64,000 nucleotides of DNA from Syntrophaceae bacterium (GTDB lineage Bacteria; Desulfobacterota; Syntrophia; Syntrophales; Smithellaceae): NCBI GenBank assembly GCA_009773315.1, contig WRPE01000008.1, positions 1 to 64,000 on the forward strand, read 5' to 3'. The stretch's first letter is position 1. Each line of letters begins with the position of its first letter. The notes under the pieces were generated by a model. The model had not been told where the DNA came from, did not search any database, and saw nothing but the letters and a program-made list of their open reading frames with translations. Positions 1-64,000 of this stretch are shown here, one piece after another. The position numbers and the translations under genes were made by a program.

Positions 1-130
1 ATGCCATATTTCAAATATTTTGTCAAGAAAAAATTGCTGTTTATTGAATTATTTTAATGCGTTAAATGACTTTTGACTTTTTACAGGGGCATCACTTTTT
101 ACTCAGAAATCTTCTATCAAGTCAATTTCA

Positions 131-232
131 ATCCCGTTTAAGCGGGACGAGCGTTCATTCTCCGTGAGCTTGCTCACGATATCATGACGTTCATTTCATA
201 CCTCGACAGCGAGCTCGCGAGATGGTTGATTC
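131..232 (+). repeat. Hairpin-rich dispersed repeat, copy 1
   Basis: About 100 bp made of successive inverted repeats: a CCCG...CGGG hairpin at 133-146, a second stem CGTGAGC/GCTCACG around 163-178, and GCGAGCTCGC near 209-218. Nearly the same sequence occurs in reverse orientation at 29115-29218, and its first hairpin alone recurs at 51609-51632. It lies in the gene-free first 300 bases and carries no coding signal. It could be a MITE or REP-like element, or a transcribed structured element; no transposase is seen nearby. Confidence 0.75.
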
Positions 233-324
233 AATTTTTTTAATGTTTACAAAACAGATCAAAAGAGATAGCCATAGTAAAGGCTATTGTTGCAATTACC
301 GTGATAAAGATCAGGAGGATAAAC

Positions 325-894
325 ATGAAGGTACTTGGCATTATGGGAAGTCCGCGAATCGAAGGCAACAGCGATATTCTTCTGAGTCAGGCATTATCCG
401 GCGCCAAAGAAGCCGGTGCGGATGTGGAGAAAATCATCCTCGACCGGAAGCACATTGCCGGATGCAAAGACTGCAAAAAATGCAATAAAATCGGCGTCTG
501 CGCCATCAAGGATGATATGGCTGAAATTCAGGAGAAAATTCTGGACGCCTATGCCATCATCCACAGCAGCCCCGTTTACTTCTGGACGATGACCTCACAG
601 ATGAAAGCCTACCTGGACCGGTGGTGTGTTTTCTTTGATGCCCAATGGCGCTGGCAAAAAGATTATTATCCGAAAATGAGGAGCAAACGCATCGGCCTGA
701 TCACCGTCTGCGGCGACACAAACGTGCACACAGGAGATCCGATTGTTCACAGTTTCAAGTCAACCGTTGATATGACCAAAATGCAATGGCTCGGATCCGT
801 CATGGCCTCCGCCGACGATAAAGGAGACATTGCCAATAACGAAACTGCTTTGCAGCAAGCATTTGAACTAGGGAAGAAGAGTGCAACACCCTGA
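325..894 (+). CDS. Iron-sulfur flavoprotein / NADPH-dependent FMN reductase family
   Basis: A 189-residue flavodoxin-fold protein. It opens with a beta strand and the FMN-binding loop GSPRxxGNS (residues 8-16), followed by the compact cysteine cluster CxxCxxCxxxxxC (residues about 50-65). That cluster is the 4Fe-4S signature of the archaeal/clostridial Isf family of two-electron carriers. The aromatic stretch SSPVYFWTMTSQMKAYLDR is the usual flavin-side loop. The ATG at 325 is chosen over an upstream GTG at 301 because AGGAGG lies 7-8 bases before it. It is a single gene whose physiological electron donor is not shown by the context. Family assignment is firm; a specific role is not. Confidence 0.85.
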   Translation: MKVLGIMGSPRIEGNSDILLSQALSGAKEAGADVEKIILDRKHIAGCKDCKKCNKIGVCAIKDDMAEIQEKILDAYAIIHSSPVYFWTMTSQMKAYLDRWCVFFDAQWRWQKDYYPKMRSKRIGLITVCGDTNVHTGDPIVHSFKSTVDMTKMQWLGSVMASADDKGDIANNETALQQAFELGKKSATP

Positions 895-895
895 G

Positions 896-1216
896 TCATT
901 TTTCTAAATTAGCCGCGGCCATCTCGCACATGGATGCTGCCGTGGAATCGCCAACGAGTTGCAGTAAATCCTCTTCTGCCAGGGAAACAATTAAAGACCT
1001 CTTACTTTTTAATTTTTCAATAACCTTCGCAACGATCAGATCTTCCGTCTGATGATCGATATCGATATTCTTAACTTTTTGCAGATCTGCTCCGGGAGGG
1101 AAATTGAAATGTATCTTATTATTAGTTATTTTATTGCCAATATTATTTTCATCGATCTGTTCTTTTATCTCAGGTATCATGAATTTGACCATTTTATGAA
1201 CATTTTCCCAACTCAC
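896..1216 (-). CDS. Hypothetical protein (106 aa)
   Basis: Starts with GTG preceded by AAAGGAG at good spacing, and its stop lies 2 bases from the convergent flavoprotein stop. The protein is acidic and soluble with no membrane segment or cysteine cluster. An IDIDHQTEDLIVAKVIEKLKSK stretch in the middle is predicted helical, and the C-terminus is rich in Ala and Glu. I do not recognise a family. The ribosome-binding site and the tight fit between neighbours support a real gene, but nothing indicates function. Confidence 0.5.
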   Translation of the reverse strand: MSWENVHKMVKFMIPEIKEQIDENNIGNKITNNKIHFNFPPGADLQKVKNIDIDHQTEDLIVAKVIEKLKSKRSLIVSLAEEDLLQLVGDSTAASMCEMAAANLEK

Positions 1217-1381
1217 AGCTTACTCCTTTTCTGATGAATAGACCTAACTCCTATGTTGTTACGAACAAATTACAGCAACGACCCAATATGTGCAAATTAA
1301 TTTGGCCTTTACATACCATGGATATTAGCAAAAGCGTGAATAAAAAAGCTAAAGAGACATACCGCCAAATAATTTATTACC

Positions 1382-1411
1382 TTGACATACACCTGCGCTC
1401 ACCTCTATATT
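1382..1411 (+). promoter_or_regulatory. Sigma-70-like promoter for the acyl-CoA synthetase gene
   Basis: A perfect TTGACA (1382-1387) is followed after 18 bases by TATATT (1406-1411, 5/6 to consensus). It points at the gene starting at 1511 and leaves a leader of about 95 nt. Confidence 0.5.
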
Positions 1412-1434
1412 TCGGCCCTTAGTAACGGGCCGAA
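1411..1434 (+). other. Leader hairpin
   Basis: The 8-bp inverted repeat TTCGGCCC / GGGCCGAA with an 8-nt loop lies right at the predicted transcription start and is not followed by a T-run. It could be an operator or an mRNA 5' stabilising stem. It does not look like an intrinsic terminator. Confidence 0.4.
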
Positions 1435-1510
1435 GGCATAGGCATAGGATCGCATGAAGGCAAATGACAACATTTTTTAAAACTAACAGGAAACATGGAG
1501 GTTTATTGCA

Positions 1511-2923
1511 TTGAATCTTGATCTTTTATTTCATCCAAAAAGCATAGCAGTTATCGGCGCCTCCGACAATCTTGGCGGCGGGAAAATGCCATATTTTCAA
1601 ATATTACAGATGAATGGCTTCAAAGGGGCTCTCTATCCGGTCAATCCGAGGAGTGGCGTAGTGAGCGGTGTCAAGGCCTATGCGTCCATCGATGAACTCC
1701 CTGAGCCGGTCGATTTTGCGATCGTTGCCGCGCCTCTGGAACAATCCATGGACATTGTTAAGGCGGCAGTTCGCAAGCAAATCAAATTCATCCACTTTTT
1801 TACCTCCGGCTTCGGAGAGACGGGAAACCGTCAATTGGAAGAGGATTTAATCCGGGAGGCGCGAAAAGGAGATCTCCGGATTGTCGGCCCCAATTGCGTG
1901 GGGATTCACTGTTCCGAATCGAACATTTCTTTCACGATCGCGCCTCCGCAGGAATCGTCGGGATCCGTTGCCTTCCTGGGCCAATCGGGCGGGGTCACGT
2001 CAAATTTTCTGGCGATGGCATCGACAAGAAAGATTGTGCTCAATAAAGTCGTTTCATTCGGAAACCAAATCGATCTTCGAATTGAAGATTATCTGGACTA
2101 TCTCGCCTCCGACCAGAATATCAAGCTTATCGCCTGCTACATTGAAGACATCAAGAATACGGATACTTTTCTCAAGACGCTTCGGCGGACGACAGCCATA
2201 AAGCCGGTGATTATTCTCAAGGGGGGAAAAACGGAAACGGGATCAAAGGCCGCGGCGAGCCATACGGGCGCCATGGCGAGCAATTACACAATCTGGGCTG
2301 CTGCCGTCCGGCAGTATGGCGCCATTCTGGTTGATGATTTTGAGCAGATGATGGATCTGGTGATGCTGGGCACCATTCAGAAAACATTAACAGGAAAACG
2401 TGTGGGATTTCTCGGCGCCGGAGGCGGCGTTTCGGTCCTCTTCAGCGACCTGGCCGTGAAGTCGGGCCTTTCTCTTCCTGAATTAGGTGAAAAAGCACAA
2501 AAGATGATCAACGAAAAAATCATGGGTGTCAACACCTCTACAACAAACCCGATCGATCTGGGAGCCTTCGGTTTCGACCTCAATATCATGCTGCATACCA
2601 TGAAGGCGCTTGATGAAGATGATGGCATCGACGTAATTGTTCCCTACTTTTCTGTTGAATACATCATGCGTTCGGAATTATTCCTGAATGTAAAAAATAA
2701 TAATGATACCATCTTCGAAATGGCTAAACAGATCAAGAAGCCTGTCATCTCCATTTTGTCCAGTTTTGTGGAAGATGATCTGGATGCGGAACGCATCAGG
2801 ATTAGCACATTTGCCGCCCTGCGCAAGGCAGGATTCCCTGTCTATTCCCTGATGCAGGACGCCATTTATGCCATCGGGACATATTTCGAATGGGTGGCCA
2901 AGCGATCCCGCCGTAAAAAATAA
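1511..2923 (+). CDS. NDP-forming acyl-CoA synthetase, alpha-type subunit
   Basis: 470 residues matching the CoA-binding and ligase domains of the ADP-forming acyl-CoA synthetase (ACD / acetate-CoA ligase) family. Residues 1-130 form the Rossmann CoA-binding domain (FHPKSIAVIGAS start). Residues 150-290 form the first CoA-ligase domain, ending in AAASHTGAMA, whose His is the phospho-relay residue. Residues 300-460 form the second ligase domain. The beta part (ATP-grasp) usually fused or adjacent is absent here, so a partner elsewhere is needed for ATP synthesis from acyl-CoA. The start is TTG, with GGAGG about 10 bases upstream. In syntrophs such enzymes conserve energy from acyl-CoA; that role is inferred. 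Confidence 0.85.
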   Translation: MNLDLLFHPKSIAVIGASDNLGGGKMPYFQILQMNGFKGALYPVNPRSGVVSGVKAYASIDELPEPVDFAIVAAPLEQSMDIVKAAVRKQIKFIHFFTSGFGETGNRQLEEDLIREARKGDLRIVGPNCVGIHCSESNISFTIAPPQESSGSVAFLGQSGGVTSNFLAMASTRKIVLNKVVSFGNQIDLRIEDYLDYLASDQNIKLIACYIEDIKNTDTFLKTLRRTTAIKPVIILKGGKTETGSKAAASHTGAMASNYTIWAAAVRQYGAILVDDFEQMMDLVMLGTIQKTLTGKRVGFLGAGGGVSVLFSDLAVKSGLSLPELGEKAQKMINEKIMGVNTSTTNPIDLGAFGFDLNIMLHTMKALDEDDGIDVIVPYFSVEYIMRSELFLNVKNNNDTIFEMAKQIKKPVISILSSFVEDDLDAERIRISTFAALRKAGFPVYSLMQDAIYAIGTYFEWVAKRSRRKK

Positions 2924-3010
2924 GGGAGAGAAAATAATTTTTCAAGGCTGCTCATAAATGCTGTCCGGCTTTTCCTTCAGTCTTCAGCCTAAAACGTTTC
3001 AGCCTATTTT

Positions 3011-5668
3011 CTAATGTGCTTCATCCCAGTTCTTGCCGGCTGCAATCTCCACTCTCAGCGGCACTTTAAGTTTGATGACTTCTTCCATTTCTTTTTTGAC
3101 CAGTTGCATGACTTCTTCTTTTTCCTGAAACGGCGCTTCGACAACCAACTCGTCATGCACCTGCATGATCAGGCGGGCGGAAAATTTTTTCTTCGAAAGC
3201 AGATGATCAATGTTGACCATCGCCACTTTGATCAAATCCGCTGCGGAACCCTGGATGGGCGCGTTAATGGCCATGCGTTCGGCAAACTGGCGCACGGAAG
3301 GAATCTGACTTTTTAATTCCGGCAGGTAACGGCGGCGGTTCAAGAGGGTGCAGACATAACCATCGCGCTTTGCGCCGTCTAAAATGCCGTCCAGATAGGT
3401 GCGCACTTTTTTATAGCGGGCAAAGTAGCCGTCAATGTAGGCCTGCGCGGTTTTCTGCAAAACGCCCAGTTCCCTGGCTAAACCGAACGCGCTCATGCCA
3501 TAAAGAATGCCGAAGTTGATGACTTTGGCCTGCCGGCGCATATCGGCGTTGACCATCTGCGGAAAGACGCCGAAAATGTCGGAGGCGGTGCGGCTGTGAA
3601 TATCTTCATCGGAGGCGAAAGCCTCAAGCAGCGATTCATCTTGGGACAGGTGCGCCAGCACTCTGAGCTCAATTTGCGAATAATCGGCGGAAATCAAAAC
3701 GCAATCGGGCGCAGCAATAAAGGCCTGGCGGATTCTTTTTCCCTCCAGGGTCCGAATGGGAATATTCTGCAAATTGGGATTGCTGCTGGATAGTCTGCCG
3801 GTGGCCGCCACGGTCTGGTTGTAGGATGTATGAATCCTGCCGGTTTGCGGATGAATCAAAGCGGGCAGCGCATCCACATACGTGGATTTGAGTTTAGCAA
3901 GGCTGCGGTAAGCTAGAATCTCGGCGGGTAGTTCGTGGCTTCGGGCCAAGTCGCTCAAAACATCCACATCCGTGGAATATCCTTCTTTTGTTTTTTTACC
4001 CTTGGGAAGGTTGAGCTTTTCAAAAAGAATCGTCTGCAATTGTTTGGGGGAGTTGATGTTGAATTTTTCTCCGGCCAGACGATGAATCTTTTCTTCGGAG
4101 AAAGACAGCAATTGACCCAGCTCCTCGGACATCTGCTTCAAAAGGACGGTGTCCACCAACACGCCTTTTTTCTCCATCGCGGCCAGCGTAAACAGCAGCG
4201 GCATTTCCACGTCGTTGTAGAGTGAAGTCGCGCCTGCCTCTGCGAGTTTTCTTTTCAGAGCCGGAGCAAGCGCCAGAATTGCGTCGGTTCGCTGTCCCAC
4301 ATAGGCGGCCATCTTATCCACGGGCACCAGTGCCAGCGGATATGTTTTTCCCTTGCCGCCCGCCACATCGTTGGGCGCGGGAATTCGCTCGTGCAGATAT
4401 TCCCAGGCCACTTCATCGAGCTCATAGGCGTGCCTGGCCGGATTGAGCAGATAAGCGGCTAACTGCAAATCAACGCCCGCCTGAATGTCCAGATTCTGCA
4501 GGCCGACAAGCGCCGTTTTTAAATCGTAAGCATATTTTTTAATTCCGGGATTCGCAAAGACAGTCGCCAGTGCGGAAAAAACATCTTTTGTCGTTAATTG
4601 TATTTTAGCATTGGTATGACCAAGCGGAATGTAAAAGACTTCACCGCCCGCATTGATGCTTAACCCGATTAATTCCTGCGGAGGATTTTTCTCCCAAATG
4701 ATTTCGCAGGCAATTTCAGCGCTGCTTTGCAACCTGGCAATCAGTTCCGAAAGCTTTGCGCTATCCGCGATAACGCTACCGTCTTTAATCGGCTTGATGG
4801 CGTTCGTTTTAATTTGTTGTAGCAATGAGGAAAACTCGAATTCGCTGAAAAGCCTGGTCAATAATTCGTTGTCCGGTTCTTTGCGCGCAGCATCATGAAG
4901 GTCAAAATCAATGTCCACCTCTTTGCGAATCAGCGCCAATTGACGGCTGAGCCTGGCCTGGTCGGCGTGTTTGCGGAAACTCTCGCGCAGCTTCACATTA
5001 TGTAGTCTCTCCGTGTTTTCAATAACCGCTTCTACCGAACCATATTCTTCAATGAGGCGATGCGCCGTTTTCGGGCCGATGCCCGGCACACCGGGAATGT
5101 TGTCGGACGTATCGCCCATCAACCCCAGAATTTCCACCACCTTGTCGGGGCCGACGCCGAATTTCTCTTTCACCGCCGCGACGTCGTAGATTTTGTCTTT
5201 CATCGTATCGACCATCGTGACAGAGTCGGAAACCAGTTGCATCAGATCTTTGTCGCCGGAGATGATGGCCGTGCGCCATCCTTTTTCGCTTGCCCGAGCG
5301 GTGAGCATTCCGATCAAATCGTCGGCCTCAATACCCTGTTTCTCTAAGAGGCAAATCGAAAACCCCCGGACAACATCTTTGATGGACGGAATCTGAGGGA
5401 TCAGATCATCAGGCATGGGTTTGCGCGTCGCTTTATAATCCCCAAACTCCCCATGGCGCGTGGTCGGACCCTTGAGATCAAAGGCCACGACAACATAGTC
5501 CGGCGAGAGGTCACGCAAGAGCTTCATGAGCATCGTGGTGAACCCGTAAATGGCGTTAGTGGGAAAGCCCTTGGAGTTGGTCAGCGCGGGAATGCCATAG
5601 TAGGCGCGGTAAATATAATTGCTGCCGTCCACCAGGGCCAGCAGAGGTTTTTTGGTTTGTTCAGTCAT
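3011..5668 (-). CDS. polA: DNA polymerase I
   Basis: 885 residues, full length for Pol I. Residues 1-290 are the 5' nuclease (LVDGSNYIYRAYYG start, EADDLIG and GDTSDNIPGVPGIG helix-hairpin-helix). Residues 300-480 are the 3'-5' exonuclease-like domain. Residues 500-885 are the polymerase, with DYSQIELRVLAHLS (motif A), RRQAKVINFGILYGMS (motif B) and VHDELVVE (motif C). The DxE metal-binding motif of the proofreading site is not present: the matching strand near residue 321 reads ACEII. The exonuclease domain is therefore probably inactive, as in several other bacterial Pol I lineages. It lies at the end of the heme gene run, 24 bp after a Yip1 gene. Confidence 0.97.
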   Translation of the reverse strand: MTEQTKKPLLALVDGSNYIYRAYYGIPALTNSKGFPTNAIYGFTTMLMKLLRDLSPDYVVVAFDLKGPTTRHGEFGDYKATRKPMPDDLIPQIPSIKDVVRGFSICLLEKQGIEADDLIGMLTARASEKGWRTAIISGDKDLMQLVSDSVTMVDTMKDKIYDVAAVKEKFGVGPDKVVEILGLMGDTSDNIPGVPGIGPKTAHRLIEEYGSVEAVIENTERLHNVKLRESFRKHADQARLSRQLALIRKEVDIDFDLHDAARKEPDNELLTRLFSEFEFSSLLQQIKTNAIKPIKDGSVIADSAKLSELIARLQSSAEIACEIIWEKNPPQELIGLSINAGGEVFYIPLGHTNAKIQLTTKDVFSALATVFANPGIKKYAYDLKTALVGLQNLDIQAGVDLQLAAYLLNPARHAYELDEVAWEYLHERIPAPNDVAGGKGKTYPLALVPVDKMAAYVGQRTDAILALAPALKRKLAEAGATSLYNDVEMPLLFTLAAMEKKGVLVDTVLLKQMSEELGQLLSFSEEKIHRLAGEKFNINSPKQLQTILFEKLNLPKGKKTKEGYSTDVDVLSDLARSHELPAEILAYRSLAKLKSTYVDALPALIHPQTGRIHTSYNQTVAATGRLSSSNPNLQNIPIRTLEGKRIRQAFIAAPDCVLISADYSQIELRVLAHLSQDESLLEAFASDEDIHSRTASDIFGVFPQMVNADMRRQAKVINFGILYGMSAFGLARELGVLQKTAQAYIDGYFARYKKVRTYLDGILDGAKRDGYVCTLLNRRRYLPELKSQIPSVRQFAERMAINAPIQGSAADLIKVAMVNIDHLLSKKKFSARLIMQVHDELVVEAPFQEKEEVMQLVKKEMEEVIKLKVPLRVEIAAGKNWDEAH

Positions 5669-5692
5669 AAATAATTCCTATTTTAGAGTAAA

Positions 5693-6352
5693 TCAGCGCG
5701 CATCTGCACGCTGGTATTCCTTGGCCGACTCCCGATATTCTTTACGCATGTCTTTGCCCACCTTGCGCCACTTGTCCATCTCCGATCCACTGTTTCTGAC
5801 TTTATATTCCGCGTAAACACCGAGGAGCGCAAAGATCACACCGATCATGCCGAAAACCAGCCACGCTTTTTGCGACGGCAGATTGTGGACATGAATGCTC
5901 GCGGCCACCAGGTAAAAAACATAGATGGCCATAGTTATCAGACCGCCGGCATAGGGCACTACGCCGATAATCCCGGTGACGGGAGTCAGAGCCATCAGAT
6001 AAGCGCCGCAACGATAGGCTGTTTCATAGTTTTCCTGCGAACCCATCAATTTCCAGATAACAAGTAGTATGGCAGCGCCAATAAAGCTGCCGATAGCGGC
6101 GGCAATCGGCATAAAGATAATAACGACAAAGCTACCCATCATGGCTCCGCCATAACCTCCAGCATGACCCAGACCGATGAAACCCAGTATCGCCTGAATG
6201 ATACCGGCAATGAAACCCATGATGACAACAAAAGTAAGCGGCTCCAGAAATCCGCCGGTTTTAGGCATTCCCCGGAAAAAATCAGCGGGGTTTGTGACGA
6301 CGTTCACCGCCGTCTGCGGGATGGCTGCAAAATTAATATTATTCGGTTCCAT
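5693..6352 (-). CDS. Yip1-domain membrane protein
   Basis: 219 residues. The N-terminal ~30 residues resemble the bacterial Yip1 family start (NPADFFRGMPKTGG), followed by five hydrophobic segments (about 38-60, 72-110, 118-135, 140-165 and 168-185) and a basic, hydrophilic C-terminal tail. Bacterial Yip1 proteins are inner-membrane proteins of unknown role. It is in the same orientation as the heme genes upstream and polA downstream, and could be co-transcribed with both. Membrane location is clear; function is not. Confidence 0.8.
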   Translation of the reverse strand: MEPNNINFAAIPQTAVNVVTNPADFFRGMPKTGGFLEPLTFVVIMGFIAGIIQAILGFIGLGHAGGYGGAMMGSFVVIIFMPIAAAIGSFIGAAILLVIWKLMGSQENYETAYRCGAYLMALTPVTGIIGVVPYAGGLITMAIYVFYLVAASIHVHNLPSQKAWLVFGMIGVIFALLGVYAEYKVRNSGSEMDKWRKVGKDMRKEYRESAKEYQRADAR

Positions 6353-6413
6353 TTTTTCGTCCTTCTTTTCTTATTTCAAGACTTCTCCGTACGGTCGAAG
6401 TAATATTGGCAAC

Positions 6414-6875
6414 TTACATATCGAAGGAGGCATCAATCTTAAACGTCCTGACCGCCCGCATATCCAGAATATCCGTTACGCCGGTTTTTTCCTTGACATC
6501 TTTGAGAAAGGCCGCGAGTTCTTCGGCTGTCCCGGCGCTCGCGGTAAACCAGATATTGTATTCGTAATTGCGACGGTAATTATGTGTGACGCCTTTATTG
6601 GCGTTTACGGTCTGAACAAAGATATCTACTTTATCTTCCGGCACGCGCGCGGCGCACAAGGTGCTCACACGCCCGAGCTTTATCCCGTCAAACACCGCTC
6701 CAATGCGGCGAATAATTCCTTCATCCTTCATTTTCTGAATACGGGCAAGCGCTTCGTCTTCGTTGATACCGCACCGCTCGGCTACAATCAAAAACGGCCG
6801 TTCCTCAAGCGGAAATTCCTTCTGCAGAATATTGAGTATTTTTTTATCGATAGCGTCCATACTATTTTGGTTCAT
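6414..6875 (-). CDS. ahbB: Siroheme decarboxylase subunit (AhbA/AhbB family)
   Basis: 153 residues of the Lrp/AsnC-like siroheme decarboxylase family: an N-terminal helix-turn-helix-like region (DAIDKKILNILQKEFP), the RRIGAVFD motif, and the family signature THNYRR..YNIWFT with the conserved His at about 98. The complex removes two acetate carboxyls from siroheme to give 12,18-didecarboxysiroheme. It is encoded directly after ahbD with a 14-base overlap; the ATG at 6875 is used, and an ATG at 6860 is possible. Only one such gene is present, whereas most organisms have an AhbA/AhbB pair. It may act as a homo-oligomer or have a partner elsewhere. The symbol (ahbA or ahbB) is uncertain. Confidence 0.85.
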   Translation of the reverse strand: MNQNSMDAIDKKILNILQKEFPLEERPFLIVAERCGINEDEALARIQKMKDEGIIRRIGAVFDGIKLGRVSTLCAARVPEDKVDIFVQTVNANKGVTHNYRRNYEYNIWFTASAGTAEELAAFLKDVKEKTGVTDILDMRAVRTFKIDASFDM

Positions 6876-7914
6876 AAAGACACAGCGGCTCCTCTGATAA
6901 GTAATCTCCCGTCGCCTCATACGCACGTGCACGACAGCCGCCACAGACCTTGATAAACTCACAGCGGCCGCACTTGCCGCCGTATTTGCCATAGTCACGG
7001 AGATTCCGAAACACGTCGGAATTTTCCCAGACCTCGCCGAAGCTCTTCTTTTGTACATTGCCGCAATTAAGCTCCAGATAGCCACAAGGCTGCACCTGGC
7101 CTATATGGGAAATAAAGCAAAACGTGATGCCGCCCAGACACCCCCGGGTGGACTCCTGAAAGTGGCCACCCGTTTTTTTCACAGGCGGCGCTCTCTTTAT
7201 CTTGTTCTGGTGCATGATGCGGAAGTAGTGCGGCGCGCAGGTAGCTTTGAGTTGTATTGCACACGTCAGGCTTTCCTGATGAAACCACATCAGTGTTTCT
7301 TCATAATCGGCGGCGGTAATGGCCTGCTGGGCCAAATCCTTGCCCCGACCTGTCGGCACGAGTAGAAAAATATGATGCGCCGCCGCACCTATCTTCAGCG
7401 CCAGATCATGAATGTCTTTGATCTGGTGCAGATTGACCGTGGTGATCGTCGTGTTGATTTGGAACTCCATCCCCACAGATTTCATTGCTTCAATGCCCCG
7501 CATCGCGCCTTCAAACGTGCCGGGCTCGCCACGAAAAGCATCATGGCTCTCTGCGTCTTTGCCGTCGATACTGATGCTGAGTCGCTGAATCCCGCTGTCG
7601 ATCATCTTCCGCGCGGTCAGCTCATCCACAAGCGTACCGTTGGTCGCCATAACCATGCGTAAACGCTTACTGGTTCCATAAGCGGCAATCTCAAAAATAT
7701 CCGGCCGCAATAGAGGCTCACCGCCAGTCAGAATGATGACCGGCTGAGAATCTTTCGCGATATCGTCAATGAGCCGCAGGCATTTTTCCGTGGACAACTC
7801 CCCCGGATAAGGCCCGCGGTGAGACGCGGCACGGCAGTGGACACAGTTCAGATTGCAACTGCGCGTCACTTCCCACGCGATCATGCGAACTTTGTTGTCA
7901 GTGGGAATTGTCAT
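6862..7914 (-). CDS. ahbD: Radical SAM heme synthase AhbD
   Basis: 350 residues. It has the radical-SAM CxxxCxxC cluster at C20/C24/C27 and the TGGEPLLR SAM-binding motif. A C-terminal SPASM-like cysteine region (residues about 260-345, including CGGCRARAY) carries auxiliary Fe-S clusters. It matches the AhbD family, which oxidatively decarboxylates the two propionates of iron-coproporphyrin III to give heme b, the last step of the siroheme route. It sits between hemB and the decarboxylase gene in the heme run, which supports AhbD over other SPASM proteins. Confidence 0.88.
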   Translation of the reverse strand: MTIPTDNKVRMIAWEVTRSCNLNCVHCRAASHRGPYPGELSTEKCLRLIDDIAKDSQPVIILTGGEPLLRPDIFEIAAYGTSKRLRMVMATNGTLVDELTARKMIDSGIQRLSISIDGKDAESHDAFRGEPGTFEGAMRGIEAMKSVGMEFQINTTITTVNLHQIKDIHDLALKIGAAAHHIFLLVPTGRGKDLAQQAITAADYEETLMWFHQESLTCAIQLKATCAPHYFRIMHQNKIKRAPPVKKTGGHFQESTRGCLGGITFCFISHIGQVQPCGYLELNCGNVQKKSFGEVWENSDVFRNLRDYGKYGGKCGRCEFIKVCGGCRARAYEATGDYLSEEPLCLYEPK

Positions 7915-7966
7915 AAGCGATGATTTCCTATCTCGCGATCCATACCGTTTTGATCTTCCGGAGAAA

Positions 7967-8941
7967 TTATTTGTTCAGTACCTGCGCGAGTTGTTTCGCC
8001 CAGTAGGTAATGATAATGTCCGCGCCGGCTCTTTTGATGGCGGTGAGGCTTTCCAGCATGGCTTTTTCTTCATCCAGCCAGCCCAGTTGCGCGGCGGCTT
8101 TGATCATCGAATATTCACCGCTGACGTTATAAGCGCCCAACGGCAAATCAAATTCCTGCCTGGCGCGATAGATGACATCAAGATAAGCGAGCGCGGGCTT
8201 GACCATGATGATGTCCGCCCCTTCCGAGACATCCAGCGATATTTCCCGAATAGCCTCATCAGCATTGGCCGGGTCCATCTGATAGGATTTGCGGTCACCA
8301 AACTGCGGCGCGCATTCGGCAGCCTCCCGGAAAGGTCCGTAAAACGACGACGCATATTTTGCGGAATACGCCATGATGGGAATATCCTCCAATCCGTTTT
8401 CATCGAGCGTTTCCCGGAGAGCAGCGATCTGCCCATCCATCATGGCCGAAGGTGCAACCATGTCCGAACCCGCGCGCACCTGGGACAGAGCCGTTTCCGC
8501 CAGCACTTCCAGTGTCATGTCGTTTTGCACCTGACCTTTTTCCAGGATTCCGCAATGGCCGTGGCTGGTGTATTCGCACAGACAGACATCCGTGATCACG
8601 AGTATTTCGGGGACTTCATTCTTTATTCGTTTGACTGCCTGCTGCACAATACCGTCTTTGGCAAAAGCGCCTGTGCCCGATTCGTCCTTTTTGGCCGGAA
8701 TGCCGAAGAGCAGTACGGCCGGTATTCCCAGTTCAAAAGCCTCGCGTGCTTCTTTGGCGATATAATCCACCGACAATTGAAACTGGCCGGGCATTGAATT
8801 AATCGGCTTTTTCACGCTCTTGCCGGGAACCGCAAACAGCGGATAGACGAGATTATCCACACTTAATTTTGTTTCGCGAACCAGACGCCTCAGGTTGTCA
8901 TTTTTTCTCAATCTGCGTCCTCGATATTCTGGAAATTGCAT
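7967..8941 (-). CDS. hemB: Delta-aminolevulinic acid dehydratase (porphobilinogen synthase)
   Basis: 324 residues, the normal length. It condenses two 5-aminolevulinate molecules to porphobilinogen. Visible are the metal-site segment [14 protein letters not shown] with three cysteines (zinc-type site), the first active-site lysine region in [15 protein letters not shown], and the second in [19 protein letters not shown] lies 8 bases before the ATG. It is placed between ahbC and ahbD, so the common early step is embedded among genes for the siroheme-specific late steps. Confidence 0.97.
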
Positions 8942-8944
8942 AAT

Positions 8945-10132
8945 CTAGTCCTCCTTTTTAGATATTTCTTCGTCCGTCAGATAACAGGCGGGGTCGAGCC
9001 CCCAGACATCGCCCGCCGATTCCGCCCGCGCCCGGAAATTGCCGCCGCAGACGGAAAGCCACGAGCACGCGGCACAGCGGCCGTGAACATGTTTCTTCTT
9101 GTCTTTCAACTTCATCAAGAACTCGTTTCTTTCATCCGTCCAGATCCCGCTGAACGGTTTTTGACGGACATTGCCCAGCGGCTGATTGCGCCAGAACTGG
9201 TCGGCATACACTTCGCCGTCCCAGCTGACGCAGCCGATGCCGTGGCCGGAACTGTTGCCCTCATTCATTTCCAGGAGTTCCAGCATTTCTTTGGCCCGTT
9301 CGGGATTTTCCTTCTTCATTTTCAAATACAGATAAGGGCCATCCGCATGATTATCGACGGTTAGAATTTCCGGCGACAGGCCGTCATCAAACATCTGTCT
9401 GGTCTTGGCCGCAATCAAATCGATCAGCTTACGCGTTTCTTCGTGGGTCAAATCCTCCTCGCGCAGCTTAGAGCCGCGCCCGGTGTAAACCAGATGATAG
9501 AAACACATCCGTTCGATTTTTTCCTCTCTGAGTAGATCAAACATATCCGGCACATCGGCCAGGTTATGTTTATTGACCGTGAAGCGGATACCGACTTTGA
9601 TGCCCGCTTCACGGCAATTTCTTATGCCTTCGATTGCTGCAACAAACGCACCCTTCTTTCCCCGGAATCGGTCATGCGTTTTTTCCAGACCGTCAAGGCT
9701 TACGCCAACATAGGAAAGACCAATCTGTTGGAGTTTGACTGCGATTTCTTTGGTGATGAGCGTACCGTTGGTGGAAATGACCGCGCGCATGCCCTTGCCC
9801 GTCGCATATTGCGCCAGTTCCAGCAGGTCCTGCCGCAGCAATGGTTCGCCGCCGGAAAACAAGATCACCGGCGCGCCGAAGGCCGCCAGATCATCGATGA
9901 GCTTTTTGCCTTCATCCGTCGTCAACTCATCGGGATAGTCGACATCGGCGGAATTGGAATAGCAGTGAATACATTTCAAATTGCAGCGGCGTGTCATGTT
10001 CCAGACCACCACCGGTTTTTTATCCGCCGAAAATTGCAACAGGTGCGAAGGAAGCTTTCCGGAATGCCGGTTGTAGCGCAGCACATCGGAGGGCTCCACC
10101 GCCCCGCAATATAACTTGGAAATACCGATCAT
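8945..10132 (-). CDS. ahbC: Radical SAM 12,18-didecarboxysiroheme deacetylase AhbC
   Basis: 395 residues. The start [16 protein letters not shown] is characteristic of AhbC. The radical-SAM cluster ligands are C50/C54/C57, SGGEPLLRQ is the glycine-rich motif, and a C-terminal SPASM region includes CAACSWLSVCGGN. AhbC removes the two remaining acetate groups of didecarboxysiroheme to form iron-coproporphyrin III. Its ATG overlaps the stop of cobA/hemD by 4 bases (ATGA), implying translational coupling. Three bases separate it from hemB. Confidence 0.9.
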   Translation of the reverse strand: MIGISKLYCGAVEPSDVLRYNRHSGKLPSHLLQFSADKKPVVVWNMTRRCNLKCIHCYSNSADVDYPDELTTDEGKKLIDDLAAFGAPVILFSGGEPLLRQDLLELAQYATGKGMRAVISTNGTLITKEIAVKLQQIGLSYVGVSLDGLEKTHDRFRGKKGAFVAAIEGIRNCREAGIKVGIRFTVNKHNLADVPDMFDLLREEKIERMCFYHLVYTGRGSKLREEDLTHEETRKLIDLIAAKTRQMFDDGLSPEILTVDNHADGPYLYLKMKKENPERAKEMLELLEMNEGNSSGHGIGCVSWDGEVYADQFWRNQPLGNVRQKPFSGIWTDERNEFLMKLKDKKKHVHGRCAACSWLSVCGGNFRARAESAGDVWGLDPACYLTDEEISKKED

Positions 10133-11697
10133 ATCACTCCCCGCTCGCCCGTTTCGGATGATTTTTCTTGCACATCATTGATCAGGGATTGCACCAGTCC
10201 CTCCATGGTGTATTCTTCCTGAAAAATATTAATTTGAAACCCTGCTTTTTTTGCGGTGGCCGCCGTTACCGGGCCAATACAGGCTATTTTTATATGGGGT
10301 GGTAACGCATAATCGGCGCCCATAATTTCGACAAAGTTGGTTACCGTCGATGAACTGGTAAAGGTGATCACATCCACCTCGCCCGCGTTGATCCATTCCG
10401 CCAGTTCTTCTTTTTTTCGGCCGGAATTAACGGTCTGGTACGCAGTGACCACCTCAACTTCGGCACCCTGTTTTTTCAGAGTTTCCGGCAGAACGTCACG
10501 GCCCCTGCAGGCACGCGGAATCAGAACTCTCTGTCCCGATAAATTCATCGATGCAAACGACTTCAGAATACCTTCGGCAATAAACTCGTCCGGCACCAGA
10601 TCCACCCGGATGCCCCTGGTTTCAATCTGCCGGGCCGTCGCCGGACCGATACAGCAGATTTTTATCCCCTTGAGGTCGCGAACGTCCCTGCCCTTTTCCC
10701 GGAGGCGCTCAAAAAAGAAATACACGCCGTTGGCGCTGGTAAAAATAAGCCATTGGTAGGACTCTAATTGACCAATGGCTCTGTCCAGGTCGCTCCAGTC
10801 TGAAGGCGGCTCAATGCTGATGGTTGGAAAAGCGAGGGGAGATGCCCCCTGAGCCGTCAGCAGCCTTGCCAGATCATCCGCCTGCCTTTGAGGCCTGGTG
10901 ATAACCACACCCTTGCCGAACAGTGGCTTCGAGTCAAACCATTGCAGGTGGTTTCGCAAATCGACAACCTGGCCTGCAACCAGAATGGCGGGAGGCGTGA
11001 AATTGTTGGCTTGTGCCAGATCAGCAATGTTAGCCAGCGTGCCTACAAGTATTTCCTGATGCGGCGTCGTGCCGCGGCGAATCAACGCCGCTGGCGTGCC
11101 GGGAAATTTACCGTGTGAAATCAATGCCCCGGTGATCTGATCGAGGTTTTTCACCCCCATTAGAAAAACCAGCGTGCCGATTCCGCACAAAGCCTGCCAG
11201 TCGATGTCGCTTTTGTCCTTGGTTGGATCTTCGTGGCCGGTAATGAAAGCTACCGTGGACGTCAACCCCCGATGCGTGAGCGGTATGCCCGCATAAGCCG
11301 GCACCGCAATAGCCGACGTCACGCCGGGAATTAATTCAAACGGCACACCCTGGGCTACCAGCACTTCGGCCTCTTCACCGCCGCGTCCGAAAATAAAAGG
11401 ATCGCCGCCCTTGAGGCGGGCAACGGTGTTGCCGTCCAATGCTTCTTTGGCTAAAAGCTCATTGATCTTGTCCTGCGATAGTGCGTGATCGCCGCCCTTT
11501 TTACCCGCGTAAATGAAACGGGCATGCTCCGGCGCGTATTTCAGCAGCTCTTCATTTACCAGATTATCGTAAATAACTACATCGGCCAGGCGCAAAGCCT
11601 CAACAGCCTTCAGCGTGATCAGTCCCGCATCCCCCGGTCCCGCGCCGACAATATAGACTTTTCCCTGTTTTGCTTTTTCGATCATAGTTTTCAGCAC
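10129..11697 (-). CDS. cobA-hemD: Fused uroporphyrinogen-III C-methyltransferase / uroporphyrinogen-III synthase
   Basis: 522 residues. Residues 10-255 are SAM-dependent uroporphyrinogen III methyltransferase ([54 protein letters not shown]), which makes precorrin-2. Residues about 260-505 are uroporphyrinogen III synthase ([17 protein letters not shown] start, [15 protein letters not shown]). One polypeptide thus makes uro'gen III and commits it to siroheme. The start used is a GTG whose codon region overlaps the hemC stop by 7 bases; an internal ATG 11 bases later is an alternative. Such fusions are common in deltaproteobacteria and clostridia. Confidence 0.95.
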
Positions 11698-12605
11698 ACC
11701 AGATTCAAAAGTTTTTTGCCGCCTTTTTCCATGATCATGTCGGCCAGTCTTTTGCCCAATTCTTCCGCCTCGGCAATTTCTCCTCTGACTTTGTCCCGAC
11801 AGACGCTCGCGCCGTTAGGCGCGGCCACCAGGCCTTCCAGTGAAAGATCTTTGTCTACAAGCTTGCCTAACGCCGCAATCGGCAGACGGCACCCGCCACC
11901 CAATGCCCTAAGATACGATCTCTCCGCTGTCACTTCCGCGGCAGTCGCCGCATGGTTGAGTTTCGCCAGAACATTGGCCAATTCAGAATCTGCCTTTCGT
12001 ATCTGCAAACCCAGCGCACCCTGACCAACTGCCGGCAACATCAATTCTATCGGCAGATACTGCGCAATTTTTTCCATGTACCCCAGCCGTTTCATGCCCG
12101 CCGCCGCAAGGATAACGCCTGTAAGATTCTCCGTTTCAATTTTTTTCAGGCGCGTGTCGATATTGCCGCGCAGGGGCACAATGGTAACATCCGGCAGCAT
12201 CGCCTTGATCTGAGCGCCTCGCCTGAGTGACCCCGTGCCGATTTTCGCGCCCTTGGGCATAAATTCCATCTTGATATTGCCGCGTGACACCAGAATATCG
12301 CGCACATCCTCGCGCGGCAAAATGGCCACAAATGTAAGGCCGTCCGGTATTTCGCCGGGCACATCCTTCATGCTGTGCACGGCCAGATCGATACTGCCCG
12401 AAATTAGCGCTTCCTGAATTTCCTTAACAAACACGCCCTGGCCGCCAATTTGCAAAAGCGACACATCCTGCATGATGTCGCCGCTGGTTTTGATCACACA
12501 TATCTCGGCTGTTATGTCCGGGACTATTTTTTTTATACTTTCCAAAACAGAATTCGTCTGCGCCAGCGCCAATTTGCTGCCTCTTGTTCCAATTTTTATG
12601 TTCAT
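11691..12605 (-). CDS. hemC: Hydroxymethylbilane synthase (porphobilinogen deaminase)
   Basis: 304 residues. It polymerises four porphobilinogens into hydroxymethylbilane. Family marks are IGTRGSKLALAQT at the N-terminus, HSMKDVP, the Arg-rich substrate loop TGSLRR, and LGGGCRLPIAA, in which the Cys anchors the dipyrromethane cofactor. It lies 15 bases downstream of hemA and overlaps the next gene, so it is part of the heme transcription unit. Confidence 0.97.
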   Translation of the reverse strand: MNIKIGTRGSKLALAQTNSVLESIKKIVPDITAEICVIKTSGDIMQDVSLLQIGGQGVFVKEIQEALISGSIDLAVHSMKDVPGEIPDGLTFVAILPREDVRDILVSRGNIKMEFMPKGAKIGTGSLRRGAQIKAMLPDVTIVPLRGNIDTRLKKIETENLTGVILAAAGMKRLGYMEKIAQYLPIELMLPAVGQGALGLQIRKADSELANVLAKLNHAATAAEVTAERSYLRALGGGCRLPIAALGKLVDKDLSLEGLVAAPNGASVCRDKVRGEIAEAEELGKRLADMIMEKGGKKLLNLVC

Positions 12606-12620
12606 ACAAATCCTTGTTTT

Positions 12621-13883
12621 TCAATCATCCAGACGGAAAAGCTGTCGGGCAGCCGCGACAATGTCCTTTGAATTGAACTCGACGCTCTCTTCCTTCATCA
12701 CCGCCACCGGCGCGTGCAGAATCTTGTTGACGATGCTGTTCATCAGCGCTTCAACCTTTTCGCGGTCGGTGTTTTCGAGATTCCCCATCCAGCTTCTTGC
12801 TTTTTCCAGTTCCGCACTCACAATGCCTTCGGCCTTGCCCCTTAGTGACACAATGGTGGGAACGGCCTTCAGTTCCTTAAGCCAGTTGGCGTATTGCGCT
12901 ACCTCTTCTTTGATAATCTCCTCGGCCTTAAGCGCCTCGCGCCGGCGGTTCTTGACATTTTCATCGACGATATCCTGTAAATTATCGATATTGTACAGAT
13001 AGACATTTTCGATGCTGTCCGCCGCGTGATCAATATCGCGCGGCACAGCAATATCGACTAAAAACAGCAGACGGTTCTTCCGCTTGCGCAGACATTGTCG
13101 AACCATGTCCTGTGTCACGATATGCGACGGCGCGCCGGTGGAACTGATCACAATATCAGCATCACAAAGCGCTTCGTCAAGGGCGGTAAGCCCGATGGCC
13201 CGGCCGTGATATTTTTCGGCAAGCAACTCGGCCTGAGCGAGCGAGCGGTTAGCAACAATAATGTCTTCCGCGCCGTTGCCGATCAGATGTGTACAAGTCA
13301 GCTCCGCCATCTCCCCCGCGCCGATAATCAGAATTTTTTTGCCGAAAAGCGTCCCGAATATTTTCTTGGCCAGTTCCACCGCGGCAAAGCTCACCGATAC
13401 CGGATTGGCGGCAATGCCCGTTTCCGTCCGCACGCGTTTGGCAGTGCGAAATGCCCGATGCATCAGGCGGTTGAGTGCGATGCCGGTGGCATTGAGCATC
13501 AGCGCCTGGCGGTAGGCATCTTTCACCTGACCCAGAATCTGCGCCTCGCCCATCACCAGCGAATCCAGGCTGGACGTGACACGGAACAAATGTTTTATCG
13601 CTTCATCGTCGCGATAGCCATACAGACAGGAAGAGGCTTCGTCATTCGACAGACTGCCGTATTTCGCCAGAAAGGACTTGAGCGCCTCAACGGCCTTAGA
13701 CGTCTCGTCAACGGAAGCCACCAGCTCGAAGCGGTTACAAGTGGAAAGATGCAGAATTTCCCGCACGCCTTCAATCACCAACAGTTCGGCAAGGAGATTC
13801 ACCTCTCCCTGGCATCCGGCAAAGAGTCTTTCGCGCACCGCAAGCGGCGCTGTTTTATGATTTAATCCGACTAATACAATCAT
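12621..13883 (-). CDS. hemA: Glutamyl-tRNA reductase
   Basis: 420 residues. It reduces glutamyl-tRNA(Glu) with NADPH to glutamate-1-semialdehyde, the first step of C5-pathway tetrapyrrole synthesis. Visible are the catalytic domain with HLSTCNRFELVA (active-site Cys), GEAQILGQVKDAY, the NADPH-binding domain (ILIIGAGEMAELTCTHL), and the C-terminal helical dimerisation domain. hemL (the aminomutase) is not in the window. It follows the ccsA-like gene by 3 bases, an arrangement (hemX/ccsA-hemA) common in many bacteria. Confidence 0.97.
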   Translation of the reverse strand: MIVLVGLNHKTAPLAVRERLFAGCQGEVNLLAELLVIEGVREILHLSTCNRFELVASVDETSKAVEALKSFLAKYGSLSNDEASSCLYGYRDDEAIKHLFRVTSSLDSLVMGEAQILGQVKDAYRQALMLNATGIALNRLMHRAFRTAKRVRTETGIAANPVSVSFAAVELAKKIFGTLFGKKILIIGAGEMAELTCTHLIGNGAEDIIVANRSLAQAELLAEKYHGRAIGLTALDEALCDADIVISSTGAPSHIVTQDMVRQCLRKRKNRLLFLVDIAVPRDIDHAADSIENVYLYNIDNLQDIVDENVKNRRREALKAEEIIKEEVAQYANWLKELKAVPTIVSLRGKAEGIVSAELEKARSWMGNLENTDREKVEALMNSIVNKILHAPVAVMKEESVEFNSKDIVAAARQLFRLDD

Positions 13884-13886
13884 CTT

Positions 13887-14711
13887 TTAAATAAAATTAT
13901 GCACCGTTGAAAAACAATATCGAATCACCAGGGCCGACAATAAAAAAAGCAGGAACGCCGAGCAGGACAATACCGCCATACGGGACCCTTTCCAGCCGAT
14001 GGCCAAACGCTGATGCAACAGAAATCCGTAAACTATCCAGATGGCAAAAGACCAGATCACTTTAGGATCGGCAGGCCAAAAGCCGCCCCAGACAAAAGCG
14101 GCATAGACGGCACCCCCCATCATACCCAGCGTCAACAGGGGAAATCCCCACAACAAACCCAAATGGTTGATCCAGTCCAGGTCACTGAGCGACGGCAGCA
14201 GACGGCCCATCTTGCCCGGTTTTTTGTTTTTGAGCAAATTGTTCTGGATCATGAACATGGCTCCGGCCGCGGACGCCAGAACAAAAAGCGCTTCACCAGC
14301 AATCGCCAGTACCAGATGAAACGTTGTGAGCCAACCCTGCCACTGGGGCGGAACAAGATTTTTATCCGATTCCTGACCGGCCGCGGCAATCAGAAACAAT
14401 AAAATAATCGGCGCGATAAAAGCGCCCAGCAGGCGTGTTTTCGTTTTAAATTGCAATCCCAGGTAAATACCGGCAATCGTCCAAGCGTAAATCGACAGGA
14501 AATGACGCGAGCCGAAATTCACCCATCCGGAAGAATTGGCGGCGCCCACTAGCAAGCTGAAGGTTAAAAAAAGAGCCCCCCCTGCCAGAATCCAGGTGGA
14601 TCTTTTCGCCAGCACAACTTTTTTCACCAGCAGTGAAAGCAGATAACCGACGGTGGCTAGCGCACAGCACGTCAGGGCCAGCGCGAACAAATTTACTTCC
14701 AGACTAGTCAA
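13887..14711 (-). CDS. CcsA/HemX-type cytochrome c assembly membrane protein
   Basis: 274 residues with about eight hydrophobic segments. The tryptophan-rich stretch WGGFWPADPKVIWSFAIW is the WWD-type heme-handling motif of the CcsA/CcmC/HemX family. Members next to hemA either influence GluTR levels (HemX) or export heme for cytochrome c maturation; the sequence does not decide between these. The start is taken as TTG at 14711 because GAGGAGG lies five bases upstream. The start codon lies inside the end of the upstream sirC gene. An upstream GTG at 14738 would remain open but has no such site. Confidence 0.85.
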   Translation of the reverse strand: MTSLEVNLFALALTCCALATVGYLLSLLVKKVVLAKRSTWILAGGALFLTFSLLVGAANSSGWVNFGSRHFLSIYAWTIAGIYLGLQFKTKTRLLGAFIAPIILLFLIAAAGQESDKNLVPPQWQGWLTTFHLVLAIAGEALFVLASAAGAMFMIQNNLLKNKKPGKMGRLLPSLSDLDWINHLGLLWGFPLLTLGMMGGAVYAAFVWGGFWPADPKVIWSFAIWIVYGFLLHQRLAIGWKGSRMAVLSCSAFLLFLLSALVIRYCFSTVHNFI

Positions 14712-15339
14712 GCTGCACCTCCTCGCCGGTGATATCACGGATAATCTTTTTAACCCTGTCCGCCTGTTTCTGCCGGATTGCCGTGAGCAGCCCTGCCGCC
14801 ATCAACTGATCAAACCAGACTTTACCCACGTCCGCGTTTTTCTCCATCTTCACCCGCAACTGGCCCAATATCTTAATAAGAATTGCGTATTCCTCACCAT
14901 AGACGGCTTCCAGCTCTTCGCGCAGATGGCGCGCAAGCGCCGGAGAGTTACCGCCGGTGCTGCAAGCAATAGTCAAATCGCCCCGTTCCACCAAAGACGG
15001 CAGAATAAAATTGCATTTCTGCGGATCATCGACAATATTGACCGGAATGCCTTTGATTTTGGCATCTTGCGATATGGCGGCATTGGTTTGCTCATCATCC
15101 GTCGCGCCGATAACCAACACCGCGCCATCCAAGCCCCGACCGTTATACTCCGAAGGGATATGGGAAATCCGTTGTTCGCGAGTCAAATCGGCCAGTTCCG
15201 GAACCAGGTCGGGGCTTATCACACACACTTTCGCGCCACAATCCAGAAGCCTTGCGACTTTTCTGGCAGCCACCTCGCCTCCGCCGATCACAACACATTT
15301 TTCCCCGGCAATGTCCCAAAAGACAGGATAATATTTCAA
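14704..15339 (-). CDS. sirC: Precorrin-2 dehydrogenase / siroheme synthase (SirC/Met8 type)
   Basis: 211 residues. The Rossmann domain starts YYPVFWDIAGEKCVVIGGGEVAARK and uses NAD to oxidise precorrin-2 to sirohydrochlorin. The middle segment CSTGGNSPALARHLREELE is the Met8/CysG signature. The C-terminal helical domain is short. The start is placed at TTG 15339, preceded by GAGAGGGG; the frame extends further upstream but that part is not family-like. It is the first gene of the heme run. Whether it also inserts iron or a separate chelatase does cannot be told from the sequence. Confidence 0.88.
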   Translation of the reverse strand: MKYYPVFWDIAGEKCVVIGGGEVAARKVARLLDCGAKVCVISPDLVPELADLTREQRISHIPSEYNGRGLDGAVLVIGATDDEQTNAAISQDAKIKGIPVNIVDDPQKCNFILPSLVERGDLTIACSTGGNSPALARHLREELEAVYGEEYAILIKILGQLRVKMEKNADVGKVWFDQLMAAGLLTAIRQKQADRVKKIIRDITGEEVQLD

Positions 15340-15517
15340 GTTTCCCCTCTCACGCCGTCGTAATATCCATTGATAAACAATAAAGCGGATGCAAGCTACC
15401 ATGAAGGGGGGCAAAATTCAAGCAGGGGTATCGAATACAATCCTTGTCAAATCTTCTTGCAGTGCCATTATGGATGTGTTACCCATCCGCCACTTTAAAA
15501 AGGGGCGACCAAGATCA

Positions 15518-17152
15518 ATGATTCATTTCAGCGGCATTTCCAAACAGCATGGTCCGCAGATCCTGTTTCGGGATGCCAGTTTTCAGATATTGCCCGGCAG
15601 CCGAAACGGCCTGGTCGGGCCAAACGGCGCGGGTAAAACCAGCATCTTTCGCCTGATCATGGGTGAAGAAGAATTTGACGCGGGCGAAATCACCAAAGCG
15701 CGCAATATCGTCTGCGGCTATTTTTCCCAGGATGTCGGCGCTATGGCCGGCCGCTCGGCACTTGAGGAGGTCAAGTCCGCTTCGGAATACGTGACGCGGC
15801 TAGGCGTGCAAATCCAGGAGATGGAAGCAGACATGTGCGAGCCGATGGCCGAAGAGGACATGGCCAATCTGCTGGAACGCTATGGAAATATTCAGGCCGA
15901 ATTCGAGCATCGCGGCGGCTACGATCTGGAAAGCCGCGCGCAAACCATCTTGACCGGTCTGGGCATCGGCCCTGATGACTATTATCATCCGGTAGAAACC
16001 TTCAGCGGCGGCTGGAAAATGCGCATTGCGCTCGCCAAAATTCTATCCATCAATCCCGATGTCCTTTTGCTGGATGAACCCACTAACCATCTGGATGTGG
16101 AATCGATCATCTGGCTGGAAGACTGGCTCTCCACGTCATTTAAGGGCGCGCTGCTGATGACCAGCCATGACCGCGAATTTATGAATCGGGTCGTCAACCG
16201 CATTATTGAAGTCGCCAACCGTGCGATCACAACATACAGCGGCAATTACGACTTTTATCTGCGCGAGCGTGAAATCCGGCGCGAGCAGCTTCTGGCGAGC
16301 CACCGCCGCCAACAGGACATGCTGGCCAAAGAAGAGGACTTCATCGCCCGTTTTGCCGCGCGGGCATCGCATGCGTCGCAGGTGCAGTCGCGCGTCAAGA
16401 AGATTGAAAAGATTGAACGCATCGAAATCCCACCCCAACAGCGATCCATCAAGTTCGAGTTTGCCGAACCCCCACGCAGCGGCGACGATGTGGTGAAAAT
16501 CGACAATCTTGGTAAAACCTGGCCACGTCCCGACGGAGGCGTCAAATCCGTATTCGGCGGCGTCAACGGCATTATCCGGCGTCAGGATAAAATTGCTGTC
16601 GTGGGCGTCAACGGCGCGGGCAAATCCACTTTCTTAAAAGTACTGGCTGGCCAGGCCGATCCTTCAACCGGCAGCCGGAATCTGGGCGCCAATGTCTATC
16701 CCGGCTATTTCAGCCAGCATGCCATGGACATTCTCCAGCCGCAGAAGACCGTTTTGGAAACCGTGCAGGATGCCATGCCGCAGGCTCATCTCGGTACGCT
16801 GCGCAATCTCTGCGCCGCTTTTTTATTTCAGGGGGATGATATTTACAAACGGATCGATAAATTATCCGGTGGAGAAAAAAGCCGGGTGGTTCTGGCGACG
16901 ATGCTGGTCCAGCCGATCAACCTGCTGATCCTCGACGAACCGACCAACCATCTTGACATCCAATCGCGCGAAACGCTGCTGGCTGCACTACAGAACTTTA
17001 CCGGCACAGTCGTCCTCGTCAGCCATGACCGCCACTTCCTGCGCTGCCTCATCAACCGCGTCTTCGAAATTGATCATGGTGAGATGCGAATTTACAACGG
17101 TCATTACGAATACTACCTGGAAAAATCCGAACGCGAGCACAAAGCGGCGTAG
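15518..17152 (+). CDS. ABC-F family ATP-binding protein
   Basis: 544 residues from the ATG at 15518, where family similarity begins (MIHFSGISKQHG). It has two ABC ATPase domains: Walker A GPNGAGKTS and GVNGAGKST, signatures FSGGWKMR and LSGGEKSR, and Walker B with DEPTNHLD twice. They are joined by a charged linker (residues about 235-320). It has no membrane domain, so it is a soluble ABC-F protein acting on ribosomes rather than a transporter. The arrangement resembles the Uup/YdiF-type housekeeping subgroups more than antibiotic-resistance members, but the subgroup cannot be fixed by eye. It is divergent from the heme genes. Confidence 0.92.
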   Translation: MIHFSGISKQHGPQILFRDASFQILPGSRNGLVGPNGAGKTSIFRLIMGEEEFDAGEITKARNIVCGYFSQDVGAMAGRSALEEVKSASEYVTRLGVQIQEMEADMCEPMAEEDMANLLERYGNIQAEFEHRGGYDLESRAQTILTGLGIGPDDYYHPVETFSGGWKMRIALAKILSINPDVLLLDEPTNHLDVESIIWLEDWLSTSFKGALLMTSHDREFMNRVVNRIIEVANRAITTYSGNYDFYLREREIRREQLLASHRRQQDMLAKEEDFIARFAARASHASQVQSRVKKIEKIERIEIPPQQRSIKFEFAEPPRSGDDVVKIDNLGKTWPRPDGGVKSVFGGVNGIIRRQDKIAVVGVNGAGKSTFLKVLAGQADPSTGSRNLGANVYPGYFSQHAMDILQPQKTVLETVQDAMPQAHLGTLRNLCAAFLFQGDDIYKRIDKLSGGEKSRVVLATMLVQPINLLILDEPTNHLDIQSRETLLAALQNFTGTVVLVSHDRHFLRCLINRVFEIDHGEMRIYNGHYEYYLEKSEREHKAA

Positions 17153-17475
17153 CGAAAGCGTGAGCGTTAAGGCGTAAAAAAAGAGAGGCATCCCCTCTAG
17201 GGAGAGGGATTTATATTTCTCCCATTATTTACCAGTTCGCAGAACCGGTAAATTGCTTGCAATGGCCTTCTGTGGTCCTGAAGAAAAACACGATCACTTC
17301 ATCTTATCGGAATCAGTGAATAATTATTTGACATTGCCTGATATTTTGGATTATTGTCTTTCCGAATTCTAAGTATTGGCAGTAGCATATTAAAGATGGA
17401 TTTTGCGGGTGGAAACAAAATGTCAATAATTAATGATACTGTTCACCGAATTCACCATAACAGGAGGACTATAGC
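17153..17475. other. Intergenic region with two hairpins
   Basis: No gene is seen in this 323-bp gap. It holds an imperfect hairpin at about 17190-17210 (ATCCCCTCT/AGAGGGAT) just past the ABC-F stop, which may help end transcription. A second hairpin at 17228-17252 has 11-bp arms TTTACCAGTTC/GAACCGGTAAA with one mismatch. A promoter-like pair lies further on. Confidence 0.4.
17328..17357 (+). promoter_or_regulatory. Possible sigma-70 promoter for the alpha/beta hydrolase
   Basis: TTGACA at 17328-17333, an 18-base spacer, then TATTGT at 17352-17357 (4/6). The gene starts about 115 bases downstream. Confidence 0.4.
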
Positions 17476-18312
17476 ATGAAGACACAGTCCGGGACCATCA
17501 CGGCTCAAGACGGGACATCCATCTACTGGAAGGGATGGGTGCCTGACCATTCCCCCAAAGCCGTCGTGCATGTTATCCATGGCTATGCCGAACATATTGA
17601 CCGCTACGGCAATGTCATAAGTGAGCTTCTCCCCGCAGGGTACGCGGTTTTCGGCAATGATCACAGAGGTCACGGCAAGAGCGAAGGAAAACGCGGACAC
17701 GTCAGGAGCTTTCAGGAATTCATCGATGATGAAAAGCAGTTTCGCCGTGAAGTGATCCAGGCTCGATTTCCGAAAATGCCTTACTTCGTTCTCGGTCATT
17801 CTATGGGAAGTCTCATTGCCATGAATTATGTTGAGCAGAACGCCGCTGACGTAAAAGGGCTCGTGTTATCGGGCACCGGATCGGAACCGGGGACGGACAT
17901 TCCCAAGGCTCTCCTTGCCGTAACCAAGATCCTGTCCAAAATACTGCCCTCCGTTCATGTGAAATCGCCTCTTCCGCCGGAGTTCATATCCCGGGATATG
18001 GATGTGGTGAAGGCCTATGTTGACGATCCCCTGGTGTATAACGTCATCACGCCGAGACTCGCCCATGAGATGAACAGGTATGTGGTCATCGGCGCCCAAA
18101 ATGCCTTTAAGATTCAAATCCCGGTTCTTATCCAACTCGGTTCACGGGACACCGCTTTTTCCGGGCAGAAGGAACTCTTTGAGATGATCGGATCAAAGGA
18201 CAAAACCTTCAAGCTCTATGAGGGCCTCAAGCATGAGGTTTACAACGAACTGGCTGCTGACAGGATGAAGGTGCTCGCCGACCTGAGCTCCTGGCTGGAT
18301 GGACATCTGTGA
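17476..18312 (+). CDS. Alpha/beta hydrolase, monoacylglycerol lipase-like
   Basis: 278 residues of the alpha/beta-hydrolase fold (Hydrolase_4 / lysophospholipase type). The oxyanion region is HVIHGYAEH, the nucleophile elbow GHSMGS (Ser about 116), the Asp lies in LIQLGSRDTAF, and the His in GLKHEVYNE. The order matches monoglyceride lipases, which cleave monoacylglycerols or lysophospholipids. There is no signal peptide, so it is cytoplasmic. AGGAGG precedes the ATG. It is followed 27 bases later by an aminopeptidase gene in the same direction. Confidence 0.88.
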   Translation: MKTQSGTITAQDGTSIYWKGWVPDHSPKAVVHVIHGYAEHIDRYGNVISELLPAGYAVFGNDHRGHGKSEGKRGHVRSFQEFIDDEKQFRREVIQARFPKMPYFVLGHSMGSLIAMNYVEQNAADVKGLVLSGTGSEPGTDIPKALLAVTKILSKILPSVHVKSPLPPEFISRDMDVVKAYVDDPLVYNVITPRLAHEMNRYVVIGAQNAFKIQIPVLIQLGSRDTAFSGQKELFEMIGSKDKTFKLYEGLKHEVYNELAADRMKVLADLSSWLDGHL

Positions 18313-18339
18313 TACAAGAAAGAGAGGGAAATAAAAAAT

Positions 18340-19536
18340 ATGCTCACGGAAAGCAATTTTGAAAAATATGCCGATGTGCTCCTCTGGGCGCTGAATACGG
18401 CGAAGAAAAATACCCTGAAGAAAGACGAGATCGTTCTTATTCAGTATGATCTGCCTGCGCTGAGACTCGCCGAAATCCTCTACGGGCGGCTTCTCGATCT
18501 GGGCATGCGCCCGGTGCAGCGCATGGCCGCTACATTCGGCATGGAACACAGTTTCTATCAGAAAACTAATTCGAAACAGTTGACGTTTATCGCTCCCGGC
18601 GACGAAGAACTCTACAAAAGCATCAACGGCAGGATTTATCTGCACGCGCCCGAGTCACTCACACACCTCAAGGATATCGATCCAGCCAAGATCGGCAAAG
18701 CCATTGTCGCCCGCAAACCCCTCAAGGACATTCTCGACAGGCGTGAAGAATTGCGAAAGTATAGCTGGACGCTCTGCTTACTCCCCACGGAGGAATTGGC
18801 CCGCCAGGCTAAAATGTCCATGAAGCAATATACGGCGCAGATCATCAAAGGTTGTTATCTTGACCGCGACGATCCCGTTTTCGAATGGAAGGCGATTCAC
18901 AAAGAGGTCACGGCCATCAAAAAGCGGCTCAGTTCCCTTCCGGTCAAGTATTATCATATGGAATCGGCCCATATGGATTTGCGGATTACGCCGGGGGCTA
19001 ATCGTAAGTGGGCAGGCGTCTCCGGCCATAACGTGCCCAGCTTCGAGGTGTTTGTCTCTCCCGACTGGCGCGGCACGGAAGGGGTCTATTTTGCCAACCT
19101 TCCCTCCTTCCGCAGCGGAAACTACGTCAAGGACGTCCGCATCACTTTTGCCAGAGGGCAAGCGGTTAAGATCGAAGCCAGTGAGGGAGAAGCGTTTGTG
19201 AAAAAGCAACTGGCCATGGACCCGGGCGCGCGCCGGGTGGGTGAATTCTCCCTCACGGACAAGCGCTTTTCGCGAATCGACCGATTCATGGCGGAGACGC
19301 TCTTTGATGAAAATTTCGGCGGCAAGGAAGGAAACTGCCATATCGCACTGGGTTCATCCTACAGCGATACCTACAGCGGCAATCCGGCACAACTGACCGA
19401 GGCGCTCAAGAAAAAACTGGGGTTTAATGATTCCGCGCTTCACTGGGATCTGGTCAATACCGAACCAAAGACCGTGACTGCACATTTGACCAACGGCAAA
19501 AAATTTCTTATTTACGACCGGGGCGTGTTTAAGTAA
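18340..19536 (+). CDS. M29-family aminopeptidase
   Basis: 398 residues, matching the length and layout of thermophilic-type aminopeptidases (AmpS/PepS/aminopeptidase T). Metal-ligand regions characteristic of M29 are visible: PSFEVFVSPDWRGTEGV (first Glu), VGEFSLTD (second Glu), NCHIALGSSY (His) and LHWDLV (His-x-Asp). It would remove N-terminal residues from peptides in the cytoplasm with two divalent metals. It is probably in an operon with the upstream hydrolase gene. The family call is strong; substrate specificity is not visible. Confidence 0.9.
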   Translation: MLTESNFEKYADVLLWALNTAKKNTLKKDEIVLIQYDLPALRLAEILYGRLLDLGMRPVQRMAATFGMEHSFYQKTNSKQLTFIAPGDEELYKSINGRIYLHAPESLTHLKDIDPAKIGKAIVARKPLKDILDRREELRKYSWTLCLLPTEELARQAKMSMKQYTAQIIKGCYLDRDDPVFEWKAIHKEVTAIKKRLSSLPVKYYHMESAHMDLRITPGANRKWAGVSGHNVPSFEVFVSPDWRGTEGVYFANLPSFRSGNYVKDVRITFARGQAVKIEASEGEAFVKKQLAMDPGARRVGEFSLTDKRFSRIDRFMAETLFDENFGGKEGNCHIALGSSYSDTYSGNPAQLTEALKKKLGFNDSALHWDLVNTEPKTVTAHLTNGKKFLIYDRGVFK

Positions 19537-19576
19537 AAAAGGCTGAGGGAAAAAGCATAGATGGCTCAGAAATAAT

Positions 19577-20044
19577 ATGAAAAAAGCGTTTCTCTTTCCG
19601 ATCATGATTGCGGCATCAATCCTATTTTCAACAGCAGTGGTTTGTTGGGCCGGTTCAGACCAGCAAATGAGGAGGAGCGTGATGGAAGAAGAGATTTGGG
19701 CCTTAGAAGAGGGATACTTTACCAATCTGTATAAAGCGAATTATGATGGAGTTCTTTCCCTTGTGCATAGCCGCTTTCTGGGATGGCCGGGCGCAATGTC
19801 TCAACCGATGGACAAAGAAGAAAGCGCTCGTTTCATGAGGCAATTAATCTCCAAACCGATTACATGCTCCATCCGCATTGAAAGAGGCGGCATCCGGTTC
19901 TCGGAAGAAGCGGCATTGACGCAATACACACTGCACGTTAGTTTTACTGAAACCGGCAAAACTCAATCATCACGGATAACCCATACATGGATTAAAGAAA
20001 ATAGCCGCTGGAAATTACTGGGCGGTATGAGTTACGATCAATAA
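19577..20044 (+). CDS. Secreted NTF2-like protein (DUF4440/SnoaL type)
   Basis: 155 residues beginning with a clear Sec signal peptide (MKKAF, a hydrophobic core to about residue 24, cleavage after CWA or AGS). The mature part has the NTF2-like pattern: helix EEEIWALEEGYFTNLYKANYDGVLSLVH, then antiparallel strands ending in SRITHTWIKENSRWKLLGG. Such proteins are often ligand-binding or ketosteroid-isomerase-like, but no catalytic residue can be assigned. It lies 40 bases after the aminopeptidase gene in the same direction. Confidence 0.7.
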   Translation: MKKAFLFPIMIAASILFSTAVVCWAGSDQQMRRSVMEEEIWALEEGYFTNLYKANYDGVLSLVHSRFLGWPGAMSQPMDKEESARFMRQLISKPITCSIRIERGGIRFSEEAALTQYTLHVSFTETGKTQSSRITHTWIKENSRWKLLGGMSYDQ

Positions 20045-20057
20045 AGGGAAAGATAAT

Positions 20058-20474
20058 TTACTGGCTTACTTTCGTCATCCGATTGTCCATCATGACCCTG
20101 ATCTTCTGTAAAAAAGTATCCGGATCGGTTGTGTCAATCGCAATGACTTCGCCGGGGCAGACGCTACTTTTGTCTTTGGTCAGGATGCTGGCCACAACAT
20201 CAAAGGCTGTCAACCGGATACCGCTTTCCTCCAAAAACTCTTTTGCCGGACGCGACGCGATCATCGTGTAGATTTCAGCGATAATACCGGAACGAACAAT
20301 CAGTCGGGCGGCAGCCAGCCCCATAAGCTTGTCATGCAAAAGTAGACCGGTCTTGTCTTTATGTTTTTCCAGAGCATCCCACAGCGGCCTTAGACCGCCG
20401 CCATCCGAAGCATGGATGAGTTTCTCGTCTTTAAAAAGCGCCAGCGAATATTTTGTGAAGTCCGGAATCAACAT
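20058..20474 (-). CDS. DUF1893-domain protein
   Basis: 138 residues of the DUF1893 family, a small protein with a cytidine-deaminase-like fold and no proven activity. Recognisable are the SLALFKDEKLIHASDGGGLRP start, DKLMGLAAARLI in the middle, and VCPGEVIAIDTTDP near the end. It is convergent with the secreted protein gene and about 250 bp from the DUF1847 gene. I see no operon partner. Confidence 0.75.
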   Translation of the reverse strand: MLIPDFTKYSLALFKDEKLIHASDGGGLRPLWDALEKHKDKTGLLLHDKLMGLAAARLIVRSGIIAEIYTMIASRPAKEFLEESGIRLTAFDVVASILTKDKSSVCPGEVIAIDTTDPDTFLQKIRVMMDNRMTKVSQ

Positions 20475-20721
20475 AAATATTTTTTATCGGTTTCATATTC
20501 AGATCAATCAGAAAAGCCAAACGCCAATGCGGCTTGCCTGTGAGACTTAAGGCCTGTTATTGTCAAAGAGGGATTCGCCATATCCCATACATCCCGTTCG
20601 TGTTTTTTGTTTCGATTCTACACGATTGAACATCCTTTGAACAGCTAATTTTGCAGTCATTCACACACAAAACGATGTCGAAGTTTGCAAGAAAAGATTA
20701 CGACCGTTCCTGTTTCAGCCA

Positions 20722-21408
20722 TCAACCTTCCGTCTTCAACCTCGCATAATAACTGTCCAGAAGATACACAGCCGCCAGCGGATTGTGCCCGGTCACCCGG
20801 TCTTTGACAGCCAATACGGTTGTCGGCGCCTCGGCGTATTTGAAAAACAGGGAATCATGGCCTACACACAGCCCCAGCAGCACATTGAATTGGACTTTCG
20901 CGTCATTGACGAACATGGCCTGGGCAATGGGATTGCACATGGCTTCATGCTCTCCGATAAAGATTTTTTCGTGCTCCCGCACACCAATGGTTTCCTTAGG
21001 AACCGAACCGATCTTGCAGATCACCGAGACCACCTCAAAGCCTTGCCGTTCCAAGAGATCGCTGACGATCCTTGCTTCTCGGGCAAGCCCTGCGCAAAAT
21101 ACCAGTCCCAAACGGATATAGCCCATTTTTTGGGCAAACGCGATAATCTCTTCCATTCGCGTTTTGACGGGACGAATAATATAGGGCTGCTGATCTCTCC
21201 CAACGTAACACTCGCTTTCCTGGATGGACGCCTGTCTGGCAAATTCCTGAATGGCGGAATTCTCATAGAGGCTTTTGGCCTGCTCAAGGAGTTTCTTTCC
21301 CCTGGCGGTAGGACATCCCCTGGACACCTTGCCCTTCCGGTTGATGCAGATTCTTTCCGCGCGGGTCAACGAACAGCGCGCGCAATCCGGCAATTCTTTT
21401 TTCTTCAT
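20722..21408 (-). CDS. DUF1847 metal-binding protein
   Basis: 228 residues of the DUF1847 family common in anaerobes. The N-terminus has a cysteine cluster (CARCSLTRAERICINRKGK, then RGCP) that probably binds a metal or Fe-S cluster. The central part contains GLVFCAGLAREARIVSDLLE and further Cys/His positions (CKIGSVPKE, MCNPIAQA, GLCVGHDSLF). These suggest a redox or corrinoid-type function, but none has been shown. It is a stand-alone gene read away from the MBL gene. Confidence 0.75.
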   Translation of the reverse strand: MKKKELPDCARCSLTRAERICINRKGKVSRGCPTARGKKLLEQAKSLYENSAIQEFARQASIQESECYVGRDQQPYIIRPVKTRMEEIIAFAQKMGYIRLGLVFCAGLAREARIVSDLLERQGFEVVSVICKIGSVPKETIGVREHEKIFIGEHEAMCNPIAQAMFVNDAKVQFNVLLGLCVGHDSLFFKYAEAPTTVLAVKDRVTGHNPLAAVYLLDSYYARLKTEG

Positions 21409-21564
21409 GAAGCCTCTCCCATCTTTTCTGCCTTTCTTTGAGTCTACTAGTCCATTTTTGTCGTCCCGTCCACGAATTATTCGTTATTGATTGTGTCGAA
21501 TAAAAAATTGCGGGCTGGCCCGACCAAATTCTGACCGGCGTAATCCTCTGTCCTTCAGTACCGG

Positions 21565-21592
21565 TTGACGCAACCCTCCGATGATGTATAAT
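21565..21592 (+). promoter_or_regulatory. Sigma-70 promoter for the MBL-fold gene
   Basis: TTGACG (21565-21570), a 16-base spacer and a perfect TATAAT (21587-21592). The leader to the ATG at 21658 is about 60 nt and ends in AAAGGAG. Confidence 0.65.
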
Positions 21593-21657
21593 GCGCCAGT
21601 CGGGTTGTTCTGCAGCGATACGGGCCGAACCGGCAACTAAGAAAAAGGAGCGTCAAT

Positions 21658-22614
21658 ATGATGGCGCAAATAACTTTAAAAGCGGTAAACCAAGTTGATA
21701 TATTAACGCTGCAGGACAACTATATAGAGATGACCGCGATGGATAATAACGCCATCGTCACAAGAGCTGCGCCGCTCAAAGACGGAGAAATCCGCGCCTC
21801 GATTTTAGCAGAACACGGCTTTTCGGCGCTGATCAAAACCAGTATCGCAGGAATAATCCACACACTGCTTTTTGATTTTGGATTTTCCGAAGGTGGAGCG
21901 GCACAAAACGCCAACACGCTGGGTGCCGATATGCGCGAGGTCGAGGTGGCGGTTCTGTCGCATGGGCACAGTGATCATACGGGCGGCTTACAAAAGCTCA
22001 CGGCGCTGATCGGCAAGCGCGACATTCCGCTGATCGTTCATCCGTCCGCTTTCAAGTCGCCGCGCTATCTGAAATTTGGTGAAGACTTCAAAATCAACTT
22101 TCCCAAACTGACGCGCGAGATGGTGAAGGAAGCGGGATTTGCCGCCATCGAATCAGCAGCGCCATACCTGCTTTTGGACGACACGATCCTGTTTCTGGGC
22201 GAAATTCCGCGCAAGACGGATTTTGAGAAAGGCTTCCCCATCGCCCACTGGCAAAAAGACGGCCAAGAACTTTGGGATGCCATCGAAGACGATACATCCA
22301 TCGTCATGAATCTCAAAGACAAAGGGCTGGTGATTGTTTCCGGCTGCGCGCACGCGGGCATCGTCAATACAATCCAATACGCTATGGCAGTCACAGGCAT
22401 AAACAAGATTCATGCGGTCATGGGAGGATTCCACCTCTCCGGCCCACTTTTTGAACAAATTATTGACCGCACGGCTGAAGAACTTCAGAAGCTGAATCCG
22501 GTGTATGTGATTCCAACGCACTGCACGGGTAGGAAAGCGATCATGGCAATGGAAATACAAATGCCGGATCAGTTCATTTTAAACATGGCGGGAACGAAAC
22601 TCACTTTCACGTGA
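21658..22614 (+). CDS. MBL-fold metallohydrolase
   Basis: 318 residues of the metallo-beta-lactamase superfamily, in the branch annotated as dihydropteridine-type or ribofuranosylaminobenzene 5'-phosphate synthase-like proteins. The metal motif is LSHGHSDHTGGL (HxHxDH), a later SGCAHAGIVNT supplies the next His, and VIPTHCTGRKA the last. The N-terminal 60 residues (DNNAIVTRAAPLKDGEIRA) fit the same subgroup. It has no signal peptide. The two adjacent ATGs at 21658 and 21661 are both possible. The substrate is not predictable from context. Confidence 0.85.
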   Translation: MMAQITLKAVNQVDILTLQDNYIEMTAMDNNAIVTRAAPLKDGEIRASILAEHGFSALIKTSIAGIIHTLLFDFGFSEGGAAQNANTLGADMREVEVAVLSHGHSDHTGGLQKLTALIGKRDIPLIVHPSAFKSPRYLKFGEDFKINFPKLTREMVKEAGFAAIESAAPYLLLDDTILFLGEIPRKTDFEKGFPIAHWQKDGQELWDAIEDDTSIVMNLKDKGLVIVSGCAHAGIVNTIQYAMAVTGINKIHAVMGGFHLSGPLFEQIIDRTAEELQKLNPVYVIPTHCTGRKAIMAMEIQMPDQFILNMAGTKLTFT

Positions 22615-22697
22615 AGCGGGACTTGTGAAGCGTATCTCGTCAATTGACATGACTTGGCATGACGACCATCTTGTAACAGAGCCTGGCCGGTCCTATT

Positions 22698-23522
22698 TCA
22701 TTTAGGCAATTCTATAAACATCGTATTACCTCCGGACAAATCATTCAGGGGACTTTCGCGGAGATCATTCTTTTCGCCTTCTTGGTCTTTTTCTTCAATG
22801 ACGTCATCATACTCTTCAATCACAATGCCGCGGCGCACCATAATCTGATAAATTCTTTCCGCGTTATTTGTCGCATATTGCGAATGGCCGTCGGGCCGAA
22901 AGCGTCGCGGATTGGGCAGCGCCGCGGCAAGCGTTGCCGCCTCACGTGCGCTCAAATCCCGGGCTTGCTTGCCGTAATATTTGCGGGCGGCGGTTTCAAT
23001 ACCAAATAAACCGTCTCCCCATTCGGCGACATTCAAATACAGTTCGATAATTCTTCTTTTGCTCAGTTGTCTCTCGATACGCCAGGTCAGGATGGCTTCT
23101 TTGATTTTTCGAATTGGATTCTTGGCCGGTGTCAGATACAAATTTTTTGCCAATTGCTGCGATATCGTGCTGCCGCCCGCTTTAAACTTCTTGTTCCTAA
23201 TATCTTTTTCCAGCGCCTTTTGCATCGCTTCAAAATCAAAACCTTCATGGGACCAGAACTTGTCATCCTCGGCAATGATCACGGCCTTCATAACATATGG
23301 CGACACTTGCGAAAGAGGCATCCAAGATGTCGAAATCTTTTTCTTGATGCCTTTTGCCCTCCAGGTATCTTCCCGATACTCCATAAAAGCGGTTTTGCCG
23401 GGACGATTCTTCTTGAGATCAGCCACATTCGGATAGAAAAAATAGCGGCCGATATCGATCACAAAAAAAGCGAACACGGCAAGAATACTCAATAAAATAA
23501 TTTTTTTCCAGCGACGCATCAT
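22698..23522 (-). CDS. mtgA: Monofunctional peptidoglycan glycosyltransferase
   Basis: 274 residues. An N-terminal membrane anchor (residues 7-28) is followed by a GT51 transglycosylase domain: EDDKFWSHEGFD (catalytic Glu), GGSTISQQLAKNLYL, and the RKIKEAILTWRIERQLSK signature. It polymerises lipid II into glycan strands at the periplasmic face. No transpeptidase domain follows, hence monofunctional. The acidic C-terminal ~40 residues (IEEKDQEGEKNDLRE) are an unusual extension. It is divergent from the LysM/NlpC cell-wall hydrolase gene. Confidence 0.93.
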   Translation of the reverse strand: MMRRWKKIILLSILAVFAFFVIDIGRYFFYPNVADLKKNRPGKTAFMEYREDTWRAKGIKKKISTSWMPLSQVSPYVMKAVIIAEDDKFWSHEGFDFEAMQKALEKDIRNKKFKAGGSTISQQLAKNLYLTPAKNPIRKIKEAILTWRIERQLSKRRIIELYLNVAEWGDGLFGIETAARKYYGKQARDLSAREAATLAAALPNPRRFRPDGHSQYATNNAERIYQIMVRRGIVIEEYDDVIEEKDQEGEKNDLRESPLNDLSGGNTMFIELPK

Positions 23523-23768
23523 CGCTATTTCCCCTTTTCAACTGTCGCTTCCTATACCTCATTAAAAAAGAATGCAAAATAAATTTGACAGACAATGTGT
23601 TTTTTAGTATGTCAATCCACACGAAGTTGGTGGAACGGTTTTTGAGATTAATCTTCGTTTTCTGTGTGCAGTAAATTAACCTTGATAAATTTACATTTGG
23701 CGGCATTGGGCTGCAATCTGTGCACCGTTAACAAAATGGGACCCCCCGCAAAATTAAGGAGGTACTTC

Positions 23769-24725
23769 ATGATGAAACGGCGGATTTTAGTGTTTTCAGG
23801 GTTATTTGTTCTTTTTTTGTTGTTCTGTTTTAATACCGGCGCTTATGCCAACCAATACAAAGTTAAAAAAGGTGACAGCCTTTACACCATTTCCAAGCAA
23901 CTCGGCGTCAGCGTGGCTGAAATCAAAAAGACCAACCACCTTACCGGTAACAACCTAAAATCCGGTCAGATTTTGTCCGTCAATCAAAAGGGTTCCGCTT
24001 CTCCTGTTTTCGTAAAATCAAAAGCTCGCCCCGCACCCTTTTACACGGTAAAAAACGGCGATACACTTACCACTATTTCTAGAAAAACAGGAATCCCCGC
24101 AAAACAAATTGCCGCGTTGAATAATGTCCATTCGAAAAACATGCGCGCTGGCCGCAAGCTTATTTTATCAAAGCCCAGTTACGCCAGCTACACCGCACAC
24201 TCTCCATCTGCTACCGATGAAAATGAGGATATTTTAGATGAGGATGAGGAGGAAATCACTTCATCCGACGCCTCAAATGAAATCGCCTTTGAAGCGAAAT
24301 CAAGTGAAGAGCTTTTAGGCAAGTGGGGCAGTACGGATGAAAGAAAATTATTTATTAAAGTCGCAACTGGTTTCCTGGGCGCTCCTTATCGATTAGGCGG
24401 CGCCACCGTTAAAGGGATTGATTGTTCCGCCTTTGTCCGCAAAATGTACGAATTTTTCAATATTTCTCTGCCGCGCACTGCCCATGAGCAATCCACTGTC
24501 GGTGTCCGAATTGACCGGAATGAAATGGTTGAAGGCGATCTGATTTTTTTCCGAACAAGAAAACCGATTGGTCACGTCGGCATTTATATCGGCAACAACG
24601 AGTTTGTTCATGCTTCCTATAAAGGCAAGTCCGTCCGTATTGACAATCTGGATCAGCCTTATTTTCAGAAGAGATTCCAGCGAGCCGTCCGTGTAAAAGG
24701 TCTGGATGAAAATGGCGGCACCTGA
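23769..24725 (+). CDS. LysM-containing NlpC/P60 peptidoglycan hydrolase
   Basis: 318 residues. It has a signal peptide (residues 1-28), two LysM domains (about 29-73 and 91-134; YKVKKGDSLYTISKQLGV and YTVKNGDTLTTISRKTGI), and an acidic linker (DENEDILDEDEEEI). The C-terminal NlpC/P60 endopeptidase domain is at about 200-315, with GIDCSAFV (catalytic Cys) and IGHVGIYIGNNEFVHAS (His). It would cleave peptide stems of peptidoglycan in the periplasm. AAGGAGG precedes the ATG at 23769. A strong terminator follows at 24751, so it is monocistronic. Confidence 0.93.
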   Translation: MMKRRILVFSGLFVLFLLFCFNTGAYANQYKVKKGDSLYTISKQLGVSVAEIKKTNHLTGNNLKSGQILSVNQKGSASPVFVKSKARPAPFYTVKNGDTLTTISRKTGIPAKQIAALNNVHSKNMRAGRKLILSKPSYASYTAHSPSATDENEDILDEDEEEITSSDASNEIAFEAKSSEELLGKWGSTDERKLFIKVATGFLGAPYRLGGATVKGIDCSAFVRKMYEFFNISLPRTAHEQSTVGVRIDRNEMVEGDLIFFRTRKPIGHVGIYIGNNEFVHASYKGKSVRIDNLDQPYFQKRFQRAVRVKGLDENGGT

Positions 24726-24750
24726 TCTTTTACCATCCCCCCAAACATAT

Positions 24751-24786
24751 CTTTAAAAAAAGGGCGCAAACGCCCTTTTTTTAAAG
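24751..24786 (+). terminator. Rho-independent terminator after the NlpC/P60 gene
   Basis: A perfect 16-bp inverted repeat with a CAAA loop: CTTTAAAAAAAGGGCG (24751-24766) pairs with 24771-24786, with a T-run in the 3' arm. The A-run on the other side means it could work in both directions. Confidence 0.9.
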
Positions 24787-24793
24787 GCAGTTT

Positions 24794-24822
24794 TTGACGA
24801 TTGATTATCCCGCCGCTTTATT
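24794..24822 (+). promoter_or_regulatory. Possible promoter for the aconitase operon
   Basis: TTGACG (24794-24799), a 17-base spacer, then TTTATT (4/6). It lies between the terminator and the gene start at 24870. Confidence 0.4.
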
Positions 24823-24869
24823 GTATGAAATCAGCTTTACCGGTTTATTTGTGTGCTAAGGAAGAGTAG

Positions 24870-26804
24870 ATGGGAAAAAATATTATTGAAAAGATTATTG
24901 CCCGGCACCTGGTTTTCGGAAATCTTGCGCCCGGTGCGGAAATCGGCATCCGTATCGACCAAACCCTCACCCAGGATGCCACCGGCACCATGGCCTATTT
25001 GCAATTTGAAGCCATGAACGTGCCGAAAGTTAAAACAGAATTGTCCGTCAGTTACATCGATCATAACACGATTCAGATCGGTTTTGAAAACGCGGATGAT
25101 CACCGCTATCTACAGAGCGTCGCGCAGAAATTCGGCGTGGTGTTTTCGCGCGCCGGCAACGGCATCTGCCATCAGGTGCACTTGGAACGGTTCGGCAAGC
25201 CGGGTAAAACGCTGATCGGCTCCGACAGCCACACGCCCACCTGCGGTGCGCTGGGCATGATCGCCATCGGCGCGGGCGGCCTGGACGTGGCGCTGGCGAT
25301 GGCCGGTGAACCCTTTTATCTCACCTGCCCTTCCGTCATTAAAATCAACCTGCAAGGCAGTCTTCAACCCTGGGTTTCCGCCAAGGATGTAATCCTCAAG
25401 GTGCTGGAGATTTTCACAACGAAGGGCAACGTTGGAACCATTTTTGAGTATGGCGGAGAGGGCATTGCATCGATCAGTGTTCCGGAACGTGCCACCATTA
25501 CCAATATGGGCGCGGAGTGCGGCGTAACCACATCGGTTTTCCCCAGCGACGACGTTACAAGACTATTTCTCCGGTCGCAGCAAAGAGAAACAGATTTCAT
25601 TGAATTGAAAGCGGATGACGACGCGGCTTACTCCAAAATTGTAAATATTGATTTATCGCAATTGGAATCTCTGACAGCCAAACCGCATAGCCCGGATAAC
25701 ATCGGCACCGTGCGTAGCATGAAGAGCATCCCTGTCAATCAGGTCTGTCTGGGTAGTTGCACTAATTCTTCTTATAAGGATTTAGTAACGGTTGCTAAAA
25801 TCCTCAAAGGAAAAGTAGCCCATCCCGATATCAGTTTTATTTTAGCCCCCGGCTCACGGCAGGTGCTTGATAATCTTGCCCGTGACGGCTACCTGGCCGA
25901 CCTCATCGCTTCCGGCGCGCGGCTGATGGAAAATGCGTGCGGTTTCTGCATCGGCAATAGTCAAAGTCCAAAATCCGGCGCGGTATCCCTGCGCACATCC
26001 AACCGTAATTTTCCGGGACGATCAGGAACCCTGGACGCCGATGTTTATCTGGTCAGTCCCGAAACAGCCGCCGCAGCGGTCATCACCGGCCGTTTTACCG
26101 ATCCGCGGGACTTGAAAATAGAATATCCACAGGTCCCAATGCCTCAGAAATTAATCATGGACGACAATATGATCATCCGGCCGGACGATACGCAAAGAAA
26201 CATTGAAATTTATCGCGGTCCGAATATCGGCGCACCACCTGTAAATGTTGCGCTGCCCGATGCCATTTCCGGCCAGGCCACGATTAAAGTCGGGGATAAG
26301 ATCACGACTGATCATATCATCCCCGCCGGAGCGCGAATGAAGTATCGCTCGAATATTCCTAGATATTCGGAATTCGTTTTTGAAAACGTGGATGCCTCTT
26401 TTGCCCGACGCGCCATGACCCTGAAAGACGCAGGAAAACACAACTTCATTGTGGCAGGCCTGTCTTACGGCCAGGGATCTTCGCGCGAACATGCCGCCAT
26501 CTGCCCTATGTATCTGGGCGTCCGCGCGGTCTTGGTCAAATCGCTGGAAAGAATCCACGCCGCCAATCTGATCAACTTCGGCATCCTGCCTTTGACATTC
26601 CTCAATGAGTGTGACTATGACGCCATCGACCAGGGCGATGATCTGGAAATTACCGAGGTCCGAACAGCCATTCTGGAAGGGAAAAACCTTATGGTAAAAA
26701 ACAAGACCAAAGGCACATCCTTCCCGGTAAGCTGCGCATTATCGTCAAGACAAAAACAAATCATTCTGGACGGCGGCGCGCTCAACGTCCGCAGCCACAA
26801 ATAA
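24870..26804 (+). CDS. acnA: Aconitate hydratase
   Basis: 644 residues of the aconitase superfamily. The 4Fe-4S ligands are in GSCTNSS (Cys) and CGFCIG (two Cys). The swivel domain at residues about 480-640 contains the active-site SYGQGSSREHAA. GSDSHTPTCGALGM is the substrate-binding loop. It interconverts citrate and isocitrate. The length is that of the compact bacterial aconitase form rather than the ~890-residue AcnA/IRP type, so the symbol is by function. It is followed after 26 bases by isocitrate dehydrogenase, forming an oxidative or reductive TCA module. Confidence 0.93.
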   Translation: MGKNIIEKIIARHLVFGNLAPGAEIGIRIDQTLTQDATGTMAYLQFEAMNVPKVKTELSVSYIDHNTIQIGFENADDHRYLQSVAQKFGVVFSRAGNGICHQVHLERFGKPGKTLIGSDSHTPTCGALGMIAIGAGGLDVALAMAGEPFYLTCPSVIKINLQGSLQPWVSAKDVILKVLEIFTTKGNVGTIFEYGGEGIASISVPERATITNMGAECGVTTSVFPSDDVTRLFLRSQQRETDFIELKADDDAAYSKIVNIDLSQLESLTAKPHSPDNIGTVRSMKSIPVNQVCLGSCTNSSYKDLVTVAKILKGKVAHPDISFILAPGSRQVLDNLARDGYLADLIASGARLMENACGFCIGNSQSPKSGAVSLRTSNRNFPGRSGTLDADVYLVSPETAAAAVITGRFTDPRDLKIEYPQVPMPQKLIMDDNMIIRPDDTQRNIEIYRGPNIGAPPVNVALPDAISGQATIKVGDKITTDHIIPAGARMKYRSNIPRYSEFVFENVDASFARRAMTLKDAGKHNFIVAGLSYGQGSSREHAAICPMYLGVRAVLVKSLERIHAANLINFGILPLTFLNECDYDAIDQGDDLEITEVRTAILEGKNLMVKNKTKGTSFPVSCALSSRQKQIILDGGALNVRSHK

Positions 26805-26830
26805 ATATGGATAGGGAGTAACATTTTTAC

Positions 26831-28054
26831 ATGACAATAAAAATCAAAGTAAAAACAACCCTCGTCGAAATGGACGGGGATGAAATGACCCGCATCATGT
26901 GGCAAATGGTGAAAGACAAACTGCTCTTCCCCTATCTGGATATGGATATTGACTACTATGATCTGCACGTTAAGTATCGCGACGACACGGATGACAAGGT
27001 AACCTTTGACGCCGCCCGCGCCATTATGAAATACGGCGTCGGCATTAAGTGCGCTACCATTACGCCCAATGAAGACCGCGTCAAGGAATACCGTTTAAAA
27101 AAAGCTTGGAAAAGTCCCAACGGCACTATTCGCGCCATGCTGGACGGCACAGTCTTCAGAAAACCTATCCTCGTCAATAATATTAAACCGGGCGTTTCCT
27201 CCTGGAAAAAACCAATTACCATCGGCCGTCACGCTTACGGTGATGTGTATGACAATTTTGAAATGAATATTGAACAGGCAGGCAAACTGGAAGTCGTATT
27301 CACGCCCGCCGACGGCGGCAAACCACAGACCACGTTGGTGAAAGACTTCCCGTCGGCAGGCATTGTTCAAATCAACCATAATCTGAAACAATCGATTTTG
27401 AGTTTTGCTCAAGCCTGTTTCACTTACGCGCTCGACGAAAAAATCGACGTGTGGTTTTCCACCAAAGACACGATTTCCAAAAAATATGACGCCGGATTCC
27501 GCGATATCTTTGATCGGGAATTTACAAAAAGCTGGGAAGACAAATTTACGAAGGCCGGGATCGAATACTTCTTCACACTGATCGACGACGCGGTCGCGCG
27601 CATTATGAAAACAGAGGGCGGCATTTTGTGGGCACTGAAAAATTATGACGGCGATGTGATGTCGGACATGATCGCCTCCGCCAGTGGATCGCTCGCCATG
27701 ATGACATCGGTGCTGGTTTCACCCAACGGATGGTTTGAATACGAAGCCGCGCACGGCACAGTGCAGAAGCACTACTACAAACACTTAAAAGGCGAGGAAA
27801 CCTCCAGCAATTCGATGGCGCTAATTTTTGCCTGGACCGGCGGCCTGCGCAAACGTGGTGAACTGGACGGAACGCCGGATGTCGTACGTTTTGCGGATAC
27901 ACTCGAAAAGGCTGCCCTGGAAACCATAGAAGACGGCATCATGACCGGCGACTTGCTGTTGCTGGCCGAAAAGAAACCCTCCAACAGAAAAGTCAACACA
28001 GAAGGATTCATCGATGCCATCGCTGTATCATTAAAGAAAATACTGAATGATTAA
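26831..28054 (+). CDS. icd: Isocitrate dehydrogenase, eukaryote-like (type II)
   Basis: 407 residues of the homodimeric type II IDH family (as in human IDH1/2), not the E. coli type. Visible are the substrate segment [25 protein letters not shown], the metal site around [15 protein letters not shown], and [12 protein letters not shown] near residue 300. At the last motif human IDH1 has TRHYR, whose Arg-His contact the NADP 2'-phosphate. Here Lys replaces Arg and His is kept, so NADP preference is likely but unproven. It overlaps the downstream rlmN by 8 bases. Confidence 0.93.
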
Positions 28055-29096
28055 GAGCGCAGAAAAGTTATTGCCCAATCTGCTGGATTTCACCCTGGAA
28101 GAAATGGAAGAATTCATCGCTTCCTCCGGCAAGGAAAAATACCGCGCCCGGCAGATCATGAAATGGCTGCATCAATCCGGCAGCGCGTCTTTTGACACAA
28201 TGACCACGCTCTCACGGGACTTCCGGGAAAAACTCTCCGCCGCCGCCCGGATCTACAGACCGGAAATTGTCAAAATCCAGACATCGCAGGATGGCACACA
28301 AAAAGCGCTCCTGCGTCTGGAAGACGGCCTTTTCATCGAAAGTGTGCTCATTCCCGGGAAAAGCCATTGGACCATTTGCATGTCCACACAAGCCGGTTGC
28401 GCGATGGGCTGCGAATTTTGTCTGACGGCGCGTCAGGGATTCAAACGTAACTTAACGCCGGCGGAAATTGTCGGGCAACTGATTACTTTGAAGCACGGAA
28501 CACCGGAAGGCATCGCCATCAACAACATTGTGATGATGGGCATGGGCGAGCCGCTGAGTAATTATGCAAACACGCTTAAGTCGATCCAAATCCTAACCTG
28601 TGATTTCGGTCTGGGGATGTCCAACCGCAGAATAACCGTTTCCACCTGCGGACTTGCGCCACAAATCGTCCAACTGGGTAAAGACATCTGCATCAACCTG
28701 GCCGTATCCCTAAACGCACCTGATGATGAAACCCGAAATCAGCTCATGCCGATTAATAAAAAGTATCCGCTGCAAACGCTGCTCACCGCCTGCAAGAAGT
28801 ACCCTATGCCGGGACGGCGTCTGCTCACTTTTGAATATATCCTCATTGACGGCGTGAATTCATCACGAGCAGACGCGGATAAACTGGCCGCGCTTCTGAA
28901 AGATCAGCGCTGCAAATTGAATTTGATTGTCTTTAACGAATACCCCGGATCACCGTTTAAATCGCCATCTTTAAAAGACGTGGAAGCCTTTCAGCAAATT
29001 CTGCTAGACAGGCATTTTACCACCATGCTTCGCAAAAGCAAAGGCAGCGACATCCTCGCCGCCTGCGGTCAGTTGAGCGGCGCTTTCGGAATCTGA
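28047..29096 (+). CDS. rlmN: 23S rRNA (adenine-2503-C2)-methyltransferase
   Basis: 349 residues of the radical-SAM RlmN/Cfr family. It has an N-terminal helical domain ([13 protein letters not shown]), the cluster motif [10 protein letters not shown] (CxxxCxxC), GMGEPLSNY, and the C-terminal methyl-accepting cysteine in DILAACGQL. It methylates A2503 of 23S rRNA and A37 of some tRNAs. The ATG lies inside the end of icd, so translation is probably coupled to the TCA enzymes. RlmN is favoured over Cfr by genome context only. Confidence 0.93.
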
Positions 29097-29114
29097 TGTG
29101 CTGTTTATTGATGG

Positions 29115-29218
29115 CAATCAACAACCCCGCGAGCTCGCTGTCGAGTTATGAAATGAATGTCATCCTATCGTGAGCAAGCTCACGGCGAATTAACGCTCGT
29201 CCCGCAACAGCGGAATTA
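29115..29218 (-). repeat. Hairpin-rich dispersed repeat, copy 2 (inverted)
   Basis: The reverse complement matches 131-232 over about 100 bases with few differences, including the GCGAGCTCGC and CGTGAGC/GCTCACG stems and the terminal GGGACGAGCG. It lies between the convergent rlmN gene and the CoA-transferase remnant, where it could also act as a bidirectional terminator. Confidence 0.75.
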
Positions 29219-29258
29219 AAGAACTGAAATCTGCCGATAAAAAAACAAAAATTATGAA

Positions 29259-29515
29259 TTAAGTGTCCCCCGAAGTCCCTTCCATCTTTTTCAGTTCCTC
29301 CGGTAGTTTCTCCACCTCCGGACCCTGATAAATAACGTCTTCCTTGTAAAGTGTGTCGATCTCCTCTTCGGAATATCCCAGTACCGTCGAGAGGATGTCC
29401 CGATTGTGCTCTCCCAGGAAAGGGGCGTATCCTCTGATGAGGTTAACGTTTTCGCTCTTGCCTGTGAAATCCAAAACGTTTACATGGGAAGCGGACCTGG
29501 TTTCAGTGTTTTCAT
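29259..29515 (-). pseudogene. Remnant of a CaiB/BaiF family III CoA-transferase, internally deleted
   Basis: An AAAGGAG site and an ATG at 29515 begin MKTLKPGPLP, a typical CaiB/BaiF start. A one-base frameshift follows, then HVNVLDFTG, still N-terminal in character. The sequence then jumps to GYAPFLGEHNRDILSTVLGYSEEEIDTLY, the usual last ~50 residues of the family. A complete enzyme is about 400 residues, so some 330 residues are missing between preserved ends. The family moves CoA between acids; this copy cannot fold as one. The repeat at 29115 is adjacent to its 3' end. Confidence 0.7.
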
Positions 29516-29605
29516 GATAGACAGCTCCTTTGGTTATTGCTGCATGCTTATAGATACGGCCTATCTAATCTGCGAAGCAAAATACATTACCATTTCAAAC
29601 GAATC

Positions 29606-29896
29606 CTAAACGCATTCTTCCAATGGAAATGTAAAAGCCCGCAATCCGGCACGCGGCTGCTCTGCTCTAAGCCTCCGCACAAGCCCGATAAGTTTCTGAA
29701 TCTCCTCGTCCGGCACAGCCAGCATCAGGGTGTTGTTCCTACCCGGCCAGAAGTGCGTGTCCAGTTTGGGTTCACTTTCCTGGCCTTCACCCGTCGCGCC
29801 GTGAATTTTCGTATAAGATTTATAACCCGCCTCTTTAAAAGCAGCCGAAACGCTTTCATCGGAAGCTTCGGCATAAACAACAAAAAACATTTTCAT
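29606..29896 (-). CDS. PII-like (GlnB/CutA-fold) small protein of the RND operon
   Basis: 96 residues with the ferredoxin-like beta-alpha-beta pattern of PII-related proteins: MKMFFVVYAEASDESVSAAFKEAGYKS, a central loop that resembles the T-loop (about 30-50), and NNTLMLAVPDEEIQKLIGLVRRLR. Homologues are often encoded right behind RND efflux pumps. It lies 27 bases downstream of the permease gene in the same direction. A role as a small-molecule sensor for the pump is inferred from this placement only. Confidence 0.65.
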   Translation of the reverse strand: MKMFFVVYAEASDESVSAAFKEAGYKSYTKIHGATGEGQESEPKLDTHFWPGRNNTLMLAVPDEEIQKLIGLVRRLRAEQPRAGLRAFTFPLEECV

Positions 29897-29923
29897 ACGG
29901 TTAACCCTCAGCGTAACAACATA

Positions 29924-32900
29924 TTATTTTGCTGCAAGTTTTTCTTTTCTGCTTTTCCGGTTTTTGAATTTTTCGTTCCAGTCGTCAAAGATATCATAAG
30001 CGGACGGAATAACAATCAACGTCAAAACGAGTGATGTTAAGAGTCCGCCAATAACCGAAATACCCATTGGAGAACGTGTTTCCGCGCCCTCTCCGACACC
30101 CAGAGCAATCGGCAGCATGCCGAACACCATGGCAAACGTCGTCATGAGAATCGGCCGCATCCGGACAGGCCCCGCCTGAAGGATCGCTTCACGGCGCGAC
30201 ATCCCGCGTCCGCGTAAAACATTGGTATAGTCCACGAGCAAAATAGCATTCTTCTTTACCAGGCCCATGAGCAGAATCAGACCGATAAAACTGAAAACGT
30301 TCAGCGTCTGGCCGGTGATAAACAAGGCGCCAAAGGCTCCGACAAAAGAAAGCGGCAGGGAAAGCAAAACCGTAACCGGGTCAACAAAACTTTCAAATTG
30401 CGCAGCCAGAACCATATAAGCCATGATAACACCCAGCATCAGGGCAAAAAGCAGATAGCCAAAAGATTCCTGCATGGTATCAGCCATTCCCTGATATTTG
30501 GGTAAGTAATCCGACGGCAAAATTTTACCGGCAATGGAATCCAGTTCGTCTTTTGCCTGGCCCAGAGGTTTTCCCTCCAGAGAAGCAAATATGGTAATGG
30601 CTCTTTGCCGGTCAACACGGTTGATGACGCTGGGGCCGGTGCCTTCCTCCACCTTGACCACATTGGCCAGTTCAACGAGTTTCCCATCGCGGGCGCGCAC
30701 GGAAATGCGCTGCAGACCACCAATACTATCCCGGTCCTGCGGATTCAATCGAACCCTGAGATCATAACGCTTTCCTTTTTGCTCGTCTTTATAGCGGGCG
30801 ATATCCAATTCCCCGCTGATCAGCAGATTAATGGCCTCGGCAACGGTTGCCACGTCCACCCCCAGATTGGCCGCCCGGTCACGATCAATGTAAACTTTGA
30901 ATTCCGGCTTGCCCACTTCCAGAGATGTATCCACATCCACGATCCCCGGCAGCCTGGAGAACTCTGCTGTTATCTGTTTTGCATATTTCTGTAACGCAGC
31001 GAGGTCCTGTCCGCGAATGCTGTATTGAATCGGCACCTGTCTCTGACCGCCTCCCACAACCGAAATATCTTCCGCGGACACTTTCAACCCCGGAATCTGC
31101 CGCAATTTGATTCGTGCTATTTTTTTAAGTTCTTCCTGGTTTCTTTTGCGCTCCGCCTTCGGATGCAGGTTGAGAATCATCAAAGCGCGATTGGTATACC
31201 CCCCGTATCCCTGGATGTAATAGACCGATTTTATTTCGGGAATTTCCTGCATCATGGCTTCCGTCTTACCAAAATATTTTTCGATCTGATCCACGGAATA
31301 ATCAATCGGCGCTTCCATGCGAATTATAAAGACACCCTGATCTTCAGGCGGCGTAAACTCCTTACCGATAAATGCCGTAAGCCCGAGGCTCAAAACAAAT
31401 ATGATCAAGGCGGCCACAAGCACCGTCTTGCGATACCCTAATGTAAACTCCAAAGCCGTCCGGTAAAACGATTCCAGTTTTTTATAATAATGTTCCATCC
31501 GATCGCCGATTTTTGTCCAAATGTGTTTTTTGCCTTCTTTGCCGCTACTGCCGCTGATACCTGCGGCCAAGGAAATGGGTATGGATTTTTTGTGGGATTT
31601 GAGAAAAATAGATGCCATCATCGGCGTCAAGGTAAAGGAAACGAGCAGCGAAACCAGAATAGCGAAAATGATCGTCAAGGCAAACTGGAGGAAAAACATG
31701 CCGATGATCCCTTTCATAAAGGCAACAGGCAGAAAGATAGCCACAATGGCAAACGTCGTGGCCATAACCGCCAGGCCGATTTCCGACGTGCCAAAAGTTG
31801 CCGCCTCGCGCGGCTCCATACCCTCTTCCACGTGACGGTAGATATTTTCAATAACAATAATCGCGTCGTCAATCAGCAAACCCACCGAAAGCGATAGTGC
31901 CAGCATGGTCATGTTGTTAAAGGTAAAGCCGAAAGCATTAATCAACGCAAACGTCGAGATCACGGAAATAGGCAGAGCAACGGCACTGATTAAAGTTGTG
32001 CGTATATTCTTAAGAAAAATAAATACGGCCAGGATGGCAAAAATACTGCCGATGATTAAGTGGAACTGCACTTCCGTGATCGAACGCACAACGAAAAGCG
32101 ACCGATCCATGGCAATATTGACTTTCATTCCCGGAGGCAGTGTCTTGTTGATTCTTTCCATCTCCAGTTTGACGCGGTTGGCCACCTCCACAGTATTGGT
32201 TCCCGATTGCTTCTGAATCGCCATACCAACGGCCGGGATAAGGTTGAAACGCGCCAAAGACCTTTTTTCCTCCATGCCGTCTTCCGCCCTGCCGATATCC
32301 CGGACACGAACCGGCGCGCCTTTGTAGTAACTGATGATCAAGTCATTGAAATCAGGGATTTTGGCAAACTCACCCTTAATTCGGACTGTGTATTCTTTTG
32401 TTTGCGTTTCAATGCGACCGCCCGGCAACTCGATATTTTCACGTTTCAAGGCCAGAACTACGTCGCCCGGAGATACCTGATAGGCCTGCATTTTCGCGGC
32501 ATCCAGCCAGATGCGCACTTGCCGCAGCCGCAGACCGTAGAAAATGACATCACCGACGCCATTAATGCGCTGTAATTGTTCTTTCAGAACTTCATCGGCG
32601 TAAGTGGAAAGATCGCGCACCGACCGGTTCCCGGAAAGATTCAGAAACAAAATCGGCGATGCATCGGGGTCCACCTTGGCAATCCTGGGTTCTTCAATAT
32701 CAGCGGGCAATTTGTTTCGTATCCCGGATACTTTTTCACGCACATCCTGAACAGCCTGGTCGATATTCCTCTCCAGAACAAATTCGATGGTCGTACGCGA
32801 CATGCTTTCGTAGCTTGTGGAGGTAATGCTCTTGACCCCGTTAATGGTATTGACGGCGCCTTCAATACGGTCGGTGACATCGACATCCATGACGTCGGGA

Positions 32901-33064
32901 CTGGCGCCTTTCAATGTCGTCGTAATGGTGACAATGGGAAAATCAATCTTGGGGAAAAGATCAACACCAATGGAGGGATAACTGACAATGCCCAGCACCA
33001 CCAGAGCCATAATAACCATGGTGGCGAAAACAGGACGTTTAACAGAGGTATCAGCGAGCCACAT
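29924..33064 (-). CDS. RND efflux pump inner-membrane permease (HAE1/AcrB type)
   Basis: 1046 residues, full length. The first transmembrane helix is at 10-30, and the large periplasmic porter loops lie at about 35-330 and 560-860. The proton-relay pair Asp-Asp is in [19 protein letters not shown] near residue 400, and the C-terminal six-helix repeat ends with [20 protein letters not shown]. The hydrophobic-amphiphilic efflux motifs differ from the metal-efflux (CusA) subgroup. It overlaps the upstream adaptor gene by 14 bases. Substrate is unknown; drugs, bile acids or fatty acids are usual for the class. Confidence 0.95.
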
Positions 33065-34172
33065 TGACCTTCACTCCTTCCGACAAATTGTTCTGGCCGA
33101 CCACGACGACCTGCTCTTTTTCTTTGAGGCCTTCCGGAATTTCCATATATTCGCCGTATTTGTTACCCGTTTTGATAATTCTTTCCTGCGCTTTATTTCC
33201 GTTCACCACAAAAACGCGTATGACCGGACCGTCATAGAGAAGAGCCGTGATGGGAACAACCACCGTATCCCGCGCAGCCTGCGTAAAGATCTGTATCCGG
33301 GCAAAATATCCCGGTTTCAACATATGATTAGCATTGGGAACCATAGCCTCCGCCTGCAGCGTCCGCGTTCTTTCCTCCACATTCGGATAAAGCAAACTGA
33401 CCTTGCCCTTGAATTGCTTACCGGGAAAAGCATCGACGGTAAAACTAACTTCCTGACCAATTCTTAACCCGGCAACATCTTTTTCACTGACGGTAAAATT
33501 AAGCTTCAGCGGATTGATTTTAATCAACTGCAGAAGCGGCGTACCGTTACGGACATAATCGCCCACGGACACTTTCTTTTCCTTCACCGAGCCGACAAGC
33601 GGTGAATAAATTTTGGTCCGGACAAATCTTTCCCGCGAGATCGCCAGGGTTGCTTTTGCTCTTTCCAGTTCCGCTTCCGCCAGCGCCACTCGTGTGGATA
33701 TGTCATCGAATTGCTGCTTGGTAATAAGTTCTTCCTGGTACAGGGCATCTTTTCTCTTATATTCGGCCTTAGCATTAGCCAGAGAAGCCTGTGCCTGTTT
33801 GAGTGCGGCTTCCGATCTCTTCCAGTCCAACTGGTAATCGGTCTCGTTGATTTCCGCCAGAAGCATTCCCGAGCCGACGGCTGTTCCCACGTCCACCGTA
33901 ATCTTTTTAATAAGGCCGTCCACTTCGGAACTGACCATGACCTCTTCATCGGCTTTCAGCGTTCCGGTCGTCTCCAGGTAGGGTTGAACTTTTTTTACTT
34001 CCGCGGGCCAGACACGCACATTCACCATTCTCTCCGGCTCCGCTTTCTTTTCCTTTTGACAAGCGTTTAAAGGAAAAATACCAAGCACAATCAAAACCGC
34101 TGCTACCAGGACCTTGGCAATCGACCGTCTGGACATCGCGTTATCGGAATAAGTTGTTTTCTGAACCCCCAT
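33051..34172 (-). CDS. RND efflux periplasmic adaptor (membrane fusion protein)
   Basis: 373 residues from the ATG at 34172, chosen because GAGGAGG stands 9 bases upstream. It has an N-terminal membrane segment, then the lipobox-like LNACQ, so it is likely a lipoprotein. Next come a lipoyl/barrel-sandwich part, a coiled-coil hairpin (residues about 95-165, rich in Ala/Glu/Lys heptads), and beta-barrel and membrane-proximal domains. It links the permease to a TolC channel. It overlaps the permease gene start and follows two TolC-family genes. Confidence 0.93.
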   Translation of the reverse strand: MGVQKTTYSDNAMSRRSIAKVLVAAVLIVLGIFPLNACQKEKKAEPERMVNVRVWPAEVKKVQPYLETTGTLKADEEVMVSSEVDGLIKKITVDVGTAVGSGMLLAEINETDYQLDWKRSEAALKQAQASLANAKAEYKRKDALYQEELITKQQFDDISTRVALAEAELERAKATLAISRERFVRTKIYSPLVGSVKEKKVSVGDYVRNGTPLLQLIKINPLKLNFTVSEKDVAGLRIGQEVSFTVDAFPGKQFKGKVSLLYPNVEERTRTLQAEAMVPNANHMLKPGYFARIQIFTQAARDTVVVPITALLYDGPVIRVFVVNGNKAQERIIKTGNKYGEYMEIPEGLKEKEQVVVVGQNNLSEGVKVNVAR

Positions 34173-34214
34173 TGATCCTATCCTCCTCGTGACATGATCG
34201 CGCACTTTGATGCG

Positions 34215-35528
34215 TTAAATACCCTCATTAATAAATTGTAACAGTGTGCCGCTTGATCTTCTGACTTTCAAATGCGCCAGTTGATAGCCGTATAAAGCTT
34301 CAGCCACATTCTTTTCCGATGATAAAAGAAGGGAGTTGGCATCCATCACATCCAGACTCGTTACCAGGCCGTTTTCGTACTGTCTTAAGACGGCATTGTA
34401 ATTATCCTCGGCAAAAACGAGTTGATCCTTCAAAAATTTCAGCGCGCCTTTTTGTGTTTCCAAATCCAGATAAGCGCCCTCCAGTTCGATAGTGATATTC
34501 TTTTTAAAATCTTCATAAGCCAGGCGCACCTGACGCTCTTTGGCCTTTGCTTCTTTAAGTTCAGCTATTCTCAAGCCGCCCTCAAAAAAAGGAAACGTCA
34601 GCGACACGCCGGCCAAAACATTTTCCCGGTTGAATGTTCCGACCATAGGATATTGATCCGCACCATTATAAATGGCAAACAATCCCACATTAGGCCAGAA
34701 GGCGCCTCTGGCATATTTCACCTGTTGCTCAGCCATTTGCGTCTGCATATCATAACTTTGCAAATCAGCTCTTGCGGTCAAGGCCGTCTCGCGTAATTTT
34801 TCAAATTGATTAAAATCGGATGAGGGGATTTCTTTATCTTTTAAACGGAAGTTATCTTCAATGCCCGTGATGCGGATCAGCTGAGCGCGTGCCAGCTTGA
34901 ACGCATTAGTCGCTCGAAGGTAATCGGCGCGGGCGCCCGATAATTCACCGTCGGCCCGTAAGAGCGCGGTTTTGGTTGCTTCGCCGACCTTCACTCTCTT
35001 TTCTGCGGAATGACGGTATTGCGTGAGCCTCTCTACATTGGCCGCCGCGATTTCAAGGGCTTTTTTCGCTTTGAGAACATCATAATAGGAAGACGAAACA
35101 GCAAGGACAAAATCCGATTTGGCGGCAGTGAGATCAAACTCGCTTTTCGTAATAGACTGTCCGGCAAATTTTAAAGCATCCAGCTCGCGCGCGGAGAGAG
35201 AAAAAGCCTGGTCCGCGCGAACTCCCCACGTTCCGGAATCATTAGGCTGAATGAGGACATTACTGTAAGCAGGAGGTGCGCCGTATTTGCTTTCCGTGAA
35301 ATGGCTATACGTGCCGAACGCCGTTACCCTGGGCATTAAAACCGCCCAAGCCTTATTCTTGCCCATCTGTGCGATATAGAGATTTTCCTGGGCATACTTT
35401 ATTTTTTCGGAATTTTTCAGCGCCTGCTGGTACAGATCTTTTAAGGCATATTCCTGCGCCAGTCCGGCAGGCGTGGACATAAGGACGACGGCAAACAGAA
35501 TCATCAGGCATGACCATACTTTCTTCAT
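34215..35528 (-). CDS. TolC-family outer-membrane efflux protein (second)
   Basis: 437 residues with a signal peptide (to about residue 24, cleavage near GLA). It contains the duplicated long-helix OEP pattern: NSEKIKYAQENLYIAQMG, then ALEIAAANVERLTQYRHSAEKRVKVGEATKTALLRADGEL, and the second repeat ending in VLRQYENGLVTSLDVMDANSLLLSSEK. It would form a trimeric channel through the outer membrane. It is 42 bases upstream of the adaptor gene and is the likelier direct partner of this pump. Confidence 0.9.
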   Translation of the reverse strand: MKKVWSCLMILFAVVLMSTPAGLAQEYALKDLYQQALKNSEKIKYAQENLYIAQMGKNKAWAVLMPRVTAFGTYSHFTESKYGAPPAYSNVLIQPNDSGTWGVRADQAFSLSARELDALKFAGQSITKSEFDLTAAKSDFVLAVSSSYYDVLKAKKALEIAAANVERLTQYRHSAEKRVKVGEATKTALLRADGELSGARADYLRATNAFKLARAQLIRITGIEDNFRLKDKEIPSSDFNQFEKLRETALTARADLQSYDMQTQMAEQQVKYARGAFWPNVGLFAIYNGADQYPMVGTFNRENVLAGVSLTFPFFEGGLRIAELKEAKAKERQVRLAYEDFKKNITIELEGAYLDLETQKGALKFLKDQLVFAEDNYNAVLRQYENGLVTSLDVMDANSLLLSSEKNVAEALYGYQLAHLKVRRSSGTLLQFINEGI

Positions 35529-35565
35529 TCTTAAAAAATCCTTTCCTTGTCACAAAAGCTCTTAA

Positions 35566-36900
35566 CTATCGGCTGATGACGCCCATGGCTCTTTGCAGGC
35601 GGGCGTAAGAAATATTGTAATCAGCCAAAGCATTCGCATACTCTGATTTGGCCCGGGTAAGAAGCGTTTGAGCATCAAGCACTTCCGTTGAACGCGCCAC
35701 CCTTTCTTTATAACGAGCTTCGGAAATCCGGAAATTCTCCTCGGCCTGATCGATCACTTTTTGCGAAACGGCGATTTGGCTTTCGGCTTCCTGTAACAGG
35801 AGATACGCATTCTTGATCTCCAGCGCAATCTGGTCATTTAACTCCTTGGCTTGATCAATGGCCTGATTTTCCATGGCTCTTCCGGCATCAACCCGGAATT
35901 TCGTCTTCCCCCATTCCCAGAAGTTCCAACTGGCCACCGCCATCACCTGCCAGCTTTCCATGTCTTTATATTCGGTGCCGGAAACGGATGGTGTATCACC
36001 GAAGCGTGCATACTGACCGACAAAGTTGACCGAGGGGAAAAATTCACTTTGCGCCACGCGGACCATTTTGCCTGCCTGCTCGGCCTTGAGTGCGGAGATC
36101 TTGAGTTCCGGTCGATGCTGCCAGGCGCTCTCCAGACAGTCCTGAAATGATTGATTGAGCGGTTTATAGCCGAGAACATCAACAACCTCCACGGGCAATA
36201 ATAATTCCCGTTTTAAAACGGTATTCAAACGCGCTTTCGCCAGTTCCACGGCATTTTGCGCCCTCACCAGCGCCTGCCTGCCGTTGGCCAGTTCCACCTC
36301 GGTTTGCAGCAGGTCATTTTTGGGAATTAACCCGACCTGATAGAAATTCTGCGCGACATCACGATGCGCGGCCAGCATTCCTACCGCCTGGCGAGATGTA
36401 TCCCGAAGCCTTTGCATCCGCAAAATGTTGTAATAGGTAATTTTAACATCCTGAACCACATCCTGGGACTTAGCCGTTTCTTCAACAAGGGCGGCATTTT
36501 CAGCAATCTTACTGGCCTGATAGTTGGCCAGTATTCCCCCGCCTGCAAAAAGCGGCTGACGGGCTTCGATGACCCAGTTATAATTATTGATCGTTCCAGT
36601 AACCATGTTACTGGCGGGGATCAGGGGAGGAATTCCTGGAAAGTAGAAACTCGGTGCTTCATTGAGGCGCGTATAGCTGTATGACGTGCTTAATCTGGGT
36701 AGAAATCCGGTCATCGCCTCCCGCTTCCTGGCTTCGGCTCCCCTTGCTCCTTCTTTGGCGATATGAATCACCAAACTGTTCTTGAGCGCGATAGAAATAC
36801 TCTCTTCAAGCGTTAGAGGCTGGACCGCCCTGATGGATACAGGAAGAAATAACAAGACGGCAAACGTCACTGCCAGTATACACCGAATTTTAATTGTCAT
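35566..36900 (-). CDS. TolC-family outer-membrane efflux protein (first)
   Basis: 444 residues with a signal peptide (residues 1-25) and two OEP repeats. LTLEESISIALKNSLVI is at the start of the mature protein, ARYKERVARSTEVLDAQTLLTRAKSEYANALADYN at the end. It differs clearly from the next gene, so the pair is not a recent tandem duplication. It is the first gene of the efflux operon, with 230 bp of non-coding sequence before it. Two outer-membrane factors in one RND operon is uncommon. Confidence 0.9.
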   Translation of the reverse strand: MTIKIRCILAVTFAVLLFLPVSIRAVQPLTLEESISIALKNSLVIHIAKEGARGAEARKREAMTGFLPRLSTSYSYTRLNEAPSFYFPGIPPLIPASNMVTGTINNYNWVIEARQPLFAGGGILANYQASKIAENAALVEETAKSQDVVQDVKITYYNILRMQRLRDTSRQAVGMLAAHRDVAQNFYQVGLIPKNDLLQTEVELANGRQALVRAQNAVELAKARLNTVLKRELLLPVEVVDVLGYKPLNQSFQDCLESAWQHRPELKISALKAEQAGKMVRVAQSEFFPSVNFVGQYARFGDTPSVSGTEYKDMESWQVMAVASWNFWEWGKTKFRVDAGRAMENQAIDQAKELNDQIALEIKNAYLLLQEAESQIAVSQKVIDQAEENFRISEARYKERVARSTEVLDAQTLLTRAKSEYANALADYNISYARLQRAMGVISR

Positions 36901-37130
36901 GTTTCTTCACTCCACTCAAAAATATGTCTAAGATCATTTCTTTTTGGAAATAAACTTATCATACAGATTTTTGGCTGATTTCACGTCCTGCTCGATGGAT
37001 GCATACATTATGGTCAATTTTTCAATGACTGTGGTTGTATAAAGATGTTCCTTATTTGTCAAGAATTTCATAGAGAGACTAAATAGGAGGTTTTGGGAAT
37101 CTTTTGAGTTACAAAAGCCGTTGCGAAAAC

Positions 37131-38090
37131 TTATCCGCCGATATTTTCAAACAGTACGGTTGAAAGATACCGTTCTCCGGCGTCCGGCAGGATTACAACT
37201 ATTGTCTTGCCCGCAAACTCATCTCGTTTAGCCAATCTCACAGCAACTGCTGCGGCTGCACCGCAGGAAATACCAACCAGCATGCCTTCTTCCTTGGCTA
37301 ACCTGCGGGCGAATTCGACTGCTTCGGCACTGTCCACTTGTTCCACACGATCGACAACCGATAAATCCAGTGTATCGGGAATGAACCCCGCGCCGATTCC
37401 CTGAATTTTATGCGGCCCTGGTTTCAAATCCTCTCCGGCCAATTTTTGGCTGATCACCGGGCTTTCTTTGGGTTCCACAGCAACGGAAATAATTTTCCTG
37501 CCCATTTTGTTTTTAATGTAACGGGAGATGCCGGAAATTGTTCCGCCAGTGCCAACTCCGGCAACCAGAACATCAATAGTACCTTCAGTATCATTCCAGA
37601 TTTCCGGTCCGGTTGTTTTTTCGTGAATCGCCGGGTTAGCCGGATTTTTGAACTGCTGCGGTAGAAAATATTTCTTTGGATCGGATGCGGCAATGGCTTC
37701 CGCTTTATTGATTGCGCCTTTCATGCCTTCCGCGCCGGGCGTAAGGATAAGATTGGCTCCAAAGGCCGCAAGGACTTTCCGGCGTTCAATACTCATCGTC
37801 TCCGGCATGGTCAGCGTGAGCTGATAGCCGCGCGCTGCCGCGACATAGGCCAGAGCGATACCCGTGTTGCCACTGGTCGGTTCGATGATTTCCACACCGG
37901 GTTTAAGCAGCCCTTTTTCCTCGGCATCCCAGATCATGGCCGCCCCAATCCGGCACTTAACGGAATAAGCAGGATTGCGGCCTTCGATCTTTGCTAGAAT
38001 GGTGGCTTTTGCACCTGCGGTGATATGGTTTAATTTTACCAGTGGTGTATTGCCGATAGACTGAGAATTGTCTGCATATATTTTTTTCAT
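37131..38090 (-). CDS. cysK: Cysteine synthase (O-acetylserine sulfhydrylase)
   Basis: 319 residues of the PLP fold-type II family. PLP is bound to the Lys in [25 protein letters not shown] is the substrate loop, GTGGTISG the phosphate-binding loop, and [10 protein letters not shown] the C-terminal serine/cysteine motif. It makes cysteine from O-acetylserine and sulfide. The length and SVKCR motif favour CysK over CysM. It is downstream of metY, from which it is separated by a perfect palindrome. Confidence 0.95.
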
Positions 38091-38114
38091 AATTCATCTC
38101 CTGAACACTTAAAT

Positions 38115-38142
38115 GCAGGGAACAGTCGCGACTGTTCCCTGC
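38115..38142. repeat. Perfect 28-bp palindrome between cysK and metY
   Basis: GCAGGGAACAGTCG followed directly by its own reverse complement, with no mismatch and no loop. No T-run follows on either side (downstream on the minus strand is AAGTGTTCAGG). It may be an mRNA processing/attenuation stem, an operator for a dimeric regulator, or one copy of a genomic palindromic repeat. Confidence 0.7.
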
Positions 38143-38202
38143 GGATCAAAAATTTTCACCCTCCCTGTTGTCCGTCCCCTTAAGGGAGAGACAAATAAGG
38201 AA

Positions 38203-39549
<1,347 letters not shown>

Positions 39550-40317
39550 CTAAAATAATCTTTCTTCGCCGCTATAGACAAAAATCTTCGAGCCCCGCAC
39601 CAGACCGGCGATTGTCAACTCCGCCTGACGGGCCAATTTCACGGCCTGATTGGTTGGAGCACCGATGGCCGCCATCACGGGCATTCGACACCGGAGAACC
39701 TTGGACAGGATCTCCGAGGATATCCTCCCGCTTGTTAAAAGAATTTTATCTGTAAAGCTCATATTGGAATAAAGCGCTTCCCCGATGACCTTATCCATGG
39801 CATTGTGGCGACCGATGTCGTCGCGGAAGATCAATATTTCATCACGTGACGCCAGGGCGGCACTGTGAACGCCATGTGTTAATGCATGTTCTTCGGAATA
39901 CCTCTGAAACACCTTTACCAACTCACGGACCACTTCCTTTTGCACGCGAAAGTCGCTGACAATTCTAACCCGGTTGAATAAATCCAGCGGGTTATGAAAA
40001 ATAACGCCTTTACCGCAGCCTGAGGTATAAATTCTTTTAAAAACCAGATCGTCGGCAAAATCTTCTCCTTTCGCAATGATATCGGCTTTCCAGCGTTCCG
40101 GATCTATGCTGATGCTCTTAATCTGCGCTGCTTCGCGAATAAAACCGGACGTGAACAAAAACCCTGTCACCAAATTTTTCAGATGCTCCGGTGTTGCCAG
40201 CAAGGTCGCCAATTCTTTGCCGTTGACTTCAAGGGTCAAGGGCACTTCTTCGCTCACCGGCACTTCGACGGTCGTCCTTTCGCCCTGATCAATTAATACA
40301 ACTGAAAATTTTTCCAT
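39550..40317 (-). CDS. fdhD: Formate dehydrogenase accessory sulfurtransferase FdhD
   Basis: 255 residues. FdhD transfers sulfur from IscS to the Mo/W-bis-MGD cofactor of formate dehydrogenases. The family pattern is clear: NGKELATLLATPEHLKNLVTGFL, DDIGRHNAMDKVIG, and ILLTSGRISSEILSKVLR. The usual CxxC of the E. coli protein is reduced to one cysteine, Cys101 in TSGCGKGV. Related proteins in anaerobes can have this form. It lies 6 bases after mnmA. No formate dehydrogenase structural gene is in the window. Confidence 0.92.
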   Translation of the reverse strand: MEKFSVVLIDQGERTTVEVPVSEEVPLTLEVNGKELATLLATPEHLKNLVTGFLFTSGFIREAAQIKSISIDPERWKADIIAKGEDFADDLVFKRIYTSGCGKGVIFHNPLDLFNRVRIVSDFRVQKEVVRELVKVFQRYSEEHALTHGVHSAALASRDEILIFRDDIGRHNAMDKVIGEALYSNMSFTDKILLTSGRISSEILSKVLRCRMPVMAAIGAPTNQAVKLARQAELTIAGLVRGSKIFVYSGEERLF

Positions 40318-40323
40318 AACTCC

Positions 40324-41421
40324 TCAACGATCTACCTCACGAACAACGTCTTCAATCACACCGCCGCCCAGCACTTCATCACTCGCGTAAAAAACGACGG
40401 CCTGCCCCGGTGTAATCGACTCCTGGGCTTCTTGAAAAATAACCCTCAATTTCCCGTTTTGTTTTGTCACAATGCAGCGCGCCGGTTTCTTCCGGTAACG
40501 GATTTTTGCTTCTACCTCTTCGGGAAATCGATCGGTCAGAAGATTCAGATCGCCGGCTATTAATCCCGATGCGAATAGGTCTTCTTTATTCCCGACAATA
40601 ACCGAATTGGTCCGGGCATCAAAGCGAAGAACATATAAAGGGTTCTTCGCGCTGATCCCTAAACCGCTGCGCTGGCCGATCGTATAGTAAATAATGCCCT
40701 GATGACGCCCCAGAACCTTGCCTTCTCGATCGACAATATTACCTGCGGCGGCCGACAAATTTCTTTCTTCAAAAAACTGTCTGTAATTCCCTGATTTTAC
40801 GAAACAAATATCCTGACTTTCCTCCTTTTGCGCCACATGCAGTCCGGCTTTTATCGCTTGGGCGCGGACATCTGCTTTACTGAAATTTCCTAAAGGAAAA
40901 AGAATCCACGGCAGATCATCTTTCTTAATTGGATAAAGAAAGTACGTCTGATCCTTATTTTTATCCTCCGGCCGCTTGAGATGCCAGGCCTCGCCAGTAT
41001 GCTCGATCCTGGCATAATGGCCGGTGGCCAAATAATCAAAACCCAAAACACGAGTTTTTTCCAGAAGAGATCCGAATTTCAGATAGCGGTTGCAGTCCAC
41101 GCAGGGATTCGGCGTTCTTCCGTTTAGGTATTCGGTTGTAAACTTGCTGATCACCAACTCTTCCATCAGATGGGCAAAGTCAAAAACAAAATGGGGAACG
41201 CCCAGTTGACCGCAAACACGCCTGGCGTCTTCTATGGCGTCGCCGCCGCAGCAACTTGCGTGGTCTCCTTCCTGACGGATGCCCAGACACATGGTTACAC
41301 CGGTTACCGCATAATCCGCTTCTTTCAGCAACAGAGCTGCCAACGATGAATCAACGCCGCCGCTCATCGCCACAAGAACTTTTTTCTTTAAATGACTCTT
41401 GAAATCATCCACTTTTTTCAC
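40324..41421 (-). CDS. mnmA: tRNA-specific 2-thiouridylase MnmA
   Basis: 365 residues. The N-terminal PP-loop AMSGGVDSSLAALLL activates the tRNA wobble uridine (Lys, Glu, Gln tRNAs). The catalytic cysteines are in NPCVDCN and ESQDICFV, and the C-terminal beta-barrel tRNA-binding domains are at about 210-365. It inserts sulfur to give s2U34. It lies directly after the Rrf2 regulator gene (1 base) and before fdhD, so two sulfur-transfer enzymes share one unit. Confidence 0.95.
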   Translation of the reverse strand: MKKVDDFKSHLKKKVLVAMSGGVDSSLAALLLKEADYAVTGVTMCLGIRQEGDHASCCGGDAIEDARRVCGQLGVPHFVFDFAHLMEELVISKFTTEYLNGRTPNPCVDCNRYLKFGSLLEKTRVLGFDYLATGHYARIEHTGEAWHLKRPEDKNKDQTYFLYPIKKDDLPWILFPLGNFSKADVRAQAIKAGLHVAQKEESQDICFVKSGNYRQFFEERNLSAAAGNIVDREGKVLGRHQGIIYYTIGQRSGLGISAKNPLYVLRFDARTNSVIVGNKEDLFASGLIAGDLNLLTDRFPEEVEAKIRYRKKPARCIVTKQNGKLRVIFQEAQESITPGQAVVFYASDEVLGGGVIEDVVREVDR

Positions 41422-41862
41422 TCAAATATCATTCATCAAATTATTATCCGCCTTCTGGCGGCGTGTCTGCACCAGATCAGCCAGCGTGACTGATCCCAAG
41501 GTTTCACTGATCTTTTGTCCCAGTATGTCCCAGATGTCCCGCGTCGAACAAATGCTGATCCGCGAACACCTTTTCGTGTCTTTCACGCAATCCACCAGGC
41601 AAATCTCGCCTTCGAGAGCGGACAGGACATCCAGCATCGTTATTTCCGCAGGTTTTCGTGTGAGCCGATAACCGCCGTGCGCGCCCCGGATCGACTGGAT
41701 TAAACCGGCGCCGCGTAAAGGAATGACAATCAGGCTTAAATACTTTTCAGAGATATCCTCTCTTTTAGCAATATCTTTCAGCAAGACCGGATTGCTGCCG
41801 TTATGGTCGGCTAAATCCGTCATCATCCTCACACCATATCTTGATCTTGTTGATAATTTCAT
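41422..41862 (-). CDS. Rrf2-family transcriptional regulator (IscR/CymR-like)
   Basis: 146 residues. A winged helix at 1-75 (MKLSTRSRYGVRMMTDLA start, GGYRLTRKPAEITMLDVL) is followed by a cysteine-bearing loop with C88, C92, C99 and C105. IscR has three cysteines with x5/x5 spacing; here C92-x6-C99-x5-C105 is close, so an Fe-S cluster is plausible. The position before mnmA, fdhD, metY and cysK suggests control of sulfur/cysteine metabolism, like CymR or IscR. The target is inferred from context. Confidence 0.88.
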   Translation of the reverse strand: MKLSTRSRYGVRMMTDLADHNGSNPVLLKDIAKREDISEKYLSLIVIPLRGAGLIQSIRGAHGGYRLTRKPAEITMLDVLSALEGEICLVDCVKDTKRCSRISICSTRDIWDILGQKISETLGSVTLADLVQTRRQKADNNLMNDI

Positions 41863-41905
41863 TGTTCTTTTTCACTCATTCCTAGCATGTCTATCTGTTT
41901 AGTAG

Positions 41906-41934
41906 TAATTAAAACAACGCTAATCATTTGTCAA
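41906..41934 (-). promoter_or_regulatory. Possible promoter for the rrf2-mnmA unit
   Basis: On the minus strand a perfect TTGACA (41934-41929) is followed after 17 bases by a weak TAATTA. An AT-rich stretch with CTACTAAACAGATAG follows and could hold the regulator's own operator. The -10 match is poor. Confidence 0.35.
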
Positions 41935-41972
41935 GTATTTTTTAATGCAGCCTTCTCAAAAATACTTTTTCC

Positions 41973-42001
41973 TTGACAGGCCCGGACATTAAAAATATTA
42001 G
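41973..42001 (+). promoter_or_regulatory. Possible promoter for the sensor-kinase-like gene
   Basis: TTGACA (41973-41978), a 17-base spacer, then TATTAG (41996-42001, 4/6). It is back to back with the minus-strand promoter of the Rrf2 gene. Confidence 0.4.
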
Positions 42002-42114
42002 AGATTCAATTCTTGGGGAACAATAGTATTCAGTATTCGCTCGCTTCCGGATTCGTTTGAATAATATAACCGTAGCGGGAGTTCTCAGTCTGAATATTTG
42101 CAATACGGGAGACC

Positions 42115-43353
42115 ATGACGCAAGATCACTTCCTTCTCTTTATTTTGTTTCTGGCGGCAACGGCCATTGTCAGTTTTGCTTATGCTATCTGGCGGGGCCA
42201 TAATGACGAGCAGATTCTACGCAGCATTATCCAGAGTTCTCCCATTCCAACTTTCGTTATCTCTACAGACCATAAAATTCTTTATTGGAACAAAGCACTG
42301 GAGGGTTTAAGCGGCATCAAAGCGGATCAAGTAATCGGCACAGATCAACAATGGCGCGCATTTTACAGTTCGCCTCGTTCCTGCCTTTGCGATCTTATTT
42401 TGAACAACACCATGCATAACGCGTCCTCCCTTTACACGGGCAAAGTAACAAAGTCCAACCTGCTGAATGATGCTTACGAAATCACGGAATTTTTCCCGGA
42501 CATGGGTGAAAAAGGAAAATGGTTCCGCATCACCGTCGCCAGCATCCGGGACTCACGGAGCAATCTATTCGGCGCGACAGAAACGCTGGAAGATATCACC
42601 GAACAGAAAAATGCCGAAGAGGAGTTGCTCAAAAGGACCAAACTCGAATCGCTGGGCACATTTGCGGACGGTGTGGCCAAAGACTTTGACAGCATGCTTT
42701 CAGCCATCCTGCGCAATGTTTTCCTGGCCAAAATTTCCGCCAATGAAGAAGATAAGATCCTGGAAAACGGCCTGGCGATAGCGGAACGGGCCGGCCTGCA
42801 GGCCAAGGAGCTGGCGCACCGGCTGATCACCTTCGCCCAGGGCGGTTACCCGGTAAAAAAATTAGAGAAAGTTGATCCTTTAATTAATGAGGCTCTCCGG
42901 AAAGTGCTGGCCGGCTCGAATGTGACGTGCCAACCGGTTATCTCCCCCAACCTCTGGCTGGCCGATATCGACGCGATGCAGATTCAACAGGTCATTGAAA
43001 ACATGGTTACGAACGCGAAAGAAGCAATGCCGGACGGCGGCGTTGTGGAAGTTATTGCGGAAAACACAACAACCGGAACCAACATCCGAACCCTGGGCGA
43101 AGGCCATTATGTCCGCATCATTATCAAGGACCGCGGTATCGGCATTCCCCGCGAAAATCTCTCGAAGATATTTGATCCTTATTTCACAACAAAAGAAAAG
43201 AAAGAACGCGGCGGCATCGGCCTGGGGCTTGCCATCTGCGATTCCATCATCAAATACCATAATGGTCTGATCAGCGTGGAATCGCTTGCCAACGTCGGCA
43301 CAACCTTTTCCATTTATCTGGCTGCAACCCCCGACGGCACGCCATCATACTAG
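42115..43353 (+). CDS. PAS-domain sensor kinase-like protein lacking the phospho-accepting His
   Basis: 412 residues: one N-terminal transmembrane helix (7-26), a PAS domain (about 33-165, IIQSSPIPTFVISTD), a dimerisation helix region (170-245), and a GHKL ATPase domain (255-405). The ATPase boxes are intact: NMVTNAKEAMPDGG (N-box), DRGIGIP (G1), FDPYFTTK (F) and GGIGLGLAI (G2). The H-box, normally AHDFNN in this subfamily, reads AKDFDS with Lys189 in place of His. Autophosphorylation in the usual way is therefore unlikely. No response regulator is adjacent. Confidence 0.88.
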   Translation: MTQDHFLLFILFLAATAIVSFAYAIWRGHNDEQILRSIIQSSPIPTFVISTDHKILYWNKALEGLSGIKADQVIGTDQQWRAFYSSPRSCLCDLILNNTMHNASSLYTGKVTKSNLLNDAYEITEFFPDMGEKGKWFRITVASIRDSRSNLFGATETLEDITEQKNAEEELLKRTKLESLGTFADGVAKDFDSMLSAILRNVFLAKISANEEDKILENGLAIAERAGLQAKELAHRLITFAQGGYPVKKLEKVDPLINEALRKVLAGSNVTCQPVISPNLWLADIDAMQIQQVIENMVTNAKEAMPDGGVVEVIAENTTTGTNIRTLGEGHYVRIIIKDRGIGIPRENLSKIFDPYFTTKEKKERGGIGLGLAICDSIIKYHNGLISVESLANVGTTFSIYLAATPDGTPSY

Positions 43354-43544
43354 CCACATGATTCACGATCTTTTTTGACGCAATCAAGCAAATCCTCGAT
43401 ATTGCGTAGACGCTCCTGGAACGTGGCAATGCCCAGAACCGACTCCCGAGGATGAAGATTTTCAATCTCGGTGAGCCGGTTGCGTAGTTGCAAAATAATT
43501 TCCTCCGCCAATCCCAGAAGCAGAGCACGTTCATATCGGGTCAT
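43350..43544 (-). CDS. Small hypothetical protein (64 aa)
   Basis: A helical, leucine-rich 64-residue protein (ERALLLGLAEEIILQLRNRL, then FQERLRNIEDLLDCVKKD) with two cysteines near the C-terminus. Its TAG stop and that of the convergent kinase-like gene share the same four bases CTAG. A GAGGG site precedes the ATG. It lies just downstream of the cytidylate-kinase-like gene in the same direction and may be co-transcribed. I do not recognise the family. Confidence 0.5.
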   Translation of the reverse strand: MTRYERALLLGLAEEIILQLRNRLTEIENLHPRESVLGIATFQERLRNIEDLLDCVKKDRESCG

Positions 43545-43574
43545 CGCGGATCGCCCTCATTGACTAATGTTAGG

Positions 43575-44381
43575 TCATCTCTGCCTGTTTTCGCGTAAGG
43601 CTTTCCATGCCAGAAATGCTTTTTTAACTGATTCCGCCGCGGTTTCAATCCCTACGTTTTCCGTGTTAACCAGCATATCGTAATGATTTGGATCTTTAAT
43701 ATCTTCATTAAAATACTTCCGGATAAAAGCAATCTGATCTCCATCGTATTTCTTAACATGCTCCAGTGCTTCTTTTTGCGACATTTTGCGATCGCGCATC
43801 ACCTTTTCCAGTCGTGTTTCCAGCGGCGCAATAATCCGCACGCGAAACGCTTTGTCCTTCAGGATAAAACTGCCGCCCCGGCCGATAATGATGATATTAC
43901 CGTGCTCTGCGTTGGTGTGCATCACCAGCGACAAGTGACGGATGTATTCGTTGGGCCAGATATGACGCGATTCAAAGAAGGAACTAATGAGACTGTCAAA
44001 AAAAGAAATACTCTTCTGATCAAGCGATTTGATGACCTTGTCGCTCATATGGGCGCTTTCGGCAACTTTGTGAATCAGCTCGCTGCCGACGATATTCATT
44101 TGCAGCTCGGTAGCCAGAATCCGGGCGACCCAGCCGCCGCCCGCTCCAGCTTCGCTGGAGAGCGTGATGACGCACCCCGGCTTCTCACTCTTTTCTTTCT
44201 GCCAGCGTATCACCTGATCTTCAACCAGTTTGTCGACATCCTTTTCCTTGAGTTTGATATCTCTGGTATAGTCGGGACAATTCACATCAAACAAGGCGTT
44301 GCTCTTTATCCGATAACGTTTCGTACAGTTCTCGCGCCACGCACAGATGACGCAAATTCTTTTATCCGAACCTGTTGACAT
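43575..44381 (-). CDS. Cytidylate kinase-like family protein with N-terminal Cys motif
   Basis: 268 residues. Residues 70-262 match the cytidylate kinase-like domain (P-loop variant SSEAGAGGGWVARILA, then IIIGRGGSFIL and RVRIIAPLETRLEKVM), seen as stand-alone proteins in deltaproteobacteria and other anaerobes. The N-terminal segment holds CVICAWRENC and a further Cys in DVNCPDY, a likely zinc or Fe-S knot. It is not the essential Cmk: it is longer, and the P-loop lacks the usual GKxT. The substrate is unknown. It lies 23 bases after atpG in the same direction. Confidence 0.75.
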   Translation of the reverse strand: MSTGSDKRICVICAWRENCTKRYRIKSNALFDVNCPDYTRDIKLKEKDVDKLVEDQVIRWQKEKSEKPGCVITLSSEAGAGGGWVARILATELQMNIVGSELIHKVAESAHMSDKVIKSLDQKSISFFDSLISSFFESRHIWPNEYIRHLSLVMHTNAEHGNIIIIGRGGSFILKDKAFRVRIIAPLETRLEKVMRDRKMSQKEALEHVKKYDGDQIAFIRKYFNEDIKDPNHYDMLVNTENVGIETAAESVKKAFLAWKALRENRQR

Positions 44382-44404
44382 ACACCAGTCCTCCTTCCAA
44401 AACT

Positions 44405-45295
44405 TTATGTTGCTTCTTCCTGCATCGCCTCGAAACCGGCAACGATGTCGAGAAGTTCCTCGGTAATCGTCATCTGACGCGTGCGGTGAAACTGCATGTG
44501 CAGATCCTGCAACTGCTCTTCAATATTTTTCTCGGCATTTTGCATGGAAGCCAGACGGCTGGCATTTTCGCTGGCCAGTGACTCGGCAAACGCGCGGTAA
44601 AGCGACACGAAAAGATACTCCCGGATCAGCGAGGAAAAAAGCTGATCGCCGTCCATCCGGAAAATGGGCAGGGATTTGGACTCCCATTTTTTCCGGGCGA
44701 TTTCCTTAAGCCAGTCTCGATTGACGGGCAGCAGCTGAACCATGTGAGGATGATAGATTGCCCCGCTTGCGTATTTATTATAAAACAACAAAAAATGATC
44801 AACATTATGTTGGAAATGCCACTCATCGATAATCATGATGATTTCCTGAACCAGCGGTGTGATGCCCGATGTGGAAGCGGGCGTACCCATTAACTCGTCA
44901 ACCGATTGTCCGGCATCCTCAACATAGTCCGCTACGCGGGCGCCGACGGAAAGCACTTTCCTGTTTTCTTTCTTCACGCCGGTCTTTTTGATGTAATCCA
45001 GCGTAAAAACGGATATCTGTTCATTAAGCTGTCCGCACAGCCCCTGATCGGAGCCGAAAACAATCACGCCCAGCCGTTTCATGGTGGACGTTTTCCTCTG
45101 AAGCATCGCTCCCATACGTTCCTTAAGCACAATCTGCAAGCCCATTTCAACCGTCCGGTTATAATCGGTGAGCGATTCGACCGCCTTCTGGTATTGCCGG
45201 ATGCTCACAGCCGCCAGCGCCTTCATTGTTTTAACAACTGACAGAAGATCACCCGCGCTTTTCATCCTTCTTTTCAGGGACTCAGTTGTTTGCAT
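44405..45295 (-). CDS. atpG: N-ATPase gamma subunit
   Basis: 296 residues. The central rotor shaft of F1: an N-terminal helix ([26 protein letters not shown]) and a C-terminal helix ending in [21 protein letters not shown]. The ATG at 45295 is embedded in the end of atpA, overlapping it by 14 bases; an upstream open extension is not family-like. Gamma being the last gene, after alpha, is the N-ATPase order and differs from the usual alpha-gamma-beta order. Confidence 0.93.
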
Positions 45296-46850
45296 TAGCT
45301 TCCTCAACCTCTTCATAAGGTGTAATGGCCGGTTTGATTTTATCCATGATGCTGTCGCGATCCGCCATTTCCAGTTTCTTCCCGGCTTCAATCCGGCTGC
45401 ACAATTCCGGCAGTTGTTCATTGACGGTGGCGAGCAGGCGCCCCTCCACTTCACGAATCTTATCCGTCGGAACAAGATCCAGAGCGCCGCCGGTTACCGA
45501 AAGCAGAGAGGCAATCTGTTCGGAGGCACGTAGCGGTTTGTACTGACCCTGTTTCAGAATTTCACGGACGCGCCAACCGCGTTCCAGCGTGCGGCGCGTT
45601 GCTTCATCAAGCCTGGTGCCGAAACGGGAGAAGGATTCCAGCTCTTCAAACTGCGAGTAGGACAACCTGAGATCACCCGCTACGGAACGATAAGCCGGCA
45701 ACTGTGTTTTTCCACCCACGCGGGAGACGGATTTACCGACATCGACCGCCGGCAGAATACCCTTGCTGAAAAGAACCGGCGAGAGATAAATCTGCCCGTC
45801 CGTAATAGAAATCAGATTGGTCGGAATGTAAGACGACATGTCCTGCGCTTCCGTTTCGGTAATCGGAAGTGACGTGAGCGACCCGCCGCCCAGTTCCGGT
45901 TTCATATGCGTGGAGCGCTCAAGTAGTCGGGAGTGGATATAAAAAATATCACCGGGAAAAGCTTCACGTCCGGGAGGCCGCCGCAAAAGCAGCGACACTT
46001 CACGGTAGGCCCGTGCGTGTGCTGTCAGATCATCATAGATAATCAAAACGTCTCTGCCCTTCTCTACAAAATATTCCCCCATGCTTGTAGCCGCGTACGG
46101 CGCGATAAACTGCAAGCCCGGCGTGTCTTCTCCGGTGGCCACCACCACGATACATGATCCCATCACGCCGTGATCCCGCAAATCGGCAATTACCTTGGCC
46201 ACATCAGCGCTTTTTTTGCCGACCGCACAGTAGATGGAGATAATGCCTGCTTCTTTCTGATTGATAATGGTATCGACCGCAATGGCCGTTTTGCCGGTCA
46301 TTCTGTCGCCCAAGATTAATTCGCGCTGGCCTCGCCCGACAGGAATGAGCGCATCGATCACTTTGATACCCGTCTGCAGCGGCACGGTAACCGGAGAGCG
46401 GTCCATAACCGCCGGCGCGGGTCTTTCCACCGGCAGACGCATCACGGTATTGACTTCTCCCAGACCGTCGAGCGGTCTTCCGAGGGGATCGACCACCCTT
46501 CCTAAAAGCGCGTCTCCCACCGGCACGTCCAGAACACGCTTGGTGCGCTGTACCTCTGTCCCTACTTGCAGATGCTCACTGGGGTCCAGAAGAACAACGC
46601 CTATTTCCTTGGGATCAATATTGAAAACAAGTCCCATATAATTCCCGGCAAACCGGACCAGTTCTTCCGCCTGGATATGCGGCAGACCGCTGACTCGGGC
46701 AATATCGCGGCCGACAAATTCCACCTGGCCCACTTCATATTGCCGCAGCTCAGGATTCTGCCCGTCCAGGACCTTATCCATGGTATCGAACGTGTCGTCC
46801 AGAAAGGTCTTTAATTCCTGATTTTCTACTTTACCAACCTCTGAATTCAT
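45282..46850 (-). CDS. atpA: N-ATPase alpha subunit
   Basis: 522 residues. The non-catalytic nucleotide-binding subunit of F1: P-loop [15 protein letters not shown], the N-terminal beta barrel, and [33 protein letters not shown] lies just before the ATG. Its place between atpF and atpG, with beta at the other end of the operon, marks the N-type ATPase arrangement. Confidence 0.95.
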
Positions 46851-46929
46851 TCTATGCCTCCTGACATCTTTGCCGTCTTTTTTCCATCCGCCCAGCCCCT
46901 CTGCGCTTCACGAGACACGCTTCACGTTT

Positions 46930-47700
46930 TTACGCTGCATGCGCCTCTTTCTGGAGGGTTTCCGTCAGACTTTCCACCAGGGTCTCCAAATACTCATTAA
47001 GACTCCAGGCGATCTTATGACCATTCACCCGCAATTCAATGCCCGAAACAATATCCGGCTGCTGCATATACCGCATGGTAAAGCCATTGGTGATCTGTTT
47101 TTTGAGGGCCTCCTCGATTTGTGCCTGCCTCGATTCGGAAATGCCGAAGGCGCTCTGGATGACAACTTTATTGCCTCCGCCGCTGATCGCCTTTCGAATC
47201 TGAATACTTTTTTCTTCATCAAGGGCTTTGATGCGACGGATAAATTCATCCACTATCCGCTCTTCGAGTTCTACATCCGCCAGATCAGCAAGTGCCTTGC
47301 GCGCCGTGGCATATAGTTGTTTGGCCGCACGCTGGCGCAGATCATAGAAGAAAGCATCGTGTTCGCGAGCCAGCATATCCTGCCAGCGCGCTTTTACCGC
47401 ATCGACTTCTGTGCGCACTTTTTCCATCAGCTCCTTGCGCTTGGCATCGGCGGCCAGTGTTGCCTCGTTGAGCATTTGCTCTTTCTTCTGGCCGAGCAAC
47501 ATGTTGCGTTTTTCATAAAGCTCGGCTGCCTCACTGGCTTCTTCTTTCAGCCGTTCGGCTTCGGCAAAGCGTGCGGCAATTTTTGCTTCACGGTCATCCA
47601 TGGCCTTGATGATTCGCCCGTAAAGAAAGCGTTTCAGCAAATACATGAGCAGGAGGAAATTAAAGATTTGCGCCAAAAAAACAAACCAGTCGATATGCAT
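46930..47700 (-). CDS. atpF: N-ATPase b subunit with delta-like C-terminus
   Basis: 256 residues, much longer than a normal b subunit (~160). One N-terminal membrane helix (5-24) is followed by a long charged stalk helix (30-150). The C-terminal ~70 residues (KKQITNGFTMRYMQQPDIVSGIELRVNG and so on) resemble the end of the delta/OSCP subunit. The operon has no separate delta gene, so the extended b subunit probably provides the contact to alpha. The delta-likeness is judged by eye. Confidence 0.88.
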   Translation of the reverse strand: MHIDWFVFLAQIFNFLLLMYLLKRFLYGRIIKAMDDREAKIAARFAEAERLKEEASEAAELYEKRNMLLGQKKEQMLNEATLAADAKRKELMEKVRTEVDAVKARWQDMLAREHDAFFYDLRQRAAKQLYATARKALADLADVELEERIVDEFIRRIKALDEEKSIQIRKAISGGGNKVVIQSAFGISESRQAQIEEALKKQITNGFTMRYMQQPDIVSGIELRVNGHKIAWSLNEYLETLVESLTETLQKEAHAA

Positions 47701-47713
47701 GGATCATCCCCCC

Positions 47714-47980
47714 TCACTTTATAATGAAACCCCAGAAAGGATTAGCGAAAATCAGAATCATGGAAATAACGAAACAGTAAATGGCAATGGATTCGATCAT
47801 AGCCAATCCCACAAAAAGTGTTCTTGTTAAAGAATTTCTCTCATCCGGCTGCTGGGCGATCGCGGCCAATGCCTGAGAGATTGCCTGTCCCATACCCAGA
47901 CCGGGACCCAGTGAACCAATTGCCATTGCCAAAGCCGCACCGAAAATCGATGCCATCGCGACGATACTGATGCTGTCCAT
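47714..47980 (-). CDS. atpE: N-ATPase c subunit (rotor ring)
   Basis: 88 residues forming a two-helix hairpin with the polar loop AQQPDERNS. The ion-carrying Glu63 is followed by Ser64 and Tyr68 in MIESIAIY, residues that ligate Na+ in the Ilyobacter-type ring. The helix-1 ligand (Gln32 of Ilyobacter) is Met30 here when aligned on the shared GPG motif, and a Gln lies two positions later. So the Na+ site is only partly conserved and ion choice (Na+ or H+) remains open. It is membrane-embedded; the gene sits between atpB and atpF. Confidence 0.93.
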   Translation of the reverse strand: MDSISIVAMASIFGAALAMAIGSLGPGLGMGQAISQALAAIAQQPDERNSLTRTLFVGLAMIESIAIYCFVISMILIFANPFWGFIIK

Positions 47981-48007
47981 AAATACTCCTCCTTTATAAA
48001 ATTGTTT

Positions 48008-48736
48008 TTAAGCGCTAACGCCTTCTTTCTTTGTCTCCGTATGATGGCCCTCGTCTTCAGCGGAAAGCGCTGAAGCGATATAGACCATGGAAAGGATCGC
48101 AAAAATATAGGCTTGGATCACCCCGATGAGCAGGCCCAGAATCTGCATAACAACCGGGAACAAAAAAGGTGTAACCGCCAGCAGAATACCCACGACCTTT
48201 TCGTGGCTCATAATATTGCCAAAAAGACGAACGGTAAGCGCCAGCGTTCTGGATAATTCCCCCATGACATGGAAAGGGAAAAAGATAAAATTCGGCTGAA
48301 AATATTCCTTCACATAATGAAAAAGACCATTGCGCGATATGCCGTAGAAGGGAACGGCGATAAAGACACAAGTAGCCAGCGCCGCGGTGGTCGTCATGGA
48401 CGACGTTGGCGCGATAAATCCCGGCACAACCACCAGCACATTGGACACACAGATAAACAGAAAGAGAGTGCCGACCAGGGGAATATATTTATCCGCCCCC
48501 TTTTTTGTCATCTCGCTGATCTCACCCCGGATGATGGAAATAATCACTTCCAGAAAATGCTGCCAGCGCGACACATTCGTTGCTGACGACAGGTTGCGCG
48601 TGATGAACCAGGAACCGACGACCAGAATGGCCATCACCAGCCAGGTATAGAGGATGGTCGCATTGATCACGATGAAGTTCCAGCTCCAGATGATCACCTG
48701 ATCGGGACTAATCTGATTGAGGGCTACAATCTCCAT
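48008..48736 (-). CDS. atpB: N-ATPase a subunit (stator, ion channel)
   Basis: 242 residues with five or six transmembrane helices. The key arginine helix is in GELSRTLALTVRLFGNIMSHEKVVG, and the last helices are VMQILGLLIGVIQAYIFAILSMVYIASAL. It forms the ion half-channels next to the c ring. The ATG at 48736 is chosen because CAAGGAG stands 5 bases upstream; an in-frame ATG 21 bases earlier has no such site. It lies between atpR and atpE. Confidence 0.93.
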   Translation of the reverse strand: MEIVALNQISPDQVIIWSWNFIVINATILYTWLVMAILVVGSWFITRNLSSATNVSRWQHFLEVIISIIRGEISEMTKKGADKYIPLVGTLFLFICVSNVLVVVPGFIAPTSSMTTTAALATCVFIAVPFYGISRNGLFHYVKEYFQPNFIFFPFHVMGELSRTLALTVRLFGNIMSHEKVVGILLAVTPFLFPVVMQILGLLIGVIQAYIFAILSMVYIASALSAEDEGHHTETKKEGVSA

Positions 48737-48778
48737 ATCGACTCCTTGATCGGCCATAAATGATCTGCCGAACTTCTT

Positions 48779-49075
48779 TTAATGAACCGCTTCCATCGTC
48801 TTTTGAGGACCCAGGCGGTATATCAATATTTTTCTGATCACAATAAAACCCAGCATGGCCACAGCCAGTCGCTCCCAATGGCCTCCCATGACAAAGTAAA
48901 ATCCTGCCGAGAGCACAGCCATGCGCAGGAGAAAACTCCCCAGCATCAGACGCACGGGACTTTCCGTTGCAGGCAGACGGCGTACGGTCTGCCACAGGGC
49001 GATGAAGTAAAATGCACCGAGAACAGACCCCGCAGCAAAAGCCGCCATTAGAATCATCATCGTAGTCAGTGTCAT
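48779..49075 (-). CDS. atpR: N-ATPase AtpR subunit
   Basis: 98 residues with three hydrophobic segments (about 3-26, 40-62, 67-85) and basic residues at the membrane borders (WQTVRRLP, GSFLLRMAVL). AtpR is a small membrane protein found only in N-ATPase operons, where its arginines are thought to interact with the c ring during assembly. The start at 49075 is chosen by GAGGA upstream; a TTG at 49090 is possible. The start is 2 bases from the atpQ stop. Confidence 0.85.
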   Translation of the reverse strand: MTLTTMMILMAAFAAGSVLGAFYFIALWQTVRRLPATESPVRLMLGSFLLRMAVLSAGFYFVMGGHWERLAVAMLGFIVIRKILIYRLGPQKTMEAVH

Positions 49076-49076
49076 C

Positions 49077-49409
49077 CTATTCTTCCTCAATAATTCTGCT
49101 GCGTACTTTTCTCACCCAATAGGCCGCATTGATGCAGCCTATCACAACACCGATAATCAGGAACATTAGCGCCCAGGAATACTGTGTCGGCCATGTGCGG
49201 TCAATCCAGAGCCCCAGCGCAACGCCGATGAGCGTGGGAATGGCGACTGCCCAGCCGACAATGCCCATCATGCCCAGACCAAACCAGACGGTTTCATCTT
49301 TATGACGCAATCCCTTCGAGCGCAGCGCTTCTTTTTTGGCAACCTGCTCAGTGAAATGATCGGCCATCTTCCGGCGGCGCGAGTTTGCCGTTCTTTTTAT
49401 TTCAACCAT
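49077..49409 (-). CDS. atpQ: N-ATPase AtpQ subunit (AtpI-like)
   Basis: 110 residues: a charged N-terminal 40 residues (RRRKMADHFTEQVAKKEALRSK), then two membrane helices (FGLGMMGIVGWAVAIPTLIGVALG and WALMFLIIGVVIGCINAAYWV). It corresponds to the ATPase_gene1/AtpI-like protein that precedes atpR in N-ATPase operons and probably assists c-ring assembly or Mg2+/Na+ handling. An earlier start at an internal ATG (residue 15) is possible. Confidence 0.82.
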   Translation of the reverse strand: MVEIKRTANSRRRKMADHFTEQVAKKEALRSKGLRHKDETVWFGLGMMGIVGWAVAIPTLIGVALGLWIDRTWPTQYSWALMFLIIGVVIGCINAAYWVRKVRSRIIEEE

Positions 49410-49531
49410 ACTTGATCCTCTGCATTACTGGCTTTATGGTCAACGCGGCGCGGGGACCGCGCTTGAACCAATTCGGCGCGTTCGGGGATAACCTAACCAC
49501 CTGAAGGTGGCGCGAGGTCACTCGACGCGCC
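49410..49531 (-). other. Hairpin-rich spacer between atpC and atpQ
   Basis: 122 bp without a gene in an operon that is otherwise nearly gapless. It is GC-rich, with CCACCTGAAGGTGG as a perfect hairpin (around 49498-49511) and GCGCGGGGACCGCGC (around 49446-49460). It may be an mRNA processing or attenuation site that sets F1 against Fo subunit expression. Confidence 0.4.
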
Positions 49532-51290
<1,759 letters not shown>

Positions 51291-51380
51291 TCATTCACCT
51301 CGCTTTATTTTTTCATGGGAGGATTTCCCATTCATGAAACATAATTTTCCTTCTTAATTACGACTTAATATTTTGTTATA

Positions 51381-51399
51381 ATAGCAACAGCCATGCCAA
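51381..51399 (-). promoter_or_regulatory. Sigma-54 (-24/-12) promoter for the N-ATPase operon
   Basis: Minus strand TTGGCATGGCTGTTGCTAT. The invariant GG (-24) and GC (-12) are separated by exactly ten bases, and the sequence matches YTGGCACG-N4-TTGCW with one difference. It points at atpD, whose start is about 95 bases downstream. A sigma-54 promoter would need an enhancer-binding activator; none is encoded nearby. Confidence 0.6.
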
Positions 51400-51608
51400 T
51401 TGCTATTTTTTGCGCATACCACCGTTATCATTGGAATGACTTAATCGGATGAAGAAATACAATAGACAACAAAACGACACGGATGTCATAGATGAAGGTG
51501 GCCCGCATCGTGCGCAACTCGCCAAATGCATACAACGGTGGGCAGAGAAGACGGCGACACTTTTGTCACAGGGGCATGACCGAAATGTCACTTCTTGCTG
51601 AGAATTAT

Positions 51609-51632
51609 CGCTCGTCCCGCTTAAGCGGGATT
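51609..51632 (-). repeat. Dispersed repeat, partial copy 3
   Basis: In reverse complement AATCCCGCTTAAGCGGGACGAGCG matches the first 24 bases of the repeat at 131 with one difference. The match then ends, so this is a truncated copy or an independent module carrying only the first hairpin. Confidence 0.55.
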
Positions 51633-51750
51633 AAAAGCACACTTTGACCTTATGATATAGATGATATATAAATAGACGAACATGTTCTTGTAGCTTTATG
51701 CACAAGTCTTCTAAGGAAAGTGACTTAGCAACGAAAGACAACGGATTCCC

Positions 51751-52602
51751 ATGACGATTCGTGACATTATTTCCGAAACAACTATTAAACTGGAAGCCGT
51801 GGGGATTCCTTCGGCCAGACTGGACGCGGAAGTTCTGTTGGCTTTTTGTCTGAACTGCGACCGGTTGGAATTTATCAAGAATCCTGACAGACCACTAAGC
51901 AACACTCAAATGACGGCCTTCCAAAAACTTCTCGACAGACGATTACGCTTCGAGCCGGTCGCCTACATTACCGGACGCAAGGCCTTCTGGTCCTTCACAC
52001 TGGAAGTCAATCATGACGTGCTGATTCCCCGGCCCGATACGGAAGTGATTGTCGAAGAAGCGCTCGCCGTCTGCCGGACTCAGGCTTTCAACCAGCGACG
52101 TATTTTGGATATCGGTACGGGCAGCGGTGCGATTGCACTGGCCTTGGCCAAAGAAATTCCCAAGGCACAAATCACAGCCACCGACATTTCGGCGGCGGCG
52201 CTGAAACTGGCCCAAAAAAATGCCCTCGCTCTGGAACTGCAAAATTCGATTACCTTCCTTCAGGGTGATTTATTTGAACAGGTTCATGGCGAATTTAATA
52301 TGATCGTTTCCAATCCGCCCTATATCGGAACCGAGGAATATGAGACGCTCGCCGCCGGCGTTAAAGATTATGAGCCACGCGAGGCGCTCCTGTCCGGACA
52401 AACAGGTCTGGAATTTTACGAAAAATTAATATATCAGGCACATAGCCATCTTACAGAAAATGGCTGGCTTTTGCTCGAAATCGGCGCTAAACAGGGCAAA
52501 AGTGTGCGCGCCATCATGGCAAATTCCTGTTTTTATGATCGTATTGATGTGCGCGCTGATTACGCGGGACATTCGCGCGTAATCAAAGGAAGGAGAAAAT
52601 AA
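51751..52602 (+). CDS. prmC: Release factor glutamine methyltransferase
   Basis: 283 residues. An N-terminal helical domain (about 1-75) recognises the release factor, followed by a SAM-dependent methyltransferase with ILDIGTGSGAIALALAKEIP and the catalytic motif VSNPPYI. PRPDTEVIVEEAL is a further family mark. It methylates the GGQ glutamine of RF1/RF2. It directly precedes murA with no gap between stop and start codons, so they are coupled. prfA itself is not in the window. Confidence 0.95.
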   Translation: MTIRDIISETTIKLEAVGIPSARLDAEVLLAFCLNCDRLEFIKNPDRPLSNTQMTAFQKLLDRRLRFEPVAYITGRKAFWSFTLEVNHDVLIPRPDTEVIVEEALAVCRTQAFNQRRILDIGTGSGAIALALAKEIPKAQITATDISAAALKLAQKNALALELQNSITFLQGDLFEQVHGEFNMIVSNPPYIGTEEYETLAAGVKDYEPREALLSGQTGLEFYEKLIYQAHSHLTENGWLLLEIGAKQGKSVRAIMANSCFYDRIDVRADYAGHSRVIKGRRK

Positions 52603-53853
52603 GTGGATAAAATAGTCGTTCACGGCGGTAAACCGCTCCATGGAGATGTTCAGATCAGCGGCGCGAAAAACGCCGCTTTGCCGGTTCTGACGGCGGCGCT
52701 GCTGACGGAAGAAACGTGTACGTTTCATAACATTCCCGATCTGGTCGATATCAAAACCACCTATAAGCTTTTAAGAAATATGGGTGTGGAAATTGAAGGC
52801 GACAGCACCGTGCAAATCAGCGCTGATAAAATAATAAACAGCGTCGCCCCCTATGATCTCGTCAAAACGATGCGCGCCTCCATATTGGTTCTGGGTCCGC
52901 TTGTGGCGCGTATGGGCAAGGCCCGAGTGTCCCTGCCGGGCGGTTGCGCCATCGGCGCAAGGCCGGTTAACCTGCACATTAAAGCGCTCCAGGATATGGG
53001 CGCTTCCGTAGAATTGCGCGGTGGTTATATCGAAGCGGCGGCGGATAGACTGAAAGGCGCCAATATTTATTTTGATCTGCCGACGGTCACCGGCACGGAA
53101 AACATCATGATGGCGGCCACGCTGGCGGAAGGCACTACGGTGCTCAACAATGCCGCGCGGGAACCGGAAATCGTCAACCTGGCGGATGTTCTTAAAGGTA
53201 TGGGCGCCAGAATCAGCGGCGCGGGAACGGATGTCATCACGATCAACGGCGTAACATCATTGAAAGGGACTGAAGCGTCCATTATTCCTGATCGCATCGA
53301 AGCCGGCACGTTTATGATCGCCGCCGGAATGACGCAGGGTGAAATCAATGTGTTAGGCTGCAACCCCCAGCATCTGGAAGCTCTGATCAACAAATTGCGC
53401 GACACCGGTATGAAAATCACACCTATTGACGGAGGACTGAAAGTCGCCGCCGGTCATAAAATCCATAGTGTTGATGTGAAAACCCTTCCCCACCCCGGCT
53501 TTCCCACAGATTTGCAGGCGCAGATCATGGCTTACATGTCCATTGGCGGCGGCCTTTCCGTAATTACGGAAACGGTTTTTGAAAACCGTTTCATGCATGT
53601 GAGCGAACTCATGCGCATGGGTGCGGACATCACAATTCAGGGCGGCAGCGCCATTGTCCGGGGCGTACCGACGCTCTACGGCGCGCAAATCATGGCCACG
53701 GATTTGCGGGCTTCCGCCTCGCTGATTCTGGCGGCGCTGGTTGCCCAAGGGACAACTGAAATTTCAAGGGTTTATCATATTGATCGCGGTTATGAGAATA
53801 TTGAAAAGAAATTCTCCGCGCTGGGTGCGGACATACAAAGGATGAAACAATAA
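52603..53853 (+). CDS. murA: UDP-N-acetylglucosamine 1-carboxyvinyltransferase
   Basis: 416 residues, full length. It starts with GTG directly after the prmC stop; GGAGG lies just upstream inside prmC. The first committed step of peptidoglycan synthesis, transferring enolpyruvate from PEP to UDP-GlcNAc. Catalytic Cys is in [15 protein letters not shown] (fosfomycin target), with [16 protein letters not shown] at the N-terminus. Its stop is one base before the hisD start. Confidence 0.96.
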
Positions 53854-53854
53854 A

Positions 53855-55156
53855 ATGAAAATTATTCGAGCCGACGCAACGGAATTTCGTGATTTTTTTC
53901 AAGAATTACGGCGGCGAGGCGGTGCGTTTACGCCGGATCTGCTGGCAAACGTGGCCCAGATCATTCACGATGTTTCCGTGCGCGGCGATGAAGCGCTTTT
54001 TCATTATACCAAAAAGTTTGACGGCCACGACTTGATCGCGGCGACGCTCGAAGTAACAGACGCGGAAAGAAAAGAAGCGCTGGCCAAAGTAAAAACGCAG
54101 GACCGGGACGTGATCCGACTTGCCGCCCAGCGGATTGAAAAATATCATCGCCACCAAATCGCTTTGGGATATTCGATTGTTGATGAAGACGGCATGGAAT
54201 TGGGCCAGCGGATACTGCCCTTGCAACGGGCAGGCATTTACGCGCCCGGCGGCAAGGCTTTTTATCCATCCACGCTGCTGATGGCGGCCATTCCGGCGCG
54301 TATTGCAGGTGTCCAGGAAATCATCCTGGCAAGCCCCGTGAAGGACGGTCAACTCAATCCGCTCATTGCCGCAGCGGCCGACGTCGCCGGGGTTAACCGC
54401 ATCTTCAAGATCGGTGGCGCTCAGGCTATCGCCGCACTGGCCTATGGAACACAAACTATTCCGCGCGTGGATAAAATTGTTGGACCGGGCAATGCCTATG
54501 TCGCCGCGGCCAAGAAACTCGTATTCGGACAGGTCGCCATTGATATGATCGCCGGCCCCAGCGAAGTGGTGATCATTGCCGATCAAACCGCCAATCCCGC
54601 TTATGCGGCGGCGGATATGCTGGCGCAGGCCGAGCATGATGAAATGGCGGCGGCTGTTTTATTCACGCCCTATCCCGATCTGGCCGCTCGCGTGGCGGGA
54701 GAAATCGAAAAGCAGTTGCAGAAGCTCCCCAAGAAAGGGATCATTGAAAAATCTCTGGCTCAGTACGGCGCGATCATCATCACATCCGGCATCGGTCAGG
54801 CCGTGGAGCTGACCAATCTCTTCGCGCCGGAGCATCTGGAGCTGATGGTGGAAAATCCGAAGGATATTTTAGGACAAATTCGCAACGCCGGTTCTGTTTT
54901 TCTGGGATCCTACACACCGGAAGCCTTAGGCGACTACATCGCCGGGAGCAATCATATTTTGCCCACGGAAGGCACGGCACGGTTTTCATCCCCCCTGGGT
55001 GTTTATGATTTCTACAAGCGGATGAGCGTCCTGTCTTTTACCCAGGCGGCTTTCGAGAAGCTATCCTTGCAAACACGGCATTTTGCCCAAATGGAAGGTT
55101 TGGACGCACACGCCAATTCGGTGCACGTGCGCAGCACACCCGGTAAAGATGAGTGA
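53855..55156 (+). CDS. hisD: Histidinol dehydrogenase
   Basis: 433 residues. It oxidises histidinol to histidine in two NAD+ steps. Typical segments are QRAGIYAPGGKAFYPSTLLM, VDKIVGPGNAYVAAAKKLV, DMIAGPSEVVIIAD, QAEHDEMAAAVLFT (zinc/active-site Glu-His-Asp), NLFAPEHLEL and GSNHILPT. It is the third gene of prmC-murA-hisD; no other his gene is present nearby. After it the gene density drops and an accessory region begins. Confidence 0.96.
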   Translation: MKIIRADATEFRDFFQELRRRGGAFTPDLLANVAQIIHDVSVRGDEALFHYTKKFDGHDLIAATLEVTDAERKEALAKVKTQDRDVIRLAAQRIEKYHRHQIALGYSIVDEDGMELGQRILPLQRAGIYAPGGKAFYPSTLLMAAIPARIAGVQEIILASPVKDGQLNPLIAAAADVAGVNRIFKIGGAQAIAALAYGTQTIPRVDKIVGPGNAYVAAAKKLVFGQVAIDMIAGPSEVVIIADQTANPAYAAADMLAQAEHDEMAAAVLFTPYPDLAARVAGEIEKQLQKLPKKGIIEKSLAQYGAIIITSGIGQAVELTNLFAPEHLELMVENPKDILGQIRNAGSVFLGSYTPEALGDYIAGSNHILPTEGTARFSSPLGVYDFYKRMSVLSFTQAAFEKLSLQTRHFAQMEGLDAHANSVHVRSTPGKDE

Positions 55157-55373
55157 ACAGTTAGCGCTTAACCTTTTTCTCCTCCATTCACCGACCTATC
55201 ACCTGATATTCAGGTAACCTAAAGTAATTAATGGTTGTGTTTGAGTACTTCTTCCTGCTATCCACAAATAGTCAACCTCGACGAAAATGTAATATTTTAA
55301 ATCGTAATAAATATTAACAATGAGTGACGACAAGCATTGTCAACAGACCTCAGATTTTATGGTCAACATTTCA

Positions 55374-55402
55374 TTGACATACAAGACCAACAATTTTATA
55401 AT
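55374..55402 (+). promoter_or_regulatory. Consensus sigma-70 promoter upstream of the carbon-nitrogen hydrolase
   Basis: TTGACA (55374-55379), exactly 17 bases, then TATAAT (55397-55402): a perfect match to consensus at ideal spacing, with an AT-rich upstream stretch. The leader to the ATG is about 135 nt and contains the inverted repeat CTTATAA/TTATAAG (55424-55430, 55443-55449). Confidence 0.8.
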
Positions 55403-55543
55403 TCACACATAAACAAGTAATGTCTTATAAGATTTATCTATATTATAAGGAAACCATATAAAAAGTAGTTGGGCGTCTCGATCACTAAGAGTCAGTAAGC
55501 GTGGTTGGTTGCTTGCTTGGTTATAAACAGGTGGAGGATTCGA

Positions 55544-56494
55544 ATGGTTCCAATCAAAGTTGCTGCAGTGCAAATGCGGGCACAAGTTGGCGCAATTGCA
55601 CGAAACCTCTCATGCGCCGAAGCTCTGGTCCGCGAAGCCTTTCGGCGTGGTGCTCGTTGGGTAATCCTTCCCGAGTTCTTCCCGTCCGCAGTAGCTTTCA
55701 CACCAACGATGCTTTCAGCGTGGCAACCGCTGGAGGGTCCCCCTCTGCAACTTATGCGCAGACTTGCACGTGAATATGACGGTGTCGTAGGCGGTTCTTT
55801 CATCGCGAAGTCAGGACAGGACTGTTTCAATAGTTTTCTGCTCGTTTTTCCGAATGGCCAGTACTTCCGGCACGACAAGGATTTACCCACTATGTGGGAG
55901 AACAGTTACTACATTGGCGGTTCGGATGACGGCATCCTCGACACGCCTGATGGTTCTATCGGCGTCGCTATGTGCTGGGAATTAATTCGTTCCCGGACGG
56001 CCCGTAGATTGCTGGGCAAAGTGGACTTAGTCGTGGGCGGTTCATGTTGGTGGGATATGCGCCTCCCTGTGGCTCCTAAATACGCTCAGGATCAAGCGCG
56101 GTCGAGGGACTTGCTAAGAAACGCCCCAGCCCATCTTGCGCGGATGCTTCGCGTCCCCGTAATACACGCCTCTCACGCAGGTGAGTTTGAGGGATTGACG
56201 CCGGGCCGCGAGTCCGTGTCCTATATTTCTCGCTATCTGGGAGAGAGTCAAATCACAGACGGTAACGGCCAGGTACTGGCCCGTATGACGTACGAAGATG
56301 GCGAAGGCGTGATCATCGCCGACATCACTCCCGGCCAAGTGGCCGGAGCCTCAGCGCCCATTCCCGATGACTTCTGGACTGACGCACTACCGGAAGGGGC
56401 CGCTATGGCATGGGAGTCCTTGAACCCACTCGGACGACAGTACTACGCCACGACCGTTCGCCCAAATCTCGAAGATGACTCGTTCACTGCATAG
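55544..56494 (+). CDS. Carbon-nitrogen hydrolase (nitrilase superfamily)
   Basis: 316 residues. The Glu-Lys-Cys triad of the nitrilase superfamily is visible in VILPEFFP (Glu), HDKDLPTMWEN (Lys) and GVAMCWELIRSR (Cys). It probably hydrolyses an amide or N-carbamoyl compound; the branch (amidase, carbamoylase, nitrilase) cannot be told. The ATG at 55544 follows GGAGG at 7 bases. It stands alone between hisD and the accessory operon, with long AT-rich spacers either side, which suggests it arrived separately. The start MVPIKVAAVQM is normal for the family. Confidence 0.85.
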   Translation: MVPIKVAAVQMRAQVGAIARNLSCAEALVREAFRRGARWVILPEFFPSAVAFTPTMLSAWQPLEGPPLQLMRRLAREYDGVVGGSFIAKSGQDCFNSFLLVFPNGQYFRHDKDLPTMWENSYYIGGSDDGILDTPDGSIGVAMCWELIRSRTARRLLGKVDLVVGGSCWWDMRLPVAPKYAQDQARSRDLLRNAPAHLARMLRVPVIHASHAGEFEGLTPGRESVSYISRYLGESQITDGNGQVLARMTYEDGEGVIIADITPGQVAGASAPIPDDFWTDALPEGAAMAWESLNPLGRQYYATTVRPNLEDDSFTA

Positions 56495-56814
56495 GGACGA
56501 GATGCTGCCTTCCGCGATGACGACGCTCGACCCACCATTTACAGCGGGATTACTTTAAAGCTATGGAGGTGATTATGCAACGAACGGTTTGCAGCCAACA
56601 CAGTCCTTGACGAAAGAACAAAAATATGAAAATTTATACTATGTGCAACTGATTAACATTAATAAGAAAAGCAGAATTTGGTACGTATAGCAAGCTGAAT
56701 CAGTAAAACGTCAACCTTGAAGAATATGCTTGATTTCAATGCGTAATCAATCCTCTCTCATCGATAATTTCAAAGAAATACATTTCAATTTGTGACAATA
56801 TTTCACGTCGTAAT
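56495..56814. other. AT-rich spacer before the accessory operon
   Basis: About 320 bp without a convincing open frame or recognisable RNA. It is richer in A+T than the housekeeping genes around it. I see no attachment site or tRNA fragment. Confidence 0.5.
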
Positions 56815-56844
56815 TTGACAATCACAAAAAATATTTCCTATTAG
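56815..56844 (+). promoter_or_regulatory. Promoter of the accessory operon
   Basis: TTGACA (56815-56820), an 18-base spacer, then TATTAG (56839-56844, 4/6). It is immediately followed by a palindrome at the expected transcription start. Confidence 0.55.
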
Positions 56845-56846
56845 AG

Positions 56847-56862
56847 GGACAAGACGTTGTCC
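56847..56862 (+). promoter_or_regulatory. Palindromic operator at the accessory operon promoter
   Basis: The inverted repeat GGACAA-GACG-TTGTCC has perfect 6-bp arms and starts 3 bases after the -10 box, a classic place for a repressor. The first gene of the operon encodes a DNA-binding winged helix, so autoregulation is the simple reading. Confidence 0.5.
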
Positions 56863-56902
56863 ATTTAGTATGATATAGATATTCCAAAAGATGGAGGGAG
56901 AA

Positions 56903-57652
56903 ATGAAAAAGAAAGCTGATACACCTGAAATAGTCTCAGCGGATGATGCTGTTCCTATCGATAAGTACGCTGCAAAAGCAATGAATTATCTAAAGAATAG
57001 AACCGTAATGATAATGAACGGTGACACACCGGTAAATTTCTCGTCTGATAATACCATTGTGGCCTATCGCCTGGAAACAGCAATTACAGATATGCTGCGT
57101 AGTACGGCCAACAAATTGAAGGCCACTATCTGTTGGGCGGATTGTGTCAGTGATTTAATCGCCGTTCCGTCTTTCATGAATATCATTAATCCCTTGGACT
57201 TGACGGAAGAAGAAACAGACGAGATATTCCAATGGTTTTCATTTTTGGAAGAAGCCGGTGACCCGAACTCCCTATGTGTTCTTTTCACATCAGCGCCACC
57301 GTTTAAAATACCCCCCAAAGTCGAAAAATACATTCTCAGAACACCGGAATTCATTGACGACGATTATCTGAAATTAAAGATCCTGAACAAAAAGGCAGCG
57401 GCCACCCGGCATAACAAACAGCATCGTGGTTATGACCGTAAAATTTTTCGTCTTCTCAAAATCATGAAGGTGCTTAAATCAGAAGGTATCATGTATGTTG
57501 AGGACATGCGCAACGAGTTCAGCATCTCCCCGAAGACCGTCCGCAGAGATATTGAGCTGTGGAATGCCTTGGGGGAAGTCATCGAATATGACCGAAATAA
57601 AAAGGGTTATGTCCTTGCCTATTCGGATGGCGTCGTCTATGATGTCACCTAA
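56903..57652 (+). CDS. DeoR-type winged-helix protein with unknown N-terminal domain
   Basis: 249 residues from the ATG at 56903 (GGAGGG upstream). Residues about 185-245 are a DeoR-like helix-turn-helix: KIMKVLKSEGIMYVEDMRNEFSISPKTVRRDIELWNALG, then a wing with VIEYDRNKKGYVL. The first 170 residues are not recognised. They look alpha/beta (TVMIMNGDTPVNF, TICWADCVSDLIAVP, SLCVLFTSAPPFK) and could be a sensor or an ATPase-like domain. It probably represses its own operon through the palindrome at 56847. The sugar-phosphate domain of ordinary DeoR proteins is absent. Confidence 0.75.
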   Translation: MKKKADTPEIVSADDAVPIDKYAAKAMNYLKNRTVMIMNGDTPVNFSSDNTIVAYRLETAITDMLRSTANKLKATICWADCVSDLIAVPSFMNIINPLDLTEEETDEIFQWFSFLEEAGDPNSLCVLFTSAPPFKIPPKVEKYILRTPEFIDDDYLKLKILNKKAAATRHNKQHRGYDRKIFRLLKIMKVLKSEGIMYVEDMRNEFSISPKTVRRDIELWNALGEVIEYDRNKKGYVLAYSDGVVYDVT

Positions 57653-57684
57653 AAAGGTAAATAAATAAATCAAGGAGGCTGGAT

Positions 57685-57951
57685 ATGGCAAACGGTGGAC
57701 ATATCAGTTGTGCAAAGTGTACCTATAGCAGGCTCAAGCCAGGGAAATGCGACATCTGGGGAATCGAGATCAGCGGCTTCCTTCTATGTCGGGCATTCCG
57801 ATCTCCTGGCCAGTCTCATACGGCAGCAAGAAAAGAATTCAAAATGCTCAACAAACTGAAACCAGGGGTTGTATATGCAGTTGATAACAGCGTTGTGGCC
57901 ATAGGCAACCCGGAGCCGGTTTTTCAAATTGTGGAAGTTGGAAACCATTAA
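57685..57951 (+). CDS. Small four-cysteine protein
   Basis: 88 residues with AAGGAGG before the ATG. The N-terminal half has CxxC at 9/12 and cysteines at about 22 and 35 (CAKCTYSR, GKCDIWG, FLLCRAF), spacing suited to a zinc ribbon or Fe-S site. The C-terminal half is beta-rich (GVVYAVDNSVVAIGNPEPVFQIVEV). No family recognised. It is 32 bases after the regulator and 16 before the nuclease-like gene, so clearly part of the operon. Confidence 0.6.
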   Translation: MANGGHISCAKCTYSRLKPGKCDIWGIEISGFLLCRAFRSPGQSHTAARKEFKMLNKLKPGVVYAVDNSVVAIGNPEPVFQIVEVGNH

Positions 57952-57967
57952 ATTTGAGGATGATACT

Positions 57968-58966
57968 ATGACTGTAAGGTATGAGCGCTCATTGAATAAA
58001 GAAAGTGTAGATTTACTGAAGTCGACTGGGAAATTGAATTTTCTGATTGATGGATACGAGACATGGATTCCAGACGATCCGAATGCTTTCGATATTCATC
58101 TCAGAGAGAAAAATGAAATCATGATCTATCACGGAGGCACCCGTCTCATCACAATCAGCTTGTCTAATGACTCCGTAAAATTATCTACAGATAAGTCATA
58201 TAGTAGAGTGGGCGTTTCCTACAGTACACTCATGAGAGAATGGGCTTTCGATGATTTAGTTAAAAAACAGAAAGAATATAAAGATTATCTTATTGAGGCT
58301 GCGAGAATTGCACAGAATAAATTTTATGATAACAAGAAAGAGGGATGGTGGTCTAATAGGCTCAGTCTTTATTTTGGGAAAAATTGGGATGTTGAAAAAG
58401 AATGGTTGATTTTTGATCGTGAGGCCGTCTTGGGGTTTAAAAAACGCGATGAAAAAAGCATGTTCTATGAAAAAATGAAAGAGAAATATCTCGTCATCCG
58501 ATCTAAATTCAGAAAAGATAATCCGAAAATATGGGGGAAGGAAGATTTAAGAAAATCCTTTGGTGATGAATTGGATTTCCTTGCGATCGGACCGGCAAAA
58601 GAACTTTTTTGTATTGAGTTGAAGCATGGAAGCTATACCTCCGGGATTTATTGGGGGCCATTGCAGGTATCAGTTTATAAAGATGCATTTTATGAAGTTG
58701 TTTCATCTATCTCTGACAACATTAAGTGTCTCGTTAAACAAAAGATTGATCTCGGATTACTTCCCGTAGAGGCAACAAAGTGGCTCCCAGATGGTAAATT
58801 CAAAGAAGTCAAAGCTATTGTCGCAATCGCTGATTTTAACAAAAAGAGTAGCAGCAAGGATAAGATTAAGAAAGTTCAAGATGAACTTAGGAATAGAGGT
58901 TCGTACTATGTGTCTGTCGCCAAGATTGAAGAAAATGGAAGTGGCCTGAACGTAATAATATCATGA
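57968..58966 (+). CDS. PD-(D/E)XK nuclease-like protein
   Basis: 332 residues from the ATG at 57968 (GAGGA upstream). The C-terminal third carries a PD-(D/E)XK core: Asp203 in DELDFLAIG, Glu217-x-Lys219 in FCIELKHG, and a following Gln233-xxx-Tyr237 (GPLQVSVYKDAFY) like the QxxxY motif of RecB-type nucleases. The first ~180 residues are not recognised; a beta-rich start leads to a charged helical middle (KKQKEYKDYLIEAARIAQNKFY). It probably cuts DNA. Its TGA stop overlaps the next start in ATGA, so the two proteins are likely made in equal amounts. Confidence 0.7.
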   Translation: MTVRYERSLNKESVDLLKSTGKLNFLIDGYETWIPDDPNAFDIHLREKNEIMIYHGGTRLITISLSNDSVKLSTDKSYSRVGVSYSTLMREWAFDDLVKKQKEYKDYLIEAARIAQNKFYDNKKEGWWSNRLSLYFGKNWDVEKEWLIFDREAVLGFKKRDEKSMFYEKMKEKYLVIRSKFRKDNPKIWGKEDLRKSFGDELDFLAIGPAKELFCIELKHGSYTSGIYWGPLQVSVYKDAFYEVVSSISDNIKCLVKQKIDLGLLPVEATKWLPDGKFKEVKAIVAIADFNKKSSSKDKIKKVQDELRNRGSYYVSVAKIEENGSGLNVIIS

Positions 58967-60276
58967 ATATCATAATTCACCGCGGTACCCATGAAATCGG
59001 CGGTTCTTGTATCGAAATATCTTCCGGGGATCATCGGATCATTCTGGACTTAGGAATGCCGCTGATGACCAAGGATGGCGGTATTTTGGATCAAGCATCG
59101 ATCGAGACTCCATCTATTGAAAACGGCATCCTGCCAAATGTTAAGGGTTTGTATGCCGATCAGGTTCCTTCGGTTACGGCGGTGATTCTCTCACATGCCC
59201 ACTTGGATCATTACGGGCTGATGAGCCTGGTGCATCCTGAAATACCTATTTATCTAAGCCGGGAAACCAAGGCCCTTATCGAGGTCGGAAACATCTTTTA
59301 TACATTCAAGCAGACGAAAAAAAGTCGAATGGATAACTGTCAGACCTTCGACCATCTGATGCCACCATTCAAGGTAGGTCCCTTTACTATCACGCCTTTT
59401 CTTATGGATCATTCGGCTTTCGGAGCATCGTCTTTGCTGATTGAGGCTGAAGGCAAAAAGATATTTTATACCGGAGATCTTCGTGGTCATGGCCGGAAAG
59501 CCATGCTCTTCGAGGACCTCATAAAGAACCCCATTCAAAATGTCGATTGCCTTCTGATGGAAGGCACAACCCTGGGTGGTGAACACAATGTAGGGTATGA
59601 AACCGAAGAAGCCGTTGAGGGTGCGCTGTACAGTCTTTTTGCGTTGCAGGAAGATGCTTCATTTGTTATGTCAGCGGGCAGCAACATTGACCGCCTCGTG
59701 TCCATTTACCAAGCTGCGTTACAGGCAAAGAAGATACTGGTGGTCGATCTTTATCAGTTTTATCTACTGAAACAGATCAAGGATTTTCCCCACGGTTTGC
59801 CGCTGTATTCTGATAAAAACTTGAGGATTCTTTATCTTATCGAACACGCGAAGACGATAGCAAATCAAGTTAATGAGCATCTTCTCTACAAATGGAAATC
59901 TCTTAAGATTGAAAAAGAGGAGATATTGGCACAGCGTAAAGACATGGTTCTCAGGATACCTCTCAGTATCATGAAGATAATGGCTAAGGGAATGGAAAAG
60001 GAGAGGCCTTTGCAGAAGGCCAGTTTCATCTATTCCATGTGGTCCGGCTATTTAAAAAGCAATCCGAAACTCAAAGAGTTTACGGATCGATACAAAATCC
60101 CGATGAAGATCATACACACAAGCGGTCACGCATACCTTCATGATCTGAAGCGATTGGCAGATGCTCTGAAGCCTCGGATGATTGTACCCATTCATACATT
60201 ATCTGGCGATGAATTTAAGAACCATTTTGCCAATGTCTGTCGTTTTGATGATGGTGTGCCTTTTGAGATCAACTGA
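58963..60276 (+). CDS. RNase J-like metallo-beta-lactamase/beta-CASP protein
   Basis: 437 residues. The MBL metal motifs are all present: HAHLDH at 78-83, His150 (MDHSAFG), Asp172 (YTGDLRGHG) and the C-terminal His411 (VPIHT). A beta-CASP insert at about 220-390 includes SGHAYLHDLKRL (His389), so it belongs with RNase J/CPSF-type nucleases rather than lactamases. The N-terminus RGTHEIGGSCIEI matches RNase J-like proteins. At 437 residues it lacks the ~100-residue C-terminal domain of true RNase J. It would act on RNA or single-stranded DNA. The start overlaps the PD-(D/E)XK gene by 4 bases. Confidence 0.85.
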   Translation: MNIIIHRGTHEIGGSCIEISSGDHRIILDLGMPLMTKDGGILDQASIETPSIENGILPNVKGLYADQVPSVTAVILSHAHLDHYGLMSLVHPEIPIYLSRETKALIEVGNIFYTFKQTKKSRMDNCQTFDHLMPPFKVGPFTITPFLMDHSAFGASSLLIEAEGKKIFYTGDLRGHGRKAMLFEDLIKNPIQNVDCLLMEGTTLGGEHNVGYETEEAVEGALYSLFALQEDASFVMSAGSNIDRLVSIYQAALQAKKILVVDLYQFYLLKQIKDFPHGLPLYSDKNLRILYLIEHAKTIANQVNEHLLYKWKSLKIEKEEILAQRKDMVLRIPLSIMKIMAKGMEKERPLQKASFIYSMWSGYLKSNPKLKEFTDRYKIPMKIIHTSGHAYLHDLKRLADALKPRMIVPIHTLSGDEFKNHFANVCRFDDGVPFEIN

Positions 60277-60326
60277 CCAATGACGGAGATAATATTTTCA
60301 TGAGCGAAATTGAATTCTGAATAGGT

Positions 60327-60614
60327 GTGGATCTGGATGGGACCCTGGCCGAATATCATGGCTGGATCGGAATCCATCATATCGGGAAAGCGATTACCCC
60401 GATGGTTGAACGTGTTCAGCGCTGGATTGGCGAAGGGAAGACGGTCAAGATCTTTACCGCGAGGGCTTGCGAAGGAACGGCAGCGACGGAATTCATTCAC
60501 GCCTGGCTTGACAAACAAGGGCTCCCAAAACTCGAAGTCACCAATGTCAAAGACTTCGGCATGACGGAGTTGTGGGATGATCGCTGCATTTCAATAGGAA
60601 CGAATACGGGATAA
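60327..60614 (+). CDS. Small HAD-family phosphatase, N-terminus interrupted by in-frame TGA
   Basis: A GTG start gives 95 residues beginning MDLDGTLAEYHGW, which contains HAD motif I (DxD), then FTARACEG (motif II) and VTNVKDFGMTELWDDR (metal-binding acidic motif). In frame upstream is an ATG at 60300: MSEIEF, then TGA (60318), then IGVDLDGT. The first beta strand of the fold needs those upstream residues, so the gene may carry a nonsense mutation, use readthrough, or initiate late at GTG. Relatives of this size occur in phages and islands. It is spaced 23 bases after the MBL gene if the ATG counts. Confidence 0.6.
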   Translation: MDLDGTLAEYHGWIGIHHIGKAITPMVERVQRWIGEGKTVKIFTARACEGTAATEFIHAWLDKQGLPKLEVTNVKDFGMTELWDDRCISIGTNTG

Positions 60615-60645
60615 AAAATAATGCTGATTTGATGGGGAAACAATT

Positions 60646-62097
60646 ATGACGAACGCAAAAGCCGATTTTGTTCACCTTCATGTTCACACAACATATAGCC
60701 TCCTTGACAGCACGCTTCGTCTTAATGATCTCTTTAATAAGGCGAAGGAATATCAGATGCTGGCTATCGCCATGACCGATCATGGCAATCTCTTTGGTGC
60801 TATCGAATTTTATCAGCACGCCGAAAAAGCCGGGATCAAACCCATTATTGGCTGCGAGCTGTATGTCGCCCCGAAGAGCCGATTTGACAAGTCTTCCTCC
60901 AGTATTGAAGAATCTTCTCATCATCTTGTGGTTCTCGTCAAAAACATGCAGGGATATAAAAACCTCCTGAAACTAACCACGGCAGGTTACCTTGAGGGTT
61001 TCTACTATCACCCCCGGGTGGATAAGGAACTCCTTCAGGATCATCATGAAGGACTTATCGCTACAAGCGCTTGCCTGCATGGAGAAGTTGCTTCATATCT
61101 CATGAAAGGCGATCGCAATGCCGCCATAAAAGCTGCCCGTGAATACCAGGAAATATTTGGTGCGGGGAACTTCTACCTGGAAATCATGGAAAACGGTCTG
61201 CCTGAACAAAGGGTTGTCAATGAAGGCATAATGGATATCAGTCGTCTTCTTTCTATTCCTGTTGTCGCCACCAATGACTGTCATTATCTTCAGGCAGATG
61301 ATGAGGAGGCCCATGACGCACTTCTTTGCATTCAGACGGGCAAGACCCTTGATGACACGGAACGGATGCACTTTGATACGGACCAGTTCTACTTCCGCTC
61401 ACCGGAGGAGATGAAGAGCCTTTTCTCTTATTGTCCCGAGGCTATCTCCAATACCGTCCTGATTGCGGACAAATGCAATCTATCTCTCGAATTAGACTGT
61501 TCCCGTCCTCCCCGAGGAAATCTTGAATACGGGGCCAACGATGGACTCAAAATGCCCGCCATCACTACAGATTTTTCTCCGGAAGGGCGTGATTACATCT
61601 TCCGGTATGTCACGGAGAAATACGGTACCGACCGGGTGGCCAAGATCATCACCTTCAGAAAAATGAGGGCGAAATCTGCCATACGCTACGTTGGTCGCGC
61701 CATGAGTCTTCCCCATGCAGATGTTGACGCCATCGCAAAAATGGTTCCTGATGTTCTGAATCTCTCTCTCGAAGACGCTTTGAACATGGAAGATCGCCTG
61801 AAAGAAGCAGCAAGAAAGAGCGAGAAGATACAAAAACTTCTATCCCTTTCATGGGCTCTGCAGGGCTTGATTATCCATTCATCCACCCATGCCATGAATA
61901 TAGTCATTTCCGATAAACCCCTTGTTGACATGGTTCCCCTATGCAAGAGCACTGAAGATGATCTTGTTACTCAGTACTCCGTTAACGACCTCAAGAACAT
62001 GGGATTTTCGATATTCAAATTTCCCCATATAGCAAGGCAAATGATTTCATATGGTAATCTTCACGTCTGTCCCTTAGAGAAAACTGAGGACTCGTAG
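60646..62097 (+). CDS. PHP-domain protein: shortened DnaE paralogue without polymerase active site
   Basis: 483 residues. Residues 1-280 are an intact DnaE-type PHP domain with all metal-ligand motifs (HLHVHTTYS at 10-18, TDHG at 44-47, CE at 70-71, CLHGE at 143-147, NDCHY at 210-214). The polymerase part is cut down: about 100 residues, including the GPGRGS region, are missing before residue 303. The catalytic PDIDIDF reads PAITTDF (Ala305, Thr307), the third Asp is Pro460, and the protein ends there, ~700 residues short of DnaE. The frame is open throughout, so it is likely a selected nuclease/phosphatase, not decay. Confidence 0.8.
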   Translation: MTNAKADFVHLHVHTTYSLLDSTLRLNDLFNKAKEYQMLAIAMTDHGNLFGAIEFYQHAEKAGIKPIIGCELYVAPKSRFDKSSSSIEESSHHLVVLVKNMQGYKNLLKLTTAGYLEGFYYHPRVDKELLQDHHEGLIATSACLHGEVASYLMKGDRNAAIKAAREYQEIFGAGNFYLEIMENGLPEQRVVNEGIMDISRLLSIPVVATNDCHYLQADDEEAHDALLCIQTGKTLDDTERMHFDTDQFYFRSPEEMKSLFSYCPEAISNTVLIADKCNLSLELDCSRPPRGNLEYGANDGLKMPAITTDFSPEGRDYIFRYVTEKYGTDRVAKIITFRKMRAKSAIRYVGRAMSLPHADVDAIAKMVPDVLNLSLEDALNMEDRLKEAARKSEKIQKLLSLSWALQGLIIHSSTHAMNIVISDKPLVDMVPLCKSTEDDLVTQYSVNDLKNMGFSIFKFPHIARQMISYGNLHVCPLEKTEDS

Positions 62098-62190
62098 GTG
62101 AAACAGATAGACAAGCTTTTTCAGGACCTGCTTTTTATTGAACGGGGGTCCCATAGAAAGGCACCAGAGAAAAATAAGCCCCATCGCTGA
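62098..62190 (+). CDS. Possible 30-residue ORF after the PHP gene
   Basis: A GTG directly after the PHP stop opens a 30-codon frame (VKQIDKLFQDLLFIERG start, basic C-terminus), with GAGGA 7 bases upstream. It ends inside the hairpin at 62177. It could be a tiny operon member or chance; nothing else supports it. Confidence 0.25.
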   Translation: MKQIDKLFQDLLFIERGSHRKAPEKNKPHR

Positions 62191-62207
62191 CCAACGGCGA
62201 TGGGGCT
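62177..62207 (+). terminator. Hairpin ending the accessory operon
   Basis: The perfect 11-bp inverted repeat AGCCCCATCGC / GCGATGGGGCT with a 9-nt loop lies 80 bases past the last clear stop. It is followed by ATCACTTTATT rather than a solid T-run, so intrinsic termination is likely but not ideal. Confidence 0.6.
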
Positions 62208-62444
62208 ATCACTTTATTGGAGATCTGGAGAATTTTTTCCGTTCCAAACGTCTTGCTTGATACTCGGTTGATTCCATTCCAATACCCTAAAGGGCACGCA
62301 TGCCGCGACGGCTAGGAGGAGGCGACAAAGCGTATAACCTGAAGATCACACGTTACGAATACGTCTATCTAGGAAGCTTACGACCTCCAAGTGTGGGGGC
62401 ACGCGACGCCAACAAAGGTAGCGCTTGATTTCGAATGGAATCGA
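62208..62444. other. Non-coding stretch between the accessory operon and the enoyl-CoA hydratase gene
   Basis: About 240 bp with no recognisable gene, RNA or repeat. The sequence around 62300-62400 is locally GC-rich with short ORFs only, and may be degraded DNA at the edge of the insertion. Confidence 0.4.
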
Positions 62445-63155
62445 TCAAACGTAAAAGCGTCCGGACGCGATGATCGGCGGATCATCATGCTCTATCGCGT
62501 AAACAATATCCTTGTTCAATTCCTCTTTGATGGCGGCAACAATCACCCGTCTCTTGTTCTGGAGTTTGGCAAAATTCATGACCTCGTCCATCAACTGATC
62601 GATGTGGCAGGCTTTGGTAATGATATGATGATCCTCGCATTCCTGCGCGGTGAGACGTTTTCCGGTGATAATCATTTCTTCGAGTTTGTAACGCGGGATA
62701 GCCTTTCTCATCGCCGTGAGCATGCCCGGCAGAAACGGAATGCCCAAGTCGACTTCCGGAAAGCACATAAAGCCCCGATCCGACCTCATGAAACGAAAAT
62801 CAAAGTAGCAGGACAGAATCGCGCCGCCGGCGAAGGCATGCCCGGTAAGGGCGACAATCGTGGGCATCGGATACAGTAGAATTCTTTTAAAAAGTCCCAT
62901 CATCGTATCGATAAACTTTTTAGCCGTGGCCGTGTCATTTTTCTGCATGATCGGCAGCAGCCACTCCAGATCGATTCCGTTGCTGAAAATTTTTTCATGC
63001 GCGCCACGTACGACCAGGACATTGGCGTCCGTCTGTTTTTCAACATGCTCCAGTGCCTCCATAAATTTCTCCAGGAAATCCAGATTCAAACGGTTTTCCC
63101 CTTCATTCAACGTCACAACGGCCACTTGGCCTTCCATCTTGATTTCAATCGGCAT
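62445..63155 (-). CDS. Enoyl-CoA hydratase/isomerase family protein
   Basis: 236 residues of the crotonase fold. The CoA-binding/oxyanion segments are FSNGIDLEWL and GHAFAGGAILSCYFDFR, and the acid residue is Glu in FPEVDLGIPFLPG. The second catalytic Glu of true hydratases is not obvious, and the short length and FPEVDLG form resemble delta3,delta2-enoyl-CoA isomerases. It handles double bonds in acyl-CoA chains. It may form a unit with the SDR gene upstream on the same strand, although a MITE-like element lies between them. Confidence 0.85.
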   Translation of the reverse strand: MPIEIKMEGQVAVVTLNEGENRLNLDFLEKFMEALEHVEKQTDANVLVVRGAHEKIFSNGIDLEWLLPIMQKNDTATAKKFIDTMMGLFKRILLYPMPTIVALTGHAFAGGAILSCYFDFRFMRSDRGFMCFPEVDLGIPFLPGMLTAMRKAIPRYKLEEMIITGKRLTAQECEDHHIITKACHIDQLMDEVMNFAKLQNKRRVIVAAIKEELNKDIVYAIEHDDPPIIASGRFYV

Positions 63156-63263
63156 AATTTTTCTTCTTTCTCAATATTTTTACTGTTCAGGACAGTTTGT
63201 GTGTCACCCTAGATAAAGGCAGGAGTGATTTTTATCCTGTTAATGAAATATTTTCGATACCCT

Positions 63264-63350
63264 GAGAGCTTTGCACAACCCCTCTATTCGTCATTCCCGC
63301 CTGCGCGGGAATGACGAAATTGTTGGTTTTATGTGGTTATGCAAAGCTCT
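63264..63350. mobile_element. MITE-like element, about 87 bp
   Basis: 16-bp terminal inverted repeats AGAGCTTTGCACAACC (63265-63280) and GGTTATGCAAAGCTCT (63335-63350) match with one difference. Inside is a perfect hairpin CGTCATTCCCGC-CTGC-GCGGGAATGACG (63289-63316). The hexamer TACCCT stands just outside both ends (63258-63263 and 63351-63356), as expected for a target-site duplication. There is no coding capacity; it would depend on a transposase in trans. Confidence 0.6.
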
Positions 63351-63368
63351 TACCCTTTTGATATTTGA

Positions 63369-64000
63369 TTAAGTGGTCATTGTTCCGCCGTCCACATAAA
63401 TCGTATCACCGGTGATATAGTCGGCGGCGCTGGACGCCAGAAAAAGCACCGCCCCGACAACATCTTCCGGCTCGGCGATTTTTCCCTTAGGAATGGTGTT
63501 ACAAATCAGCTTTTCAATGTCGGGATTGGACCAGATGGGTTTGCTGAAATCCGTACGGGTAAATCCGGGCGCGACAGCATTCACGTTGATGCCCAGTTGC
63601 GCCCATTCGCGGGCCATGCAACGCGTGAGCATCTTGAGCGCCGCCTTGCTGCATCCGTAGGCGGCCATGCCCGCTTCAGCCTTATCCGCTCCAACTGTGG
63701 TAATATTGATAATCTTTCCGCTTTTTTGTTCAATCATCTGACGCGCAACCAGACGGCTCAAAAGCCAGACAGCCTTGACGTTGGTGTTGAAACACTTGTC
63801 CCATCCGTCCTCGCGCAAATCGAGCAGACCGCGCAGAAAGCTGCGGGCGGCGTTGTTAACCAGAATATCGATCCGACCGAATTCCTTAACCGTTGAACTC
63901 ACAAGATTGTCCAATTGTTCATTGTCCGTCAGATCGGTCACAACGGGTAGAGTTTTGCCGCCTTTTTTGCGGATTTCATCCGCGACACCGTCAATTTCGG
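63369..64000 (-). CDS. Short-chain dehydrogenase/reductase (FabG-like), 5' part beyond the window
   Basis: Partial; the frame runs off the window end at 64000 (the upstream codons read EIDGVADEIRKKGGK). SDR marks are NNAARSFL, the catalytic Ser near NITTVGADKAEAGMAAYGCSKAAL (Tyr-x-x-x-Lys in YGCSK), and FTRTDFSKP, ending YITGDTIYVDGGTMTT. The N-terminal nucleotide-binding TGxxxGIG is outside. It is probably a 3-oxoacyl or 3-hydroxyacyl reductase, fitting the neighbouring enoyl-CoA enzyme; substrate is not determined. Confidence 0.9.
   Translation of the reverse strand, partial: EIDGVADEIRKKGGKTLPVVTDLTDNEQLDNLVSSTVKEFGRIDILVNNAARSFLRGLLDLREDGWDKCFNTNVKAVWLLSRLVARQMIEQKSGKIINITTVGADKAEAGMAAYGCSKAALKMLTRCMAREWAQLGINVNAVAPGFTRTDFSKPIWSNPDIEKLICNTIPKGKIAEPEDVVGAVLFLASSAADYITGDTIYVDGGTMTT

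Follow-up and report, generated by a model that had tools for sequence, protein, structure and literature searches.

The closest described relatives of the MBL-fold protein considered here are RNase J and the other bacterial beta-CASP ribonucleases (TIGR00649; EF2904, PDB 2az4), which likewise carry motifs 1-4, motifs A-C with His at motif C, and an RMMBL end. Our protein is encoded in a stretch of 64,000 nucleotides from a Syntrophaceae bacterium (contig WRPE01000008.1 of assembly GCA_009773315.1, positions 1 to 64,000), hereafter the window, and differs from RNase J in being shorter (437 aa, compared with 470-705 aa in the matched chains), in scoring far below the curated NCBIfam cutoffs (68.4 versus 400 bits for TIGR00649; 43 versus 820 bits for NF047419) and in being tied to a PD-(D/E)XK partner. 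In type VII CRISPR-Cas, partner proteins deliver the beta-CASP effector Cas14 to its RNA target (PMC10910872), which is a likeness to the present pair; however, the window protein reaches only 37.9 bits against the Cas14 cutoff of 800, no Cas5 or Cas7 was found among the window genes scanned, and the partner here is of the PD-(D/E)XK type. An MBL nuclease with a partner is common to several defence systems, including the MBL nuclease-protease pairs of Hachiman and AVAST (PMC12799240), but those combine a ComEC-type MBL with a trypsin-like protease, whereas the window combines a beta-CASP MBL with a PD-(D/E)XK protein, the partner having been exchanged. SduA/Shedu, HamA, Can2 and NucS/EndoMS have the predicted catalytic fold and the E/D/ExK residues in common with this partner, although their PDB chains give no sequence match to it, and the partner differs from them in its probable YdhG/frataxin-like N-terminal domain and its regular association with an MBL protein. 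Against PADLOC-DB 2.0.0, the MBL protein matched only GajB, at E 0.018, which does not place it in a known system. The main text of the DefensePredictor paper presents many PD-(D/E)XK systems and no MBL (PMC13092281). Both folds are thus already known; their combination with partner exchange looks undescribed, since no account of the pair or of the exchange was found in Pfam, NCBIfam, PADLOC or the open-access literature (preprints and subscription papers apart).

In the window, a 332-aa nuclease-like protein, assigned below to partner class D, is encoded at 57968..58966 (+ strand) from an ATG start; an alternative TTG start at 57929 would lengthen it to 345 aa. Its TGA stop codon overlaps, within the tetranucleotide ATGA (58963..58966, + strand, from the ORF coordinates), the ATG start codon of the 437-aa beta-CASP MBL gene (58963..60276, + strand), whose product has an RNA-type active site as judged from Pfam, the structure match and invariant residues. 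An earlier note, made from the sequence alone, had described two coupled ORFs sharing ATGA and had named residues E217 and K219 of the nuclease and H78 and D82 of the MBL protein; both ORFs are present, and the residues lie where it placed them, within CIELKHG and HAHLDH, respectively. Its claim that the two proteins are partners is borne out by the conserved pairing, gene overlaps and fusions presented below. With a GC content of 0.371, the nuclease gene is the lowest of the genes measured (MBL gene, 0.444; murA, 0.533).

That the MBL protein is RNase J-like, as had been proposed, is upheld as a beta-CASP assignment by its Pfam matches (Lactamase_B_2, 1.5e-16; RMMBL, 2.7e-5) and by its nearest solved structures, EF2904 (2az4) and then RNase J. 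Residues D29, H78, H80, D82, H83, H150, D172 and E200, which constitute motifs 1-4 and motif A, are invariant in 94 homologues, and H385 (motif B) and H411 (motif C) show no variation across the 93 ungapped rows of these homologues; the full set of MBL motifs 1-4 and beta-CASP motifs A, B and C is therefore present. Histidine at motif C is found in RNA-processing beta-CASP enzymes and valine in DNA-processing ones (PMC3095777), and the valine typical of SNM1/Artemis-type DNA enzymes occurs in none of the 93 rows, all of which have histidine (PMC7458816, PMC3095777). In SNM1A, swapping the motif C residue left selectivity unchanged (PMC7458816). From these residues, RNA would be the expected substrate of the MBL protein, and the motif C histidine is no proof of RNA specificity. 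The idea of the earlier note that the MBL protein trims DNA ends left by the nuclease is unsupported, because the motif C residue is in the state described for RNA-processing members. Matches in E. coli plasmid OL539428 and in Enterococcus phage records were only ~25% identical, and the annotated ones lie in an ABC-transporter operon; we took them as members of the EF2904-type subfamily and excluded them.

The window nuclease gave no usable or significant match in Pfam, NCBIfam, PADLOC (0 matches in PADLOC-DB 2.0.0) or PDB sequences, and neither tblastn against plasmids and phages nor a search of viral contigs with class D returned anything usable. Its class includes five homologues at 27-30% identity, all from MBL loci, in Bacteroidota, Chlorobiota, Omnitrophota and one unclassified bacterium. 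Invariant in their alignment are N122-KKEG, D150-x-E152, D203, E217-x-K219-HG and Q233-x3-Y237, and the catalytic E...D...E-x-K of the PD-(D/E)XK superfamily is conserved in order at E125 (58340-58342, + strand), D203 (58574-58576, + strand), E217 (58616-58618, + strand) and K219 (58622-58624, + strand). This order corresponds to a PD-(D/E)XK site followed by a QxxxY element of the kind seen in RecB/Cas4-like enzymes. The predicted model of the window nuclease is only fair (pLDDT 60); most of the top structural matches of its residues 124-320 are PD-(D/E)XK proteins (SduA, Can2, HamA, Bse634I and Hjc), with a best Z of 4.8. A firmer link runs through partner class A, to which class D aligns by hhalign with a probability of 97.7% (E 1.7e-12) over residues 5-295. 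The class A model (pLDDT 87.8, pTM 0.87) matches NucS/EndoMS, XisH, HamA, PaqCI, BstEII and FokI over residues 115-300 at Z 6.1-7.8, the best being NucS (7.8), followed by XisH (7.3), HamA (7.1) and PaqCI (6.6). With Foldseek alone, neither the window model nor the class A model gave a match at E <= 0.001. The PD-(D/E)XK assignment that had been made for the C-terminal half is hence sustained by the conserved residues and by this hhalign link; an alpha-beta core of that fold in the window nuclease itself is supported through the class A relative and not directly.

The N-terminal part of the nuclease, suggested earlier to be a target-recognition domain, is most likely a YdhG/frataxin-like domain, given the hhalign tie to class A and the matches of the class A model. 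Residues 6-114 of that model resemble YdhG/DUF1801, YjbR and frataxin/CyaY (Z 5.6-7.1), with Z 7.1 for YdhG/DUF1801 and 6.1-6.9 for frataxin/CyaY, and the window model agrees weakly through its COG5646 and frataxin matches. In the window, this probable alpha/beta domain would cover approximately residues 1-110 (57968..58300, + strand). Such a domain is common to several partner classes and missing from others, which makes the recognition role doubtful. Nuclease residues 22-99 also showed a likeness (Z 3.9) to the IntS9/IntS11 C-terminal domain; this likeness was weak, was absent among the class A matches and was rejected.

The pairing itself is widely conserved. A profile search with the MBL protein identified 521 relatives, counting one genome per species, and four in viral contigs; the best 80 of the 521 together with the four viral-contig relatives, minus two near-copies, left 82 loci, most of them from metagenome-assembled genomes. 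An adjoining or fused PD-(D/E)XK-type gene is present in 76 of these 82, which span many phyla: 73 were assigned as such, and the remainder are a fused gene (L015), a fragment downstream (L017) and a gene cut by a contig end (L083); in L033, L053, L076, L086, L089 and L095, the partner was called on its motif and position. Of 74 partner genes, 65 are upstream of the MBL gene and nine downstream; 48 of the 74 overlap it, 25 by exactly 4 bp as in the window. A D...ExK motif occurs in 78/79 partner ORFs, compared with 48/253 other flanking ORFs and ~11/79 shuffles, and the pairing is far from chance. Moreover, both domains occur as single chains of 699 aa (L120), 755 aa (L183), 762 aa (L184) and 764 aa (L185). 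The nuclease-MBL pair is thus a recurrent module. These fusions, found in several genomes, would be ill suited to a toxin with a labile antidote, and complete catalytic sites are kept in both subunits; a toxin-antitoxin or addiction module of a mobile element, in which one nuclease would be toxic and the other subunit would restrain it, consequently has in our estimation only a slim chance of being the right explanation, despite the two small overlapping genes, the occurrence on plasmids and the upstream HTH regulator that it would account for. In three Dehalococcoidia loci (L039, L058 and L059), an extra gene of ~171-179 aa, common to all three, lies directly downstream of the MBL gene.

The MBL protein is the constant part of this module, and the PD-(D/E)XK partner is interchangeable, having been swapped many times across bacterial phyla, a feature that the earlier note had not recognised. 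When partners were grouped at E < 1e-10, 13 classes and a number of singletons were obtained, and mapping these classes on the MBL tree required a minimum of 36 changes across 69 loci. Even between MBL proteins that are >=70% identical, 54 of 75 pairs carry different partner classes. The window and a locus of Syntrophaceae UBA6255 (L013) illustrate this at the DNA level: they match at 78% over 57145-57920 and at 97.8% over 58971-59906, and between these flanks L013 carries a class A nuclease with no detectable DNA similarity to the class D gene of the window. Values of dS between the two loci are 0.06 for the MBL gene, 0.32 for the 88-aa gene upstream and 1.8 for the HTH gene. L013 comes from a metagenome-assembled genome, as a contig of 4.4 kb, and may be a chimeric assembly; the overall partner-exchange result is independent of it.

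The distribution of the module is patchy and mobile. The MBL family was found in 13 of 155 genomes of the class and in 14 of 395 genomes of the phylum, and the class D nuclease only in its own genome (1/395). The module is found on plasmids, and integrase genes lie near it in two genomes (G027 and G008). In another genome (L130, G021:C31), it is located directly upstream of prmC-murA-hisD, and in the window it is downstream of the same three genes (51751-55156); this placement on opposite sides suggests that their vicinity is an integration hot spot. Some of these contexts would also suit a role that serves the module's own mobile element, for instance in excision, maintenance or plasmid competition, rather than immunity, and XisH, an excision-control protein of the same fold, is among the structural matches noted above (Z 7.3). 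We consider such a role improbable, because the module turns up in numerous unrelated genomic settings and phyla, and the 25 Pfam families found most often in the flanking genes include no recombinase family. MBL loci on plasmids of Alphaproteobacteria (L003, L004, L006 and L010) have in common a different small neighbour of ~124-150 aa ('GIFW...') that adjoins the MBL gene; in L006, a class E-like nuclease ORF is also present upstream.

WYL-domain proteins or HTH regulators flank several MBL loci, and some partners resemble the PADLOC candidates PDC-S11, PDC-S02 and PDC-S18. Neighbours of the module (137 proteins) matched 234 PADLOC models compared with 24 for controls (126 proteins), a difference that is no more than suggestive of defence-rich flanks, because models rather than proteins were counted and the controls were taken from other genomes.

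The genes around the pair in the window recur in part elsewhere. A 253-aa HTH gene upstream (56891..57652, + strand), likely the regulator of the locus, consists of ~180 aa without assignment followed by a C-terminal HTH_11/DeoR-type HTH (matched by Pfam HTH_DeoR/HTH_11 and by the HTH portion of the PADLOC WYL model), and has a dN/dS of 0.16 against L013. Relatives occur in 4 of 155 class genomes and adjoin an MBL gene in three of them (the window, G071 and G027); in the fourth (G133), no MBL was recognised on the contig piece. It is followed by an 88-aa gene (57685..57951, + strand) with no family match in Pfam, PADLOC or NCBIfam, whose L013 homologue, at the same place, is 84% identical in amino acids; other loci have a different small gene here. 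The loci of G071, G027 and G008 have an HTH/WYL regulator upstream, a small gene, the MBL gene, a variable nuclease, which in these loci follows the MBL gene, and then a small HAD-like and a DnaE-like gene. A perfect sigma-70 consensus (TTGACA-17-TATAAT) lies at 55374-55402 of the window, upstream of a carbon-nitrogen hydrolase gene.

Downstream of the pair in the window is a small HAD-like (DxDGT) accessory gene (60327..60614, + strand), copies of which occur at MBL loci; its product is 91-93% identical to those of G071, G027 and G008 and 86% identical to that of G047, with a dN/dS of ~0.05 against G071 and G027. A TGA at 60318-60320, after MSEIEF, replaces the TGG of the G071 and G027 relatives, so that the window gene can only start at GTG 60327; this stop codon is either genuine or a sequencing error. 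In G047 (L156, G047:C10), a nuclease closely resembling the G071 C80 partner is accompanied by the HAD gene, with no MBL gene in the stretch read and, judging by eye, an apparent DNA methyltransferase gene upstream of the nuclease. The next gene in the window encodes a truncated DnaE-like protein of 483 aa (60646..62097, + strand) with an intact-looking PHP domain; compared with the full DnaE of the same genome (G000:C68), the PHP residues are kept, ~100 residues are missing and the polymerase catalytic aspartates of PDIDIDF and KFDFLGL are lost. This short form is present in three genomes (window 60646-62097; L121 3872-5311; L158 9139-10581) and adjoins MBL loci in G071 and G027; a degenerate version of 795 aa occupies the same position in G008. 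The conservation of the short form and its dN/dS of ~0.21 argue against a pseudogene.

The HAD-like and DnaE-like genes may serve the system as accessories and are not general to it. Recurrent phosphatase-like and PHP genes of this kind would fit an operon for repair or end processing, in which the PD-(D/E)XK protein would cut damaged or branched DNA or RNA, the beta-CASP protein would trim 5' ends, and HAD, metallophosphoesterase or PHP proteins would clean the ends. HAD-like genes adjoin partners in several loci, a metallophosphoesterase gene lies directly downstream of the MBL gene and overlaps its end on Prevotella and Cereibacter plasmids (L008 and L009), the PHP protein is under purifying selection, and a repair endonuclease, NucS/EndoMS, gives the top structural match to a partner. 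Nevertheless, end-processing genes are found in a minority of the loci, with other small DxDGT proteins adjoining partners in only four further ones (L014, L016, L035 and L088), and housekeeping repair would be less patchy, with fewer exchanges of the nuclease; we regard this explanation as unlikely, although it deserves more weight than the others considered above.

Taken together, the patchy occurrence, the location on plasmids and near integrase genes, the regulators of WYL type and the defence-rich flanks suggest that the module is a two-subunit nuclease acting against mobile elements. We lean, somewhat beyond even confidence, towards a mobile anti-phage or anti-plasmid nuclease in which the PD-(D/E)XK subunit would recognise or cut and the beta-CASP MBL subunit would be the effector, most likely acting on RNA. 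This division of labour is proposed because the exchanged subunit should carry what varies among invaders and the constant one a common output. The PD-(D/E)XK protein would be the variable subunit deciding what is recognised or cut, and would engage the nucleic acid of the invader or host nucleic acid modified by it. The beta-CASP MBL protein with its RNA-type active site, which sometimes forms one chain with its partner and when encoded separately would form a complex with it, would then be activated or positioned and degrade RNA at that site or generally. With confidence slightly short of even, we further propose that the pair represents an undescribed, phylum-spanning immune module with an RNA-type beta-CASP protein as universal effector and interchangeable PD-(D/E)XK proteins defining the target, to which Syntrophaceae would have added a DnaE mimic that bears a PHP domain and is catalytically dead; this mimic might be a decoy or an additional nuclease.

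The window and L013, with near-identical MBL genes and different nucleases, provide a ready-made pair of constructs for asking whether the partner sets the target. If confirmed, the module would be a two-part nuclease system that is widespread and uses RNase J-like chemistry, and its natural record of partner exchange would show which surfaces serve compatibility between the subunits and which serve specificity.
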